This document shows, piece by piece, positions 1 to 64,000 of a stretch of 64,000 nt of DNA. The position numbers and the translations under genes are program-made. The stretch spans positions 62,001 through 126,000 of the forward strand of contig NZ_CANMRA010000007.1 in the NCBI RefSeq assembly GCF_947500125.1, in the 5' to 3' direction. Numbering within the stretch: position 1 is the first letter of the stretch; each line of letters starts with the position of its first letter. Origin of the DNA: an uncultured Kocuria sp. (GTDB lineage Bacteria; Actinomycetota; Actinomycetes; Actinomycetales; Micrococcaceae). Below the pieces are notes generated by a model that was given only the letters and a program-made list of their open reading frames with translations, was not told where the DNA came from and did not search any database.

Positions 1-615
1 GCGCCGGACCACTCGCTCACGGACGCCGTCACCGGTCCCGCCGTCGACGACGCCCTGGTCCTCAAGACGTTCCTCACGGTCCACCCCGCCTCGATCTACG
101 CCTTGTGCACGCCGGCCAACCCGGCCGAGGGCGACCTGATCGGCGCGGCCCAGATCAGTCACCTGCTCGACCAGCTCTCCGGCCAGTTCCAGTACGTCGT
201 CGTCGACACGGCCCCGGGGATGGGCGAGCACGCTCTGGCCGCCCTCGAGGCGGCCACCGACACCGTGTTCGTCACCGGCATGGACGTCCCGGGTGTCCGA
301 GGGCTGCGCAAGGAGCTGGACCTGCTCGGCGAACTGGATCTGGTGCCCGAGAAGGTCACGGTCGTGGTCAACGCCGCCGACCGCAGCACCGGGCTGTCCA
401 TGCAGGACATCGAGGCCACGCTCAGGGCGCCGGTGGACCACGTGGTGCCACGCACACGAATGGCCGCCTACGCCACGAACCGCGGGGAACCCCTGCTGCA
501 GCACGCCCCGAAGGACAAGGCCGCGCGGCAGCTGCGGGCCCTCGTGGACTCGTTCGCCCCCGACCGCCCCGCGCCCCGCCGGGGCATCCACCGGAAGGCT
601 CTGGTCCGCTCATGA
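1..615 (+). CDS. TadZ/CpaE-like ATPase, C-terminal part (5' end outside window)
   Basis: The reading frame is open from base 1, so only the last 204 residues are visible and the N-terminal P-loop is missing. The visible part has a MinD/ParA-like fold signature: a Walker-B-like stretch VVVDTAPG after QFQY, then VVVNAAD, typical of CpaE/TadZ, which places Tad pilus machinery in the cell. Its stop overlaps the tadA start (ATGA at 612-615), and tadB and tadC follow, so it belongs to the Tad operon. Family assignment rests on the fold motifs plus context; the exact subfamily cannot be judged without the N-terminus. Confidence 0.85.
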   Translation, partial: APDHSLTDAVTGPAVDDALVLKTFLTVHPASIYALCTPANPAEGDLIGAAQISHLLDQLSGQFQYVVVDTAPGMGEHALAALEAATDTVFVTGMDVPGVRGLRKELDLLGELDLVPEKVTVVVNAADRSTGLSMQDIEATLRAPVDHVVPRTRMAAYATNRGEPLLQHAPKDKAARQLRALVDSFAPDRPAPRRGIHRKALVRS

Positions 616-2132
616 ACCTCACAGAACGCCTTGCCGCCGCGCGCGGAGAAACGCTCCACGCACCGGCCGAGCCCACCGACGTCCATGTTGCCGATGTACT
701 GCCGTATGACATGGATTCCGTCGAGATCTCCGAGCCCGGACTCCCTGAGGCCTGGGACGATCCGGCGGCCGACGCCTCCGTCTCGGATCTCGAGACACCG
801 GTCTTCTCCGCCGCCGCGCCGGCCGATCCCGCGCCGCGGGTGCAGGCGGGGAAGTTCGATGCGCTCGCCGGGCTCAAGCAGCGCGTCAAGCAGGAGCTGC
901 TCGACCGCATCGGTTCGCGCCAGTCCGACTCCAGCCTCTCCGACAAGCAGATCAAGGACTTCGCGACGAAGGAGCTGACCCGCATCGTCGCCGAGGAGCA
1001 GGTGCCGATGTCCTCCGAGGAGCGGATCCGGTTGATCCGCTCCGTCAGCGACGACGTGCTCGGCTACGGCCCGCTCCAGGTGCTGCTGGACGACGACACC
1101 GTCACCGAGATCATGGTCAACGGACCCGACCAGATCTTCGTGGAGCAGAAGGGGAAGGTCACGCTCGCGGACGCGACGTTCGCCACCGAGCAAGACCTGC
1201 GCCACGTGATCGAGAAGATCGTCACCCAGGTGGGCCGGCGCATCGACGAGTCGTCGCCCCTCGTCGACGCTCGCCTGCCCGACGGCTCGCGTGTCAACGC
1301 GGTGATTCCGCCGCTGGCGGTCAAGGGCTCCTCGCTGACCATCCGGAAGTTCGCCAAGGACCCGTTGACCATCGAGGACCTCATCCGCTTTGGCTCGGTG
1401 TCCCCGCAGATGGCCGACTTGCTCCGTGCCTGCGTGGAGGCGCACCTGAACATCCTGGTCGCGGGCGGAACCGGTACGGGCAAGACCACGATGCTCAACG
1501 TTGTCTCCTCCTTCATCCCGCACGGAGAGCGCATCGTGACGATCGAGGACGCCGTGGAGCTGCAGCTGCAGCAGGAGCACGTGGTCCAGCTCGAGTCCCG
1601 CCCCGCCAACATCGAGGGCAAGGGGGAGATCTCGATCCGGGACCTCCTGAAGAACTCGCTGCGCATGCGGCCCGACCGGATCGTGGTGGGGGAGTGCCGT
1701 GGGGGCGAGGCCTTGGACATGCTCCAGGCCATGAACACCGGCCACGACGGATCCCTGTCCACCATCCACGCCAACTCTCCGCGCGACACCATCTCGCGGC
1801 TCGAGACCCTGGTCATGATGGCCGGCATGGACCTGCCGCAGCGGGCCATCCGGGAGCAGATCGCCTCGGCCATCCACCTGGTGGTACAGCTCTCCCGTCT
1901 CCGGGACGGTACCCGTCGCGTCACCCACATCACCGAGATCCAGGGCATGGAGGGAGAGACCGTGACGCTGCAGGACGCCTTTCTCTTCGACTGGGACGCG
2001 GGGGTGGATCCCCGCACGGGAAGGTTCCGCGGCACGACACGCTCCACCGGGGTGCGCCCGCGGTTCGTGGACAAGTTCGAGGACTACGGCATCAAGCTCC
2101 ACCCCTCCGTGTTCGACCCGGGGAGGCGCTGA
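612..2132 (+). CDS. tadA: TadA/CpaF secretion ATPase (Tad locus 1)
   Basis: Cytoplasmic hexameric ATPase that powers Tad pilus assembly or secretion. The 506-residue protein has an acidic, low-complexity first ~75 residues, then the CpaF core. Walker A is GGTGTGKTTM near residue 285. The Asp box IEDAVEL, the Walker B region RPDRIVVGECRGGEA and the His box STIHANS follow in the usual order. I chose the ATG at 612 because it overlaps the upstream stop; a longer open frame upstream is antisense-like shadow of tadZ. It overlaps tadB by TGATG at 2130-2134, suggesting translational coupling. It differs from the shorter TadA at 43261, which lacks the long acidic N-terminus. Confidence 0.95.
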   Translation: MNLTERLAAARGETLHAPAEPTDVHVADVLPYDMDSVEISEPGLPEAWDDPAADASVSDLETPVFSAAAPADPAPRVQAGKFDALAGLKQRVKQELLDRIGSRQSDSSLSDKQIKDFATKELTRIVAEEQVPMSSEERIRLIRSVSDDVLGYGPLQVLLDDDTVTEIMVNGPDQIFVEQKGKVTLADATFATEQDLRHVIEKIVTQVGRRIDESSPLVDARLPDGSRVNAVIPPLAVKGSSLTIRKFAKDPLTIEDLIRFGSVSPQMADLLRACVEAHLNILVAGGTGTGKTTMLNVVSSFIPHGERIVTIEDAVELQLQQEHVVQLESRPANIEGKGEISIRDLLKNSLRMRPDRIVVGECRGGEALDMLQAMNTGHDGSLSTIHANSPRDTISRLETLVMMAGMDLPQRAIREQIASAIHLVVQLSRLRDGTRRVTHITEIQGMEGETVTLQDAFLFDWDAGVDPRTGRFRGTTRSTGVRPRFVDKFEDYGIKLHPSVFDPGRR

Positions 2133-3079
2133 TGGCCCCGTTGCTGATCGGCATCGGTCTGATCATCCTGGCCGGCCTGCTCGGACTGTTCGTCGTCTTC
2201 CGCTCCCGGACCCCGCGTCTGCCCATGGACCGGCGGCGGCTCCCGCGCACGGCACAGGAGCAGAGCTCGTCCCAGCTGTCCCGGCTCAGCGGTGTGACCA
2301 CCGAGGCGATCAGTGAGTTCCTGGAGCAGCGCGGGTGGACCCGGCGTGTGGCCGCGGCGCTCGAGAACGCGGGCATCAAGTCTTCACCGGCGGACTTTCT
2401 GGTGCTGGTGGCCGTGGGCGCCGTCGTGGCCGCTGCAGTGGGCACCATCGTCGGCGGCGTTCTGCTGGGACTGCTGTTCCTCCTCGCCGCACCTGTGGTG
2501 GCCAAGGTTGCCGTCGGCTTCCTCACCGGCCGGCGCAAACGGATCTTCGCCGATCAGCTGGACAACACGCTCCAGTTGTTCTCCGGGTCCCTGCGGGCCG
2601 GGCACTCTCTGCTGCGCGCCGTCGACGCGGTGTCGAAGGAGTCTCCGGCGCCGACCTCCGAGGAGCTCACCCGGGTGGTCAACGAGACCCGGCTCGGCAT
2701 GGACCTCGACGACTCCCTGAACCAAGCGGCCCAGCGGATGGAGTCCCAGGACTTCTCCTGGGTGGCCCAGGCCATCGGCATCCACCGCGAGGTCGGCGGA
2801 GACCTCTCCGAGGTGCTCGACCGCGTGGCGGGCACCATTCGCGAGCGCAATCAGATCCGGCGGCAGGTGAAGACGTTGTCGGCCGAGGGGAAAATGTCCG
2901 CCTACATCCTGATGGCCCTGCCGGTGCTGATCGCGGTAGTGCTCGCCGTGATCTCCCCTGAGTACATCTTCCAGTTCGTCACGAGCGGCATCCTCGGGTA
3001 CGCGATGATCGTTGCCGCGCTGCTGATGTTCGCCATCGGCGGGTTCTGGATGTCCCGCATCGTCAAGATCAAGTTCTGA
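2132..3079 (+). CDS. tadB: TadB inner-membrane platform protein (Tad locus 1)
   Basis: Type II secretion F-domain protein that forms the membrane platform with TadC. It has 315 residues, with a hydrophobic N-terminal helix (about 3-22), a double helix around 88-125, the cytoplasmic T2SF domain at roughly 140-265 containing RAGHSLLRAVDAV and an IHREVGGDLSEVLDRVA stretch, and two C-terminal helices. These are the expected topology and motifs. The start ATG at 2132 is inside the tadA stop. TadC follows after 31 bases with its own AAGGG ribosome site. Confidence 0.93.
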   Translation: MAPLLIGIGLIILAGLLGLFVVFRSRTPRLPMDRRRLPRTAQEQSSSQLSRLSGVTTEAISEFLEQRGWTRRVAAALENAGIKSSPADFLVLVAVGAVVAAAVGTIVGGVLLGLLFLLAAPVVAKVAVGFLTGRRKRIFADQLDNTLQLFSGSLRAGHSLLRAVDAVSKESPAPTSEELTRVVNETRLGMDLDDSLNQAAQRMESQDFSWVAQAIGIHREVGGDLSEVLDRVAGTIRERNQIRRQVKTLSAEGKMSAYILMALPVLIAVVLAVISPEYIFQFVTSGILGYAMIVAALLMFAIGGFWMSRIVKIKF

Positions 3080-3110
3080 GTTCCGCCACCCGCTTTCCGA
3101 AGGGCGTCCC

Positions 3111-3986
3111 ATGTCGTCGATCTCCCCCTTGTTCGGTCTCGTGCTCATCACCGCTGCCGCCGCCATGGCCATCTGGCTCACCGTCGGCGTGCGCTGGGGC
3201 GGCGACCGGCTGGTGCGCCAGAACCTGCGAGGGGGCCTCGGTGCGACCGAGGCCGAGAAGGTCCGGGACGCCCCGGACTTCGGCTGGGCGCGTCAGTTCA
3301 CCACCGGCAACGGGCGGGAGCGGCTCGAGAATCTGTATTCGAAAGCCGGCAGGCCCGCCGACTGGCCCGTAGTGCGGCTCATGGCCTACAAGGTCTACGC
3401 TCTGGCGGGCGCCGGACTCCTCGGGATGCTGTTCCTGCTCCTGACCAACGGGAACGGCATGATCGTTCTGATGGTCGCGGTCATGGTGCCGGTGTCCTAT
3501 TTCGTGCCGGAGCTGCTCCTGTACTCCCGCGGCACCGAGCGGCAGAAGGCGATCGGCCTCGAGCTCGCCGACACGCTGGACCAGATGATGATCGCGGTGG
3601 AAGCCGGTCTGGGCTTCGAATCGGCGATGGCCCGTGCCGGGCACAATGGCAAGGGTCCGCTCGCGGAGGAACTGGTGCGCACGCTGCAGGAGATGCGTGT
3701 GGGCATTCCGCGCCGGGACGCCTACCTGGCGCTGGAGCAGCGCACCGACGTCCCCGATCTGCGGACGTTCACCCGGTCGGTCATCCAGGCCGACGCGTAC
3801 GGCATCTCCATCTCCACGGTGCTGCGCACGCAGGCCAATGAGATGCGCGTCAAGCGCCGACAGCGGGCCGAAGAGGCAGCGCAGAAGATCCCCACCAAGA
3901 TCCTGATCCCGCTGATGCTGTTCGTGCTGCCGGTGCTGTTCCTGACCGTCCTGGGGCCTGTCGTCCTCAACGTCCTGAAGATGTAG
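3111..3986 (+). CDS. tadC: TadC inner-membrane platform protein (Tad locus 1)
   Basis: Second T2SF-domain platform protein, 291 residues, partner of TadB. It has an N-terminal helix (about 5-25), a central helical pair around 90-135, a T2SF domain with LADTLDQMMIAVEAGLGFE and a highly typical TFTRSVIQADAYGISIS segment, and a C-terminal helix ending at the stop. AAGGG lies about 7 bases before the ATG. The sortase gene begins only four bases after the stop, so the sortase is probably read from the same transcript. Confidence 0.93.
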   Translation: MSSISPLFGLVLITAAAAMAIWLTVGVRWGGDRLVRQNLRGGLGATEAEKVRDAPDFGWARQFTTGNGRERLENLYSKAGRPADWPVVRLMAYKVYALAGAGLLGMLFLLLTNGNGMIVLMVAVMVPVSYFVPELLLYSRGTERQKAIGLELADTLDQMMIAVEAGLGFESAMARAGHNGKGPLAEELVRTLQEMRVGIPRRDAYLALEQRTDVPDLRTFTRSVIQADAYGISISTVLRTQANEMRVKRRQRAEEAAQKIPTKILIPLMLFVLPVLFLTVLGPVVLNVLKM

Positions 3987-3990
3987 CCCA

Positions 3991-4761
3991 ATGTCACGCC
4001 TCGATTCGTCCACCGCTCCGGTGAGAGCCGGTGCTCGGCGCACTGTGCTGTCAGTCATCCTTGCCGCGGTGTCCTTCACCGCGCTGGGCTGGCTGGCGGT
4101 GCCCTGGTTGACCGGCGCCCCGGCCGCCGGCCTCGGCGGGGACGTCCAGCACAGTGATCCCGCCTCGGTAAGCGCCCCCGGTCCGGTGAGCACCTCTTCA
4201 CTCCCTGCGGGTGACGCCCGGGCGGCCGGTGACCCCGGGGCGCACCCCGAGGTGCGAGGCCCGGAGACCTGCGGCGACCTTTCCACCCGGGCCCGGGTCT
4301 GCTCCCCGTCCATCGGCATTGACGCGGCGCTCGAATCCATGGGGACGGACGGGGCCGGGAACATGGCGGTGCCCACGCACGAGGACCGCGCGGCGATCGG
4401 CTGGTACTCGGCCTCCGCCCCGATCGGCGGCGAGCAGGGCAATGCGGTGCTGGCCGGCCACGTGGACTACCCCTACGATGCACCCGTTCTGGCCACGCTC
4501 TACACGGCACAACCCGGGCAGAGGCTGTGGGTCTCCGACGGGACCGGGGGAGTGTTCTCCTACACCGTGACCACCGTGCGGGAGCCGACCCCGCGGGACG
4601 CCCCGCCGAAAGACATCTTCGAGCTGACCGGGGATCCCGGGCTGTCCCTGGTCACCTGCTCCGGCGACTACGTCCAGCCGGACGGCTCCCCGTCCTGGTC
4701 GTACACGAACAACCTCATCGTCGATCTGGCCCTCGATCCCGAGACCGTCCCCGTCCTGTGA
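3991..4761 (+). CDS. Sortase (class E/F-like), linked to Tad locus 1
   Basis: Membrane-anchored transpeptidase that joins sorting-signal proteins to the cell wall. The 256 residues comprise one N-terminal helix (about 13-37), a Pro/Gly/Ala-rich linker to ~105, and the sortase barrel. The catalytic His is H157 in AGHVDY and the catalytic Cys is C223 in LVTCSG. The third residue is odd: where class E/F enzymes usually carry Arg just before an (N/D)N-V-V strand, this protein reads SYTNNLIV, with T239 in that place. The gene starts 4 bases after tadC with no good ribosome site, which suggests coupling. The next gene encodes a protein with a matching C-terminal sorting signal. Fold is sure; the subclass is not. 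Confidence 0.88.
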   Translation: MSRLDSSTAPVRAGARRTVLSVILAAVSFTALGWLAVPWLTGAPAAGLGGDVQHSDPASVSAPGPVSTSSLPAGDARAAGDPGAHPEVRGPETCGDLSTRARVCSPSIGIDAALESMGTDGAGNMAVPTHEDRAAIGWYSASAPIGGEQGNAVLAGHVDYPYDAPVLATLYTAQPGQRLWVSDGTGGVFSYTVTTVREPTPRDAPPKDIFELTGDPGLSLVTCSGDYVQPDGSPSWSYTNNLIVDLALDPETVPVL

Positions 4762-4916
4762 CGCCGCCTCCGAGCCGTCCGTCCCCTCTTGTGCGCACAT
4801 CGGGCGTCGCACGGCGTCTTCTCCGGACAGCACGCCCTCCATGCAATTACATTAGTAAAGATCGGTCGGCCGCCCACCGGCCTGCCGGTCCCCAAACGAT
4901 CCTTCCAGGAGTCCCC

Positions 4917-6371
4917 ATGCCCTCCCCCCTTCCCGCCCGACGCGCGCAGTTCCTCGCGGTGGCGGCTCTCGCCGGCACGACGGCGGTGACCGGAACGCTG
5001 GTCGGCGCGACCCCGGCCGCAGCCGTTCCCGTGGCGATCGAGGAGTACCTGGCTGAGGTCCCGGAGGGAAACCCGAGCACCGGCGCGGCGTCATTCTTCG
5101 TCCCGGTGCAGCTCACCAACGAGGACACCGCCTACGGCGTCCACGAGGACCAGCCCCTGGCCCCGGTCGGGGAGTTCGTGCTCGACGACGACGGCTACGC
5201 GGTGGCCGAGCCCTTCGACGACCCGGCGACGGGGTGGGAGAACGTCGTGGGCGAGAAGGTCGGCGAGACCCCGGTCTACTGGGAGCCCGAGAACGCCGCC
5301 CTGGCCGGCTACATCCTTTCGGTCTTCGGGCCCACCGAGAGCCCGGACGAGGCGCTGGCCGTGCACTGGGCCGTGCGCTCCCTCTCGACCGCGGGGGTTC
5401 CGGAGCAGGAACCGGCCGGGATCGAGCAGTCGCACCTCGAGCGCGCCGAGTTCCTGATCCAGGACGCCCGCCAGAACGTCCCGGCCCTCCTCCCGCAGGA
5501 CAGCTACCGGATCTCCGTGTCCTTCGAGCCGGACGGCCGGCCCGACACGCTGCTCGTCACGATGCCGGAGGCGTACCACGCCACGACCGTGACCCTCTCG
5601 GGTCCCGTCACCTTCGCGGACGGGACGACGACGCAGACCTTCACGGGCGGGGAGCATGACAAGTACCTGGAACTGGCCGTGCCCGCAGGAGTCACCGAGG
5701 GTGAGCTCACCGCTGACCTGACGGCAACGATGCCCTCGACGGAGCTCACCGTCCTCGCCGACGAGCAGTACCGCGACCTGCTCATCGCCGGCCAGGAGCG
5801 CACGGTCGACTGGGGGGCGAGTGCCGGTTTCGAGATCGTCGCACCGACCGTGCCGGACGAGGAGGTTCCCGACGAGGAGACCCCGAGTCCGGCCGACGAC
5901 GGGGTCGACGACGGGTCCGACGACACACCGGTCGACCAGGACACACCCACCGACAACGACACCGATACCGACAACGATCAGAACGGCGACCTCGGCACGG
6001 ACGCTGGCTCCGGCGACGGCGCGGCCGGGCCGGACACCGAGCAGGTGGTCCGGGACCGAGACCCCGGTGTCCTCGAGATCGTGACCGACGACGTCGCCGA
6101 GCAGAAGCTCACGGCGACCCTCGAGGCCTTCGTCCTGTTCGAGGAGCAGACCACCACCTCCACGGAGGTCGTCACCGAGACCACCATGACGGGCGGGGGA
6201 GCCGCGTACGCGGATGCGGCCATGGCGAACACCGGCATGGGTGCAGCCCCTGCGGCCGGTGGGCGCAGTGCAATCACTTCGGTGGTCCTCGCCGTGGTGG
6301 CCATCGGTGCCGGTCTCGGTGCCTGGTTGCTGCGCCGCCGCCCGTCCGTCGCTCCGGACCGGTCCGCCTGA
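4917..6371 (+). CDS. Sortase-anchored surface protein with MANTG sorting signal
   Basis: A 484-residue exported protein. It has a signal peptide (RR near residue 8, hydrophobic core to ~30, cleavage near 36 after AAA), a folded region to about residue 305, and an Asp/Thr-rich linker around 310-365. A second small region and a Thr cluster precede a sorting signal: M436-A-N-T-G440, a hydrophobic helix, then RRR. MANTG resembles the LAxTG type used by actinobacterial class E sortases. The middle segment around residues 120-185 (Ala-rich helices with AVHWAVRSL) recalls thioester-domain surface proteins, but I see no convincing thioester motif. The leader at 4841-4860 is strikingly AT-rich for this genome and may hold a promoter. 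Function unknown; adhesin or pilus partner is inference. Confidence 0.85.
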   Translation: MPSPLPARRAQFLAVAALAGTTAVTGTLVGATPAAAVPVAIEEYLAEVPEGNPSTGAASFFVPVQLTNEDTAYGVHEDQPLAPVGEFVLDDDGYAVAEPFDDPATGWENVVGEKVGETPVYWEPENAALAGYILSVFGPTESPDEALAVHWAVRSLSTAGVPEQEPAGIEQSHLERAEFLIQDARQNVPALLPQDSYRISVSFEPDGRPDTLLVTMPEAYHATTVTLSGPVTFADGTTTQTFTGGEHDKYLELAVPAGVTEGELTADLTATMPSTELTVLADEQYRDLLIAGQERTVDWGASAGFEIVAPTVPDEEVPDEETPSPADDGVDDGSDDTPVDQDTPTDNDTDTDNDQNGDLGTDAGSGDGAAGPDTEQVVRDRDPGVLEIVTDDVAEQKLTATLEAFVLFEEQTTTSTEVVTETTMTGGGAAYADAAMANTGMGAAPAAGGRSAITSVVLAVVAIGAGLGAWLLRRRPSVAPDRSA

Positions 6372-6406
6372 TGCACACCTCCGTCTCAGCTCTCCGGGAG
6401 ATCTCG

Positions 6407-7093
6407 ATGATCCGCACCACTCGTACCGTCGTCGTCGCGTCCCTCGCGCTCGCCGCCCTCACCGGCTGCGGCGGTGCCGCCGCCGAGGCGCGGGGGGCGC
6501 ACACCTACGAACCCCTGCCGCCGCTCAGTACGGCGACGCCGACCCAGAGCCCGGCGCCGCAGCCCACCTCGCCGGCGGCACCCACGTCCTCGCCCGCTCC
6601 GTCTGCCGAGGCGGCCGAGGCTTCTGCCGGCTCGGCCGCCGGAGCCGGTCAGCCGGCCCAGGTCGCGGCGCCGGTCGGCGGCACCGTGGGCACGAGCGTG
6701 CCCGGACAGGCCCCCGCCGTCGGACAGGCACCGGCCGCCGTCGCGGGACCGGTCAGCGGCGGTGCTCCGATCCAGGCCATGGAACGGACGTCGACCAGCA
6801 CCACGACGACCACGTCGACGACGCTCCAGGCCGGTCTCAAACTCGTGGTCACCTGCGAGGGGCTGTGCATGTTGGACGACCTCGCCGCGCCGGAACTGGC
6901 CGGGCAGGACGGACCGTTCTCTGAGGACCTTCTGCGCCAGGCGCTCGAGGAAGAGCTGAGCGGGCAGGGCGGGGATCAGCTGCGGCTCACCGACGAGCTG
7001 GTCGAGCAGCTCATGCAGGGGCAGTGGGACCTGGCCGAGCGGGATCTCGAGGGCGGGGACGAGAAGCTGGTCTTCTCCTCGGCCCGTAAGTAG
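6407..7093 (+). CDS. Thr/Pro/Ala-rich lipoprotein of unknown function
   Basis: The ATG at 6407 has GGGAG six bases upstream and gives a clean lipoprotein signal peptide ending in the lipobox LTGC with C21, so I prefer it to the ATG at 6371 that overlaps the previous stop. After the Cys comes a Pro/Ala/Ser/Thr linker (about 30-120) and a run of Ser/Thr (STSTTTTTSTT). A short folded C-terminal region of ~85 residues carries a lone Cys pair (CEGLC). The Thr run resembles one near the end of the neighbouring surface protein, hinting that the two act at the same place on the cell surface. No domain recognised. Confidence 0.75.
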   Translation: MIRTTRTVVVASLALAALTGCGGAAAEARGAHTYEPLPPLSTATPTQSPAPQPTSPAAPTSSPAPSAEAAEASAGSAAGAGQPAQVAAPVGGTVGTSVPGQAPAVGQAPAAVAGPVSGGAPIQAMERTSTSTTTTTSTTLQAGLKLVVTCEGLCMLDDLAAPELAGQDGPFSEDLLRQALEEELSGQGGDQLRLTDELVEQLMQGQWDLAERDLEGGDEKLVFSSARK

Positions 7094-7229
7094 GACCGCT
7101 GCGGCCGGACCACGGGCCGTCACATATCGCCACCGCCGCCCTGGCTGGGCGTAGCGGGTCGCTGTCCGGACGTCGATCGCTGTGGGACGAGCAGACCCGT
7201 TGCTTCCCACCCATCCAAGGAGAGCCCCC

Positions 7230-7550
7230 GTGAGTGCTGTGCCCGGGCGTGATCCCACGGCCGCTGGTGCTCCAGCATCCCATGCGGAGGAGGCCCCGCA
7301 GAGATCTGAGGAAATCCTGCTCCTGGGGCACCACCCAGGGGAGGGCGCGCCGGAACCGCCACGGTGCCTTGGTGAACCGGTCGAAGATTCCGTCCTCCTT
7401 CCGGGCCACCCCCACGTCGTCACCGCTCGTCAGAAGCCGGCTCGCTGGACTGGCCAGGCGGGCGACATCGAGACGCGGCTTCTGGGGCCCGAGGACGCCG
7501 AGTGCAGCGGCCGGTTCCACCAGCCATTGTCACTGGAGCGCACCCAGTGA
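7230..7550 (+). CDS. Hypothetical protein, 106 residues
   Basis: A GTG start at 7230 sits behind AAGGAGAG (7218-7225), a good ribosome site, and the frame ends in a GTGA overlap with the membrane-protein gene that follows. The product is soluble, rich in Pro, Gly, His and Glu, with no recognised domain. The good ribosome site and the coupled downstream gene favour a real gene, but the composition is unusual and it could be a truncated or decaying reading frame beside the IS remnant at 8071-8347. Confidence 0.45.
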   Translation: MSAVPGRDPTAAGAPASHAEEAPQRSEEILLLGHHPGEGAPEPPRCLGEPVEDSVLLPGHPHVVTARQKPARWTGQAGDIETRLLGPEDAECSGRFHQPLSLERTQ

Positions 7551-8017
7551 GCGGCTCACGCCGGCGGCAGGTGCAGCGGGTCGCGGTTCGTGCACTGGCA
7601 CTGATTGTTGTGTTCGCAGTGGCCTACGCAGTGGCCTACGCGGTGGCCGTGGCTTCCGAGTTCGCGACGTCCCTGCCCCTCGACCCCGCGTACTCGCCGC
7701 TGTTGGTTGGCGTCGGCGCGGCCGCAGCGCTGACCTGTGGGTGGGCCTCTGCGGATGGACGGCGGCCGGACTCGGTCCCGCGCCCGGTGCAGCTGTGGGC
7801 CGCTGCGTCCTTGGTGTCCGCGTTGGTGGTGACTGCCCTGGTGTCTGCGCTGTGGATCTTCCTCGCGGCGGCGATGGGCGGGTCGGTGGTTGCCGGGGAG
7901 CTCCCCTGGATCATCGCGGCCGCATGGGTGGCTGCCGTCCTGGCCGCCGGGGTGGGCACGGCGGTGGCCGCTGCGGTCGTGCGCGCCGCACGGATGCGGT
8001 CCTCCAGGCGTCGCTGA
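7547..8017 (+). CDS. Small four-helix membrane protein
   Basis: A 156-residue protein starting at GTG 7547, overlapping the previous stop by GTGA. It has four predicted hydrophobic helices (about residues 13-35, 47-63, 82-107 and 118-142), a basic start (SGSRRRQVQR) and a basic end (RRR). Its hydrophobic pattern suggests an integral membrane protein. No family recognised. The last codons lie within the left arm of the perfect hairpin at 8003-8030. Confidence 0.6.
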   Translation: MSGSRRRQVQRVAVRALALIVVFAVAYAVAYAVAVASEFATSLPLDPAYSPLLVGVGAAAALTCGWASADGRRPDSVPRPVQLWAAASLVSALVVTALVSALWIFLAAAMGGSVVAGELPWIIAAAWVAAVLAAGVGTAVAAAVVRAARMRSSRRR

Positions 8018-8030
8018 GGCGACGCCTGGA
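8003..8030 (+). terminator. Perfect 12-bp hairpin overlapping stop codon
   Basis: Arms TCCAGGCGTCGC and GCGACGCCTGGA are exact reverse complements with a 4-base loop (TGAG) that contains the stop codon of the upstream gene. There is no T tract. It may end transcription from the left, or be a remnant of a mobile-element end, since transposase debris follows at once. Confidence 0.6.
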
Positions 8031-8070
8031 TTCCCGGACGGCTCCGCGCACATGGTGTCCATGACGGACG

Positions 8071-8347
8071 CCACCGGACGCGGAGCCACTTGTGGGAGTG
8101 CCACCAGGCGATGACGCGTTCGACCACCCAGCTGTGCTGACCGAGTCCAGAACCGTGAACGAGCAGTCCGCGGGGCAATCGGTTCCAGCCGATGCCGGTC
8201 GCCAGGACGAATACGATCCCGGCCAGGGAGACCCGGTCATCAGCCGGCCTGCGACCGGGGTGGCGTTACCGCCGCGGCGGGTAGGCGGGCTGGCAGCAGC
8301 GGCTCGACTCGCTCTCACCACGAGTCCGGTGCGAGGTCCCCCGTCAT
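8071..8347 (-). pseudogene. Decayed IS5-type transposase with internal deletion
   Basis: Read on the minus strand from the ATG at 8347, family-like pieces appear in order but in a broken frame. First comes MTGDLAPDSW, then an in-frame TGA, then ERVEPLLPARLP, a typical N-terminus. A frame change follows, then RHPGRRPADDRVSLAGIVF and VLATGIGWNRLP, the conserved N-terminal block. This joins directly to VHGSGLGQHSWVVER and IAWWHSHKWLRVRW, the C-terminal block that normally lies some 200 residues further on. So the catalytic middle is deleted, and there is also one nonsense codon and one frameshift. The element is dead. No intact terminal inverted repeats were found. Confidence 0.8.
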
Positions 8348-8416
8348 GCTCGCCAGGGTCGCCAAAGACCGTGGCGGCATTAGGGAGCTACGACCAGCTC
8401 CTTCCGAAGCAACCTC

Positions 8417-8650
8417 CTATGCGGGAACAGCCGCCCAGTGCACGGCGAAGCAGGCCGTGGCGGCCATCGAGTACAGCCAGACAGAGGCCTCGCGGGTCCA
8501 CGGCACCTTCTTGGTCATGGCGGAGCTGATGACGGCGGCGACGACCAGGCCGATGCCCAGCCACAGGGACCACTCCGTGAACAGTTGGAGGGTGGCGCCC
8601 AGCACGCCGGTGCCGGCGTCGTCGAGGACGCGGCCGATGTCGAGATTCAT
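8417..8650 (-). CDS. Small membrane protein, 77 residues
   Basis: The ATG at 8650 is preceded by GGGGGAG at a proper distance. The product MNLDIGRVLDDAGTG... has two hydrophobic helices (about residues 27-46 and 55-73) separated by a basic turn (TKKVPWTR). No family recognised; possible small transporter accessory or holin-like protein, but nothing in the neighbourhood decides. It sits between the IS remnant and the tRNA, in an accessory-looking patch. Confidence 0.6.
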   Translation of the reverse strand: MNLDIGRVLDDAGTGVLGATLQLFTEWSLWLGIGLVVAAVISSAMTKKVPWTREASVWLYSMAATACFAVHWAAVPA

Positions 8651-8788
8651 GAGAACTCCCCCGGAGCGAACGAACGTGACCGGGCGCCCCTCGCGCCCGG
8701 GAGAAGAGCCGTGCAGCACCGGCGGTGGGGGACGGAGGATGAGTTCGTTCCCCGATGCCGGGCGGGTGCGCCCTTCGAGTTCGAGCCT

Positions 8789-8800
8789 AATTCATGAATT
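8789..8800. promoter_or_regulatory. 12-bp palindrome AATTCATGAATT
   Basis: A perfect AT-rich palindrome in otherwise GC-rich DNA, upstream of the small membrane-protein gene on the minus strand (start 8650) and downstream of the tRNA. It could be an operator; no regulator is adjacent. Nothing else is visible in 8651-8873. Confidence 0.3.
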
Positions 8801-8873
8801 TGCGACTGTATTGGTGGAGGGCGTCGCTTCTTGCGGGGACAGTCGGTCGCACGCAGCGCGCCGGCAAGGCACG

Positions 8874-8909
8874 CAGAAGGCCCCGGACCGACTGGTCCGG
8901 GGCCTTCTG
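8874..8909 (-). terminator. tRNA-Pro terminator hairpin
   Basis: A perfect 16-bp stem (CAGAAGGCCCCGGACC with its complement) and 4-base loop lies immediately downstream of the tRNA on its own strand. The stem ends in CTTCTG and lacks a long T tract, as usual in high-GC actinobacteria. Confidence 0.85.
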
Positions 8910-8913
8910 GTGG

Positions 8914-8990
8914 TGGTCGGGATGACAGGATTTGAACCTGCGACCTCGTCGTCCCGAACGACGCGCGCTACCAAGCTGCGCCACATCCCG
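8914..8990 (-). tRNA. tRNA-Pro (anticodon CGG)
   Basis: Seventy-seven bases on the minus strand, with the 3' CCA encoded (8914-8916). The acceptor stem pairs CGGGATG with CATCCCG, the T loop reads GGTTCAAATCC, and the anticodon loop is TTCGGGA within a CGTCG/CGACG stem, giving anticodon CGG. It is followed by its own terminator. Confidence 0.97.
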
Positions 8991-9113
8991 TGAAGCATCC
9001 GGTCTCCGCCGGAAACAACTGCTCCATCATAGCCATCTGGCCGGGCGGGTGGGAAATCGGGCTGTCAGGGCCGTGTCGGACCCCTGGGGTGTCCGCCAAG
9101 TAGTGGACAAAAG

Positions 9114-9131
9114 TTATTGACTGGTCAGTAA
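9114..9131. promoter_or_regulatory. TetR-like operator palindrome upstream of M28 array
   Basis: TTATTGACTGGTCAGTAA is an 18-bp inverted repeat with one mismatch, centred on a TGAC..GTCA core as seen in many TetR-family operators. It lies 98 bases before the first M28 peptidase start, in an AT-rich leader. A second short dyad, TGTCC..GGACA, lies just upstream near 9089-9109. No TetR gene is in the window; the assignment is by motif only. Confidence 0.45.
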
Positions 9132-9229
9132 CCCATTTGTGAGCATATGCAAATCCGAGTCATCCCTCGATGACTGTGAACCGCGTCACGGCCGGGCTAC
9201 CTCCCGGCCGCCGCTCACCTGGAGGTTCC

Positions 9230-10819
9230 ATGCCCGTCCGCAAGCCCAGCCATTGGATCACCTCGGCCGCCCTGGCCGGCGCCCTGACCCTCACGGCGAC
9301 CAGTGCCGTCGCGGCCCCCACCCGCGACAACAGCAACAACAACACCACCCACAAGATCACCCAGGCCGTCACGCAGCAGAAGCTCACGCAGCACCTGAAC
9401 GCCTTCCAGTCGATCGCGGAGGCCAACGACGGCAACCGTGCCTCGGGCACCTCCGGCTACCAGGCGAGCGTCGACTACGTCGTCCAGAAGCTGCGCGCCG
9501 CCGGCTACACCCCGGAGGTCCAGGAGTTCACCTTCCCGTACTTCCAGGAGGTCACCCCCGCCACGGTCGCCGCGGACGGCACACAGCTCGCCGCCGAGGA
9601 CGTCGCCGTGATGACCTACTCCGGCACGGGCACCGTCAGCGGCACCGTGCAGGCCGTGGACACCGACGGCACTGCGGGTGCCTCGACCAGCGGCTGCGAG
9701 GCCGAGGACTTCGCGGACTTCGTGCCGGGGAACATCGCCCTGATCCAGCGCGGCGCCTGCTCCTTCGCGGTCAAGGCCGCCAACGCGGAGGCCGCCGGCG
9801 CGAGCGCCGTGCTGATCTTCAACAGCGGGGCGCCCGGCAGCGAGGGACTCCTCGACGGCACCCTCGGCTCCCCGGAGGCGACCACCCTGCCGACGGTGGG
9901 GCTCAGCCACCAGGCCGGCGTGGACCTGCTGGACGCCACGGAGGTCACGGTCGTCACGGACACCGTCTCGGCGACCCGCACCACCTACAACGTCCTCGCC
10001 GAGACCGGCACGGGCGACCCCGAGAACACTGTGGTGGTCGGAGCGCACCTGGACGGCGTGCTCGAGGGCGCCGGCATCAGCGACAACGGCACCGGGTCGG
10101 CGGGCATCCTCGCCATCGCGGAGGCGATGGCCAAGACGAAGACCGAGAACAACGTCCGGTTCGCCTGGTGGGGCGCGGAGGAGCTCGGCCTGCTGGGCGC
10201 CGAGCACTACGTGACCGATCTGCAGGCGAACGACCCCGGCGCGCTCGAGGACATCGCGCTGTACCTGAACTTCGACATGATCGGCTCCCCGAACTACGGG
10301 CGCTTCGTCTACGACGGCGACGCCTCCGCCTTCGACCCGGGCGACACCAACGTCCCGGCGGGCTCGGGCGCGATCGAGGCGGCGTTCCACGAGTACTTCG
10401 CCTCGGCGGGCCTGACCTCCGGCGAGACCGAGTTCAGCGGCCGCAGCGACTACGGGCCCTTCATCGAGGTCGGCGTCCCGTCCGGCGGTCTCTTCACGGG
10501 CGCCGAGGGCGTGAAGACCGAGGAGCAGGCCGTGCTGTTCGGTGGGCAGGCCGGGGTCGCCTACGACTCCTGCTACCACTCGGCATGCGATGACATCACG
10601 AACGTGAACCTCCAGGGCATGGAGGAGATGTCCGACGCCGCCGCGGCCGTCGTCCTGCGCTACGCGATGTCGACCCACGACGTCAACGGCGAGGGCGAGC
10701 CCTACAAGCAGAAGGGCAAGGGCGCTGTCGGCCACCCGCAGGGCAAGGACCGCGGCCACGGCCCGCACTCCGAGCACGGGCGCGGCCACGGGCACGGCCA
10801 CGACAAGGCGGCCGCCTGA
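9230..10819 (+). CDS. Secreted M28 zinc aminopeptidase with PA domain (copy 1)
   Basis: Exported metallopeptidase that removes N-terminal amino acids from peptides. Start ATG 9230 follows GGAGG and gives a signal peptide cleaved near residue 29 (AVAA). A PA domain fills about 125-235, inserted in the N-terminal part; the M28 fold follows. The two-zinc ligands are all visible: H273 (GAHLDG), D285 (SDNGTGSAG), E317-E318 (GAEELG), D349 (NFDMIG) and H450 (CYHSAC). The 529-residue product ends in a tail rich in His, Gly and Lys (about 505-529), not seen in the other copies. It is the first of four related genes; a strong terminator at 10843-10883 separates it from the second. Confidence 0.93.
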   Translation: MPVRKPSHWITSAALAGALTLTATSAVAAPTRDNSNNNTTHKITQAVTQQKLTQHLNAFQSIAEANDGNRASGTSGYQASVDYVVQKLRAAGYTPEVQEFTFPYFQEVTPATVAADGTQLAAEDVAVMTYSGTGTVSGTVQAVDTDGTAGASTSGCEAEDFADFVPGNIALIQRGACSFAVKAANAEAAGASAVLIFNSGAPGSEGLLDGTLGSPEATTLPTVGLSHQAGVDLLDATEVTVVTDTVSATRTTYNVLAETGTGDPENTVVVGAHLDGVLEGAGISDNGTGSAGILAIAEAMAKTKTENNVRFAWWGAEELGLLGAEHYVTDLQANDPGALEDIALYLNFDMIGSPNYGRFVYDGDASAFDPGDTNVPAGSGAIEAAFHEYFASAGLTSGETEFSGRSDYGPFIEVGVPSGGLFTGAEGVKTEEQAVLFGGQAGVAYDSCYHSACDDITNVNLQGMEEMSDAAAAVVLRYAMSTHDVNGEGEPYKQKGKGAVGHPQGKDRGHGPHSEHGRGHGHGHDKAAA

Positions 10820-10842
10820 CGGTCCCTGCGCACGGATGCTCC

Positions 10843-10883
10843 ACGGCCCCGCCCCCGGCAGTTCACGCCGGGGGCGGGGCCGT
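10843..10883 (+). terminator. Intrinsic terminator after M28 copy 1
   Basis: A perfect 17-bp GC-rich stem (ACGGCCCCGCCCCCGGC and its complement) with a 7-base loop, followed by TTCCTCT. It ends the copy 1 transcript, so copy 2 needs its own promoter. Confidence 0.85.
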
Positions 10884-10904
10884 TTCCTCTGCCACAAAGC
10901 GCAC

Positions 10905-11015
10905 GGCCGTTGTGCCGCCGACCGGCAGCTGGGATTCTGTGCACATCGCTCCATCAGCTCGATGAAGCCGCTGTCCTGGTCGAGCCCCCGATCGGCCCCT
11001 GCCCCGGGAGATCCC
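10905..11015 (+). promoter_or_regulatory. Leader of M28 copy 2, duplicated before copy 3
   Basis: This leader and the one at 12690-12806 share GGCC(G/A)TTGTGCC, then AGCTGGGATTCTGTGCACA, then a CTCCA block, CGAGCCCC(C/T)GATCGGCCCC and the ribosome site. The TTGTGC and GATTCT elements are plausible -35 and -10 boxes. The similarity shows that gene and promoter were duplicated together. Confidence 0.55.
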
Positions 11016-12634
11016 ATGCGCCACCGCACCCAACACCACCGGACCGCGGCCGCCGCAGCGGCCCTCACGCTGCCGAGCGCCGGCGCCGAGAGCACCGCTG
11101 CCGAGCGCCCCGACGAGATCAGCCACGACGACGTGAGTCACGACGACGTGACTGCCGCCGCAAGGCCGACCGCGCCGGAGTGGTCGCTGTGACCGCGGCG
11201 GCCGTCCCTCCCGGCAAGGTGCTGGAGCACCTCGAGGTGTTCCAGGCCATCGCGAACGCCAACAACGGCAACCGTGCCTCGGGCACATCGGGCTACCGGG
11301 GCAGCGTGGACTACGTGCTCGGCCGGCTGCGGGCCGCCGGCTACGCCCCGCAGGTCCAGGCGTTCTCCTTCCCCTTCTTCCAAGAGGCGGGTCCGGCCGC
11401 GGTCAGCGCGGGCGGCCGGCAGCTGCCCGCGGAGGACGTCGCGGTCATGACCTACTCCGGCTCCGGCACCGTGACCGCCCCGGTGCAGGCGGTGGGGACG
11501 ACCGGCGAGAAGGCCGCGAGCACCAGCGGCTGTGAGGCCGGGGACTTCGCCGACTTCGTGCCCGGGAACATCGCGCTGCTCCAGCGGGGCACGTGCGCCT
11601 TCGGGGTGAAGGCCGCCAACGCGGCGGCCGCCGGGGCGTCCGCGGTGCTGATCTTCAACACGGGCCTGCCCGGGGAGGAGGGCGCGGTGGCCGGCACCCT
11701 CGGCGCACCGGGTGCCACGACCATCCCGGTGGTCGGCCTCAGCTTCGCCGCCGGCGCGGCGCTGCTGGGCGGGGGCGAGGTGACGGTCAGCACGCAGACC
11801 GTCTCCGAGAGCCGGGAGACCTTCAACGTCCTGGCCGGGACGAGCACGGGGGACCCGGGGCGCACCGTCATGGTGGGCGCGCATCTGGACAGCGTCCCGG
11901 AGGGCGCGGGGATCAACGACAACGCCTCTGGGTCCGCGGGCATCCTGGCCATCGCCGAGGCGCTCGCGGGCACGGAGACCGCCAACGCCCTGCGCTTCGC
12001 CTGGTGGGGCGCCGAGGAGTTCGGCCTGCTCGGGTCCCGCCACTACGTCGCGGACCTGAAGGCCAACGACTCCGCGACGCTGGAGAAGGTCTCGCTGTAC
12101 CTGAACTTCGACATGATCGGCTCCCCGAACCACGGCCGCTTCGTCTACGACGGTGACGCCTCGGCATTCGGCCCGGAGGACGGCTCGGTGCCAGCCCCGG
12201 GCGGATCGGCCGCGATCGAGGCGGCCTTCCACGAGCACTTCGGCTCCGTGGGACTGGCCTCCGGCGAGACCGCGTTCAGCGGCCGCAGCGACTACGGACC
12301 GTTCATCGCCGAGGGCATCGCCTCCGGTGGTCTCTTCACGGGCGCCGAGGGGATCAAGACCGTGGAGCAGGCGGCGCTGTTCGGCGGCCGGGCCGGCGTC
12401 GGCTACGACTTCTGCTACCACGCGCAGTGCGACGACCTCAGCAACATCGACCTCCGGACGCTGGAGGAAATGACCGACGCGGCCTCCGCCGTCGTCCTGC
12501 GCTTCGCGAACTCCACCGTGGACCTCGAGGAGGAGGGCCGGCGGCTGCGCACCGCCGTGGGGCCCATTCCCGCCGCCACGGTCGACCGGGGACACGGCCC
12601 GAGCAACGCCGCCGAGGAGCGGCCGACGCAGTGA
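11016..12634 (+). pseudogene. M28 zinc aminopeptidase copy 2, signal peptide out of frame
   Basis: The start ATG 11016 (GGGAG upstream) matches the starts of copies 1 and 3 and opens a signal-like N-terminus, but that frame stops at 11190-11192. The mature enzyme lies in the next frame and is intact to 12634, with PA domain and all zinc ligands (GAHLDS, NDNASGSAG, GAEEFG, NFDMIG, CYHAQC). A GTG at 11189 overlaps the stop as GTGA, so ribosomes could restart and make a cytoplasmic enzyme of 481 residues without a signal peptide. The lost segment contains a 15-bp direct repeat (11124-11153), a likely slippage region. Either a frameshifted pseudogene, a sequencing error, or a phase-variable gene; I cannot tell which. 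Confidence 0.75.
11124..11153 (+). repeat. 15-bp direct repeat, two copies
   Basis: Units CACGACGACGTGAGT and CACGACGACGTGACT differ at one base and encode SHDDV twice in the signal-peptide frame of M28 copy 2. They lie about 40 bases before the point where that frame stops. Confidence 0.8.
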
Positions 12635-12689
12635 GGAAGTCGCAGTGAGGCAGTCGCGGTGACGGCGTTCCCTTTCCCAAAATCTGTCC

Positions 12690-12806
12690 GGCCATTGTGC
12701 CTCTGACCTGGAGCTGGGATTCTGTGCACAGCACTCCACCTGCTCGGTGGAGGCTTTGACGGACACGGTCGAGCCCCTGATCGGCCCCCGGCCCCCGGGA
12801 GGATCC
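12690..12806 (+). promoter_or_regulatory. Leader of M28 copy 3, duplicate of copy 2 leader
   Basis: Contains the same ordered blocks as 10905-11015, including AGCTGGGATTCTGTGCACA and GATCGGCCCC, and ends in the ribosome site GGGAGGATCC before ATG 12807. No terminator separates copy 2 from this leader, so copy 3 may also be reached by read-through. Confidence 0.55.
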
Positions 12807-14399
12807 ATGCCGCACCGCACACCCAGCCGATGGACCGTGGCCGCCGCCCTGGCCGGCACCCTGGCGTTCTCGGTGCCCGGCGCAATCGCGGCCCCGCCGG
12901 GGGTGGACCCCGGAGCGGTCGCCGCGCCCGCCGCGGCCGTGGCGCCGGAGCAGGTGCTGGAGCACCTCGAGGTGTTCCAGGCCGTCGCCCACGCCAACAA
13001 CGGCAACCGCGCCTCGGGCACGCCCGGCTACCGGGGCAGCGTGGACTACGTGCTCGGCCGGCTGCGGGCCGCCGGCTACGCCCCGCGGGTCCAGGCGTTC
13101 ACCTTCCCGTTCTTCCAGGAGGTCGTCCCGACCGCGGTCGCCGTGCCCGGGCCGGGCGGTGTCCCGCGGACCCTGACCGCCGCGGAGGCGGCCGTCATGG
13201 TCTACTCCGGCTCCGGCACGGTGACCGCCCCGGTGCAGGCCGTGGACACCACCGGCGCCGCGGCGGCGAGCACCAGCGGCTGCGAGGCCGGGGACTTCGC
13301 CGGCTTCACCGCGGGGAGCATCGCGCTGCTCCAGCGCGGCACGTGCACCTTCGGGGTGAAGGCCGCCAACGCGCAGGCCGCGGGGGCGTCCGCCGTGCTG
13401 ATCTTCAACACGGGTCTGCCGGGGGAGGAGGGCGTGGTCGCCGGCACCCTCGGGGAGCCCGGTGCCACGACGCTCCCGGTGGTCGGCCTCAGCCACGCGG
13501 CCGGGACCGCCCTGCTGGGCGGGGGAGAGGTGACCGTGACGGCGCAGACCGTCTCCGAGAACCGCGAGACCGTCAACGTCCTCGCCGAGACGGGCACGGG
13601 CGACCCCGGGAGCACGCTGATGGTCGGTGCCCACCTGGACAGCGTGCTCGAGGGCGCGGGGATCAACGACAACGGCTCCGGCTCCGCGGGGATCCTGGCC
13701 GTCGCCGAGGCGCTCGCGGGCACGGAGACCGCCAACACCGTGCGCTTCGCCTGGTGGGGCGCGGAGGAGTTCGGTCTGCGCGGGTCCCAGCACTACGTCG
13801 CGGATCTGAAGGCCAATGATCCCGGGACGCTGGAGGACATCGGGCTGTACCTGAACTTCGACATGATCGGTTCCCCGAACTACGGGCGCTTCGTCTACGA
13901 CGGCGACCACTCCGCGTTCCCGCCCGTGCAGGGCCCCGAGGGGCTCGTGACGGCCCCGGAGGGCTCCGCCGCGATCGAGGCCGCGTTCCACGAGCACTTC
14001 GGCTCCGTGGGACTGGCCTCCGGCGAGACGGAGTTCAGCGGCCGCAGCGACTACGGCCCGTTCATCGCCGAGGGCATCGCCTCCGGCGGTCTCTTCACGG
14101 GCGCCGAGGGGATCAAGACCGCGGAGCAGGCGGCGCTGTTCGGCGGCCGGGCCGGGGTCGCCTACGACTTCTGCTACCACGGCGCGTGCGACGACCTCGC
14201 CAACGTCGACCCCCGGGGCCTGGCCGAGATGACGGACGCGGCCGCCGCCGTCGTCCTGCGCTTCGCGAACTCCACCCAGGACGTCGACGGCACGGAAGCC
14301 GGCGGGCAGCAGGGAAGCCGGGAGCTCCCGCTCGGCCCGGCCACCGCGGACCAGGGCAACGGCCCGGGCAACGACGCCCAGGAGGTGCCGGCACAGTGA
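12807..14399 (+). CDS. Secreted M28 zinc aminopeptidase with PA domain (copy 3)
   Basis: A 530-residue exported peptidase. The ATG at 12807 follows GGAGG and gives a signal peptide with hydrophobic core AAALAGTLAFSVPGAIAA. The PA domain and M28 catalytic domain follow, with zinc ligands in GAHLDS, NDNGSGSAG, GAEEFG, NFDMIG and CYHGAC. It is closest to copy 2 in sequence, including LEHLEVFQA and the whole PA region, and the pair probably arose by tandem duplication. Compared with copies 1 and 2 it has a few extra residues after the catalytic Asp (around HSAFPPVQGPEG). It lacks the His-rich tail of copy 1. Confidence 0.93.
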   Translation: MPHRTPSRWTVAAALAGTLAFSVPGAIAAPPGVDPGAVAAPAAAVAPEQVLEHLEVFQAVAHANNGNRASGTPGYRGSVDYVLGRLRAAGYAPRVQAFTFPFFQEVVPTAVAVPGPGGVPRTLTAAEAAVMVYSGSGTVTAPVQAVDTTGAAAASTSGCEAGDFAGFTAGSIALLQRGTCTFGVKAANAQAAGASAVLIFNTGLPGEEGVVAGTLGEPGATTLPVVGLSHAAGTALLGGGEVTVTAQTVSENRETVNVLAETGTGDPGSTLMVGAHLDSVLEGAGINDNGSGSAGILAVAEALAGTETANTVRFAWWGAEEFGLRGSQHYVADLKANDPGTLEDIGLYLNFDMIGSPNYGRFVYDGDHSAFPPVQGPEGLVTAPEGSAAIEAAFHEHFGSVGLASGETEFSGRSDYGPFIAEGIASGGLFTGAEGIKTAEQAALFGGRAGVAYDFCYHGACDDLANVDPRGLAEMTDAAAAVVLRFANSTQDVDGTEAGGQQGSRELPLGPATADQGNGPGNDAQEVPAQ

Positions 14400-14486
14400 C
14401 CGGAGGAACGCCGGGTCCGATCGGCCGGTGATTTTCCTCTGCAACTTCGTTGTCGGCGGGGCCGGTCGGCGTTCCACACTGGAAGG

Positions 14487-15941
14487 ATGACTTCCTTCCG
14501 GAACGCCTGGGCCGTGCTGACCGGCGCCGTCCTCCTGCTGGGTGCCGGCCCCGTGGCGGCGGCCGAGGTCCCGGTGGACTCCCCGCAGGAGTGGACGCAG
14601 TACCGGCTCACCCCCGAGAAGAACCCCGTGATCGAGACGGACGGCTCGGTCGTCCCCGCCGCGGACGGATTCCGGCTGCCCGACGAGGTCCGCGCCACCC
14701 CTGTGGTCGTGGGGGACCGGCTGTACGTGGGCACCCACGGCAGCGGCACCCTGCACGCCTTCGACCTCGCCACCGGTGAACAGCTCTGGCAGGCCCAGGC
14801 CCCGAACTGGATCCACTCCGAGATGCTCGTCTCCGAGGGCACCGTCTACGTCGGCTACGGGGACCGCGGCCAGGAGCGCGAGGACGGGCTGCGCGGCGAC
14901 GGCCCCGGCGGGGTGCTCGCGCTGGACGCCGAGACCGGCGAGCAGAAGTGGGAGTACACCGTGGACGCCCACGTCATGCCCACCCCCGTGCTGCACGACG
15001 GCCGGATCCACGCCGCCACCGGGGACCGGCACCTGCACGTGATCGACGCCGCGACGGGGGAGGGCCTCGAACGGGTCGACGTCGGGGCGGTCATGAGCAT
15101 GTCCGCCCCGGCCGCCGCCGACGGCATGCTCTACGCCGGGGCGTTCGCCGGCGGCCCGAGGGTGGTCGGCTACGACATGGACGCCCGCGAGATGGTCTGG
15201 ACCACCGCGATGCCGGACGTGCGGTCCGGCCTCGACGACGTCCCGCCCGCGGTCTCCGAGGGCGTCGTGGTCACGACGTCCCACCGGGACATCGTGCCCG
15301 CCGAGCGCCTCGAGCACTGGGCCCACGCCTTCTCGGCCGACACCGGCGAGCTGCTCTGGGAGGTCCACCTGGGCGACGGCCCGTTCGTGCCCAACAACAA
15401 GTCCGGCGCCCCGGCCGTCGCCGACGGCGTGATGTACGTGGGCAGCCCCACCACCCGGATGCTCTACGCCCTGGACCTGCGGACGGGCGAGGAGCTGTGG
15501 TCCCACGACTCCGGGCCCATCAAGGCGCCCCCCGTCGTGGTCGACGGGCACGTGGTGTACACGACCACCCAGGGGGAGATCGGCGCCGTCGACACCGGCA
15601 CCGGTGCGCTCGCGGGCAGCCGGCAGCTCTCCGACGAGCCGCTGGCCCCCGCCGGACCGATCGTCGTCGACGACGTGCTGCTGGTGCCCGGCCAGGACGG
15701 CATGGTCCACACCCTGGCGCTCGACGACCTGACCGGAGGCTCCGGTGCGGAGGAGACCCCGGCCGCCGGCACGGACGACGTGGGGGACGACGCCGCTGCC
15801 GGGGCCGACGGGCCGGAGGACGCCGCCCCGGTGGGCGGGGGAGTACTCGGCCCGGCGGTCGCCGGTCTGCTCGCCATCGGCCTGCTCGGCGCGCTCGCGG
15901 TCCTCCTCGTGCGACGCCGCCGGAAGCCCGCCACCCGGTGA
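14487..15941 (+). CDS. PQQ-like beta-propeller protein, exported and membrane-anchored
   Basis: A 484-residue protein with a signal peptide (core AVLTGAVLLLGAGPVAAA) and a body of about 400 residues. The body contains repeated blades such as GTLHAFDLATGEQLW, GVLALDAETGEQKW, LHVIDAATGEGL and MLYALDLRTGEELW, the tryptophan-docking repeats of the PQQ/BamB-like propeller. A low-complexity acidic stretch and a C-terminal helix ending RRRRK follow, so it should face outward on the membrane. No catalytic PQQ-dehydrogenase residues stand out, so a binding or scaffold role is more likely. Its stop overlaps the start of M28 copy 4 (GTGA at 15938-15941), which ties the two products together. Confidence 0.85.
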   Translation: MTSFRNAWAVLTGAVLLLGAGPVAAAEVPVDSPQEWTQYRLTPEKNPVIETDGSVVPAADGFRLPDEVRATPVVVGDRLYVGTHGSGTLHAFDLATGEQLWQAQAPNWIHSEMLVSEGTVYVGYGDRGQEREDGLRGDGPGGVLALDAETGEQKWEYTVDAHVMPTPVLHDGRIHAATGDRHLHVIDAATGEGLERVDVGAVMSMSAPAAADGMLYAGAFAGGPRVVGYDMDAREMVWTTAMPDVRSGLDDVPPAVSEGVVVTTSHRDIVPAERLEHWAHAFSADTGELLWEVHLGDGPFVPNNKSGAPAVADGVMYVGSPTTRMLYALDLRTGEELWSHDSGPIKAPPVVVDGHVVYTTTQGEIGAVDTGTGALAGSRQLSDEPLAPAGPIVVDDVLLVPGQDGMVHTLALDDLTGGSGAEETPAAGTDDVGDDAAAGADGPEDAAPVGGGVLGPAVAGLLAIGLLGALAVLLVRRRRKPATR

Positions 15942-17581
15942 GCACCCGGCCACGACGTCCGCGGCCGCCGCATCAGGTCAGCGACCGGCGCAGCCCCCGG
16001 TGGCGGTCCGCCACGCTCGCGGGGGTGATCTCGATCGCCGTCGCCGCCATCACCGCGCTGCCCGCCCAGGCCCAGCTCGACGACGCCACGCGCCGGATCA
16101 CGGAGACCGTCTCCGCCGACCGGCTGCAGGCCCACCTGCAGGCCTTCGACGACATCGCGAAGGCCCACGACGGCAACCGTGCCTCCGGCACGAGCGGCTA
16201 CCGGGCGAGCGTCGACCACGTGGTGGGCGCGCTGCGCGAGGCCGGGTACGAGCCGCGGCTCCAGACGTTCCGGGTGCCGTACTTCGAGGTGGTCGCCCCG
16301 GCGACGGTCGCGACCGTCGCTGACGACGGCGCGCGCACCCGGCTGCCCTCCCGGGAGGTCGCAGCGCTGGAATATTCCGTCTCCGGGGAGGTGACCCGCG
16401 GCCGGCTGCAGGCCGTGGACACGGACGGCTCCCCGGGTGACAGCACGAGCGGCTGCGAGACCGGGGACTTCGAGGACTTCGAACCGGGCAGTGTCGCCCT
16501 CGTCCAGCAGGGCGAGTGCTCCCCGGGGCGGAAGGCCGCCAACGCCGAGGCGGCCGGTGCCTCCGCGGTGCTCGTCTTCGGCTCCGGGGAGCGGCGCCAC
16601 GACCGGCCCGTCAGGGGCTCCCTGGAGGAGCCGCGCGCCGTCACCGTGCCGGTGATCGGCCTGAGCCACCGGGCCGGGGTCGAACTGCTGGACGCGCAGG
16701 AGGTGTCCGTGACCGCCGAGACCGTCTCCGAGCTGCGCGAGACCGTCAACGTCCTCGCGGACACCCGGACGGGTGACCCCGCGAACACCATCGTGGTCGG
16801 CGGGCACCTCGACGGCGACACGGGAGGTCCGGGGATCAACGACAACGGCTCCGGCTCCGCGGCCGTCCTCGCGATCGCGGAGGCGCTGGCGGACACGGAG
16901 GTCCAGAACGCCGTCCGGTTCGCCTGGTGGGGCGGCGAGGAGACCGGCCTCATGGGTTCCGATCACTACGTCTCGGAGCTCGCCGCGCACGATCCGGCTG
17001 CTCTGGAGGGCACCGCGATGTACCTGAACCTCGACATGGTCGGGTCCCCCAACTACGGCCGCTTCGTCTACGACGGCGACGGCTCCGGATCCGGGGGCCA
17101 CCACTCCTATGACGCCCCGGCCGGGTCCGGCGCGATCGAGGACGCGTTCCACGAGTACTTCGACTCCGTGGGGCTGGCGTCGGGAGAGACCGAGTTCGAC
17201 GGCGAGAGCGACTACGTCGCGTTCATCGAGGCCGGCATCCCCTCCGGCGGGCTCTACACGGGCGACGACGACACGATGACCGGCCGGGACGCGAGGCGCT
17301 TCGACGGCCGGGCCGGCGAGCCCCACGACCCGTGCTACCACCGGGCCTGCGACGACATCACCAACATCGACCTCCAGGGCCTCGAGGAGATGAGCGACGC
17401 CGCGGCCGCCGTCGTCCTGCGCTACGCGACGTCCGCCGACGGCGTGGACCTGGACCGGGCCGTGCGCGGCCCCGCGGGCGTCGGCCCGCTGACGGCACTT
17501 CTGGGCGTCCTCGCGGTGGGAGCCGTGGGCCTCGTGACCGTGCTGGTGGTGCGACGGAGAGGGCGTGGGCCGGGCGGCTGA
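15938..17581 (+). CDS. M28 zinc aminopeptidase with PA domain, membrane-anchored (copy 4)
   Basis: A 547-residue peptidase starting at GTG 15938 inside the stop of the propeller gene. It has a long basic N-region and then a signal-peptide core (GVISIAVAAITALPAQAQ). The PA domain is followed by the M28 fold with ligands in GGHLDG, NDNGSGSAA, GGEETG, NLDMVG and CYHRAC. Unlike the other copies it ends in a hydrophobic helix followed by RRRGRG, so it should stay on the outer face of the membrane. It is the most diverged of the four. No LPxTG-like motif precedes the helix, so it is not a sortase substrate. Confidence 0.92.
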   Translation: MSTRPRRPRPPHQVSDRRSPRWRSATLAGVISIAVAAITALPAQAQLDDATRRITETVSADRLQAHLQAFDDIAKAHDGNRASGTSGYRASVDHVVGALREAGYEPRLQTFRVPYFEVVAPATVATVADDGARTRLPSREVAALEYSVSGEVTRGRLQAVDTDGSPGDSTSGCETGDFEDFEPGSVALVQQGECSPGRKAANAEAAGASAVLVFGSGERRHDRPVRGSLEEPRAVTVPVIGLSHRAGVELLDAQEVSVTAETVSELRETVNVLADTRTGDPANTIVVGGHLDGDTGGPGINDNGSGSAAVLAIAEALADTEVQNAVRFAWWGGEETGLMGSDHYVSELAAHDPAALEGTAMYLNLDMVGSPNYGRFVYDGDGSGSGGHHSYDAPAGSGAIEDAFHEYFDSVGLASGETEFDGESDYVAFIEAGIPSGGLYTGDDDTMTGRDARRFDGRAGEPHDPCYHRACDDITNIDLQGLEEMSDAAAAVVLRYATSADGVDLDRAVRGPAGVGPLTALLGVLAVGAVGLVTVLVVRRRGRGPGG

Positions 17582-17584
17582 CGA

Positions 17585-17607
17585 CGTGGCCCGGGATCCG
17601 GGCCACG
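17585..17607 (+). terminator. Terminator hairpin after M28 copy 4
   Basis: Perfect 10-bp stem (CGTGGCCCGG and complement) with a 3-base loop, four bases after the stop codon. No T tract. Confidence 0.65.
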
Positions 17608-17644
17608 ATGGATCGGCGGGCTGATCGGTGCGATGCTGGACGGC

Positions 17645-18334
17645 ATGACCCGCACTGGTTCCCCTCGGGGCGTCCTGTTCGACGTCGACGGCACCCTCAT
17701 CGACTCGAGCTACCTGCACACCGTCGCCTGGTGGCACGCCTTCAACCAGACCGGCCACGACGTCCCCATGCACCGCATCCACCGGCTCATCGGCATGGGC
17801 TCGGAGCAGCTGATCGACGAGCTGCTGCCCGCCGACCGGGACCGGGACGGGGACGACGCCATCGGCGCCGCCCACGGGGCCCTGTTCTCCGTGCACTGGC
17901 CGGGGCTCAAGCCCACCCGCGGCGCCGCGGAGCTGCTGCGCCGCTGCGCCGACGCCGGCCTCGTGGTGGTGCTGGCGTCGTCGTCGAACGTCACCGAGGT
18001 GGCCGCCATGCGGGAGGCCCTCGGCTCCGACGACCTGCTCACGGCGGTCACGACCGCCACGGACGCCGAGCACAGCAAGCCCGCGCCGGACATCTTCGCC
18101 GCGGCGCTGGAGGCTGGGGGCCTGCGCCCCGAGGACGCGATCGTGGTGGGGGACGCGCGCTGGGACGTCGAGTCCGCGTGGAAGCTCGGCCTCGACGCCG
18201 TGTGCCTGACGAGCGGCGGCATCAGCGAGTCGGAGCTGCGCGAGGCCGGGGCCGTGGCCGTCTACGCGGACCCGCAGGCCCTGCTGGACGACTTCGAGAA
18301 CAGCCCCCTGGCCCGGCTCGCCCCGGCGCGCTGA
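17645..18334 (+). CDS. HAD-family phosphatase (beta-phosphoglucomutase/phosphatase-like)
   Basis: Cytoplasmic hydrolase of the HAD superfamily, 229 residues. Motif I is FDVDGTLID with nucleophile D13 and acid/base D15. Motif II is VVVLASSSN, motif III is the K of HSKPAPDIF, and motif IV is VVGDARWDVESAW. The helical cap lies between motifs I and II (C1 type). Substrate unknown. An upstream ATG at 17633 is also possible; neither has a clear ribosome site. Confidence 0.85.
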   Translation: MTRTGSPRGVLFDVDGTLIDSSYLHTVAWWHAFNQTGHDVPMHRIHRLIGMGSEQLIDELLPADRDRDGDDAIGAAHGALFSVHWPGLKPTRGAAELLRRCADAGLVVVLASSSNVTEVAAMREALGSDDLLTAVTTATDAEHSKPAPDIFAAALEAGGLRPEDAIVVGDARWDVESAWKLGLDAVCLTSGGISESELREAGAVAVYADPQALLDDFENSPLARLAPAR

Positions 18335-18395
18335 GCGCTCCCGCGCGGCGCCGGGCGGACTGCGCTGTGCACCACCGCGTACGGAAGGACCCGGT

Positions 18396-19094
18396 ATGAC
18401 CGCCGACGACAGACCCGTCCTCGTGTTCGACGTGAACGAGACCCTCTCGGACATGCGTCCCCTGCACCACGCCTTCGAGGAGGTGGGCGTGCCGGGGGAG
18501 CTGGCGCAGACGTGGTTCGCCTCGGTCCTGCGGGAGGGCTTCGCGCTGGCCGTCCACGGGGAGGCCCAGCCGTTCTCCGTGCTGGCGCAGGAGGTGGCGC
18601 GCACGCTCTTCACCTCCCACCCGCCGAGCCGGGGCGTGGAGGACGCCGTGGCCCACGTCCTGGACGCCGTGCAGCGGCTGCCCCTCCACGCGGACGTCCC
18701 GGAGGGGGTGCGGTCCCTCGCGGCAGCCGGGTTCCGGCTCACGGCCCTCACCAACGGCTCCGCGGCCACCGCCGAGGGCCTGCTCGAGCGCGGGGGCGTG
18801 CGGCAGCACTTCGAGCAGGTCTGCTCGGTCGAGGACGCGCCCTGCTGGAAGCCGGCGTCCGAGGCCTACGCCTGGGCGAGCGGGGCGTGGGGCGTGCCGC
18901 TGGAGCGGATGCTCATGATCGCGGTGCACCCCTGGGACCTGCACGGGGCGGCCCGGGCGGGGATGCGCACGGCCTGGATCGACCGGCACGGGGCGCCCTA
19001 CCCGCAGTACGCGCGCACCCCGGACCTCAGGGTGTCCGGGGTGCGGGAGCTCGCCGCGCGGCTGGGCGACGGCGGCGCCGGGCTCACGGCCTGA
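18396..19094 (+). CDS. Haloacid dehalogenase type II-like HAD hydrolase
   Basis: A 232-residue HAD protein. FDVNETLSDM near residue 11 has Asn in place of the second motif I Asp, the mark of L-2-haloacid dehalogenases, so the reaction is probably dehalogenation or a related hydrolysis and not phosphate transfer. TALTNGSAATAEGLL is motif II, and CWKPASEAY carries the lysine. The last motif reads MIAVHPWDLHGAARAGM, matching the type II pattern. GGAAGG lies before ATG 18396. It ends ten bases before the convergent reductase gene. Confidence 0.85.
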   Translation: MTADDRPVLVFDVNETLSDMRPLHHAFEEVGVPGELAQTWFASVLREGFALAVHGEAQPFSVLAQEVARTLFTSHPPSRGVEDAVAHVLDAVQRLPLHADVPEGVRSLAAAGFRLTALTNGSAATAEGLLERGGVRQHFEQVCSVEDAPCWKPASEAYAWASGAWGVPLERMLMIAVHPWDLHGAARAGMRTAWIDRHGAPYPQYARTPDLRVSGVRELAARLGDGGAGLTA

Positions 19095-19103
19095 GGGACC
19101 GGT

Positions 19104-20111
19104 TCACAGCCGGACGACCATCTTGCCGGTGTTGGCCCCGGCGAGCAGGTCGATGAACGCCTGCGGGGCGTCGTCGAGCCCTTCGCGCACGGTCTCGTCC
19201 CACTGGATCTCGCCGGCCGCCAGCCAGCCGGCCATCTTCTCGCGGAACTCCGGGCCCAGGTCCTGGTGACCGCTCACCAGGAAGCCCTGCAGGCTCAGCT
19301 GCTTGCCGATCGCCAGCGCCAGGTTCCGCGGCGCGGCCGGCGGCTCGGTCGCGTTGTACTGCGAGATCGCGCCGCACAGGCACACGCGGCCGTGCGGGTT
19401 CAGCGCGGAGATCGCGGCCTCCAGGTGCTCACCGCCCACGTTGTCGAAGTACACGTCGATGCCCTCGGGCGCCGCGCGCCGCAGCTGGGGGAGGACCGGG
19501 CCGTCGTGGTAGTCGAAGGCGGCGTCGAAGCCGAGCTCCAGCAGCCGGGCGACCTTCTCCGGCGAGCCGGCGCTGCCCACCACGCGCGCGGCGCCGCTGA
19601 GCCTCGCGATCTGGCCCACCAGCGAGCCCACGGCCCCGGCGGCGCCCGAGACGAACACCGTGTCCCCGGGGCGGAACCGCGCGGCCGCCATGAGCCCGGC
19701 GTACGCGGTGAGCCCCGGCATGCCGAGCACCCCCAGGTAGGCCGACTCCGGGGCCAGCGCGGGGTCCACCACGGTGGCGGAGCCGGCGTCGATCAGGGCG
19801 TGCTCGCGCCACCCCGCCCCGTGCAGCACGGTGGCGCCCACGGGCAGCTCGGGGGCGGACGAGGCGACGACCTCGCCCACGGCGCCGCCGTCGAGCGGCC
19901 GGTCCACCTGGAACGGCGGGACGTAGGACTTCACATCGTTCATCCGGCCGCGCATGTACGGGTCCACGGACATCCAGTGGTTGGCGACCACGACCTGCCC
20001 GGGGCCGGGCTCGGGCAGTGCGGCCTCCTCGAGCCGGAAGTTCTCGGGCGTGGGGGTGCCGTCCGGGCGGGAGGCGAGCACGACCTGGCGGGTGCTGGTG
20101 GGAGGGGTCAT
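19104..20111 (-). CDS. CurA-type NADPH-dependent oxidoreductase (MDR family)
   Basis: Medium-chain reductase without catalytic zinc, 335 residues, that reduces activated double bonds such as 2-alkenals. The NADPH-binding Rossmann motif GAAGAVGSLVGQIA is near residue 155. The N-terminal segment NHWMSVDPYMRGRM is the signature of the CurA/leukotriene-B4 dehydrogenase group, and the late DVYFDNVGGEHLEA block fits. AGGAGA precedes the ATG at 20111. The adjacent Ohr/OhrR genes on the same strand suggest a shared role in detoxifying oxidised lipids; this is inference. Confidence 0.9.
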   Translation of the reverse strand: MTPPTSTRQVVLASRPDGTPTPENFRLEEAALPEPGPGQVVVANHWMSVDPYMRGRMNDVKSYVPPFQVDRPLDGGAVGEVVASSAPELPVGATVLHGAGWREHALIDAGSATVVDPALAPESAYLGVLGMPGLTAYAGLMAAARFRPGDTVFVSGAAGAVGSLVGQIARLSGAARVVGSAGSPEKVARLLELGFDAAFDYHDGPVLPQLRRAAPEGIDVYFDNVGGEHLEAAISALNPHGRVCLCGAISQYNATEPPAAPRNLALAIGKQLSLQGFLVSGHQDLGPEFREKMAGWLAAGEIQWDETVREGLDDAPQAFIDLLAGANTGKMVVRL

Positions 20112-20161
20112 CGGTTCTCCTGGGGGTCGAAGGGTGCGGGGGAGCAGGGGAGCGGGAGGGA

Positions 20162-20584
20162 TCAGTCCTCGGCGACGGTCACGAGGACGTCGACGTTGCC
20201 GCGGGTGGCGTTCGAGTACGGGCACACCTGGTGGGCCTTGTCGGCCAGGGACTGCGCGGTGTCCTGGTCGAGCTCCGGGAGCACGACCTCCAGGGTGACC
20301 TCGAGACCGAAGCCGCCCTGGCCGTTGCCGCCGATGCCCACGCGGGCGCCGACGCTGGAGTCGCCCAGCGTCACCTTCTCCTGCCGGGCCACCATCTGCA
20401 GGGCGGAGTGGAAGCAGGCGGCGTAGCCGGCGGCGAAGAGCTGCTCCGGGTTGGCGCCGTCACCGGAGCCGCCCATCTCCTGCGGGACGGCCAGGCCCAG
20501 GTCGATCCGGCCGTCGGTGGTGCGGGTGCGGCCGTTGCGGCCGGAGCCGGTGGCGAGGGCCTCGGCGGTGTAGACGGTCTCCAT
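20162..20584 (-). CDS. ohr: Organic hydroperoxide resistance protein Ohr
   Basis: Thiol peroxidase of the Ohr/OsmC fold, 140 residues, that reduces organic hydroperoxides. Both redox cysteines are present: C57 in GYAACFHSAL and C121 in VCPYSNATRGN. The N-terminus METVYTAEA and the NPEQLFAAGYAAC block are classic Ohr. It follows the ohrR gene by five bases on the minus strand, so both are read from the operator region near 21118-21165. Confidence 0.96.
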   Translation of the reverse strand: METVYTAEALATGSGRNGRTRTTDGRIDLGLAVPQEMGGSGDGANPEQLFAAGYAACFHSALQMVARQEKVTLGDSSVGARVGIGGNGQGGFGLEVTLEVVLPELDQDTAQSLADKAHQVCPYSNATRGNVDVLVTVAED

Positions 20585-20589
20585 GGTGG

Positions 20590-21105
20590 TCACTCCTGGG
20601 TGGTGGTGTCGGTGCTGTTCGAGGTGCCAGTGCTGTTCGTGGTGTCGGTGCTGTTCGTGCTGCTGGTGCTCGCGGGATCCTCGCCGGCGGGGGCGCCGAC
20701 CTTCCGGGCCAGTCGCCGCAGCGTCTCCATCTCGGCGGCGGTCAGTCCCGAGGCCTCCAGGACCCGCCGCTGCACGGCCGGGGCGCGCTCGCGCAGCCGG
20801 TGGCCGGCCGGGGTGAGGTGGACGGTGACCCGCCGCTCGTCGTCGTGACCCCTGCGGCGCTCGAGGAGGCCGCCGGTCTCCATCCGCTTCAGCAGCGGGG
20901 AGAGGGTGCCGCTGTCCAGGCGCAGGCGGGAGCCCAGCGCCGAGACGGTCCGGCCGTCCTCCTCCCACAGCGCGAGCAGCGCCAGGTACTGCGGATAGGT
21001 CAGGCCGAGCTCCGCCAGCGGCTCGCGGTAGGCCGCGGTCGTGGCCCGGGAGGCGGCGTAGAGCGCGAAGCACAGCTGCGCGTCGAGCCGGAGGTCTGCA
21101 TCCAT
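20590..21105 (-). CDS. ohrR: OhrR, MarR-family peroxide-sensing repressor
   Basis: Winged-helix repressor of ohr. The peroxide-sensing Cys is C12 in LDAQLCFALY, and the DNA-binding wing includes RLRLDSGTLSPLLKRME and RRGHDDERRVTV. From the ATG at 21105 it has 171 residues, longer than usual, because the C-terminus carries a Ser/Thr/Asn tail of three hexapeptides (NSTDTT, NSTGTS, NSTDTT) encoded by an 18-bp tandem repeat. A GTG at 21123 would add six residues. Three 15-bp repeats just upstream are a likely operator. Confidence 0.94.
   Translation of the reverse strand: MDADLRLDAQLCFALYAASRATTAAYREPLAELGLTYPQYLALLALWEEDGRTVSALGSRLRLDSGTLSPLLKRMETGGLLERRRGHDDERRVTVHLTPAGHRLRERAPAVQRRVLEASGLTAAEMETLRRLARKVGAPAGEDPASTSSTNSTDTTNSTGTSNSTDTTTQE
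20606..20659 (-). repeat. 18-bp tandem repeat (3 units) in ohrR 3' end
   Basis: Three 18-bp units, 20606-20623, 20624-20641 and 20642-20659, each containing GTGCTGTTCG on the plus strand and encoding a six-residue Asn-Ser-Thr repeat in OhrR. The third unit differs from the first by one base. Because the unit is a multiple of three, copy number can change without breaking the frame. Confidence 0.9.
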
Positions 21106-21117
21106 GCCGTTATCGTT

Positions 21118-21165
21118 GCACACGACTCAAATGCGCGCAACTCAAGTGCGTGCAATTCAGTTGTG
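21118..21165 (-). promoter_or_regulatory. Three 15-bp direct repeats, probable OhrR operator
   Basis: Units GCACACGACTCAAAT (21118), GCGCGCAACTCAAGT (21133) and GCGTGCAATTCAGTT (21148), then a partial GTGCGCA. The shared pattern is GCGYGCAAYTCARWT, with inverted halves such as TTGCGCGCA. The position directly in front of ohrR, and the CAATT-like core known from OhrR sites, support autoregulation. Confidence 0.6.
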
Positions 21166-21188
21166 CGCATCCAAAGGGGACCGGCGGG

Positions 21189-24050
<2,862 letters not shown>

Positions 24051-24103
24051 GGGGTCTCCTGAGTGGGAGTCGGGGCAGCCGGTGTGGTCCATGCCACAGC
24101 TTA

Positions 24104-24114
24104 TGGTATGACCA
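24104..24114. promoter_or_regulatory. GntR/FadR-type operator TGGTATGACCA
   Basis: TGGT-N3-ACCA is the classic half-site arrangement of FadR/LldR-subfamily GntR repressors that control lactate genes. It lies between the divergent dehydrogenase (start 24050) and the small zinc-ribbon gene (start 24233). A related TGGTCCATGCCA is at 24085-24096. No GntR gene is present in the window. Confidence 0.5.
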
Positions 24115-24232
24115 CAGGGTCGTGCGCGGGCCGGCCCGGACCCGTGCGGGGGGATTGTGGGCGGCGCCGTTTTGGGGGAGGCTCGGGCCACGGGCCCGAG
24201 GGCCCGCGAGCCGACCCCTGGAGGAGACCACC

Positions 24233-24391
24233 ATGGACCCCATCTGCCCGTCCTGCGGCGGACCCCTGCGCCAGATCCCCGAGGACCAGTGGCCCGAGGG
24301 AGGACCCGTGCCCGAGGGCACCGTCGAGATGTACCTGTGCGAGAAGACCAACCACCGGATCATCGTGGCGGTCCCCGAGATCTCCGGGTGA
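24233..24391 (+). CDS. Small zinc-ribbon-like protein, 52 residues
   Basis: A strong ribosome site (GGAGGAG) precedes ATG 24233. The product begins DPICPSCGGPLRQ, a CPxCGG zinc-knuckle half, and has a single further Cys (YLCEKT), so a three-cysteine or dimeric metal site is possible. Its stop overlaps the GTG of the next gene (GTGA), giving a two-gene unit. No named family recognised. Confidence 0.7.
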   Translation: MDPICPSCGGPLRQIPEDQWPEGGPVPEGTVEMYLCEKTNHRIIVAVPEISG

Positions 24392-25005
24392 GCGACCCGG
24401 CGCCGGACGTCCGGCGGGTCGTGGTGGTGCACGGCTACGACGCCGCCCCGGACCAGCACTGGTTCCCGTGGCTGCGCGACCGGCTCACCGCCGACGGCGT
24501 GCGGACGGTCGTCGTGGAGCTCCCGGAGCCGTCCTTCCCGGAGGCCGGCGCGTGGCAGACCGCCCTGGCCCGGGCGGTGGGCGAACCGGACCGGCACACC
24601 CACCTGGTCGGTCACAGCCTGGGCTGCATCACGGTCCTGCGCCACCTCGCCGGCCTGCCCCGGCCCTGGACGCTGGGCGGGCTGGTGCTCGTGGCGGGCT
24701 TCACGGGGCCGCTCGGGAGCGTGCCGCTCCTGGACGAGTTCCTCGCCGAGGACGTCGACGTCTCCGCGGTGCGCGCGAACGCCCGGCGCCGGCTGGTGCT
24801 GCGCTCCGACGACGACCCGACCGTGCCGCCGGCCGCCACCGAGGCCCTCGCCGAGCGCCTCGACGCCCCGGTGCGGGTGGTGCCCGGGGCCGGGCACTTC
24901 TGCGGCTCGGACGGCGTCACCCGCCTGCCCGCCGTGCTCGACGCCCTGGTGCCCCGCGGCGGCACCGGTGCGCGAGCGGCGGCCGGGCGCCCGCTCAGTC
25001 CGTGA
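24388..25005 (+). CDS. RBBP9/YdeN-type alpha/beta hydrolase
   Basis: A 205-residue serine hydrolase. The nucleophile elbow GHSLGC places the Ser at residue 77, the acid is in RSDDDPTVP and the His is in GAGHFCG. The start VVVVHGYDAAPDQHWFPWL is typical of the RBBP9/YdeN family, whose cellular substrates are mostly unknown. GTG 24388 is coupled to the zinc-ribbon gene. Its 3' end overlaps the convergent metallophosphoesterase gene by 11 bases. Confidence 0.88.
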   Translation: MSDPAPDVRRVVVVHGYDAAPDQHWFPWLRDRLTADGVRTVVVELPEPSFPEAGAWQTALARAVGEPDRHTHLVGHSLGCITVLRHLAGLPRPWTLGGLVLVAGFTGPLGSVPLLDEFLAEDVDVSAVRANARRRLVLRSDDDPTVPPAATEALAERLDAPVRVVPGAGHFCGSDGVTRLPAVLDALVPRGGTGARAAAGRPLSP

Positions 25006-25918
25006 GCGTCAGCAGCACGGCCTCCGGCGGGCAGAACAGCCGGATCGGCGCGAAGCGGGATGTCCCCAGGCCCGCCGAGACGTTGACCGGCACCCCACCC
25101 TGGGTGATGAGCCCCTTGCAGCGCTCCGGCTCGAGGTCGCAGTTGCTGACCAGCGCGCGCCCGCCCGGGAGGCAGACCTGCCCGCCGTGGGTGTGCCCCG
25201 CCAGCACGAGCTGCGCGCCGTCCTCGGCGAAGCGGTCCAGGGTCCGCAGGTAGGGGGCGTGGGCCACCCCGAGGCGCAGGTCCGCCGTGGCGGGATCGCC
25301 GAAGCCGGGGTGCCGGTCGTAGCCCAGGTGCGGGTCGTCCACCCCGGAGAGGTCCAGGGTCAGGCCCGCGACCTCCATCCGGGCGGAGCGGTTGATCAGC
25401 GGCGTCCAGCCGGCGGCGTCGAACGCGTCGTGCATGTCCTGGGTGGGCAGCCGGGGCGCCTCGTCCCGCCCCTCCCCGGAGGTGTCCCGCCACAGGTAGC
25501 GGAACGGGTTCTTGGGCCGCGGCGCGAAGTAGCAGTTGGACCCCGGGACGTAGGCCCCGGGGAAGCGCAGCAGCGGCTCCAGGATCTCCAGCAGCCACGG
25601 CAGGGCCTCGGGGTGGGAGAGGTTGTCCCCGGTGTCCACCACGAGGTCCGGCTCCAGCGCCGCGAGCGAGTGCACGAACTCCCGCACCGCGCGCTGGCCC
25701 GGCCAGACGTGCAGGTCCGACAGGTGCAGGATCCGCAGCGGCGCGCTGCCCTCGGGCAGCAGCCGGAGCCGTTCCGTGCGCAGCTGGAAGCGGCGGCGCT
25801 CGACGACGACGCCCCACGCGCCGAGGCCCGCCGCCGCCACCGCACCGGCCGCCGTCACGGCGGCGGCGGTCCGCACGGCGGGCGCGACGGTGCCCCCGGG
25901 GGTGTGCACGAGATCCAT
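24995..25918 (-). CDS. Membrane-anchored metallophosphoesterase
   Basis: A 307-residue calcineurin-like phosphoesterase with an N-terminal hydrophobic helix (about 17-36). Metal-binding motifs appear in order: LSDLHVW (D, H), VDTGDNLS (D), GSNCYFA where most relatives have GNH, AHAP, and GHTHGGQ. This resembles the YaeI/YkuE group that acts near the membrane. The gene begins 14 bases after the PBP stop, so it is probably co-transcribed with the PBP; a link to cell-envelope upkeep is inference. Confidence 0.88.
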   Translation of the reverse strand: MDLVHTPGGTVAPAVRTAAAVTAAGAVAAAGLGAWGVVVERRRFQLRTERLRLLPEGSAPLRILHLSDLHVWPGQRAVREFVHSLAALEPDLVVDTGDNLSHPEALPWLLEILEPLLRFPGAYVPGSNCYFAPRPKNPFRYLWRDTSGEGRDEAPRLPTQDMHDAFDAAGWTPLINRSARMEVAGLTLDLSGVDDPHLGYDRHPGFGDPATADLRLGVAHAPYLRTLDRFAEDGAQLVLAGHTHGGQVCLPGGRALVSNCDLEPERCKGLITQGGVPVNVSAGLGTSRFAPIRLFCPPEAVLLTLTD

Positions 25919-25932
25919 TCCGGGCGCCGGGC

Positions 25933-28089
25933 TCAGCCGGGCCGCGAGGTGCCGTTGCGGCCCTCGAGCACGTCGTCGTCGGGCTCCTCGAACTCGTCCG
26001 TGTCGTAGTCCCGCGCCACCTCGCGCATGAACCGCTGCCACTGGCCGCCGGCGTAGGTGGAGCCGTCCACCCAGTCGTCGCCGGTGGTGCGCTCGCCGCC
26101 GATGGACAGCCCGTTCAGGGAGCGGGAGCCGAACTCGTAGTTGCCCACCCACGAGGCGGTGGCCAGGCCCTGGGTGTAGCCGACCATCCAGGTCTGGGTC
26201 GAGTTGTCCGTGGTGCCCGTCTTGGCCGCGGAGGCGCCCGGCAGGCCGATCTCCCGCTGCCAGCCCGAGCCGCGGATCAGGGTCTGGTTGAGCGCGAAGT
26301 TCACGCCGTCGGCCACGTCCTCGCTGATGACGCGCTCGCAGGACGTCTCGGGGATGTCGTACTCCTTGCCCGTGTAGTCCACGACCCGCTCGAGGGCGCG
26401 CGGCTCGCACATCTCGCCGCGGTTGGCGAACGCGGAGTAGGCCCGGGCCATGGTCATGGGGGAGATGTCCACGGAGCCGCCCAGCAGGGACGAGAGGACC
26501 GTGGTGTCCACGGGCTCGCCGTTCTTGCCGTTGACGATGCCCAGCGACTCGGAGATCTCCCCGATGTCGCACAGGTCGAGGTCCTCCGCCATCGCGTAGA
26601 TCGCGGTGTTGATCGAGTTGTACAGGCCGAAGTCGGCCTCCATCTCCCGGGTGTAGCCGGGCTCGGCGTTCTGGATCTCGAACCCGTCGTTGTTCCGGCC
26701 GGGCTCGATCTTGTACCCGCGCTCGAGGCAGGACGCCTCCCACCGGTGGTCGGCGGGCCACTTCGTCTGAGAGGCGTCGATCTCGTCCTCGGCGCCGTTG
26801 CCGGCGTCGAGCCACGCGGCGTAGGTCAGCGGCTTGTAGGTCGAGCCGACCTGGAAGCCGCCGGCCCCGCCCATCCAGGAGTCCACGTTGAAGTTGTACG
26901 TGGTGTTGGAGTCGCCCTCCGCGGTGGAGTAGTAGGTGTTCTGCGCCATCGCCACGATGTCCCCGTTGGAGGGCTCGAGGGACACGAGCGCGGTGGAGAC
27001 GTTGTCCGGGTTGTCGTCCCGCGGCTGGGTCTCGTTGACCGACTCCTCGGCCGCGCGCTGGGCCTCGATGTCGAGCGTGGTGGTGATGGTGAGCCCGCCG
27101 AGCTGGAGGGTCTTGAGCCGCTCCTCGGGGGTCTCGCCGAAGGCCGAGTCCTGGAGGATGGAGTTCTCCACGTAGTCGCAGAAGTACGGGGCGATCTCGG
27201 CGGCCGTGCACCCGGAGTTCGTGGGGTTGAGGTCCACCTCGATGGGCTCGGCGGCCGCGGCCGCGTGCTCCTCCTGGGTGATCGCGCCGGTGGTCAGCAT
27301 CGTGTCCAGCACGATGTTGCGCCGTTCCGTGGCGGCCTCCGGGTTGGCGGCGGGGTCGTAGTAGTTGGGGGACTGCACCATCCCGGCCAGCACGGCGGAC
27401 TGGGAGACGCTCAGCTCGGACGCGGGGATGCCCCAGTAGTACTGGGCGGCCGCCTCCACGCCGTAGTTCTGCCCGCCGAAGAGCACCATGTTGAGGTAGC
27501 CCTCGAGGATCTGGTCCTTGCTCAGCTCCTGCTCCATGGACAGGGCGAGCTTGATCTCCTTGATCTTGTCCGTGTAGCCCTTGTCGGCGCCGATGGTGGT
27601 GGCCTCCTCGCCGGCCCGGACCTGGGAGTCGATGAGCAGGTTGTTCACGTACTGCTGCGTGATGGTCGAGGCTCCCTGGCGGGCATCCGGACGGATGATG
27701 TTGTTGCCCAGGGCGCGCAGGATGCCGCCGAGGTCCACACCGCCGTGCTCGTAGAAGTCGCGGTCCTCGATCGCGAGGATCGCGGCCTCCATGTGCGGGG
27801 AGATCTCGTCCAGGCCCACGGGGGTGCGGTTCTGCGCGTAGAACGTGGCGATCTCCGTCCCGTCCCGGGACACCACGGTGGAGGCGCGCGACATCGGCCC
27901 CGCCTCCATCTGGGCCGGGAGGTCCTTGAACCACCCGATGGAGGCATTCGCGGCGAGGCCCGTGGCGGCTGCGGGGGGGACCAGGAGACCGGCGGCCACG
28001 ATGCCGGCAACGATGCTCGTGGCGATGAACGCCACGATGTTGCCCAGGGCCGACGGTGCCTGCGCGGCGGGGTTCTTGCGGGAAGCCAT
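25933..28089 (-). CDS. Class A penicillin-binding protein (bifunctional transglycosylase/transpeptidase)
   Basis: Peptidoglycan synthase of 718 residues. It has a short cytoplasmic tail, one membrane helix (about 15-45), a GT51 domain with AILAIEDRDFYEHGG and GASTITQQYVNNL, and a transpeptidase domain. The active-site Ser is near residue 415 in GSTYKPL and the KTG motif near 624 in AAKTGTTD. No PASTA or long C-terminal extension is present; the end is an acidic tail. The start ATG sits next to a divergent DUF4177 gene. Confidence 0.93.
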   Translation of the reverse strand: MASRKNPAAQAPSALGNIVAFIATSIVAGIVAAGLLVPPAAATGLAANASIGWFKDLPAQMEAGPMSRASTVVSRDGTEIATFYAQNRTPVGLDEISPHMEAAILAIEDRDFYEHGGVDLGGILRALGNNIIRPDARQGASTITQQYVNNLLIDSQVRAGEEATTIGADKGYTDKIKEIKLALSMEQELSKDQILEGYLNMVLFGGQNYGVEAAAQYYWGIPASELSVSQSAVLAGMVQSPNYYDPAANPEAATERRNIVLDTMLTTGAITQEEHAAAAAEPIEVDLNPTNSGCTAAEIAPYFCDYVENSILQDSAFGETPEERLKTLQLGGLTITTTLDIEAQRAAEESVNETQPRDDNPDNVSTALVSLEPSNGDIVAMAQNTYYSTAEGDSNTTYNFNVDSWMGGAGGFQVGSTYKPLTYAAWLDAGNGAEDEIDASQTKWPADHRWEASCLERGYKIEPGRNNDGFEIQNAEPGYTREMEADFGLYNSINTAIYAMAEDLDLCDIGEISESLGIVNGKNGEPVDTTVLSSLLGGSVDISPMTMARAYSAFANRGEMCEPRALERVVDYTGKEYDIPETSCERVISEDVADGVNFALNQTLIRGSGWQREIGLPGASAAKTGTTDNSTQTWMVGYTQGLATASWVGNYEFGSRSLNGLSIGGERTTGDDWVDGSTYAGGQWQRFMREVARDYDTDEFEEPDDDVLEGRNGTSRPG

Positions 28090-28180
28090 TGGGACAGTCT
28101 ACAAGTGCGAACCTGGTCGCGACCGGTGTGCCACCCGTCACGGCGGAGCGCGTCCCGGCGTTCGTGGCTACGCTGGGGCC

Positions 28181-28375
28181 ATGACTACCTGGGAATACGC
28201 CACCGTGCCGCTCATGATCCACGCGACCAAGCAGATCCTCGACAACTGGGGCGACGACGGGTGGGAGCTCGTCACCGTGCTGCCCGGCTCCACCCCCGCC
28301 GACGTCCCGGCGGGCAACGTGAACGCGCCCGTCCAGACCAACCCCATCGCCTACTTCAAGCGCCCCAAGGGCTGA
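28181..28375 (+). CDS. DUF4177-family small protein
   Basis: A 64-residue protein, MTTWEYATVPL then LDNWGDDGWELVTV, the hallmark of the DUF4177 family in which an aromatic start and a GWELV motif pack in a small fold. Function unknown. In many actinobacteria it sits, as here, between a class A PBP and a RidA protein. GTG and ATG alternatives upstream lack support. Confidence 0.85.
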   Translation: MTTWEYATVPLMIHATKQILDNWGDDGWELVTVLPGSTPADVPAGNVNAPVQTNPIAYFKRPKG

Positions 28376-28416
28376 CGGCCGGACGCCGCCGCCCCCGAGA
28401 ACCCCGGAGGACTTCC

Positions 28417-28902
28417 ATGCGCAACGGCTCCGCCGTCGAATCCCGCATCGCCGAGCTCGGCCTCGAGCTCCCGGCCGTCGCGGCCCCCGTGGCCGCCTAC
28501 GTGCCCGCCGTGGTCACCGGCTCGTGGGTGCACACCTCGGGCCAGCTGCCCTTCGTGGAGGGGCAGCTGCCCGCCACCGGGAAGGTGTCCGCCTCCGGGG
28601 CCGCGGGCACCGTCTCCCCCGAGGAGGCCCACGAGCTCGCGGCCCGCGCCGCCCTCAACGCCGTGGCCGCGGTCAAGGAGGCCGTCGGGGACCTGGACCG
28701 GGTGGTCCGGGTCGTCAAGGTCGTCGGCTTCGTCGCCTCCGACCCGGGCTTCACCGGCCAGCCCGGCGTGATCAACGGCGCCTCCGAGCTGCTGGGCCGC
28801 ATCTTCGGCGACGCGGGCGTGCACGCCCGCTCGGCGGTGGGCGTCGCGGTCCTGCCGCTCGACGCGCCGGTCGAGGTGGAGCTCGTTGCCGAGTTCCGCT
28901 GA
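28417..28902 (+). CDS. RidA-family protein (YjgF/YER057c/UK114)
   Basis: A 161-residue member of the family that hydrolyses reactive enamine/imine intermediates. The catalytic Arg is in HARSAVGV near the C-terminus, and the trimer-core motifs VHTSGQLPF and RVVRVVKVVGFVAS are clear. GGAGG precedes ATG 28417. The TTG start of the NUDIX gene lies inside its last codons (28886), indicating coupling. Confidence 0.92.
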   Translation: MRNGSAVESRIAELGLELPAVAAPVAAYVPAVVTGSWVHTSGQLPFVEGQLPATGKVSASGAAGTVSPEEAHELAARAALNAVAAVKEAVGDLDRVVRVVKVVGFVASDPGFTGQPGVINGASELLGRIFGDAGVHARSAVGVAVLPLDAPVEVELVAEFR

Positions 28903-29812
28903 GCCGCCGGTCCCGTCCCCGCGGACGGGCCGCCCGCCGGCCGTGCGCTGGTTCGAGATCCCTGAGGGCCAGCGCGAGGCCGCGCAGGCGTGGCTCGAGC
29001 GCGGCGCGGGCATTCCGGGCAGCGCCCCGTCACCCGCCGCCGCGGTGGTGTTCGTGCGGGACGGCGACCACGGCGTGGAGACCTATCTCACCTACCGGCC
29101 CGGCAACTCCCCGCTGGGCACCGTCGGGTTCCCCGGCGGCACCCTCGAGCCCCACGACGACGACCCCCTCGACTGGACGGGCCCCAGCCCCTCGGACTGG
29201 GCGCGCAGGATCGGCGCCGAGGGCGACCTCGGCCGGGCGCGGCGCGCCGTGGTCGCCGCGGTCCGCAAGGCGTTCGAGGAGGCCGGCGTCCTGCTCGCCG
29301 GCGCGGACGCGATGAGCACCGTCGAATCGGTGGAGGGCGCCGAGTGGATGCGCTCCCGGGAGGCGCTCGCGCTGGGGGACGTGTCCCTCGCCCAGGTCCT
29401 GGGACGGCGCCGCCTCGTGCTGCGCTCCGACCTGCTCAAGCCCCTCGCCCACTGGGTCACCTCCGACTTCGCCCACCGCCGGTACGACATCCACTACTTC
29501 ACCGCGGTCGTCCCCGACGGGCAGGCCCCGTCGGTGCTGGAGTCCAAGGGCGTCTGGGGCCGGTGGGTGGACGCCGCGCAGGCCGTGGCCGACCCGCAGG
29601 GCAGCTGGCTCGGGGACCACGTGGGGCAGCAGGACACCGTGGGCCGCACGATCGACGACCTCTCCTCGCCGGGCGTCCAGTGCGTGCTCGAGTCCGTCGC
29701 CGAGTGCTCGTCGGCGATCGCCTTCCTCGCCAAGAAGCGGGCCGTGGTGGCCCGCAACCCGGTGCTCGAGGTGCGCGAGGGCCGGCCCGTGCTGCGCCTC
29801 GACCTGTCCTGA
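28886..29812 (+). CDS. NUDIX-fold hydrolase, divergent Nudix box
   Basis: A 308-residue NUDIX protein. GFPGGTLEP and the later VVAAVRKAFEEAGVLL form the Nudix box, but the usual RE of the REUxEE core reads RK, with a long insert between the glycine and the helix. So activity is uncertain; some relatives with altered boxes are regulators. I take the TTG at 28886 because GGTGGAG lies just before it; GTG 28943 is the alternative and would shorten the protein by 19 residues. It ends before the terminator at 29893-29930. Confidence 0.8.
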   Translation: MPSSAEPPVPSPRTGRPPAVRWFEIPEGQREAAQAWLERGAGIPGSAPSPAAAVVFVRDGDHGVETYLTYRPGNSPLGTVGFPGGTLEPHDDDPLDWTGPSPSDWARRIGAEGDLGRARRAVVAAVRKAFEEAGVLLAGADAMSTVESVEGAEWMRSREALALGDVSLAQVLGRRRLVLRSDLLKPLAHWVTSDFAHRRYDIHYFTAVVPDGQAPSVLESKGVWGRWVDAAQAVADPQGSWLGDHVGQQDTVGRTIDDLSSPGVQCVLESVAECSSAIAFLAKKRAVVARNPVLEVREGRPVLRLDLS

Positions 29813-29892
29813 GCCGCCCCGGCCGCGGAGCTTCGGAGCAGGTGCTGGGCCCCGGGGCAGATGCGGGACCGCCGCGCCCGGACGGGGCACGG

Positions 29893-29930
29893 CAACGGCC
29901 CGGTCACCCGCGAGGGCGACCGGACCGTTG
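29893..29930. terminator. Bidirectional terminator between NUDIX and crp genes
   Basis: A 17-bp stem with two G-T-type mismatches, from CAACGGCCCGGTCACCC to GGGCGACCGGACCGTTG, around the loop GCGA. It lies between two convergent genes and could serve both. Confidence 0.8.
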
Positions 29931-29944
29931 CGGTGGGGCAGGGG

Positions 29945-30622
29945 TCAGCGGCTGCGCTGCTTGAGCCGCTGCAGGTCCAGGATCACCACGGCGCGCGCCT
30001 CGAGCCGGATCCAGCCGCGCTGGACGAACTCGGCCAGCGCCTTGTTCACGGTCTCGCGGGAGGCGCCGACGAGCTGCGCCAGCTCCTCCTGGGTCAGCTC
30101 GTGCGCCACGAGGATGCCGTCCGTGGCGGGCCGGCCGAACCGGTCGGCCAGGTCCAGGAGCGCCTTGGCCACGCGGCCGGGCACGTCGGAGAAGACCAGA
30201 TCGGCGAGGCTCTCGTTGGTGCGCCGCAGCCGGCGGGCCAGGGCCTGCAGCAGCTGCGCGGAGACGTCGGGGGAGCGCTCGATGACCTTCTTGAGGTTCT
30301 CGTGCTTGAGCCCGGCCATGCGCGTCTCGGACACGGCGGTCGCGGACGTGGACCGCGGGCTCGGGTCGAACAGGGCCATCTCGCCGAACAGCTCGCCCGG
30401 GCCCATGATCGCCACGAGGCTCTCGCGGCCGTCCGGGGCGGTGCGGCCGAGCTTGATCTTGCCCGAGATGATGAAGTAGAGCTGGTCACCCGGATCGCCC
30501 TCGTGGAACAGCGTGGAGCCGCGCGAGAGGTCGACCTCGGTGAGCTCCTCGGTGAGGGCGGCGAACGCCTGGTCGTCCAGGGACGCGAACAGGGGAGCGC
30601 GGCGGAGGACGTCGATATCCAT
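29945..30622 (-). CDS. Crp/Fnr-family regulator (GlxR/Crp-like)
   Basis: A 225-residue cAMP-receptor-type regulator. The cNMP-binding domain (about 1-125) contains the phosphate-binding cassette GELFGEMALFDPSPRSTSA, which holds the Arg expected for nucleotide binding. The Crp-type HTH near 170-195 reads LTQEELAQLVGASRETVNKAL. The length and motifs match the global regulator Crp/GlxR of actinobacteria. AGGAGA precedes the ATG. A dyad at 30683-30708 in its promoter may be an operator. Confidence 0.93.
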   Translation of the reverse strand: MDIDVLRRAPLFASLDDQAFAALTEELTEVDLSRGSTLFHEGDPGDQLYFIISGKIKLGRTAPDGRESLVAIMGPGELFGEMALFDPSPRSTSATAVSETRMAGLKHENLKKVIERSPDVSAQLLQALARRLRRTNESLADLVFSDVPGRVAKALLDLADRFGRPATDGILVAHELTQEELAQLVGASRETVNKALAEFVQRGWIRLEARAVVILDLQRLKQRSR

Positions 30623-30682
30623 GGTTCTCCTCAAGATGTGCCGCCGCCGGGCTGTGGCCCGCGGCGGCCGATGTCAGCGGGA

Positions 30683-30708
30683 GTCGCTCGCACCTGTGTG
30701 TGAGCGAC
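30683..30708. promoter_or_regulatory. 26-bp dyad between crp and marP
   Basis: Arms GTCGCTCGCAC and GTGTGAGCGAC differ by one base and flank CTGT. The arm contains GTGTGA, near to the TGTGA half-site of Crp/GlxR. A site here could autoregulate crp and control the divergent protease gene. Confidence 0.45.
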
Positions 30709-30876
30709 CTAACGTACCTGACGTTCACTGTAGTGTCTCCGGCGCGCGATTCCCAAGGACGGGCGTGGCGGGCCGGGGTGCGGCGACAGGAACGCCCCAC
30801 GAATCTCACAGCCGCGCTCCCTATGCTGGGGCTCGCTCCCCGGCTGCCGGCCCCACAGAACTCGCAGAGGAACCCG

Positions 30877-32040
30877 ATGTCTCCGTCCTTCAACCTGCTC
30901 GACGTCCTGCTGGCCGTGGTGCTGCTGGGCTACCTCTTCTACGGGTTCAGCCGCGGCTTCTTCAACTCCCTGTTCTCCCTGGCCGGGCTCGTGCTCGGCG
31001 GCGTGGCGGCGTTCTCGGCCGCCCCGTGGGTCAGCGCGCAGGTGGACCCGCAGTACCGGGTGGGCGCCGTGCTCGTCACCGTGATCGTCCTGCTCGTGGT
31101 GGGTCAGATGCTGGGCGGGCTGGTGGGGCGCGCCCTGTCGGCGGTGACCGAGCGGATGCGCCTGGGCGCGCTCAACCGGATCGCGGGGGCGGCCCTCGAC
31201 GTCGCCGTCGCCGCGCTCGTGCTCTCGCTGCTCGGCTCGCTCGTCGGCCAGCTGGGCATCCCCACCCTCTCCCAGCAGGTGGCGTCCTCCACGGTGCTGC
31301 GCACGATCGACGAGCACACCCCCGGGCCCGTGCGCGAGGCCGTGACCGAGGCGCGGGACGCCGTGGGCGGCGCCACCGGGATCCGTCAGCTGGACGCCCT
31401 GCTGTTCCCCGCCGAGGAGGCCCCCGACGAGAGCGTGAGCACGCCCGCCCTCCAGGAGGCCGGGCAGTCCGTGGTGCAGGTCTACGGCATGGCGGTGGAG
31501 TGCCGCCAGAACCAGACGGGCTCGGGCTTCGTGACCGCGGCCGGGCAGGTGGTGACCAACGCCCACGTGGTCGCCGGGGTGGGCGAGCCGGTGGTGCAGA
31601 CCCGGGACGGCCAGGTGCACTCCGCCGACGTGGTGCACTACGACCCGGCCACCGACCTCGCCGTCCTCTCCGCGCCGTCCCTGCCGCTGGGCGCCCTGGC
31701 GCTCGGGGAGGACCCCGCGGCCGGGGACCTCGTCGCCTTCATGGGCTACCCGCTGGGCGGGCCGTTCGCCGCCGGGCCCGCCACCGTGCAGGGCACGGCC
31801 CTCGCGCCCGTGCAGGGGACGGGCGGGACCATGGAGATCATCCAGCTGGCCGGACAGGTCCAGCAGGGCAACTCCGGGGGGCCGCTCGTGGCGCAGGACG
31901 GCTCCGTCGTCGGCGTCGTCTTCGCCAAGGCCCTCGAGGGGCAGGTCGGCTACGCCCTGACCCTGGACGAGCTGCGCGGGGCGCTCGACGCCACCGGCGG
32001 CAGCACCCGAGCCGTGGACTCCGGCTCCTGCGCGGCCTGA
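30877..32040 (+). CDS. marP: MarP-family membrane serine protease
   Basis: A 387-residue protein with four N-terminal helices of the colicin V production type (about 5-165) followed by a periplasm-facing trypsin-like protease. The triad is visible: His in NAHVVAG, Asp in DPATDLAVL, Ser in QGNSGGPL. A Cys in the protease (VECRQNQTGSGF) and one at the C-terminus (GSCAA) could pair. In Mycobacterium tuberculosis MarP guards against acid stress by processing peptidoglycan hydrolase RipA; the same role here is inference. AGAGGA precedes the ATG at 30877; the longer frame upstream crosses the crp promoter. Confidence 0.92.
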   Translation: MSPSFNLLDVLLAVVLLGYLFYGFSRGFFNSLFSLAGLVLGGVAAFSAAPWVSAQVDPQYRVGAVLVTVIVLLVVGQMLGGLVGRALSAVTERMRLGALNRIAGAALDVAVAALVLSLLGSLVGQLGIPTLSQQVASSTVLRTIDEHTPGPVREAVTEARDAVGGATGIRQLDALLFPAEEAPDESVSTPALQEAGQSVVQVYGMAVECRQNQTGSGFVTAAGQVVTNAHVVAGVGEPVVQTRDGQVHSADVVHYDPATDLAVLSAPSLPLGALALGEDPAAGDLVAFMGYPLGGPFAAGPATVQGTALAPVQGTGGTMEIIQLAGQVQQGNSGGPLVAQDGSVVGVVFAKALEGQVGYALTLDELRGALDATGGSTRAVDSGSCAA

Positions 32041-32044
32041 GGAG

Positions 32045-32494
32045 CTAGCCCTCCAGGGTCCGCAGCAGGTGCTCGACGGCCATCTCGTAGCTGAAGGCGC
32101 CCGCCCCGGCGATGACGGCGTCGGCCTGCAGGGACACGTAGGAGGTGTGCCGGAACGACTCGCGCCGGTGCACGTTGGACAGGTGCACCTCGACCACGGG
32201 CAGCTCCGCGGCCTCGAGCGCGTCGTGGATCGCGATCGAGTAGTGGGTGAACGCCGCGGGGTTGATGATGATCGCCGCGCCCTCGGTGCGGGCCTCCTGG
32301 ATCCTGTCCACCAGGACGCCCTCGTGGTTGGACTGGTGGAACTCGACGTCCCACCCGCCCGCGGCGGCCCGGGCGCGCACGGCCTCCTCGATGTCCGCGA
32401 GCGTCGTGGTGCCGTACACCTCCGGGCGCCGGGTGCCGAGCAGGTTGAGGTTGGGGCCGTTGAGGACGTAGATCGGTCTGCGCGTGGTGGTCAT
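32045..32494 (-). CDS. aroQ: Type II 3-dehydroquinate dehydratase
   Basis: Shikimate-pathway enzyme that dehydrates 3-dehydroquinate to 3-dehydroshikimate. It has 149 residues, the normal length. The N-terminal block [17 protein letters not shown] includes the catalytic Arg and Tyr (Y27); NPAAFTHYS and [15 protein letters not shown] carry the remaining active-site residues. It faces marP with only four bases between the stops and stands alone from other aro genes. Confidence 0.97.
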
Positions 32495-32543
32495 GCCCGC
32501 ATCCTCTCATCCACGGACCGCGCCGGCCCGGGATCCCCGGACG

Positions 32544-32586
32544 CCGCAGCGCCCCCTCGCGCGGCAGGGGCGAGGGGGCGCTGCGG
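32544..32586 (-). terminator. Terminator of the acs gene
   Basis: A perfect 16-bp stem (CCGCAGCGCCCCCTCG and complement) with an 11-base loop, just beyond the acs stop on the minus strand. Confidence 0.8.
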
Positions 32587-32602
32587 AGCTACAGGGCGCG
32601 GA

Positions 32603-34552
32603 CTACTTGGCGAGCGAGTCCACGATCTGCTGCATCACGGTCTGGTCCGCGAGGGTCGAGACGTCGCCGACCTCGCGGTCCTCCGCCACGTCCTTGAGCA
32701 GCCGGCGCATGATCTTCCCGGACCGGGTCTTGGGCAGCTCGGGAACGATGAGCACCTTCTTGGGCTTGGCGATCGGGGAGATCTCCTTGCCCACGTGCCC
32801 GCGCATCTCCTCGGCCAGCTCGGTCTTGTCCCGGCCCTCGGCCTCGGCCTGGTCGGAGAGGATGACGAACGCGATCACGGCCTGGCCGGTGGTCTCGTCC
32901 GTGGCGCCCACCACCGCGGCCTCGGCCACGGACGGGTGGGAGACCAGGGCGGACTCGATCTCCGGGGTGGAGAGGCGGTGGCCGGAGACGTTCATGACGT
33001 CGTCGACACGGCCGAGGATCCACACGTCACCGTCGGCGTCGCGCTTGGCCCCGTCGCCGGCGAAGTACATCTCGCCGAAGCGGGACCAGTACGTGTCCAC
33101 GTAGCGGTCGTCGTCGCCCCAGATGGTGCGCAGCATCGCGGGCCACGGCTCGCGCAGCACGAGGAAGCCGGAGGTCTCGTTCGGCACGGGCTGCCCGCTG
33201 TCGTCCACGACGTCGACCTTGATGCCGGGCATCGGCACCTGGGCGGAGCCCGGCTTGGCGACCGTCACGCCCGGCAGCTGGGAGATCATGATGGCGCCGG
33301 TCTCGGTCTGCCACCACGTGTCGACGATCGGGCAGCGGCCACCGCCGATGACCCGGTGGAACCAGGTCCACGCCTCGGGGTTGATGGCCTCCCCCACGGT
33401 GCCGAGCACCCGCAGGGACGAGAGGTCGTACTCCGCCGGGATCTCCTCGCCCCACTTCATCATGGTGCGGATCGCGGTGGGGGAGGTGTACATGATCGAC
33501 ACCCTGTACTTCTGCACGATCTCCCAGAACCGGCCGCGGTGCGGGGAGTCCGGCGTGCCCTCGTAGATCACCTGGGTGGAGCCGTTGACCAGCGGCGCGT
33601 AGGCGACGTAGGAGTGGCCGGTGACCCACCCGACGTCGGCGGTGCACCAGTAGACGTCCGTCTCCGGCTTGAGGTCGAACACGTACTTGTGCGTGAACGC
33701 GCCCTGGGTGAGGTAGCCGCCCGTGGTGTGCATGATGCCCTTGGGCTTGCCGGTGGTCCCGGAGGTGTAGAGGATGAACAGCGGGTCCTCGGCGGCCTGC
33801 TCGGACGGGGTGTGCTCCGCGGAGGCGGCCTCCACGGCCTCGTGCCACCACACGTCCCGGCCCTCGGTCATCTCGATGTCGGCCTCGTTGCGGCGGACCA
33901 CGAGCACGTGCTCCACGGTGGAGCCGCCGCGGGACAGGGCGTCGTCCACGGCCGGCTTGAGCATGGAGGGCTTGCCGCGGCGGAAGGTCCCGTCCGCGGT
34001 GACCACGAGCTTCGCCTCGCCGTCCTCGACGCGCGAGAGCAGCGCGTCCGCGGAGAACCCGCCGAAGACCACGGAGTGGATAGCGCCGATGCGGGCGCAG
34101 GCCAGCATCGCGATGACCGCCTCGGCGATCATCGGCAGGTACAGGGCCACACGGTCGCCCTTGGCCACGCCGAGGCTCTCCATGGCGTTGGCGGCCTTGG
34201 ACACCTCGTCCTGGAGCTGGGCGTAGGTGTAGCTGCGGCTGTCGCCGGGCTCGCCCTCGAAGTGGATGGCCACCCGGTCCCCGTTGCCGGCCTCCACGTG
34301 GCGGTCCACGGCGTTGTAGCACGCGTTGAGGGTGCCGTCCTGGAACCACTTCGCGAACGGGGGGTTCGTCCAGTCGAGGACCTCGGTGAACTCCTTGTTC
34401 CAGGTCAGCAGCTCCCGCGCCTGGCGGCCCCAGAAGTCGACACCCTCCTCCTCCGCCTGCTGGTAGAGCTCCGCGGTGGCATTGGCCTGTGCCGCGAACT
34501 CGGGGCTCGGGGCAAAGGTCTTGGTCTCGACAGGCGTGGTCTCTGAAGCCAT
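32603..34552 (-). CDS. acs: Acetyl-CoA synthetase (acetate--CoA ligase)
   Basis: AMP-forming ligase of 649 residues, standard length. The P-loop is [11 protein letters not shown], the adenylate motifs include WWQTETGA, and the C-terminal [11 protein letters not shown] holds the Lys that is acetylated to turn the enzyme off. The ATG at 34552 has GAAGGGA before it. A TCACA half-site at 34620-34624 near CGTGTCACAGC could be part of a Crp-type site, fitting the cAMP control of acs known elsewhere, but the other half is poor. Confidence 0.97.
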
Positions 34553-34726
34553 GTGGTCTTCCCTTCTCGTGGCACACCGCGCACGGACCCCCGATGGCAC
34601 CGGACGTCCGTGTCACAGCTCACATAGTGTCGATTTCACCCTAGACGATCGGTGCACCCGGTTCCACAGAGGCCACGCCGCGCCGAGTCACGGAAGCGCT
34701 CCGTGCGCGCCGCCTAGAATCGGGGC

Positions 34727-35602
34727 ATGGTCCCACCCGCTGTGCCCCGCCCGCCCGCCCACCTGCGCGTCGTGGACCCCGCGAAGGCGCGCGCCGGCGC
34801 CGCGCGCCGCCGCCGGACGGGCGCCCCGGAGTCCCCGCTGGCGCGCAAGCGGCGGGCCCGCCGGATCAACGCGGTGCTCGCCGAGGCGTACCCGTACGCG
34901 GTCGCCGAGCTGGACTTCCGCTCCCCGTACGAGCTGCTCGTGGCCACGGTGCTCTCCGCCCAGACGACGGACGTGCGCGTGAACGCGACGACGCCGCGCC
35001 TGTTCGCCGCCTGCCCCACGCCGCGGGCGCTGGCCGAGGCGGACGAGGCGGAGGTCCAGGAGATCATCCGCCCGCTCGGCTTCTACCGGGCCAAGACCCG
35101 GGCGATCCGGACGCTGGCGCAGAAGATCGTGGACGACCACGACGGCGAGGTGCCCGGGCGGTTGGAGGACCTCGTCACCCTGCCCGGGGTAGGCCGCAAG
35201 ACCGCCAACGTGGTGCTCGGCAACGCCTTCGGGATCCCCGGGCTCACCGTGGACACCCACTTCGGCCGGCTCGCCCGCCGCTTCGGCTGGACGGAGGAGG
35301 AGGACCCGGTCAAGGTCGAGCGGGACGTCGCCGCGCTGTTCGAGCCCCGCGACTGGACCGACCTGTCCCAGCGGCTCGTCTACCACGGGCGGCGCATCTG
35401 CCACTCCCGGCGTCCCGCGTGCGGCGTGTGCCCCGTCGCGGACCTGTGCCCGTCCTACGGCGAGGGACCCAAGGACACCGCCCAGGCGGCGGCGCTGCTC
35501 AAGTACGAGTTCGCCCCCGGCCGGGAGGAGCTGCTGGAGCTGTTCCTGGCCGGGCGGACCCGGGCCCAGCTGCAGGCCGACGGATGGCCCCTGAGCTCGT
35601 GA
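34727..35602 (+). CDS. nth: Endonuclease III (base-excision repair glycosylase/AP lyase)
   Basis: A 291-residue DNA glycosylase for oxidised pyrimidines. The helix-hairpin-helix motif LPGVGRKTANVVL gives catalytic Lys K158, and the VDTH motif gives D176, 18 residues on, as in the E. coli enzyme. The 4Fe-4S loop C-X6-C-X2-C-X5-C is intact (CHSRRPACGVCPVADLC). The N-terminus carries about 40 extra basic residues, and the C-terminus about 50 extra residues after the cluster. It is followed closely by the CoA-NUDIX gene. Confidence 0.95.
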   Translation: MVPPAVPRPPAHLRVVDPAKARAGAARRRRTGAPESPLARKRRARRINAVLAEAYPYAVAELDFRSPYELLVATVLSAQTTDVRVNATTPRLFAACPTPRALAEADEAEVQEIIRPLGFYRAKTRAIRTLAQKIVDDHDGEVPGRLEDLVTLPGVGRKTANVVLGNAFGIPGLTVDTHFGRLARRFGWTEEEDPVKVERDVAALFEPRDWTDLSQRLVYHGRRICHSRRPACGVCPVADLCPSYGEGPKDTAQAAALLKYEFAPGREELLELFLAGRTRAQLQADGWPLSS

Positions 35603-35631
35603 GCGGCACCGACCGGCGAGGAGGACGCACC

Positions 35632-36378
35632 ATGGGCGACGCCTACCAGGACCTGCTGCGGGTGGCCCGCCGCGGCCGGCAGCTGCGGATGGAGGACCGG
35701 GAGCCGTGGCGGATCGGGCAGATCGACGAGAACTACCGCCGCTCCGCCGTGCTCATCCTCTTCGGAGCGCTCGACGACCTGCCCTCGCGCGCCACCGAGG
35801 ACACGGAGGGGGTGGGCCGGGACCTCGACGTCCTGCTCGTCCAGCGGGCCGCCACGCTGCGCTCCCACCCCGGTCAGGTCGCCTTCCCAGGCGGCCGGCT
35901 GGACCCCGAGGACGGGGACCTGCACGAGGTGCTGTCCGTGCCCGGGGGAGAGGTCAGCGCCGCCCACGTGCGCGCCGCCGTCCGCGAGGCCGAGGAGGAG
36001 ACCGGGCTGGACCCGCGCGGCGTGGAGGTGCTCGGCGCCCTCGCCCCGGTGCCGCTGCCCGTCTCCAACCACCTCGTCACCCCGGTGCTGGGCTGGTGGC
36101 GGGACGTCTCCCCGGTGGACGTCGTGGACCACGCCGAGTCCTCCCTGGTGTTCCGCGTCCCCGTGCTGGACCTCGTCGACCCGGCCAACCGGCACTCCGC
36201 GACCGTCACGCGCGGACGGCAGACCTACCGCTCGCCCGCCTTCACGGTCCCCGTGGCCGGCACCGCGTCCACCGTGACCGTCTGGGGGTTCACCGGCGTG
36301 CTCCTGGACCGGGTCCTCACGGCGCTCGGCTGGGCCGTGCCCTGGGACGCCGGCCGGGTCCGGCCCGCTCCGCTCTAG
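35632..36378 (+). CDS. CoA pyrophosphatase-type NUDIX hydrolase
   Basis: A 248-residue NUDIX enzyme of the CoA-diphosphatase group. Two marks are clear: the CoA signature LRSHPGQVAFPGG and the Nudix box GGRLDP to VREAEEETGLDP with a full REUxEE core. Predicted to split coenzyme A into phosphopantetheine and 3',5'-ADP. GAGGAGG lies before ATG 35632; a GTG at 35599 would make a slight overlap with nth. Gene order nth-NUDIX-marP-crp is broadly kept in actinobacteria, though here acs and aroQ are interposed. Confidence 0.9.
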   Translation: MGDAYQDLLRVARRGRQLRMEDREPWRIGQIDENYRRSAVLILFGALDDLPSRATEDTEGVGRDLDVLLVQRAATLRSHPGQVAFPGGRLDPEDGDLHEVLSVPGGEVSAAHVRAAVREAEEETGLDPRGVEVLGALAPVPLPVSNHLVTPVLGWWRDVSPVDVVDHAESSLVFRVPVLDLVDPANRHSATVTRGRQTYRSPAFTVPVAGTASTVTVWGFTGVLLDRVLTALGWAVPWDAGRVRPAPL

Positions 36379-36506
36379 CACGCACCGGGGGCATGTCCAG
36401 CTCCACGAGGGCATGACGCCTCCCGGGCGCAACATTGCCGGCGCGGAGGCAAGCCGACTTACGATGCCAGGGTCCCCCGTGCCCACGACCCCCCAGGAGG
36501 CTCCCG

Positions 36507-39500
36507 GTGGCCTCGTCCCGACCCGGCGCCGAACGGCCCCGGCTCGCCGAGCAGCTCAGCGCGGCGCGCCGCCGCCGCGGCCTGTCGGTGCGTGCGCTCG
36601 CCGCCTCGTGCGGTCTTCCCGCCAGCACCATCCAGGGCTGGCTCAGCGGGGCGCACCTGCCCGGGCCCGCCCTGCGCGGGGAGTTCACGGCGCTGCTGGA
36701 CGCCCTCGGGCTGACCGGCGAGCGCCCGGCGGAGCTGTGGTGGGAGGACGTCAACCGCTCCCGCACGCCCGTCCGGCCGGACTCCACCCCGTACGTGGGC
36801 CTGCGCTCCTACCGCCCCGAGGACGAGGCGCACTTCTTCGGCCGGGCCGCGGAGGTCGCCGTGCTCGGCGAGCGGGTGGCCCGGCTCGCGGGCGCCGGCG
36901 GGCCCCGCATCCTGGCCGTCGTCGGCGCCTCCGGGGCCGGCAAGTCCTCGCTGCTGGGCGCGGGGCTGCTCGGGCGGCTGCGGGCCGAGGGCGGTCCCCT
37001 GCACGGGTGGAGCGCCGTGGCCACCACCCCGGGCCTCGACCCGGTGCGCCGGCTCGAGGAGGCCGTCGGCGCGGCTCCGGACCTGCTCGTCGTCGACCAG
37101 CTGGAGGAGCTCTGGACGGGCGCCCGGGACGCCGAGGACCCCGGGCGGTTCCTGGACCGGCTCGCCGCGGCGAGCCGGGACCGGGTGGTGGTGGTCGGCC
37201 TGCGGGCGGACTTCTTCGGCACCGCCAGCCGGCACGCCGAGCTGCGCGCCGCCCTGGAGCGTCCGCTGCTGCTCGGCGCGCTGACCCGGGAGCAGCTGCA
37301 GCAGATCGTCGAGGGGCCCGCCGCGGCGGTCGGCGCCCGCGTCTCCCCGGACCTGGTCGAGGTGGTCCTGCGGGACGTCGCCCCCCGCGGCACGGAGGTC
37401 GGCGTGGGCCTGCTGCCGCTGCTCTCCCAGGCGATGCTCGGGACCTGGGAGCACGCCCGCGCCCGGGAGCTCACGGTGGCCGACTACCACGCGGCGGGGG
37501 GCATCACGGAGGCCGTGGAGCGCCGCGCCGAGGAGGTGCACGCCCGGCTGGGACCGCGCGAGCGGGAGGTGGCCCGCGCGGTGTTCCTGCGGCTGGTGCG
37601 CGTGGTCGGCACCGGGACCTCCGCGACCGTCGTGCGCACCCCGGTGCTGCGGGAGGAGCTGCCGGAGGGCGGGGCGGCCGTGGTCGAGGACTTCGCCCGC
37701 GCCCGGCTGCTGACCATCGACCGGGACGAGATCCAGCTCAGCCACGAGTCCCTGCTGGACCACTGGTCCCGGCTCAGCCGCTGGATCGAGGACAGCCGAC
37801 GCGACCTCTACGTCCGTCAGCAGCTGCAGCGCGCCACCCACATGTGGCTCGCCAACGACCGCGACCCCCTCGCGCTGATCCCGCTGGGCCAGCTCGCCTC
37901 CTTCCGGGACTGGACCGGGGACCCGCGCCAGCAGGCGCTGCTGAGCCCGGCCGAGCGCGAGTACCTGGAGGAGAGCGAACGCCACTACGAGGACGCCCTG
38001 GAGCGGCAGAAGCGCAGCGCCCGGGAGATCGAGCGGCGCGGCCACGTGGCCCTCGTCCTGCTCGCCCTGGCGGTCTGCGCGGCCGTGGTGGCCGGCGCCC
38101 TGGGCGTCCGGGCCGAGCGCTTCCAGACCGTCGCGGAGACCGCCCGCGACGAGGCGCTCTCCCGCCAGACCGCGCTCGAGGCCTCCCGGATCCGGGGCGA
38201 GTCGCCCAACCTGGCCTCGCAGCTGAGCCTCGCGGCCTACCGGATGGCCCCGACCCGGGAGGGCACCTCCGCCCTGATCGACGCCACCGCGGTGAACGCC
38301 CCGGAGCGGTGGCTCGGCCCGGACGGCGCGTCCCGGCTCGCGGCGCTGGACGACGGCTCCGTGGTCGCGCGCGCCGCCGGGGACGGCCGGTTGTCGGTGT
38401 GGCGGGACTTCGAGAGCCTGGTCGAGGACCGGGAGGACCTCGCGGTCGTCGACGGCGGACCCGGCCTGGCCGACGTCGACCTCGTCGAGCGGGAGGGCCG
38501 CGTCCTCGCGGCGACCGGCGGTGAGGGGCACGTCAGCCTGTGGGACGTCACGGACCGTCCCGCGCAGCGCCTGGCCGTTCCCGGAGTGGGCGCCGGGACG
38601 CCGGTCAACGCGGTGGAGTTCTCGCCCGACGGGCGTCAGCTGCTGGCCGGTGGGAAGGGAGAGGTGCTGCGCTGGTCGCTCGAGGACCTGCGCTCCCCGG
38701 AGGCGCTGCCGCGGCTGCCGCTGGGGGAGGACGTCGACGTCCTGACCCTCGCCACGGCCGCCGATGGCACCGTCTACGTCGGCGGGGGCACGACGGGCAT
38801 CACGCGGTACGCCACGGACGGCCGGCGCGCGGAACGGCTCGACACGGTCCCCACCAGCCGGATCGTCCGGTCCCTCGCCCTCGACAACGACGGCGCCCGC
38901 CTCGCCGTGGGGCTCAGCGCGCGCGAGCTGCGGCTCTACGACGTCGAGGGCGAGCGGCTGACCGAGGCCGGCACCGTCACGGACTTCGGCAGCTGGATCA
39001 GCGACGTCAGCTTCTCCCCGGACGGTGAGCAGCTCGTGGCCGCCAGCTTCGACCAGAACGCCTACGTGCACCGGCTCCCCGACCTGGCCCGCGTCGAAGT
39101 GCTCCCCACCGCCGCGCGGGTGACCGGGGCGCTGCGGGTGGGCGATCGGCTGCTCACCGCCTCCCAGGACGGCACCACCCGTGCGTGGGACCTCGAGGGC
39201 CCGGTGATCCACCGGCGCGGCGATCCGGTGTACCAGCTCTCCACCGACCGTGACAGCACGGTCCTCAGCGCCGTGGGCATCGGCGACGGTGTCATCTCCC
39301 TCTTCGACCTCACCCAGGACGCCCCCCGCCGTCTGCCCTCCCCGGAGGCCCCGCCCGGGGAGGCCCTCTGGTACGCCGGGGCCGTGGCGCCCGACGCCTC
39401 GTTCGTGGCCGGCGGCACCGAGGACGGGGAGCTCCTCGTCTGGCCCCTCGACGACGGGCGCCCGCAGCAGCCGGCGCAGGCCGAGGCCCTCGACGTCGGC

Positions 39501-40211
39501 ATCACGGGCGCCGACGTCACGGCCGACGGCTCCACGATCGCGGCGTGGTCGGAGGTCGGCAGCGAGATCGCCCTGCTGGAACGCGGCACCGAGGAGGTCC
39601 GGCGCGTGGCCACGATCCCGGTGGGCGGGACGGAGGCGGCGCGGTTCAACGCCTCCGGCACGCTCTTTGCCGCGGAGGATGACGCCAAGCACGTGGAGCT
39701 CTGGGACGTCTCCGACCCCGCCGCGCCCCGGCGGACCGCAGAGCTCACCCTCGACTCGGTCGCCACCTCGGCCGTGTTCTCCCCGGTGGCGGACATCCTG
39801 GCGGTGGGGACGGAGGGCGGCCGGGTGCGCCTCTGGGACGTGGCCGACCCGTCCGCTCCCCACCCTCTGGGCGAGACCTCGGACGCCCTGTCCTCGGTCA
39901 AGGGACTGCAGTTCTCCCCGGACGGCACCCTGTTGGCCGGCGCCTCCGGCGACAAGTTCGTGTGGATGTGGAAGGTCGGCGCCGCGGACCTGGAGGTCCA
40001 CGCCGCCCTGTCCGCCTCCGGGGACCGGATGAACGACGTGCGCTTCGTCGGGGACCGGCTGGTCGCCACCGGCGACGACGGCGTGGTGCGCAGCTGGTTC
40101 GTCGAAGCGGAGGACGCGGTGGCCGAGGTCTGCTCGACCCGCGGCGACCCCATCACCGAGGACGAATGGCGCCGGCACGTGACGGGCGCCCCCTACCGGG
40201 ACCTGTGCTGA
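36507..40211 (+). CDS. XRE HTH-nSTAND1 NTPase-transmembrane-WD40 protein
   Basis: A 1234-residue multidomain protein from GTG 36507, with AGGAGG at 36495. Residues ~12-60 form a XRE-type HTH (RRRRGLSVRALAASCGLP then STIQGWLSG). The nSTAND1 NTPase begins at YVGLRSYRPEDE, with Walker A GASGAGKSS at ~140 and Walker B DLLVVDQLEELW at ~193. A winged-helix region ends in QLSHESLLDHWSRL. One membrane helix lies at ~513-533. From ~590 to the end is a beta-propeller of WD-like repeats (GHVSLWDV, GTTRAWDL, KHVELWDV, GRVRLWDV, KFVWMWKV). Similar proteins act as signal-sensing switches, some in conflict systems; no effector gene is adjacent, so the role is open. Confidence 0.9.
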   Translation: MASSRPGAERPRLAEQLSAARRRRGLSVRALAASCGLPASTIQGWLSGAHLPGPALRGEFTALLDALGLTGERPAELWWEDVNRSRTPVRPDSTPYVGLRSYRPEDEAHFFGRAAEVAVLGERVARLAGAGGPRILAVVGASGAGKSSLLGAGLLGRLRAEGGPLHGWSAVATTPGLDPVRRLEEAVGAAPDLLVVDQLEELWTGARDAEDPGRFLDRLAAASRDRVVVVGLRADFFGTASRHAELRAALERPLLLGALTREQLQQIVEGPAAAVGARVSPDLVEVVLRDVAPRGTEVGVGLLPLLSQAMLGTWEHARARELTVADYHAAGGITEAVERRAEEVHARLGPREREVARAVFLRLVRVVGTGTSATVVRTPVLREELPEGGAAVVEDFARARLLTIDRDEIQLSHESLLDHWSRLSRWIEDSRRDLYVRQQLQRATHMWLANDRDPLALIPLGQLASFRDWTGDPRQQALLSPAEREYLEESERHYEDALERQKRSAREIERRGHVALVLLALAVCAAVVAGALGVRAERFQTVAETARDEALSRQTALEASRIRGESPNLASQLSLAAYRMAPTREGTSALIDATAVNAPERWLGPDGASRLAALDDGSVVARAAGDGRLSVWRDFESLVEDREDLAVVDGGPGLADVDLVEREGRVLAATGGEGHVSLWDVTDRPAQRLAVPGVGAGTPVNAVEFSPDGRQLLAGGKGEVLRWSLEDLRSPEALPRLPLGEDVDVLTLATAADGTVYVGGGTTGITRYATDGRRAERLDTVPTSRIVRSLALDNDGARLAVGLSARELRLYDVEGERLTEAGTVTDFGSWISDVSFSPDGEQLVAASFDQNAYVHRLPDLARVEVLPTAARVTGALRVGDRLLTASQDGTTRAWDLEGPVIHRRGDPVYQLSTDRDSTVLSAVGIGDGVISLFDLTQDAPRRLPSPEAPPGEALWYAGAVAPDASFVAGGTEDGELLVWPLDDGRPQQPAQAEALDVGITGADVTADGSTIAAWSEVGSEIALLERGTEEVRRVATIPVGGTEAARFNASGTLFAAEDDAKHVELWDVSDPAAPRRTAELTLDSVATSAVFSPVADILAVGTEGGRVRLWDVADPSAPHPLGETSDALSSVKGLQFSPDGTLLAGASGDKFVWMWKVGAADLEVHAALSASGDRMNDVRFVGDRLVATGDDGVVRSWFVEAEDAVAEVCSTRGDPITEDEWRRHVTGAPYRDLC

Positions 40212-40259
40212 GTCCTGTGCTCGGTCCTGTGCTCGGTCCTGTGCTGAGTCCTGTGCCGG
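40200..40259 (+). repeat. 12-bp tandem repeat, five units, across the nSTAND1 stop codon
   Basis: Units at 40200, 40212, 40224, 40236 and 40248, of the form G(T/A)CCTGTGCTCG or ...CTGA, with units two and three identical. The first unit contains the TGA stop of the nSTAND1 gene, so the repeat grew from the end of the coding region. Confidence 0.9.
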
Positions 40260-40265
40260 GGCGGC

Positions 40266-42014
40266 TCACTTGGCGTCCGCGTAGGACTCCACGACGGCCA
40301 CGCTGACGGGGAACTCCACCGGGATCCGCCCGAACACCAGCCGGGCCGCCCGCTCGGCGCAGCCGCGGACCAGCTCGGCGGCGCGCTCGGCGTCCTCCCG
40401 CGCGCAGTGCAGCACGACCTCGTCGTGCAGGAAGAACACGAGCTCCGCGTCGACGCCCTCCTGCCGCAGCGCCGAGCGGATGGCGCCCATCCAGCACACG
40501 GCCCACTCGGCCGCCGTGCCCTGGACCACGAAGTTGCGGGTGAAGCGGCCCTGGCCGCGGGCCATCGCCCCGGCGCGCCGCTCGGCCTCCGCGGTGGCGG
40601 TGTCCCGCTGCGCCGCGTCCCACGCCGGGCCCGGCAGGGGAGACCAGCGGCCCAGGTGCGTGCACACCTGCCCGCCCGTCTCGCCCACCCGGGCGGCCCG
40701 CTCCACGTAGTCCACGGCGCGGGGGAACATCCGGGCGAGGTGCGGCATGAGCCGGCCCGACTGGCCGGTGGTGGCCCCGTACATCGCGCCCAGCATGGCC
40801 ACCTTCGCCTGCGGGCGCTCGGTCAGCTCCGAACCCCGCTCCTCGCCGAGGTCCGCGATGGCCTGGTACAGGTCCCGGCCGCGGGACGCGGCGGCCAGGG
40901 CGTCGTCGTGGGCCAGCGCCGCCAGGACCCGCGGCTCGAGCTGCGCCGCGTCGGCCACCACGAGCACGCGCCCCGGGTCCGCCCGCACGGCGTCCCGCAC
41001 CACGTGCGGGATCTGCAGGGCGCCCCCGCCGCGGGCCGACCAGCGGCCGGTGACCACCCCGCCCACCACGTACTCGGGGCGGAAGCGGCCGTCCCGCACC
41101 CACGTGGCCAGCCAGTGCCACCCGTTGGCGCTGAGCAGCCGCGCCTGCTTCTTGTGCTCCAGGACGGGCTCGATCAGCGCCTGGCGCTGCGCGGCCAGGC
41201 CGGGCACGGCCCGCGCCCACTCGACGAGCTCCCACTGCCGGGTGCTCGTCACATCGATCCCCGCCGCCCGCATCGCCTTGAGCAGCTCCTGCGGGGAGTC
41301 CGGGTTCAGGCCGGGGGCGTGCAGGGTCTCCCGCAGCCGGGCCACGGTCTCCTCCATCCGCGGGGGTCGCTCCCCGGGCGCCGGCTCGGGGCCCAGCGCG
41401 TCCTCCAGCAGGGCCCGGTGGACGTCCTCGCGCCAGGGCACCCCGGCGTGCTGCATCTCCGCGGCGATCAGCGCGCCCTGGGACTCCGCGGCGAGCAGCA
41501 GGGTCAGCCGGCGGGGGTCCACGGCGCCCGCCACCGCGGCGAGCTGGGCGCGCAGCTCGCCGGCCAGCGCCGTCACGTCGGGGCCCGCGGCGCGGGGCAG
41601 GTCGAACAGGCTCGACTGGTCCTCGGACGGGGACGGCGGCGGGAGCAGCCCGGGCGCCTCGTCGGCGGGCAGCGGCGCCAGCACCGGCTCGTAGGGCAGC
41701 GGGTCCTCGGCGCCGGACCCGTGGGCGGTGGCGGCCGTGGCCAGGATCGCCTGGCACAGCCGCAGGTCGTGGCAGCGCTCCACCCGGGCGCCGGCGGCCA
41801 GCAGCTGTGGGTAGACCGCGCCCGTGCGCTCCCAGGTCCAGCGCGGCGGGGTGGACCCGTCCCGCCGGGCGGTCTCCTCGCGGTCGGCGACGAACGCGGC
41901 CAGCTCCCCGGCGGGCACGTCGATCCCGGGCCCGTCCGGGGCGCCGGCTCCCGTCAGGACCTGGACCCGGTGCCCGCTCCGGCCCTCCTGCGCTGGTCCC
42001 ACCACGATGTGCAT
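40266..42014 (-). CDS. Reduced family A DNA polymerase (bifunctional exonuclease/polymerase-like)
   Basis: A 582-residue PolA-like protein without the 5' nuclease domain. Polymerase motif A reads VVADAAQLEPRVLAAL, where most family members have D-Y-S-Q-I-E, so the Ser is Ala. Motif B reads RPQAKVAMLGAMYGATTG, in place of the usual K-x3-N-F-x2-Y-G, and motif C is HDEVV. The catalytic aspartates of motifs A and C are kept. The N-terminal 3'-5' exonuclease region shows no clear DxE acidic motif, so proofreading is doubtful. Such short polymerases are common in Micrococcaceae. The helix N-terminus contains a Pro/Ser linker. ATG 42014 is preferred over the GTG-like start at 42032. Confidence 0.85.
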   Translation of the reverse strand: MHIVVGPAQEGRSGHRVQVLTGAGAPDGPGIDVPAGELAAFVADREETARRDGSTPPRWTWERTGAVYPQLLAAGARVERCHDLRLCQAILATAATAHGSGAEDPLPYEPVLAPLPADEAPGLLPPPSPSEDQSSLFDLPRAAGPDVTALAGELRAQLAAVAGAVDPRRLTLLLAAESQGALIAAEMQHAGVPWREDVHRALLEDALGPEPAPGERPPRMEETVARLRETLHAPGLNPDSPQELLKAMRAAGIDVTSTRQWELVEWARAVPGLAAQRQALIEPVLEHKKQARLLSANGWHWLATWVRDGRFRPEYVVGGVVTGRWSARGGGALQIPHVVRDAVRADPGRVLVVADAAQLEPRVLAALAHDDALAAASRGRDLYQAIADLGEERGSELTERPQAKVAMLGAMYGATTGQSGRLMPHLARMFPRAVDYVERAARVGETGGQVCTHLGRWSPLPGPAWDAAQRDTATAEAERRAGAMARGQGRFTRNFVVQGTAAEWAVCWMGAIRSALRQEGVDAELVFFLHDEVVLHCAREDAERAAELVRGCAERAARLVFGRIPVEFPVSVAVVESYADAK

Positions 42015-42157
42015 CCGCCCATTGTCCTGCACGGGTCCGTCACGCTAGGCCGGTGCCCGGACTGCACACGCCACCGGGCCCGCCGGACCCCCGTCTGCCG
42101 TCCACAGCGGCGCCCCGGCCGGGACGGACCGGTCCCGTCCGCCCCGACAGTGGGGCC

Positions 42158-43264
42158 ATGAGCACCGCCGCCCACCTCCCCGTCCCGGCCCCTGCGCTGC
42201 CCGCCCCCGCCGCCCGGGCGCGCACCGTGCGGCTCGTCAGCGACGACGCCGGGCTGCGCGCCACGGTCGAGCGCATCTGCGCCGCCGCCGGCGCCGACCT
42301 GCTGGCCGACCCGCCCGGTGCGGCGTCACAGGGCGCCGCACCGGGCACCGGCGCGGACACCGACCTCGTGGACGTGCGCCACGCCGTGCGGGGCCGGGTC
42401 CGGCCGGGCACGGTGCTCGTGGGCCGGCCCGAGGACCCGGGGATCTGGGACCGTGCGGCCGACCTCGGCGGCTGCGCCGTGGCCGTGCTGCCGGACGCCG
42501 CCGGGTGGCTCGCCGACCTGCTCACCGCCGGATCCGGCGGCCCGGGCGGCTCGGGCGGTCCGGGTGGCACGGGACGGGTGCTGGGCGTGCTCGGCGCCGT
42601 GGGCGGGGCCGGCACCTCCACGCTGGCGTGCTGGCTCGCCGACCGCGCCGCGCGCGAGGACCGGCCGGCCGTGCTCGTGGACGGGGACCGCGCGGGCTGC
42701 GGCATCGACGTCCTGCTGGGCCTCGAGGACCAGGACGGTCTGCGCTGGCCGGACCTGCTCCGGATCGCCGGGACGGTGCACGCCGAGCAGCTGTGGCCGG
42801 CCATGGCCCGGACGGGGCCGCTGCGCTGGCTCTCCTGGGACCGTTCCCTGCCGGACGGAGCCGCCGCGCCGTACGCCGCCGTGCTCGAGGCGCTGCGCCG
42901 GGCGGCGGCCCTCGTCGTCGTGGACCTGGGCCGGGCGGGGCCGGGCGCGGCCGACACAGCGGCCCTGTGCGACGAGGTCCTCGTGCTCATGCCCCGGACG
43001 GTGCGCGGCGTGCTGGCCGCGCGGTGGGCCGCGGGCCTCCTGGCGGGCGCCACGACCCGTCTGGTGCCGGCCGGGCTCAACGTGGCCGACGTCGACGACG
43101 CCCTCGCCGCGGCCACGACCGGGCTGCCCGTCGCGGGCGCCCTGCGCTTCTCCGGCGCGGTGCCGGAGGCCGCCGAGACGGGCCGCCTGCTCGAGGCGGG
43201 CCGCTCGCGCCGGCTCGCCCGGGACGTGGCGGGCCTGCTCGAGGCCGTCGGGGCGTCCCGGTGA
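42158..43264 (+). CDS. CpaE-like/Ssd protein (Tad locus 2)
   Basis: A 368-residue MinD/CpaE-like protein that starts the second Tad locus. The N-terminal receiver-like half (about 20-135) has lost the phosphorylation residues. A Gly-rich linker leads to the ATPase half, whose P-loop reads VGGAGTSTLA near residue 149. It lacks the Lys of a normal deviant Walker A, as in actinobacterial Ssd/CpaE homologues. The later VVVDLGRAGPG is Walker-B-like. It overlaps the next gene by GTGA. Likely to place or regulate the secretion machine; ATP hydrolysis is doubtful. Confidence 0.9.
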   Translation: MSTAAHLPVPAPALPAPAARARTVRLVSDDAGLRATVERICAAAGADLLADPPGAASQGAAPGTGADTDLVDVRHAVRGRVRPGTVLVGRPEDPGIWDRAADLGGCAVAVLPDAAGWLADLLTAGSGGPGGSGGPGGTGRVLGVLGAVGGAGTSTLACWLADRAAREDRPAVLVDGDRAGCGIDVLLGLEDQDGLRWPDLLRIAGTVHAEQLWPAMARTGPLRWLSWDRSLPDGAAAPYAAVLEALRRAAALVVVDLGRAGPGAADTAALCDEVLVLMPRTVRGVLAARWAAGLLAGATTRLVPAGLNVADVDDALAAATTGLPVAGALRFSGAVPEAAETGRLLEAGRSRRLARDVAGLLEAVGASR

Positions 43265-44466
43265 GCGCCGCGCTCCCCGGCCGGCAGCCCGTCCTGCCGG
43301 GCGCCCTGCTGGACGACGTGCGGGACCGGCTGCTGTCCGCCCCCGGGCCGGTCACGGACGCCGACATCGCCGAGGCCGTGCACGCGAGCGGCCGGGTGCT
43401 CGGGGCCGCCGGCACCCTGCGCGCGGTGCAGGCCGTGCGCGCCGAGCTGACCGGCCTCGGCCCCCTCGAGCCGCTGCTGCCGCACCGGGGGCTCACCGAC
43501 GTCTACGTCAACGGGCCCGAGCAGGTGTGGCTCGAGACCGAGTCCGGGGTGCGCCGGGTCCCGTCCCCCTTCGGCACCGACGCCGAGGTGCGCGCCCTGG
43601 CCGTGCGCCTCGTCACCGCCGCGGGACGGCGCCTCGACGCCGCCCACCCGTGCGTGGACGTCCAGACGGCCGCCGGCTACCGGGTGCACGCCGTGCTCCC
43701 GCCGATCTCCACGGGCGGGACCCTGCTCTCCGTCCGCTTCCGCAGCACGAGGACCCTGTCCCTGCCGGACCTCGTGGACGCGGGGACCGTCCACCCCGGC
43801 ACCGCCGAGCTGCTGGTGGGCGCCGTGCGCTCGGGCGCGAACTTCCTGGTCAGCGGCGCCACCGGGGCGGGGAAGACGACCGTCCTCAACGCTCTGCTCT
43901 CCTGCGCCCCGGAGCACGAGCGGATCGTGCTCGTCGAGGACGCCGCCGAGCTGCGGCCCGAGCACCCCCACGTGGTCGGTCTCCAGGCGCGCCACGCCAA
44001 CGCCGAGGGCGCGGGCGGCATCGACCTGGCGGAGCTCGTCCGGCAGGCCCTGCGGATGCGGCCCGACCGGCTCGTGGTGGGGGAGTGCCGCGGCGCCGAG
44101 GTCCGCGAGCTGTTCACGGCCCTGAACACCGGCCACGCCGGGGCGGGCACCGTGCACGCCAATTCTGCCGAGGCAGTCCCCGCCCGGCTCTCGGCGCTCG
44201 GCGCCCTGGCCGGGATGAGCCGGGACGCCGTCACGCTGCAGGCCGCGAGCGCCCTGGACCTGGTCGTCCACGTGGCCCGAGGGGGCGGGCGCCGCGAGGT
44301 GCGGGCCGTGTCCCTGCTCGAGGACCGCGCCGGTGCCCTCGTCGCGGTGCCCGCGGCGGTCCGGGGTCACGACGGAGTGCGTCGTGGTCCCGGCTGGGAC
44401 GGGCTGTGCGCCCTGCTCGACCGCGCGCCCGCCACCGGCGAGGAACCCGCGGGGCGACGGCCGTGA
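43261..44466 (+). CDS. tadA: TadA-like secretion ATPase (Tad locus 2)
   Basis: A 401-residue secretion ATPase of the actinobacterial helicase/secretion-neighbourhood type. Walker A is SGATGAGKTTVLN near residue 200, the Asp box VEDAAELRPEHP, the Walker B region RPDRLVVGECRGAEV and the His box GTVHANS follow. It lacks the acidic N-terminus of the TadA at 612. The GTG start overlaps the previous stop, and the gene overlaps tadB by GTGA. Confidence 0.94.
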   Translation: MSAALPGRQPVLPGALLDDVRDRLLSAPGPVTDADIAEAVHASGRVLGAAGTLRAVQAVRAELTGLGPLEPLLPHRGLTDVYVNGPEQVWLETESGVRRVPSPFGTDAEVRALAVRLVTAAGRRLDAAHPCVDVQTAAGYRVHAVLPPISTGGTLLSVRFRSTRTLSLPDLVDAGTVHPGTAELLVGAVRSGANFLVSGATGAGKTTVLNALLSCAPEHERIVLVEDAAELRPEHPHVVGLQARHANAEGAGGIDLAELVRQALRMRPDRLVVGECRGAEVRELFTALNTGHAGAGTVHANSAEAVPARLSALGALAGMSRDAVTLQAASALDLVVHVARGGGRREVRAVSLLEDRAGALVAVPAAVRGHDGVRRGPGWDGLCALLDRAPATGEEPAGRRP

Positions 44467-45227
44467 GCGCTGCCCCGGCCCTTCAGCTGGCCCTCTGCCT
44501 GTGCCTCGCCGGGGGCACGGCGGTGCTCCTCGCGGGGCCGGTCCACCGCGTCCGATCGGTCGCGCGGGCCGGCGCCGGCGCGGTCCCCGCGGCGCCGTGG
44601 TGGTCCCGGTTCGGCCGGGACGCCGCGGCGGAGGCCGCCGAGTGGATCGCGCTGCTGCGCCGGCTGGCGGCACTGCTGCAGGCGGGCCGGTCCCCGGCGG
44701 CCGCCTTCGAGGGAGCCGGCCCCGCCGGGGGCCGGAGTCCCCGCACGGGCACGGGCCGGCACATCGAGCTGCTGTGCACGTCCGTGGCGGCCGCCGCCCG
44801 GCTGGGGCTGGGCGTCTCGACCGCCCTGGCGGGGGTGCCGGCCCCGGAGCTCGGCCACCGTCCGCTGGAGCGGCAAGCCGTCGCCACCACGGCCGAGCTC
44901 TCCCTGTGCTGGGAGGTCTCCGAGCGCACCGGCGCGCCTCTCGCCGCTCTGCTCGGCGGCCTCGCCGACGCCCTCGAGGCGGAGCTGGACGCCGAGGCGG
45001 CACGCGGCACCGCGCTGGCCGGTCCCCGCTCCACCGTCCGGATCCTGACCTGGCTCCCGGTCCTCGGGATCGGGCTGGGCATGCTCATGGGCGTCGACCC
45101 CCTGCGCACGCTCCTCACCACGCCGTGGGGACTGACCGCCCTCGTGGCCGGGGCCGTGCTCACGGCTCTCGGACGGGTGTGGACGCGCACGCTGATCGGC
45201 CGCGCCGAGGCGGTGGGGGCGCGATGA
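44463..45227 (+). CDS. TadB-like T2SF membrane protein (Tad locus 2)
   Basis: A 254-residue platform protein: an N-terminal helix (about 5-25), a T2SF domain (about 60-190) with LLRRLAALLQAGRSPAAAF and SERTGAPLAALLGGLADAL, and two C-terminal helices (about 197-240). It is shorter than TadB of locus 1. It overlaps the next gene by ATGA at 45224-45227. Identity as TadB rests on order and topology. Confidence 0.88.
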   Translation: MSAAPALQLALCLCLAGGTAVLLAGPVHRVRSVARAGAGAVPAAPWWSRFGRDAAAEAAEWIALLRRLAALLQAGRSPAAAFEGAGPAGGRSPRTGTGRHIELLCTSVAAAARLGLGVSTALAGVPAPELGHRPLERQAVATTAELSLCWEVSERTGAPLAALLGGLADALEAELDAEAARGTALAGPRSTVRILTWLPVLGIGLGMLMGVDPLRTLLTTPWGLTALVAGAVLTALGRVWTRTLIGRAEAVGAR

Positions 45228-45790
45228 CCGACCTCACCGCAGCCGCCGCCGGGCTGCTCCTGCTGGCCGCCGCGGTGCTGGCCGGCCTCCCGTCCCGCGC
45301 CAGACTCCGGGGGACGCCCCGCCCGGCCGCGGTCCGCCGACGCCCGCCCGGAGCCCACGTCTCCGCGGGGGTCCTCGTGGAGCTCACCGCCGCCATGCTG
45401 GACGCCGGTCTGCCGCTCGGGGAGGCCGTGGCCGTGCTGGGCGGGAGCCGCAAGGACGACACCGGGGCCGCCCTGGAAGGGGTGGGCTCCCGGTTGCGGC
45501 TGGGGCTCCCGTGGCACACGGCGTGGGCCTCGGCGGGAGAGCTGCCGGCGCACCTGGCCGACTACCGCGAGGCGCTCACGTTCACCGCGACCTCCGGGGC
45601 GCCCTCGGCCCGGAGCCTGCGCTCGCAGGCCGCCCAGGTCCGGCGGGCGGCCTACCGGCGGGCGGAGCGGGCCGCGGAGTCGCTGTCCGTCCAGCTCGTC
45701 CTGCCGCTGGGACTGTGCTCCCTGCCGGCCTTCGTCTGCTGGGGCGTCCTGCCGGTCGTGCTGGGACTCGTCCCCGAGGTGTTCGGATGA
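45224..45790 (+). CDS. TadC-like T2SF membrane protein (Tad locus 2)
   Basis: A short, 188-residue platform protein with an N-terminal helix (about 6-23), a T2SF domain whose motif VELTAAMLDAGLPLGEAVAVL is clear, and a C-terminal hydrophobic pair (about 160-186) ending in LPVVLGLVPEVFG. It is coupled to the TadB-like gene. A 255-bp gap follows before the pilin gene, long for this operon. Confidence 0.85.
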   Translation: MTDLTAAAAGLLLLAAAVLAGLPSRARLRGTPRPAAVRRRPPGAHVSAGVLVELTAAMLDAGLPLGEAVAVLGGSRKDDTGAALEGVGSRLRLGLPWHTAWASAGELPAHLADYREALTFTATSGAPSARSLRSQAAQVRRAAYRRAERAAESLSVQLVLPLGLCSLPAFVCWGVLPVVLGLVPEVFG

Positions 45791-45997
45791 CGCCCCGCGC
45801 CCAGAGCCGCGGGCCCCCGCGCCCGGTCCGCCCCGCACCGGATCCCCGCCCCGCCCGCCGGGGCGCGGACCGGCGCCCCGGTGCCGCGCCGTCCGTGCGC
45901 CGCCGCCGGACCGTACCGCGCGTCCTGCACCCGCTCGTCAGGTGCCTCCCGTCCCGTCCGGCTCGTCCGGTACAGCCCGTCCAGCACCTGTCCGTGC

Positions 45998-46027
45998 TGC
46001 ATCTGCTCGTCCTGCATCTGCTCGTCC
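45998..46027 (+). repeat. 15-bp direct repeat in the pilin leader
   Basis: Two exact copies of TGCATCTGCTCGTCC back to back, about 20 bases before the pilin ATG, so they lie in the untranslated leader. A third partial unit (TGCACC) follows. Confidence 0.85.
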
Positions 46028-46045
46028 TGCACCGAAAGGAACGTC

Positions 46046-46339
46046 ATGTCCCAGCACCAGATCGCACCGTCCCGTCCCGCCCGGAAGCGCCGCAGCCTCC
46101 CGGGGCTCGACCCGGGAGCCCTCACCGGGGGCCGCACCGCCGCGCCGTCCGCCCGCGGGACCACCAGGCCCCGTCCGCTCGCCCGGACCGGGGACGCGGA
46201 CCTCGGCGCCACCACCGTGGAGTACGCCATGGTGGTGCTCGCCGCCGCGGCCTTCGGCGGCGTCATGGCCGCGGTGCTGTCCTCCGGCCAGGTGCGCGAG
46301 CTCCTGACCGCGATCATCGAGAAGGCGCTCGGCGTCTGA
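46046..46339 (+). CDS. Flp-type pilin (DUF4244 family)
   Basis: A 97-residue prepilin. AAAGGA is the ribosome site for ATG 46046. The basic leader of about 53 residues is followed by the class III cleavage motif ...ADLG/ATTVEYAM, with Glu at +5 and Tyr at +6, then a hydrophobic helix and a short C-terminus. It is the predicted pilus subunit of Tad locus 2. No prepilin peptidase (TadV/CpaA) is in the window. A strong hairpin right after the stop (46352-46395) may raise pilin level relative to downstream genes. Confidence 0.92.
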   Translation: MSQHQIAPSRPARKRRSLPGLDPGALTGGRTAAPSARGTTRPRPLARTGDADLGATTVEYAMVVLAAAAFGGVMAAVLSSGQVRELLTAIIEKALGV

Positions 46340-46351
46340 GCGTCCGCCCCT

Positions 46352-46395
46352 CGCAGGGGTCCGTGGCGCCCTCCCCGGCGCCACGGGCCCCTGCG
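46352..46395 (+). terminator. Hairpin between pilin and TadE genes
   Basis: A 19-bp stem (CGCAGGGGTCCGTGGCGCC against GGCGCCACGGGCCCCTGCG, one G-T pair) with a 6-base loop CTCCCC, 13 bases after the pilin stop. It lies inside the Tad operon and could be a partial terminator or an mRNA stabiliser. Confidence 0.75.
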
Positions 46396-46463
46396 GGTGC
46401 TCGCCGTCCCGTCCGGCCGCCGCACCGCGCGGCCACGCACCGTGTTCCCATGAGGAGTCCGCC

Positions 46464-46976
46464 ATGCCCGCCGACCGTCCCCGTTGCTGTGCGCGATGTC
46501 GTTCTCGCTCTCGTCCGGTTCGTCGACCCCGTCCCTGTCCTTCCTGCCGACGCCCCGGTTCCCGTCCCGCTTCCCCGCCCGGCTCCCGCTCCGGGCCCGG
46601 GCCACGGCCCGCCCCGCCGGACCACGGCGCCGTCACCGCCGAGACCGCAGTGCTCCTGCCCGCCCTCGTGCTGCTCCTGGCGGTTCTCCTCGCGGCCGCC
46701 GCGGCCGGGATGACCCTGATCCGGTACGAGGAGGCCGCGCGGGCCTCGGCCCGGGCCGCCGCCCGCGGCGAGAGCGCCGCCGTGGTCCGCTCCACGGCGC
46801 TGCGCGTGGCCGGGGAGGACGCCGCGATCCGCCTGGGCGGGAACGCCGGGACGGTCACCGTCACCGTCACCGGGCCCGCTCCCGGCGTCCTCGGGACCTG
46901 GGGCGGCTGGGAGCTGCGCGCGGACGCCTCCGCCGAGACGGAGGGAGCCGGCGCCGCCGGTGGGCACGGTGGCTGA
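46464..46976 (+). CDS. TadE-like pseudopilin (Tad locus 2)
   Basis: A 170-residue protein with a 50-residue leader very rich in Arg, Pro and Ser, then the TadE core GAVTAETAVLLPALVLLL, a typical class III-like helix with Glu at the right place, and a short beta-rich C-terminus. GAGGAG precedes ATG 46464. The leader composition is odd and a start further in cannot be excluded. It overlaps the next gene by a few codons. Confidence 0.82.
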   Translation: MPADRPRCCARCRSRSRPVRRPRPCPSCRRPGSRPASPPGSRSGPGPRPAPPDHGAVTAETAVLLPALVLLLAVLLAAAAAGMTLIRYEEAARASARAAARGESAAVVRSTALRVAGEDAAIRLGGNAGTVTVTVTGPAPGVLGTWGGWELRADASAETEGAGAAGGHGG

Positions 46977-47394
46977 GCGCGCGGTGCGGGGAGAGCCGGA
47001 ACGGCCCCGCCGCGGTCGTGACCGGGACGGTGACCGGGGGAGCGGCACCGTGCACGCGCTGACCCTCACCCTGGTGCTGGGCGTGCTGCTGCTGACCGTG
47101 CTGCTGCTCGCCCAGGCAGGGATCGCGACCCACCGCGCCGGCAAGGCCGCCGACCTCGCGGCGCTCGCCGCCGCCGACACCGCCCGTGGACTCGTGGCCG
47201 GCGACCCGTGCGGCACCGCCGAGCGCGTGGCCCGGGACAACGGGGCGCTGCTCGAGCTGTGCGAGCTCGTGGAGCCGGGGCGCGTCGTCGTCGACGTGCG
47301 CACCACCGTGGTCCTCGACGGGCCGCTCGCCCGGATCGGGGCCGCCCGCGGCGTGTCCCGGGCGGGGCCACCGGAGGTCTCCGGTGCGCCGTGA
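46960..47394 (+). CDS. Second TadE-like protein, helicase/secretion neighbourhood type (Tad locus 2)
   Basis: A 144-residue protein: basic Arg/Asp-rich N-terminus, then GSGTVHALTLTLVLGVLLL, the conserved helix of the actinobacterial TadE-like group, then HRAGKAADLAALAAADTA, its hallmark. Two cysteines (GDPCG and LCEL) may pair. I take GTG 46960; GTG 46969 is a possible later start. The protein ends five bases before the convergent helicase stop. Confidence 0.85.
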   Translation: MGTVAERAVRGEPERPRRGRDRDGDRGSGTVHALTLTLVLGVLLLTVLLLAQAGIATHRAGKAADLAALAAADTARGLVAGDPCGTAERVARDNGALLELCELVEPGRVVVDVRTTVVLDGPLARIGAARGVSRAGPPEVSGAP

Positions 47395-47398
47395 GGGA

Positions 47399-49741
47399 TC
47401 AGGTCCCGGGGGCGTCGTGCAGCACCGCGTCGATCAGCCGCACCGCGCCGGCCTTGTCCAGCGGGTTGTTGCGGTTGCCGCACTTGGGGGACTGCACGCA
47501 GGACGGGCACCCGTGCTCGCACTCGCACGAGGAGATCGCCTCCCGGGTGGCGCGCAACCACGCGACCGCCGTGGCGTAGCCGCGCTCCGCGAAGCCCGCG
47601 CCGCCGGGGTGGCCGTCGTAGACGAAGACCGTGGGCAGCTCCGTGTCGGCGTGCAGCGCCGTCGACAGCCCGCCCACGTCCCAGCGGTCGCACGAGGCCA
47701 CGAGCGGGAGCAGGCCGATCGCGGCGTGCTCGGCCGCGTGCAGCGCCCCGGGGACGTCGGACTCCTCGATCCCCGCGCCGGTCAGCACGGCACCCGGCAC
47801 GGTGAACCAGACGGACTTCGTGAACAGGTCCCGGGCCCCGAGGTCGAGGGGCTCCTCGCCCAGCACCTCGTTGGAGATCACCGCCTTGCGCTGGAACGAG
47901 ACCACCTTCGTGGTGACCTGCACCTGGCCGAAGTGGACGGTCACCGGTCCCCAGCCCTCCGCGCGCTCCTCGGCGACCACGCTCACCTGCGTGATGTCCC
48001 GGGCGGTGGTGTAGAAGTCGGGGTTCGCCCGGGTCACGGCGGCGACCGAGCCCGCCTCGTCGAGCTCGTCCACGATGTAGGTCCGGCCCTGGTGCACGTA
48101 CACGGCCCCCGGGTGGGCCTGGTAGTGGGACTGGGGGGAGTCCATCGTGCCGAGCACCGCGCCGGTGTCCGTCTCGATGATCCGGACCGGCCCGCCGCCG
48201 TCCGAGCGCAGCGACACCATTCCCGCCGCGGACTGGGGGTGCGTCCAGAACCACCCGCTCGGCCGGCGGCGCAGGTGACCGCTCGCCACGAGCGAGCCGA
48301 GCACCTCCGGGGCGGTGGGCCCGAAGCTGCCGACCTCCTCCGCGCGCAGCGGCTGCTCGGCCGCGGCCGCGCACAGGTGCGGGGCCAGCACGTAGGGGTT
48401 CGACGGGTCGAAGACCGTGGCCTCGACGTCCACGTCGAAGATCGCCTCCGGGTGGTTCACCAGATACGTGTCGAGGGGGTCGTCACCGGCCACGAAGGCC
48501 GCCAGGGCCTCCTGCCCGGCCCTTCCCGCCCGGCCGATCTGCTGGAAGAAGGACGCGCGGGTGCCGGGCCACCCCGCCACGACCACGGCGTCCAGCCCGG
48601 CCACGTCGATGCCGAGCTCGAGGGCGGAGGTGCTGGCGATCCCGAGCAGCCGCCCGTCCCGCAGCGCCTCCTCGAGCTCCCGACGCTCCTCGGGGAGGAA
48701 CCCGGAGCGGTAGGCCGCCACCCGGTGGGCCAGCGAGGGGTCGACCTCCTCCAGCTGGCGGTGGGCGATCTGGGCGATCGTCTCCGCGCCGCGGCGGGAC
48801 TTGATGAACGCGATGGTGCGGACCTGACGGAGCACCAGGTCCGTGAGCATGTCGGCCGTCTCGGCCAGGGCGGTGCGGCGCACCGGGGCGTCGTTCTCAC
48901 CGCCGCCGTCCGTCTGCTCCGGTTCCCAGAGCACCACGGTGACCGGCCCGTGCGGGGAGAAGTCCGTGGTCACCGGCGTCACGTCGGCCTCCGGGACCCC
49001 GACGAGGCGGGCGAAGGAGGCGTGCGGCTCGAAGGAGGTCGCGGACGCCCCGATGAAGACCGGGTCCGCCCCGTACGTGCGGCAGATCCGGCGCAGCCTC
49101 CGCATGAGGTTGGCCACGTGCGAGCCGAAGACGCCCCGGTACGAGTGCGCCTCGTCCACCACGACGTACTTCAGGCGGCGGAAGAACCGGGACCAGCGTG
49201 CGTGGTTGGGCAGCACCCCGTAGTGCAGCATGTCCGGGTTGCACAGCACCACGTCGGCGTGGTCCCGGACCCAGCGGCGCTCCGCGGGGTCGGTGTCGCC
49301 GTCGTAGGTCGCGGCCCGCAGGGTCGGCAGGCCGAGCGCGTCCAGGCCCTTGAGCTGGTCGGCGGCCAGAGCCTTGGTGGGGGACAGGTACAGGGCCGTG
49401 GCCTCGTCCGGGTGGTGGATCATGCCCGGGTTCGCCAGCGCCGCGAGCCGTCCCCGGTGCACGGCGTCGGCCACGGGCGCCTGGTAGGCCAGGGACTTCC
49501 CGGACGCGGTCCCCGTGGCGACCACCACGTGCCGGGGGGCCAGCATCGCCTGGACCTGGTGCAGGTACGGCGCGTGCACGCCGAGCCGTTCGTAGGCCGC
49601 GACCACGTCCGGGTGGAGGTGCTCGGGCCACGGCGCCGTCACGGCGTCCCGGTCGGGGATCTCCCGGACGTGGCGCACCTGCTCCGGCGCGTCGCCGCGG
49701 CCGAGCAGGGGGATCAGGGAGACGTGGTCGGAGGACGGCAC
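47399..49741 (-). CDS. DEAH-box helicase of the helicase/secretion neighbourhood
   Basis: A 780-residue superfamily 2 helicase with Walker A ATGTASGKSLAYQ near residue 78, DEAH box VVVDEAHSYRG, motif III GASAT, motif VI QIGRAGRAG and a C-terminal zinc-binding DUF1998 region (CECEHGCPSCVQSPKCGN). This helicase next to Tad genes defines the neighbourhood in actinobacteria; its real role, DNA or RNA repair, is not settled. GTG 49741 is used; it has almost no leader and lies directly behind the terminator hairpin, so the mRNA may be nearly leaderless. Confidence 0.92.
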   Translation of the reverse strand: MPSSDHVSLIPLLGRGDAPEQVRHVREIPDRDAVTAPWPEHLHPDVVAAYERLGVHAPYLHQVQAMLAPRHVVVATGTASGKSLAYQAPVADAVHRGRLAALANPGMIHHPDEATALYLSPTKALAADQLKGLDALGLPTLRAATYDGDTDPAERRWVRDHADVVLCNPDMLHYGVLPNHARWSRFFRRLKYVVVDEAHSYRGVFGSHVANLMRRLRRICRTYGADPVFIGASATSFEPHASFARLVGVPEADVTPVTTDFSPHGPVTVVLWEPEQTDGGGENDAPVRRTALAETADMLTDLVLRQVRTIAFIKSRRGAETIAQIAHRQLEEVDPSLAHRVAAYRSGFLPEERRELEEALRDGRLLGIASTSALELGIDVAGLDAVVVAGWPGTRASFFQQIGRAGRAGQEALAAFVAGDDPLDTYLVNHPEAIFDVDVEATVFDPSNPYVLAPHLCAAAAEQPLRAEEVGSFGPTAPEVLGSLVASGHLRRRPSGWFWTHPQSAAGMVSLRSDGGGPVRIIETDTGAVLGTMDSPQSHYQAHPGAVYVHQGRTYIVDELDEAGSVAAVTRANPDFYTTARDITQVSVVAEERAEGWGPVTVHFGQVQVTTKVVSFQRKAVISNEVLGEEPLDLGARDLFTKSVWFTVPGAVLTGAGIEESDVPGALHAAEHAAIGLLPLVASCDRWDVGGLSTALHADTELPTVFVYDGHPGGAGFAERGYATAVAWLRATREAISSCECEHGCPSCVQSPKCGNRNNPLDKAGAVRLIDAVLHDAPGT

Positions 49742-49756
49742 CGGTTCATTGTGCCA

Positions 49757-49803
49757 CCGCCGTCCCGGCGGCCCCACCGGTCGAGGGGCCGCCGGGACGG
49801 CGG
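49757..49803 (-). terminator. Terminator of the GH13 gene
   Basis: A perfect 19-bp stem (CCGCCGTCCCGGCGGCCCC and complement) with a 9-base loop, 23 bases after the GH13 stop and only 16 bases before the helicase start on the same strand. Confidence 0.85.
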
Positions 49804-49825
49804 TGCGCGGGAGCGGCCCGGGGCC

Positions 49826-51625
49826 TCAGCCCTGCGCGGGCGCGGCGCCGGTCCGCCGGTGCACGCGGGCCTCCCAGGGCCGCAGCAGCCCCTCGTCACC
49901 GGGGGCGACGACGTCGGCGCGGTTGCCGATCAGCAGCTCGGTTCCGGCCCAGCCCTCGGGCAGGTCCGCGCGGACCTCCTCGCCCGAGACGTTGGCCAGC
50001 ACCAGCAGCTCCACGTCGTCCAGGCGGCGGGTGAAGGCGTAGAGCTGCTCGTGGTGGGACAGCAGCATCGTGAAGTCGCCCAGGGCCACCACGGGCTCGG
50101 TGTGCCGCAGCTCGATCAGGCGCCGGTAGTGGTGGAACACGGATTCCGGGTCGGCCCGGGCGGTCTCGGCGTTGACCACGTCGTGGTCGGGGTTGACCGC
50201 GATCCACGGGGTCCCGGTGCTGAACCCGGCGTTCGCACCGCCGGTCCACTGGACCGGGGTGCGGGCGTTGTCCCGGCTCGACCAGCGCAGTCCCGCCAGC
50301 ACGGTCTCCGGGTCCGCGCCGGCGGCCACGGCGTGGCGGTAGTGGTTGACCGACTCGATGTCGCGGAAGTCCTCGATCGTGGCGAAGGGGGCGTTGGTCA
50401 TGCCCAGCTCCTCGCCCTGGTACACGTACGGCGTGCCCCGGTGCAGGTGCAGCAGCGTGGCCAGGCACGTGGCCGAGGCCACCCGGTGCTCAGGGCCGTC
50501 GTCCCCGAAGCGGGACACTGCGCGGGGCTGGTCGTGGTTGTTCCAGTACAGGGAGTTCCAGCCGACCTCCTCCAGGCCCTCCTGCCACCGGCCCAGCGAG
50601 GCCTTGAGGTCGGTGAGCCGCAGGGGGCGGGGGTCGAACTTCCCGCCGGGGCCGTGGTCGAGGCCCACGTGCTCGAACTGGAAGACCATGTCCACCTCGC
50701 CCCGGGCCGGATCGGTGAACAGCTGGGCCTGCTCCACGGTGACGCCCGGCATCTCGCCCACGGTGATGAGCTCCGCGTCCCGGCCCGCGAAGACCTCGCG
50801 GTGCATCTCCTGGAGGAACTCGTGGATCCGGGGACCGCAGAGATAGGAGGCCGACCCGTCGCCCCAGGGCGTTCCGTCCACCGGCGGCCCGTCGTGCAGG
50901 TGGCCGTCGTCGGCGACGTCCTTGCTGATCATGTTGATGACGTCCATGCGGAAGCCGTCCACCCCGCGGTCCAGCCACCAGCGCATCATGGCGTACACGG
51001 CCGCCCGCACCTGCGGGTTCTCCCAGTTGAGGTCCGGCTGCTTGGTCGAGAACAGATGCAGGTAGTACTCGCCCGAGGCCTCGTCCAGCTCCCAGGTCGA
51101 GCCGGAGAAGAAGCTCTGCCAGTTGGTCGGCTCCGCGCCGGGGGCGCCGGGCTCCATGCCCTGGCGGGGTGCCCGCCACCAGTACCAGTCCCGCTTGGGG
51201 GAATCGGGGGAGGAGCGGGACTCGACGAACCACGGGTGCTCGTCGGAGGTGTGGTTGACCACGAGGTCCATCACCAGCTTCATCCCGCGTCCGTGCACGG
51301 CGGCGAGCAGCTCGTCGAACTGCTCCAGGGTGCCGAAGGCCGGGTCGATGTCCTGGTAGTCGCTGATGTCGTAGCCGTTGTCGTCCTGCGGGGAGCGGTA
51401 GATCGGAGAGAGCCAGAGAACGTCCACGCCCAGGTCCTGCAGGTGGTCCAGGTGGGCGATGATGCCGCCGAGGTCGCCGATGCCGTCGCCGTCGGAGTCG
51501 GCGAAGGAGCGGGGGTAGATCTGATAGACGACCGCGTCGGTCCACCACGCGGGGGCGTCCCCGGCGCCGCTGCCGGTGCCGGGCCGCTGGGCGGTGATGT
51601 TCTGCTGCTGGGGGTCGCTGCTCAT
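49826..51625 (-). CDS. GH13 alpha-glucosidase (oligo-1,6/alpha-1,4-glucosidase group)
   Basis: A 599-residue cytoplasmic glycosidase with the (beta/alpha)8 domain starting DAVVYQIYPRSFADSDGDG, the signature of the oligosaccharide-hydrolysing subfamily. The catalytic nucleophile is D228 (GFRMDVIN), the acid/base E291 (GEMPG) and the transition-state Asp D365 (NNHDQ). No signal peptide. GAGGAG lies before ATG 51625. It is divergent from the DeoR-galT-galK genes and shares their promoter region, which suggests a shared alpha-galactoside or oligosaccharide pathway; substrate is inferred. Confidence 0.93.
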   Translation of the reverse strand: MSSDPQQQNITAQRPGTGSGAGDAPAWWTDAVVYQIYPRSFADSDGDGIGDLGGIIAHLDHLQDLGVDVLWLSPIYRSPQDDNGYDISDYQDIDPAFGTLEQFDELLAAVHGRGMKLVMDLVVNHTSDEHPWFVESRSSPDSPKRDWYWWRAPRQGMEPGAPGAEPTNWQSFFSGSTWELDEASGEYYLHLFSTKQPDLNWENPQVRAAVYAMMRWWLDRGVDGFRMDVINMISKDVADDGHLHDGPPVDGTPWGDGSASYLCGPRIHEFLQEMHREVFAGRDAELITVGEMPGVTVEQAQLFTDPARGEVDMVFQFEHVGLDHGPGGKFDPRPLRLTDLKASLGRWQEGLEEVGWNSLYWNNHDQPRAVSRFGDDGPEHRVASATCLATLLHLHRGTPYVYQGEELGMTNAPFATIEDFRDIESVNHYRHAVAAGADPETVLAGLRWSSRDNARTPVQWTGGANAGFSTGTPWIAVNPDHDVVNAETARADPESVFHHYRRLIELRHTEPVVALGDFTMLLSHHEQLYAFTRRLDDVELLVLANVSGEEVRADLPEGWAGTELLIGNRADVVAPGDEGLLRPWEARVHRRTGAAPAQG

Positions 51626-51804
51626 TCGGCTGCTCCTCGGGTGACGCCGCGGACGGGCCGGCCGGGGGAGGGGAACGGCACACCAGGGTGGCAGTGCCGC
51701 GGCTCCGGTGCGACCGGTCTCGGTACCCGACCAGTCTGCTCGAACGGTGTGCTCCGGCGACACCGCCGCCGCCCGGTACAGTTCAACACTTTTCCACATA
51801 CAGT

Positions 51805-51820
51805 ATGTTCAATTGAACAT
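51805..51820. promoter_or_regulatory. Perfect 16-bp palindrome, probable DeoR operator
   Basis: ATGTTCAATTGAACAT is a perfect palindrome in the divergent region between the GH13 and DeoR-family genes, in AT-rich sequence. A half-site GTTCAAC is at 51781-51787. The adjacent DeoR-type regulator makes it the prime candidate to bind here and control both directions. Confidence 0.65.
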
Positions 51821-51892
51821 GATGCGGACAGCACGGCCCCGCGCACCCCTGGTGCCACCACACCGAACTGTCCGCCGACCGCGGGAGGAACG

Positions 51893-52678
51893 ATGACCGA
51901 GATGCTTCCCGACCGCCGGAGGCGGGAGATCCTCGACCGTGTGCGCGCGGCCGGTGCCGTGCGGGTCGCCGACCTGGTCGCGGAGCTCGGTGTCTCCGAC
52001 ATGACGGTGCGCCGGGACCTGGACCGGTTGGCCAGGGACGGGGAGCTGCAGAAGGTGCACGGCGGGGCGAAGCTGCCCGCGGGGTCCTCGGCCGCCGAGC
52101 CCGGCTTCGCGCACAAGTCCGAGCTGCAGCTGCCGGAGAAGGCGGCGATCGCCGCCGCCGCGGAGTCCATGGTGGAGCCGGGGATGTCGGTCTCGCTGAA
52201 CTCCGGGACCACCACCTTCGCTCTGGCCCGCGCCCTGCGCCGCGTTCCCGGCATCACGGTGGTGACGAACTCCCCGCGCATCGCCGACGTGCTCCAGGAC
52301 GCGCCCGCCACGGGACAGACCGTGGTCCTCACCGGCGGGGTGCGCACTCCCTCGGACGCCCTGGTGGGCCCGCTGGCCACCGCGGCCCTGCGCACCCTGC
52401 ACGTGGACCTGTGCTTCCTGGGCGTGCACGGGCTGTCCGACCGGGACGGGCTGACCACTCCGAACATGATGGAGGCCGAGATCAACCGCCTCTTCCTCCA
52501 ACGCTGCGACCGCAGCGTGGTGCTGGCCGACTCCACGAAGTGGGGCCTGTCCGGGCTCTACCGCATCGCCGGTCTCGAGGAGGTCGACACCGTGGTGACC
52601 GACGACGGGCTCGACGCCGCGGCCCGCGAGACCTTGCGCCACCACATTTCCGACCTGCGACTGGAGCCCGTCCGATGA
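51893..52678 (+). CDS. DeoR-family sugar regulator of the gal operon
   Basis: A 261-residue DeoR/GlpR repressor. The HTH near residues 22-45 reads VRVADLVAELGVSDMTVRRDLDRL, followed by VHGGA. The C-terminal sugar-phosphate sensor of the DeoR fold contains SLNSGTTT and ADSTKWG. GGGAGGAA lies before ATG 51893. Its stop overlaps galT (ATGA at 52675-52678), so the regulator and its enzymes form one operon. The likely inducer is a galactose metabolite. Confidence 0.92.
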   Translation: MTEMLPDRRRREILDRVRAAGAVRVADLVAELGVSDMTVRRDLDRLARDGELQKVHGGAKLPAGSSAAEPGFAHKSELQLPEKAAIAAAAESMVEPGMSVSLNSGTTTFALARALRRVPGITVVTNSPRIADVLQDAPATGQTVVLTGGVRTPSDALVGPLATAALRTLHVDLCFLGVHGLSDRDGLTTPNMMEAEINRLFLQRCDRSVVLADSTKWGLSGLYRIAGLEEVDTVVTDDGLDAAARETLRHHISDLRLEPVR

Positions 52679-53847
52679 CCTCTCCCGCCCCCGCCGAGCG
52701 CGCCACTGCCCAGCGCGCCACTGCCGAGCGCGCCACCGCACTGCTGATCGCGCACCGGACCCACCACCTCGCCGACGGGCGGGAGGCCGTGTTCTTCTCC
52801 GACCGCGGCACCCTGCCCGTGGAGCACGTCGTGGACCGCCGGCCCCTGGACGCCCGCTCCGGCGGCGGCGAGGTGCGCTTCGACCGGCTGACGGGGGAGT
52901 GGGTGGCGGTGGCCGCCCACCGCCAGGCGCGGACCTATCTGCCCCCGGCCGACCAGTGCCCGCTGTGCCCGTCCGTGGGCGGGCGGGAGTCGGAGATCCC
53001 GGCGGAGGACTTCGACGTCGTCGTCTTCGAGAACCGCTTCCCCTCCCTGGGCCCGGAGCTCGGCGAGCTCCCGGCACCCGGGCCCACGGAGGAACGGGAG
53101 CTGTGGGGCGCACCCGCCCCCGCGTACGGGCGGTGCGAGGTGGTGGTGTTCACGCCCGAGCACCAGGGCTCCTTCGCGTCCCTGCCCCCCGAGCGGGCGC
53201 GCACCGTGGTGGAGGCCTGGGCCCAGCGCACCGAAGCGCTCTCGGCGATGCGGGGCGTCCGGCACGTGTTCCCCTTCGAGAACCGGGGCGAGCAGATCGG
53301 GGTGACCCTGCACCACCCGCACGGGCAGATCTACGCCTACCCCTACCCCGCTCCGCACGCCGCCCGGCTGGCCGCCCGCTCCAGGGTCCACCTGGCCGCC
53401 ACGGGGCGGGCCCTGATGGGCGAGGTCCTGGCCGACGAGACCGCCTCCGGGGACCGGATGGTGCTGGCGGGCGAGCACTTCTCCGCCTACGTGCCCTACG
53501 CCGCGCGCTGGCCCCTGGAGGTCCACCTCGTCCCGCACCGGCAGGTCCCGGACCTCGCCGCGCTCACGGGGGAGGAGCGGGACGAGCTGGCGGTCCTCTA
53601 CCGCGATCTGGTGCAACGGGTGGACCGGCTCTACGACACGCCGACCCCCTACATCGCCGCCTGGCACCAGACCCCCGTCACGCCCGCGGACCGGGAGGCC
53701 GGCTGGTTGCACCTGCAGCTCACCAGCCCGCGCCGGGCGGAGGACAAGCTGAAGTTCCTGGCCGGCTCCGAGGCCGCCATGGGGGCGTTCATCAACGACG
53801 TCACCGCCGAGCAGACCGCCGCACGCCTGAGGGAGGCCGCACGATGA
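52675..53847 (+). CDS. galT: Galactose-1-phosphate uridylyltransferase
   Basis: Leloir enzyme that exchanges UMP between UDP-glucose and galactose-1-phosphate. It has 390 residues. The active-site triad is H214-P215-H216 in HHPHGQIYAYPY, with H216 the nucleophile. The zinc ligands start with CPLCPS. The N-terminus has a threefold repeat of ERATA/QRATA, encoded by 15-bp units, upstream of the conserved core. Coupled by ATGA to the regulator and to galK. Confidence 0.95.
   Translation: MTSPAPAERATAQRATAERATALLIAHRTHHLADGREAVFFSDRGTLPVEHVVDRRPLDARSGGGEVRFDRLTGEWVAVAAHRQARTYLPPADQCPLCPSVGGRESEIPAEDFDVVVFENRFPSLGPELGELPAPGPTEERELWGAPAPAYGRCEVVVFTPEHQGSFASLPPERARTVVEAWAQRTEALSAMRGVRHVFPFENRGEQIGVTLHHPHGQIYAYPYPAPHAARLAARSRVHLAATGRALMGEVLADETASGDRMVLAGEHFSAYVPYAARWPLEVHLVPHRQVPDLAALTGEERDELAVLYRDLVQRVDRLYDTPTPYIAAWHQTPVTPADREAGWLHLQLTSPRRAEDKLKFLAGSEAAMGAFINDVTAEQTAARLREAAR
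52696..52740 (+). repeat. 15-bp tandem repeat (3 units) at galT 5' end
   Basis: Units at 52696, 52711 and 52726, each close to GAGCGCGCCACTGCC, encode ERATA, QRATA and ERATA. The frame is kept, so copy number can vary without loss of the enzyme. Confidence 0.9.
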
Positions 53848-55157
53848 CGCGCCGACAGACCGCTCCGCCGCCCGCGCACGACGACGCCGTCCGAGCCGGG
53901 CAGCTCGCCCGGCGCTTCGCGGAGGTGTACGGCCACGCCCCCGACGGCGTGTGGCGGGCCCCGGGCCGGGTGAACCTCATCGGGGAGCACACCGACTACA
54001 ACGACGGCTTCGTGCTCCCGTTCGCCATCGACCGCTCCGCCATGGTCGCCGTCCGGCTGCGCCGCGGCCCCGGGTCGGCGCAGGAGCACGAGCAGGAGCG
54101 CGGGCAGGAGCTCGGAGGGGAGAAGGAGCACGCGCAGGAGCCCGGACCGGAGCACGGAGAGGGACAGGAGCCGGCCGCACACGACGTCGTCGACCTGGCG
54201 TCCACCTGGGCCCCGGACGGCTCCGGGCTGTCCCGGGCCCGGTTCCGGGTCCCCGACCTGGCCCCGGGGACGGTGCCCGGGTGGGGGGCCTATCCGGCCG
54301 GGGTCGTGCACGTGCTCGCCGGCCTCGACGGGGTGCAGGTGCCCGGCTTCGAGCTGCTGCTGGACTCGACCGTCCCGGTGGGTGCGGGCCTGTCCTCCTC
54401 CCACGCCGTGGAGGTCGCCACGATCGTGGCGCTCGACGACCTGCTGGGGTTGGGCCTGGACCGCCCTGCGATGGCGCGGCTGACGCAGCGGGCGGAGAAC
54501 GAGTTCGTCGGGGCCCCGACCGGGATCATGGACCAGTCGGCCTCTCTGCGGGCCCGGGCCGGTGCCGCGCTGTTCCTGGACTGCCGCAGCCAGGAGGCCG
54601 AGCTCGTGCCGCTGCCGGTGGCCGAGCACGGGCTCGCGGTGCTGGTGCTCGACACGGGAGTCGCCCACTCCCACGCCGACGGCGGCTACGCCGCGCGCCG
54701 CGCCGCCTGCGAACGCGGGGCCGCCGCCCTCGGCGCGGCCTCCCTGCGCGACGTCCCGGAACAGGCCGACCTGACCGGGCTCGACGAGGAGACCGCCCGC
54801 CGGGTCCGGCACGTGCTGAGCGAGAACCGCCGGGTGCTGGAGACCGTCGAGCGGCTGCGGGCCGGGGACGTCACCGGCATCGGGGAGCTGCTGACCGCCT
54901 CCCACGCCTCGCTGCGGGACGACTACGAGGTGTCCTGCCCGGAGCTGGACCTCGCCGTGGACACCGCGCTGGCCGCGGGGGCCGTGGGCGCGCGGATGAC
55001 CGGCGGCGGCTTCGGCGGCTCGGCGATCGCCCTCGTCCCCGGGGCGCGGGCGGAGCAGGTCCGGAGCGCCGTCGCGGAGGCCTTCGCGGACGAGGGCCTC
55101 CGGGCGCCGGACGTCTTCGCCGTCGTGCCGGGGGAGGGCGCCGGCCGGGTGCGGTGA
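53844..55157 (+). CDS. galK: Galactokinase with Glu/Gln-rich insertion
   Basis: Phosphorylates galactose in the Leloir pathway. The 437 residues include motif 1 GRVNLIGEHTDYNDG, motif 2 PVGAGLSSSH near 178-188 (His where most have Ala), catalytic Asp D230 in GIMDQ, and motif 3 TGGGFGGSAIAL. The odd part is an insertion at about residues 77-113, rich in Glu, Gln, Gly and His and made of CAGGAG-like units, in a loop of the N-lobe. The gene is the last of the operon and has a small GC hairpin (55160-55175) just after it. No galE or epimerase is in the window. Confidence 0.94.
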   Translation: MTRRQTAPPPAHDDAVRAGQLARRFAEVYGHAPDGVWRAPGRVNLIGEHTDYNDGFVLPFAIDRSAMVAVRLRRGPGSAQEHEQERGQELGGEKEHAQEPGPEHGEGQEPAAHDVVDLASTWAPDGSGLSRARFRVPDLAPGTVPGWGAYPAGVVHVLAGLDGVQVPGFELLLDSTVPVGAGLSSSHAVEVATIVALDDLLGLGLDRPAMARLTQRAENEFVGAPTGIMDQSASLRARAGAALFLDCRSQEAELVPLPVAEHGLAVLVLDTGVAHSHADGGYAARRAACERGAAALGAASLRDVPEQADLTGLDEETARRVRHVLSENRRVLETVERLRAGDVTGIGELLTASHASLRDDYEVSCPELDLAVDTALAAGAVGARMTGGGFGGSAIALVPGARAEQVRSAVAEAFADEGLRAPDVFAVVPGEGAGRVR

Positions 55158-55233
55158 CGGGCTCCGCCCGGAGCCGCCGGTCACGAACATGACACGGGTC
55201 ACGTCCGCGGAGGCCGCGTGCCAGAATGACCGC

Positions 55234-55686
55234 ATGAGCAACCCCATGAACATCTCCGGGCACAACCCCGACAAGGAGGCCCGGGCGCACCGGCCCCCGG
55301 TCACGGAGCTGTCCCCGGAGCAGTGCTGGGAGCACCTCTACAGCGCGCGCTTCGGCCGGATCGCCACCATGGACGGCGACGAGATCGAGATCACCCCGAT
55401 CAACCTCGTGGCCGACGACGAGAAGATCTACTTCCGCACGGCCAGGGGCACCAAGCTGCTGCACCTGATGCTCAACGAGCACGTCGCCGTGCAGGTCGAC
55501 CAGGCGCAGGGCGGGGAGGCGTGGTCCGTGATCGTGCGCGGCACGGCCCGTCAGCTGACCGACCCGGAGGAGACCGCCCGGGTGGACGAGCTGCCGCTGC
55601 GGCCGTGGGTCGAGACCACCAAGCTCGAGTACGTCGAGGTGGTCCCCCGGAAGGTCACCGGCCGCGTGTTCCATCTGGGCCACTGA
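55234..55686 (+). CDS. PNPOx-like flavin/FMN-binding fold protein
   Basis: A 150-residue split-barrel protein of the pyridoxamine 5'-phosphate oxidase-like group. The core motif is FGRIATMDGDEIEITPIN and YFRTARGTKLLHL. The C-terminus ends EYVEVVPRKVTGRVF. Such proteins bind FMN, F420 or nothing; the enzyme reaction is not deducible. It has a close relative at 58551-58988, separated by two other genes. ATG 55234 gives a Met-rich polar start. Confidence 0.85.
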   Translation: MSNPMNISGHNPDKEARAHRPPVTELSPEQCWEHLYSARFGRIATMDGDEIEITPINLVADDEKIYFRTARGTKLLHLMLNEHVAVQVDQAQGGEAWSVIVRGTARQLTDPEETARVDELPLRPWVETTKLEYVEVVPRKVTGRVFHLGH

Positions 55687-55758
55687 CCCGGCGCCCCGTG
55701 CCGGGGGCCGCACTGGGGCCCGGCGCCGGGGGCCCCGCCGCGCTTGTAGCCTTGACCC

Positions 55759-56721
55759 GTGGCACAGCACCGGATCGTCCTGCACTACGTCTTCACCCTG
55801 CTTCCCGACCCCACGGCCGTGATGCTCTGGCAGCGCGCCCTGTGCGAGGGCCTGGGCCTGCGCGGTCGGATCATCGTCTCCCCGGACGGTCTCAACGCCA
55901 CCGTGGGCGGTGAGGTCGGGGCGCTCAAGCGCTACGTCCGGAGCACCCGCTCCTACCCCGGTTTCCGGGACACGGTGTTCAAGTGGTCCGACGGCTCGGC
56001 CGAGGACTTCCCGCGGCTGTCGGTCAAGGTCCGGGACGAGCTCGTCTCCTTCGGCGCGCCCGGCGAGCTCGAGGTCGACGAGCACGGCGTCGTCGGCGGC
56101 GGCACCCGACTGTCCCCCGCCGAGGTGGACGAGCTCGTGGCCCGCCGCGGCGAGGACGTCGTGTTCTTCGACGGCCGCAACGCCCACGAGGCGCGGATCG
56201 GGCGCTTCCGCGGGGCCGTGGTCCCGGACGTGGCGCACACCCGCGACTTCGTGGCCGAGCTGGACTCCGGGAAGTACGACCACCTCAGGAGCCGGCCCGT
56301 GGTCACCTACTGCACCGGCGGGATCCGCTGCGAGGTGCTCTCCGCTCTGATGCGCAACCGGGGCTTCGAGGAGGTCTACCAGCTCGACGGCGGCATCGCC
56401 GAGTACGGCCGCGAGCGCGGGGACCGGGGGCTGTGGGAGGGATCCCTCTACGTCTTCGACCGGCGCATGCACGTGCGGTTCACCCCGGCCGCGGTCACGA
56501 TCGGGCGCTGCGACCGGTGCGCCGGCCCCGCGAACCGCTTCGTGAACTGCGCGGACGCGTCCTGCCGCGCCCTCGTCCTCGCGTGCCCCGCCTGCCAGGC
56601 GGAGCACCCGCAGCTCACGTGTCCCGCGGGGTGCGGGACCGCCCCGGCGTCCGACGACGACGCCCCGGTCGCCTCCCTGCCCGCCCCGGGCCTCATGCCC
56701 ACGCCGGGGGGCGCAGCGTGA
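55759..56721 (+). CDS. trhO: TrhO/YceA rhodanese-family protein (tRNA hydroxylation)
   Basis: A 320-residue protein of the UPF0176 family, whose E. coli member TrhO hydroxylates uridine 34 of certain tRNAs. The N-terminal ferredoxin-like part (about 1-95) is followed by a rhodanese domain with active-site Cys C185 in YCTGGIRCE. The C-terminal part has a zinc-like cluster [19 protein letters not shown]. The GTG start follows TTGACCC. It overlaps the next gene by GTGA. Confidence 0.92.
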
Positions 56722-58376
56722 GCCCGCACGGCACCGGTCCCTCCGCGGTCCCGGCCTTCTCCCGGGTCCCGGGAACCCCGGTCTCCGACGACCCGCGGGC
56801 GCCGGCGGAGCTGCACGACGCCCTCCGCCGGACGGGCTTCACCCACGACCGCGTGGCGGAGCTGCTGGGCGAGGCCGCGATGGACGCGCTCGCACGGGAC
56901 CAGGCGGTGCCGGCCCTGCGGGTGCTCGAGCCGGCCCTCCGCACGCCCGGGCACCCGGACCGGGGTCTCGCCGGGATCGTCGCCCTCTTCCTGCTGGGGC
57001 GCACCGTCCCCGCGGAGGCGCTCGCCCCCGCCCCGGTGCGCCCGGAGCAGCTCCTGGCCCTGGGCCTCGCCGAGGAGACGGCCGGCGGCCTGCGCTCCAC
57101 CGTGGACCTGCGCCCCCACGCCTCCGACGACGGGACGGAGCTGTACGTCGCGAGCGACCTCGGCGAGTCCCAGCGGCCCGGCGTGCTGCGCCGCGACCAC
57201 GTGCTGGGCATCGGGCAGGCGTCCCTGACGCTGGCGCAGACGACCGACCGCCGCCGGGTGGGCCGCGCCCTGGACCTGGGGACCGGCTGCGGCATCCAGA
57301 CGTTCCACCTGCTCGCCCACGCGGGGCACGTGACCGCGACCGACGTCTCGGACCGGGCGCTGGGCTTCACCCGGTTCAACCTGCTGCTCAACGCCCGGGC
57401 CCTGGGCGTCGACCCCGGCCGGCTCGAGGACCGGGTGAGCCTGCGGGCGGGCTCCCTGCTGGACCCCGTGCGCGGCGAGCAGTTCGACCTCGTGGTGTCC
57501 AACCCGCCGTTCGTCATCACCCCGCGCCCCGCCGGGGAGAGCCCGCAGGACCGCTACACCTACCGGGACGGCGGACTGGCGGGGGACCGGATCGTGGCCG
57601 ACCTCGTGCGCGAGCTGCCCGGGGTCATGGCCCCCGGGGCCACCGCCCACCTGCTCGGCAACTGGGAGGTGCTCGCCCCGCGGTCCGGGGACGCGCGGCC
57701 GGCCGCCGAGCGCTGGTCGCTGCGGCCCGAGCAGTGGGTCCCCGAGGGCATCGACGCGTGGTTCGTCCAGCGGGAGCTGGCCACTCCGGAGGAGTACGCC
57801 GAGACGTGGCTGCGGGACGCGGCAGAGTCCCGCGACCTCGACCGCTACGAACGCGCCTACCGCGCCTATCTCGACGACTTCGCCGCCCGCGGCGTCGAGG
57901 CCGTGGGCTTCGGGATGATCCGCCTCCGCCGCCCCGGCCGGACCCGTCCCGGGGACGTGCTCCGCCGCTTCGAGCACGTCCCCCACCCGGTCCAGCAGCC
58001 GCTCGCCCCCGCGCTCGCGGCGACGTGGGAGCGGGCCGACTGGCTCGCGGCGCACCCGCAGGACTGGCCGGACACCCGGCTCGTGGCCGCCGAGGACGTC
58101 ACCGAGGAACGCCACCAGCGCCCCGGTGCGGAGCACCCCGGCGTGATCCTGCTCCGGCAGGGGGCCGGGCTGCGCCGGACCGTGGTGCTCTCGAGCGAGG
58201 CCGCGGGCTTCGCCGGGGCCTGCGACGGCGAGCTGAGCGCCCGGCAGATCCTCGGGGCGCTCGCCGCCCTGCTGGACTGGTCGGGCGACGAGCGGCAGCG
58301 GCTGACCGAGGAGGTCCGCCACCTCGTGCTCGACGGCTTCCTCGTGCCGCAGGAGCCGGTGCCGTCCCCGGCGTGA
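56718..58376 (+). CDS. SAM-dependent methyltransferase (DUF7059/PrmC-like)
   Basis: A 552-residue methyltransferase. An N-terminal helical region (about 25-150, like DUF7059) precedes the Rossmann core with SAM motif ALDLGTGCG (D186) and NPPF at N262, the catalytic motif of N-directed methyltransferases that modify amino groups in nucleic acids or glutamine side chains. A further domain of about 200 residues follows. Target unknown. GTG 56718 overlaps the trhO stop. A 13-bp tandem repeat begins 12 bases after the stop. Confidence 0.85.
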
Positions 58377-58380
58377 GCAC

Positions 58381-58439
58381 CGTCCTGCGCGCAGGACGGG
58401 TGCGCAGGACGGGTGCGCGGGACGGGTGCGCAGGACGGC
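58381..58439 (+). repeat. 13-bp tandem repeat (4 units) plus 18-bp palindrome
   Basis: Units starting at 58389, 58402, 58415 and 58428 read GCGCAGGACGGGT or one-base variants. CGTCCTGCGCGCAGGACG at 58381-58398 is a perfect palindrome that overlaps the first unit. The block lies between the methyltransferase and the second PNPOx-like gene and is noncoding. Confidence 0.85.
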
Positions 58440-58550
58440 GCGCGGAGGGAGTCGCGCCGTGCGGGGGCGTGGGCCGGGAAGCCCCGGGCCGAGCCGTTGT
58501 GGGCGGATGAGCAGGCGGCGCCGCGGCGCCGGGGGTGGAAGGATGGGGGC

Positions 58551-58988
58551 ATGAGCATCGGAGACAACCTGAACCCCATCAAGACCCTGGACAAGGACAC
58601 CGTCTGGGAGCTCCTCGAGAAGCACCCGTTCGGCCGGCTCGCCGTGGAGGCCGCCGGACTGGTGGACATCTTCCCGGTGAACTACGTGGCCCACCAGCAC
58701 AAGCTGTACTTCCGCACCGCGCAGGGGTCCAAGCTCTCGAGCCTCATCGTCAACGACCAGGTGGCGTTCGAGATCGACGAGGTCTCGGAGGACGACGTCG
58801 TGCGCTCCGTGGTGGTCCACGGGCGGGCCCGCCGGCTCGAGACGCGCGCGGAGGTGGACGCCGCGGAGGAGCTGCCGCTGAAGCCGTGGGCGCCCACGCT
58901 CAAGTACAACTTCGTGGTCATCGACGTGGAGACCGCCACCGGCCGCGAGTTCACGATCGGCGAGGAGCCCGAGCGCTACCCCTCCTGA
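58551..58988 (+). CDS. Second PNPOx-like split-barrel protein
   Basis: A 145-residue protein related to the one at 55234. It has FGRLAVEAAGLVDIFPVNY, LYFRTAQGSKLSSL and PLKPWAPTLKYNFV, the matching blocks of that gene. ATG 58551 lies behind GGATGGGGGC; a longer frame upstream crosses the 13-bp repeat and is rejected. The two paralogues share a fold but not their flanks, so they are not a recent duplication. Confidence 0.85.
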   Translation: MSIGDNLNPIKTLDKDTVWELLEKHPFGRLAVEAAGLVDIFPVNYVAHQHKLYFRTAQGSKLSSLIVNDQVAFEIDEVSEDDVVRSVVVHGRARRLETRAEVDAAEELPLKPWAPTLKYNFVVIDVETATGREFTIGEEPERYPS

Positions 58989-59198
58989 GCCCGGCACCGG
59001 CCGCCCGGACCCGCCCGCGCGCCGGGCGACCGGGCGCCCCGCCCGGGGCCGCCGTCGTCCCCGGGGGCACCGCCGCGCGGGGGTTGACGGCGGTGAGGCG
59101 TTATGGTGGAGCGCAACGGCGGGCCGACGTCCGCCCGTTCGACCCGACGTCCAGCAGCGCCGCGGCCCGCGGCACCGCGGACCGCAGCAAGGAGTACC

Positions 59199-62060
59199 GT
59201 GCCAACGAAGGCCACCCAGAGCCCGGGAACGGGCAAGAGCCTGCTCATCGTGGAGTCCCCCTCCAAGGTCAAGACCATCGCCGGGTACCTCGGCGACGCC
59301 TACGAGGTCGAGTCCTCGATGGGGCACATCCGTGACCTCCCGCAGCCCTCGGAGCTGCCGGCGGAGCTCAAGAAGGGGCCCTACGGCAAGTTCGCGGTGG
59401 ACGTGGAGCACGGCTTCGAGCCGTACTACGTGGTCAACCCGGACAAGAAGAAGAAGGTCACCGAGCTCCGGCGCAAGCTCAAGGACGCCGACGCCCTCTA
59501 CCTCGCCACCGACGGCGACCGCGAGGGGGAGGCCATCGCGTGGCACCTCCTGGAGGTGCTCAAGCCCAAGATCCCCGTCTACCGGCTGACCTTCTCCGAG
59601 ATCACCCGCGAGGCCATCGAGCGGGCCTTCGGGGAGCTGCGCGAGCTGGACCAGGACCTGGTCGACGCGCAGGAGACCCGGCGCATCCTGGACCGGCTCT
59701 ACGGCTACGAGATCTCCCCGGTGCTGTGGCGCAAGATCGCCTCGGGCCTGTCCGCCGGGCGCGTGCAGTCCGTGGCCACGCGCCTGGTCGTGGAGCGGGA
59801 GCGCCAGCGCATGGCGTTCGTGCCCGCCGACTACTGGGACCTCAGCGGGACGTTCGCCCGCACCGACGGCGAGGACGCCGGCACCGCCTTCAGCGCCCGG
59901 CTCTCCTCCGTGGACGGCAAGCGGGTGGCCGGGGGCCGCGACTTCGGGGACGACGGCGTGCTCAAGGGCGCCGCCGACAAGCTCGCGCACCTGGACGAGC
60001 AGGCGGCCCGCGAGCTGGCCGTCGGCCTCGAGGACGCGGCGTTCGCGGTCCGGTCGCTGGAGACCAAGCCGTACACCCGCCGCCCGGCCGCGCCGTTCAC
60101 GACCTCCACGCTGCAGCAGGAGGCCGCGCGCAAGCTGCGCTTCACCTCCCGCACCACCATGCAGGTGGCGCAGAAGCTGTACGAGAACGGCTACATCACC
60201 TACATGCGCACCGACTCCGTGGCGCTGTCCGACCAGGCGGTCACGGCCGCCCGGCGCCAGGCCACGGAGCTCTACGGCGCCGACTTCGTGCCCGGCTCCC
60301 CGCGGCTCTACAGCTCCAAGTCGAAGAACGCCCAGGAGGCGCACGAGGCCGTGCGCCCCGCGGGGGACTCCTTCCGCACCCCGAACCAGGTCCGCGGCGA
60401 GCTCTCCGCGGACGCCTACCGGCTCTACGAGCTGATCTGGAAGCGCACCGTGGCCTCCCAGATGGCCGACGCCAAGGGGTCGACGGCGACCGTGCGGCTC
60501 GGGGCGACCTCGTCCACGGGCCGGGACGCCGAGTTCTCCGCGTCCGGCACCGTCATCACGTTCCGCGGCTTCCTGGCCGCCTACGAGGAGGGCCGGGACG
60601 AGGACCCCGCCACCGACAAGGACGGCGGCAAGGACGGCAAGGACGGCGACAAGCGGCTCCCGCGGATGGCGGAGGGCGACCGCCTGGACGCCACCGACGT
60701 CGAGGCCGACGGGCACCGCACCTCGCCCCCGCCGCGCTACACCGAGGCGTCCCTCGTCAAGGTCCTCGACGAGCTCGGCATCGGCCGGCCCTCGACCTAC
60801 GCGGCCGTCATCTCCACGATCATGGACCGCGGCTACGTCCGGGTGCGCGGCTCCGCGCTGATCCCCTCGTGGACCGCGTTCTCCGTGGTGCGCCTGCTCG
60901 AGGAGCACTTCTCCGACTACGTGGACTACGACTTCACGGCGGAGATGGAGGAGGGCCTCGACCGGATCGCCCGCGGTGAGGAGGACAGCACCGACTGGCT
61001 GCAGGACTTCTACTTCGGCTCCCAGGGCCACGAGAACGGGCTCAAGCCCATCGTGGACGACCTCGGCGAGATCGACGCCCGCGCCGTGAACTCGATCCCC
61101 GTGACCGAGGACATCACCCTGCGGGTCGGCAAGTTCGGCCCCTACCTCGAGATCGCCGGGGCCCTGGACCCGGAGACCGGGGAGCTCACCGACCCGATCC
61201 GGGCGAACGTGCCGGAGGACCTCGCCCCCGACGAGCTCACGCCCGACAAGGCCCGCGAGCTCATCGAGACCGGCAAGGCGGACGGCCGGGAGCTCGGCCG
61301 CGACCCCGTGACCGGGCGCGCCATCGTGGCCAAGGACGGCCGCTACGGGCCCTACGTCACCGAGGTGATCCCCGAGCCCACCGCCGAGGAGCTCGCGGCC
61401 CAGCCCGTCGAGTACTACAAGAACGGCAAGCCCAAGCCCCCGAAGAAGCCGGTCAAGGAGAAGCCCCGCACGGGCTCCCTGCTGTCCACGATGACCCTGC
61501 AGGACGTGACCCTCGAGGACGCCCTCAAGATCCTGTCCCTGCCGCGCACGCTGGGCACGGACGCCGAGGGCAACGAGATCACGGTGCAGAACGGCCGGTT
61601 CGGCCCCTATCTCAAGAAGGGCAGCGACTCGCGCTCGCTGCAGTCCGAGGAGCAGCTGTTCACGGTCACCCTCGACGAGGCCCTCGCGATCTACGCCCAG
61701 CCCAAGCAGCGCGGCCGCGGCAGCGCCAAGCCGCCGCTCGCGGACCTGGGTGCCGACCAGATCACGGAGCGGCCCATGGTGATCAAGGACGGGCGCTTCG
61801 GCCCGTACATCACCGACGGGGAGACCAACGTGACGGTCCCGCGCGGTGAGACCGTGGAGCAGATCACCCCGGCGCGCGCCAGCCAGCTGCTCGCGGAGAA
61901 GCGGGCCCAGGGCCCGGCGCCGAAGAAGACGGCACGCTCCTCGGCGAGGTCGTCGGCCAAGGGGACGACGAAGAGCAGCACGACGAAGACCAGCACGAAG
62001 AAGAGCACGGCCAAGAAGCCCGCGGCGGCCAAGTCCGCCCGCGCCGGGTCCAAGGGCTGA
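59199..62060 (+). CDS. topA: DNA topoisomerase I (type IA)
   Basis: Relaxes negative supercoils. The 953-residue protein starts at GTG 59199 behind AAGGAG. The TOPRIM domain has LLIVESPSKVKT and ATDGDREGEAI; the active-site Tyr is Y335 in YITYMRTDS. The insert around 465-485 carries a Gly/Asp/Lys repeat. The C-terminus replaces zinc fingers by repeated GKFGPYLE/GRYGPYV blocks, as in actinobacterial enzymes, and ends in a Lys/Ser/Ala/Thr-rich tail likely to bind DNA. Confidence 0.97.
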   Translation: MPTKATQSPGTGKSLLIVESPSKVKTIAGYLGDAYEVESSMGHIRDLPQPSELPAELKKGPYGKFAVDVEHGFEPYYVVNPDKKKKVTELRRKLKDADALYLATDGDREGEAIAWHLLEVLKPKIPVYRLTFSEITREAIERAFGELRELDQDLVDAQETRRILDRLYGYEISPVLWRKIASGLSAGRVQSVATRLVVERERQRMAFVPADYWDLSGTFARTDGEDAGTAFSARLSSVDGKRVAGGRDFGDDGVLKGAADKLAHLDEQAARELAVGLEDAAFAVRSLETKPYTRRPAAPFTTSTLQQEAARKLRFTSRTTMQVAQKLYENGYITYMRTDSVALSDQAVTAARRQATELYGADFVPGSPRLYSSKSKNAQEAHEAVRPAGDSFRTPNQVRGELSADAYRLYELIWKRTVASQMADAKGSTATVRLGATSSTGRDAEFSASGTVITFRGFLAAYEEGRDEDPATDKDGGKDGKDGDKRLPRMAEGDRLDATDVEADGHRTSPPPRYTEASLVKVLDELGIGRPSTYAAVISTIMDRGYVRVRGSALIPSWTAFSVVRLLEEHFSDYVDYDFTAEMEEGLDRIARGEEDSTDWLQDFYFGSQGHENGLKPIVDDLGEIDARAVNSIPVTEDITLRVGKFGPYLEIAGALDPETGELTDPIRANVPEDLAPDELTPDKARELIETGKADGRELGRDPVTGRAIVAKDGRYGPYVTEVIPEPTAEELAAQPVEYYKNGKPKPPKKPVKEKPRTGSLLSTMTLQDVTLEDALKILSLPRTLGTDAEGNEITVQNGRFGPYLKKGSDSRSLQSEEQLFTVTLDEALAIYAQPKQRGRGSAKPPLADLGADQITERPMVIKDGRFGPYITDGETNVTVPRGETVEQITPARASQLLAEKRAQGPAPKKTARSSARSSAKGTTKSSTTKTSTKKSTAKKPAAAKSARAGSKG

Positions 62061-62110
62061 GCCGCCCCGCACGCGCGGGACGGACACGGAACTCGAAGGA
62101 GCACCACGGC

Positions 62111-63088
62111 ATGCGTCTCGGAGTCCTCGACGTGGGGTCGAACACCGTCCACCTCCTCCTGCTCGACGTCTACCCGGGCTCCCGGCCCGAGCCGTACGCG
62201 TCCCACAAGCTCGCCCTGCGGCTGGTGCAGTACCTCGACGCGGACGGCAACATCTCCGACGCCGGCCGGGACGCCCTCACGGCTTTCGTGGTCGAGGCCC
62301 GGGACTTCGCCGTGGACAACCGGGCCGAGGACTTCCTGGCGTTCGCGACCTCCGCGATCCGCGAGGCCGGCAACGGGGCGGAGGTGCTGGACCACGTGCA
62401 GTCGCGCTCCGGCGTCACCCTCACGGAGCTGGCCGGGGACCAGGAGGCGGCCGTCACCTTCTTCGCGGTGCGCCGCTGGTTCGGCTGGGGCGCGGGGACC
62501 GTCCTGGACCTCGACATCGGCGGCGGGTCCTTCGAGATGGCCCTGGGCGACAACGCGCTGCCCACCGTGGCGACCTCCGTGCCGCTGGGCGCGGGGCGGC
62601 TCACCCGCACGTTCATCGCCGGTGACCTCGCGACCCCCAAGGAGATGAAGGCGCTGCGCAAGCACGTGCGCCAGGAGCTCAAGCCCGCGGTCGCCCGGGT
62701 CCGGGCTGCGGGGGAGCCCACCTGCGTGGCCGGGACCTCGAAGACCTTCCGCTCCCTGGCCCGGATCTGCGGGGCCGCGCCCTACGCCATGGGGCCCTAC
62801 GTCCCGCGGACCCTGCACCTGGAGGACCTGCGGCTGTGGACCCGCCGGATGGAGGCGATGACCCCGGACGAGCGCGCCGAGCTGCCCGGGGTCTCGCCCG
62901 CCCGGGCCCAGCAGATCCTCGCCGGGGCCGTGGTGGCCGAGTCCGCCATGGACGCCTACGGCGTCGAGTCGATCCGGATCTGCCCGTGGGCGCTGCGCGA
63001 GGGACTGATCCTGCGCCGCCTGGACCAGCTGAACAGCCACTCCGACGTCCGCACCGTGGACCCCCGGCACCTGGTGGGTGCGGCATGA
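62111..63088 (+). CDS. Ppx/GppA family phosphatase
   Basis: A 325-residue exopolyphosphatase/guanosine pentaphosphatase-like protein. The actin-like phosphate-binding motifs are GSNTVHLLLLD near residue 9, TSAIREAGN, and DIGGGSFEMA near residue 139. At this length it lacks the HD domain of the long Ppx, matching the actinobacterial short type (Ppx1/2-like). GAAGGAG precedes ATG 62111. It overlaps the next gene by ATGA. Confidence 0.92.
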   Translation: MRLGVLDVGSNTVHLLLLDVYPGSRPEPYASHKLALRLVQYLDADGNISDAGRDALTAFVVEARDFAVDNRAEDFLAFATSAIREAGNGAEVLDHVQSRSGVTLTELAGDQEAAVTFFAVRRWFGWGAGTVLDLDIGGGSFEMALGDNALPTVATSVPLGAGRLTRTFIAGDLATPKEMKALRKHVRQELKPAVARVRAAGEPTCVAGTSKTFRSLARICGAAPYAMGPYVPRTLHLEDLRLWTRRMEAMTPDERAELPGVSPARAQQILAGAVVAESAMDAYGVESIRICPWALREGLILRRLDQLNSHSDVRTVDPRHLVGAA

Positions 63089-64000
63089 GCGAGCAGCCGG
63101 GCGCCGCCGCGGAGCCCTACCGACCCCACGTGGCGCTGTCCACCAGCTCCCTCTACCCGCTCGGGGTCCCGGAGACCTTCGAGGCGGCCGTGGAGCTGGG
63201 CTACGACAGCGTGGAGGTGCTCGTCACGCACGAGCGGATGAGCCAGCTCACCCACCAGCTGCAGGACCTCGTGCAGCGCCACCAGCTCCCCATTTCGACC
63301 ATCCACGCCCCCACCCTGCTGCTGACCCAGCAGGTGTGGGGCAAGTCGTGGACCAAGATCCAGATGGCGGCCGCGCTCACCGAGCAGGTGGGGGCGGAGG
63401 TCGTCGTGGTCCATCCGCCGTTCCGCTGGCAGCGCCGGTACGCCGCGAACTTCGTGGAGGGCGTGCGGGTGGTCTCCCAGGCCACGGGCGTGAAGATCTC
63501 CGTGGAGAACATGTACCCCTGGCGGGTCCGTGGCCGCGACACCGTGGTCTACGCCCCGCACTACAGCCCGCTGGGCTTGGACTACGACTGGGTGACGTGG
63601 GACTTCTCCCACGCCGCGACCGCCCGCATGGACTCCCTGGCCGCCATCAAGGAGCTGGGCTCCCGGCTCGGCCACGTGCACCTGACCGACGGCTCGGGCG
63701 AGACCACCGCGGACGAGCACCTGCTCCCCGGCCACGGCGTGCAGCCGGTCGCCGAGTCCCTCCAGCACCTCGCCGCCACCCGGTGGCAGGGCATCATCGG
63801 GGTCGAGGTCTCAACCCGCCGCTCGAAGAACGCCGAGGAGCGCACCCAGTGGCTCGCGGAGTCCCTCGAGTTCGCCCGCCGGCACACGAGCCGGTCCGCC
63901 GGGACCGCCGGCACCGACGACCCCGGCGGCAGCGCCGGGTCCGACGGGACTGCCGGGTCCGACAGCACGACCGGATCCGACAGGACTGCCGGGTCCGACG
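63085..64000 (+). CDS. Sugar phosphate isomerase/epimerase-like TIM barrel (3' end outside window)
   Basis: From ATG 63085, overlapping the ppx stop, the frame stays open to the edge of the window, giving 305 residues of a xylose-isomerase-like AP endonuclease-2-type barrel. Barrel strands are seen at VALSTSSLYPLG, SVEVLVTHERMS, ISTIHAPTLLL, VVVVHPPFRW, ISVENMYPWR and VTWDFSHAAT. Glu and His residues typical of the metal site are in VENM, HVHLTDG and VEVS. From about residue 277 a Gly/Ser/Asp/Thr tail starts, with 18-bp units at 63934 on, and continues out of view. Substrate unknown. Confidence 0.85.
   Translation, partial: MSEQPGAAAEPYRPHVALSTSSLYPLGVPETFEAAVELGYDSVEVLVTHERMSQLTHQLQDLVQRHQLPISTIHAPTLLLTQQVWGKSWTKIQMAAALTEQVGAEVVVVHPPFRWQRRYAANFVEGVRVVSQATGVKISVENMYPWRVRGRDTVVYAPHYSPLGLDYDWVTWDFSHAATARMDSLAAIKELGSRLGHVHLTDGSGETTADEHLLPGHGVQPVAESLQHLAATRWQGIIGVEVSTRRSKNAEERTQWLAESLEFARRHTSRSAGTAGTDDPGGSAGSDGTAGSDSTTGSDRTAGSD
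63934..64000 (+). repeat. 18-bp tandem repeat at the window's end
   Basis: Units at 63934, 63952, 63970 and a partial one at 63988, each like GCCGGGTCCGACGGGACT, encode AGSDGT, AGSDST, TGSDRT and AGSD. The run is cut by the window end. The six-residue unit length is the same as in the ohrR tail, though the sequence differs. Confidence 0.9.

Follow-up and report, generated by a model that had tools for sequence, protein, structure and literature searches.

In class C sortase-dependent pili the sortase polymerises the pilins, and the genes for the sortase and its substrates adjoin the pilus genes. Micrococcus luteus belongs to the same family as Kocuria. Its tad genes are required for natural transformation, and the word sortase is absent from the accessible text of the paper describing them (PMC4322843). 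For Cutibacterium acnes, the accessible part of the source describes type II plasmids with an insertion upstream of tad that holds the gene for a PT-repeat protein and, adjacent to it, that for a SrtE-family sortase (PMC5696575). Judged by this description, the plasmid tad locus is the closest precedent that we found. How type IV-type fibres pass through the thick Gram-positive wall and are held in it is an open question; in its accessible text a review on monoderm pili only speculates on wall passage or anchoring via PilO, for another class of type IV pili (PMC6916266). Among the matches listed in our literature search, whose coverage does not extend to most subscription journals, there was no paper on a Tad-sortase operon of Kocuria.

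Here we analysed a stretch of 64,000 nt (the window), which is part of contig C7 in a 4.3 Mb genome (G000). By similarity this genome appears to belong to the Kocuria rosea group; its sortase is 74% identical to that of a K. rosea contig. The window contains the downstream part of a Tad operon, followed by genes for a sortase, a surface protein and a lipoprotein, in the following called the triad (Table 1). The locus combines a pilus and an enzyme that are each of a known type, and their arrangement is unusual and conserved. With M. luteus the locus shares the presence of Tad genes in a Gram-positive actinobacterium, as far as the accessible text on its Tad/Flp pili goes (PMC4322843). As in the C. 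acnes type II plasmids, genes for a sortase and a surface-exposed protein adjoin the tad locus, but the C. acnes genes lie in the insertion upstream of tad, whereas the Kocuria sortase gene starts 4 nt behind tadC. In addition, Kocuria has the lipoprotein, and its surface protein is of another family, judged by the accessible description of the C. acnes protein (PMC5696575). When the C. acnes stretch was compared to tad reference proteins, only TadV matched, and weakly. The C. acnes plasmid AP025555.1 contains a sortase-like stretch at 8616–9032 (L105 12001–12417), for which the PLSDB table has no annotated gene. The locus also differs from class C pili: with the class C (pilus-polymerising) model the Kocuria sortase reached 16.7 bits (cut-off 160), compared to 92.8 bits with the class F model, and the fibre genes are of the Tad type.

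Table 1. Positions of the Tad and triad features within the window.
Feature	Position	Strand	Evidence or remark
cpaE/tadZ-like ATPase, 3' part	1..615	+	409-aa continuous frame at L005 13386-14615; gene start upstream of window
tadA (CpaF) assembly ATPase	612..2132	+	Pfam T2SSE E 2.2e-68
tadB platform protein	2132..3079	+	Pfam T2SSF E 1.2e-22
tadC platform protein	3111..3986	+	Pfam T2SSF E 2.7e-18
class F-type sortase, N-terminal hydrophobic segment	3991..4761	+	Pfam Sortase E 3.5e-12; NCBIfam class F E 1.6e-26
conserved AT-rich element CATGCAATTACATTAGTAAA	4840..4859	+	14 consecutive invariant columns, six loci
surface protein with MANTG sorting signal	4917..6371	+	alignment of four full-length copies; no family match
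lipoprotein, Pro/Ala-rich variable linker, conserved Thr cluster	6407..7093	+	lipobox; no family match

The Tad (type IVc pilus) operon is complete and runs on into the sortase gene. The tadA ATPase gene is followed by genes for two consecutive T2SSF platform proteins, which identifies the locus as Tad/type IVc, and a Flp-type prepilin, a TadE pseudopilin and a prepilin peptidase are all present. Upstream of the window the contig encodes on one strand, in this order, the prepilin peptidase, the Flp-type prepilin (sequence read as GATAVEYGLLVGLIAVAIILV), TadE, a TadG-like protein, CpaB/RcpC and CpaE. Pfam matches in the operon comprise TadE (PF07811, E 1e-18), Peptidase_A24 (PF01478, E 7.7e-16), Tad (PF13400, E 4.8e-9) and RcpC (PF16976, E 5.9e-12). 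TadA matched TIGR03819 with E 2.5e-106 and 355.7 bits (cut-off 373), and the matches of the CpaE/TadZ-like product to MinD/CpaE-type models of NCBIfam were all below the cut-off. A first-pass annotation, made from the sequence of the window, had placed Tad pilus genes fused to the triad at 3111..7093. These coordinates hold for tadC and the triad, and the operon starts upstream of the window; the genes are adjacent and separate, not fused. Also borne out were the sortase start four bases behind tadC with no ribosome site of its own, and the MANTG-type surface protein and Thr-cluster lipoprotein that follow. Elsewhere in the window, at 43411–44346 (G000:C7:105411-106346), there is another tadA-like gene, which is only distantly similar (41% identity). 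The scan of window positions 1–9000 for sigma-70-type promoters gave no match, and in the same region one terminator-like site was found compared to 2.3 expected. The only Rfam match at or above the gathering score was a tRNA at 8917–8990.

The gap between tadC and the sortase ATG contains no Shine-Dalgarno sequence, and across six copies of the locus the spacing is 4 nt in five and 1 nt in one. Class F was by far the best NCBIfam model for the sortase, although the score stayed below the cut-off of 166 bits. His157, Cys223 and Asn241 are retained. We considered a dead sortase, as the Arg behind the catalytic Cys is absent, and rejected this view: when aligned with 66 other class F-type sequences, all 67 have an Asn at this position, which is normal for the group. 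Cys was likewise present in 67/67 sequences and His in 66/67 (one gap). Given this conservation of Asn, the enzyme looks intact. A PDB sequence search with a sortase profile returned two distant sortase matches (E 0.005). Class F-type sortases were present in 38 of 72,556 plasmid records, none of them covering more than 80% of the query. Three further, distant sortases (29–34% identity) are encoded on other contigs of the same genome; the surface protein could be a substrate of these enzymes as well.

The surface-protein ATG is located 155 nt after the sortase gene and is preceded by AGGAG. The protein starts with a signal peptide and a conserved N-terminal part, after which come an acidic variable linker, a Thr-rich block and a sorting signal. 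At the C-terminus MANTG is followed by a hydrophobic stretch and RRR, as in LPxTG-like signals, and all four full-length copies retain the signal (MANTG, MANTG, MADTG and TADTG). In an alignment of these copies only 5–10% of the positions in the acidic linker (residues 321–400) are invariant, compared to 60–70% in the Thr-rich block (residues 401–440). The wall-anchor models of Pfam and NCBIfam (Gram_pos_anchor, LPXTG_anchor) gave no match at E ≤ 1 with the surface protein of the window and two relatives, and the assignment of the sorting signal is thus based on sequence reading and on conservation in the four full-length copies. Neither the surface protein nor the lipoprotein matched a known family in Pfam or NCBIfam. 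The structure model of the surface protein was poor (mean pLDDT 41.7); no PDB match to the model reached E 1e-3, a PDB search with the sequence returned nothing meaningful, and no relative was found among the 72,556 plasmid records. Cys residues in the relatives from G058, G196 and G201 prompted us to consider a thioester-domain adhesin. This candidate was rejected, since Kocuria has no Cys-Gln pair. Three of the four full-length Kocuria proteins have no Cys, and the one in L075 is at position 3 of the signal peptide. At the place of the presumed partner Gln the window and several copies have His, and L010 and L011 have Gln. Thioester adhesin models of Pfam and NCBIfam did not match the surface protein or its relatives.

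The lipoprotein frame is open from 6371, 36 nt ahead of the ATG at 6407, which is most likely the start. The lipobox reads ALAALTGC, its Cys being preceded by a short hydrophobic signal, and the Thr cluster TSTSTTTTTSTT was confirmed. In all four copies the LTGCGGA motif, and with it LTGC, is invariant and the Thr cluster is retained. Invariance amounts to 65% at the start of the mature chain (residues 21–40), 10% in the variable linker (61–100) and 55% in the region of the Thr cluster (121–140). Comparisons with relatives gave dN/dS values of 0.25–0.35 for the sortase (four comparisons), 0.34–0.68 for the surface protein and 0.23–0.51 for the lipoprotein (three each). These values show that all three are real genes under purifying selection.

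The spacer between the sortase and surface-protein genes contains the element CATGCAATTACATTRGTWAA, and the surrounding spacer is diverging. An 18-nt core of this element occurs once in each of the four triad genomes, always at this place, in a search that tolerated up to 3 mismatches, and is not found in G003 and G005. Within the window there was a single match (0.00 expected). An inverted repeat, TTAC-N4-GTAA, is present in five of the six copies. The sigma-70-type scan did not recognise the element. Judged by its conservation and position, 4840..4859 is probably a promoter or operator of the surface protein and lipoprotein genes. With a conserved element and ribosome sites of their own, these two genes may be expressed independently of the pilus genes, and such separate control may count against a strict common dosage.

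To see how firmly the triad is linked to the Tad genes, we compared 27 Kocuria genomes. Four of them (G000, G014, G015 and G006) encode a close relative of the sortase (at least 68% identity), and exactly these four also have the surface protein and the lipoprotein. In all four the triad immediately follows the tadC gene of a single Tad type. Seven loci in six of the 27 genomes encode a TadA of this type (at least 72% identity), and three of the loci, one in G003 and two in G005, have no triad. The triad is therefore an accessory of this Tad type. Genes for M28 peptidases follow the tad operon in the window, at the G003 locus and at one G005 locus, and these shared neighbours indicate that loci with and without the triad occupy the same chromosomal position. 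In the window the peptidase genes form a tandem of three at 9170–14399, encoding secreted proteins with PA domains. At the G003 locus (L079 4257–12130) TadV is 91% identical to that of the window and the tad genes behind it only 42–75%, a pattern that would fit a replacement of the pilus cassette at this site.

In a tree of CpaB, CpaE, TadA, TadB and TadC, a branch with support of 1.000 separated the triad-bearing loci (window, L011, L074, L075 and L076) from the three triad-less loci (L077, L078 and L079) and the outgroup L098. A single gain of the triad at the base of this clade would be the simplest account, and loss in the other loci is possible. Among copies of the three triad genes dS was 0.35–0.72. 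Gene order, spacing and frames are retained in five copies besides that of G006, as far as the contigs extend; two of these five contigs, L010 and L011, stop inside the surface protein. The two show the same gene order up to their ends, with a sortase identity of 84–85%. They belong to a metagenome-assembled genome labelled Streptomyces and together carry two copies of the Kocuria-type tad-sortase locus; either the label or the binning looks wrong. In G006 both tadB and the sortase gene are broken by mobile elements, and the frames of the surface protein and the lipoprotein are open. The elements (L099 2897–4298 and 5931–7420) have 22-nt inverted ends and transposase-like frames, and we take them to be of the IS256-like and ISL3-like families.

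The arrangement is rare in the family. We scanned the 4.5–5.2 kb behind tadC at 40 additional family loci (out of 56 non-own tadC matches with E ≤ 3e-64) and found no sortase gene at any of them, in line with the first-pass statement that Tad systems usually do not carry a sortase. A scan of 46 regions, comprising these 40 loci, the window, the three triad-less Kocuria loci, a plasmid locus and G150, yielded a sortase match in the window only. When the coordinates of sortase and tadC matches listed for 149 genomes of the family and 396 of the order were compared by eye, apart from the window only G150 had the two genes close to each other, on opposite strands and separated by about 5.2 kb. The G150 sortase gene is preceded by another surface-protein gene, and the scanned G150 slice ends just short of the sortase. 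The tadC-sortase-substrate triple, for which a wider search had been proposed, is present in four of the 27 Kocuria genomes, the window's included, and no other was found in the family or order among the matches listed. A single-sequence search with the surface protein found relatives in four of the 149 family genomes, the window included. The profile search found six of the 396 order genomes, again including the window; G058, itself part of the profile, scored strongly and the other four weakly. G058, a genome from another genus of the family, encodes another class F-type sortase (L080); the gene behind it codes for a protein that is distantly related to the surface protein and has an xAxTG-type tail (AAKTG). 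Unlike in Kocuria, no tad genes were found near this pair, which demonstrates that such a pairing of sortase and surface protein exists apart from Tad.

These data bear on the link between triad and Tad pilus that the first-pass annotation had proposed, with the reservation that it was inferred from gene order. The link gains from co-inheritance in four of the 27 genomes and from the confinement to one clade of the machinery, and loses from the three loci of the same type without triad and from the distantly related pairing in G058. A close sortase and surface protein apart from tad, which would speak for chance, did not occur in the 27 genus genomes. Considering the co-inheritance, and this only, a common task of triad and Tad pilus is likely, not proven; the early reservation still holds, on a basis that now goes beyond gene order.

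We give about even chances to the view that this Tad operon has gained a dedicated wall-anchoring module. Besides the co-inheritance and the machinery tree, points in its favour are the 4-nt spacing between tadC and sortase in five of six copies, the purifying selection on the three genes, the sorting signal retained in all full-length copies and the finding of no sortase behind tadC at the 40 other family loci. The sortase would cleave the [MT]A[ND]TG signal of the surface protein between its Thr and Gly residues and join the protein to peptidoglycan. The N-terminal part would then stand out from the wall on the long acidic linker, and the lipoprotein, which has a comparable variable linker, would be placed in the membrane. 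More tentatively, these proteins may constitute a wall-fixed adhesin or a collar where the Tad pilus emerges, and may work with the fibre in wall passage, adhesion or DNA capture. Since the tad genes of M. luteus are needed for natural transformation, according to the accessible text of the source (PMC4322843), both DNA uptake and adhesion are conceivable functions. The loci of the same Tad type without triad and the G058 pairing without Tad count against a dedicated module, and so do the three other sortases of the genome and the negative result with the wall-anchor models. The same observations, together with the conserved control element and ribosome sites of the surface protein and lipoprotein genes, would fit a wall-anchored adhesin that works alone and shares only expression and inheritance with the Tad operon. 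This is possible but on the doubtful side, as the sortase gene directly follows tadC (1–4 nt) in all six copies and the triad was never seen apart from this Tad type in the 27 genomes.

The annotation had also offered the reading that the sortase fixes a Tad fibre or its cap to the wall. Nothing in our data shows this. The place of the sortase directly behind tadC would suit an action on the fibre itself, by which pilins or the base of the pilus would become attached to the wall, but Flp, TadE and the TadG-like protein end without a C-terminal sorting signal, as reading of the operon's protein sequences revealed, and the neighbouring surface protein has one. As among the proteins read it alone carries such a signal, the fibre is unlikely to be processed by the sortase, and we regard this alternative as highly improbable. 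The neighbourhood could also be a matter of chance, kept by recent common descent and devoid of joint function. All copies probably stem from one gain and are not independent events, and the interruption of tadB and the sortase gene in G006 illustrates that the set can be lost. Against this stands the dS of 0.35–0.72, at which order, spacing and frames have nevertheless been held in the five other copies to the extent covered by their contigs; we consider chance improbable.

A more specific form of the dedicated module would be that the class F sortase builds a wall-and-membrane collar by which the pilus is guided or held where it leaves the thick wall, a proposal that we put forward as speculative and rather unlikely. 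The collar would consist of the surface protein, fixed to peptidoglycan, and the lipoprotein, fixed to the membrane; in both proteins a variable linker is combined with a conserved Thr-rich block. If true, this would be a new design of the Tad machine for Gram-positive cells, with the collar taking the place that outer-membrane components have in Gram-negative Tad systems. With so few genes, a Tad operon that brings along a wall-anchoring enzyme, its substrate and a lipoprotein makes the question of wall passage testable, and this in relatives of M. luteus, whose natural transformation needs Tad genes by the accessible account (PMC4322843).

The regions behind tadC hold other genes in the family. 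A TadV-like gene was found there in 15 of the 40 loci, 11 times close behind and on the same strand. In G111 an ice-binding-like protein with an LPSTG tail is encoded behind tadC, and on plasmid pACHL01 of Pseudarthrobacter chlorophenolicus a LGFP-repeat protein starts 106 nt behind it (L107 11288–13375); by motif its N-terminal part looks L,D-transpeptidase-like, which we take as an assumption. Surface-type genes may thus have been added behind tadC repeatedly in this family, a lead and not a result. In G058 (L080 10973–15266) the class F-type sortase is accompanied by two putative substrates with the tails AAKTG and LAKTG. Genes around the pair that read as ParA-like, SSB-like and large helicase/methylase-like by their sequences suggest a mobile element of plasmid- or ICE-like type.
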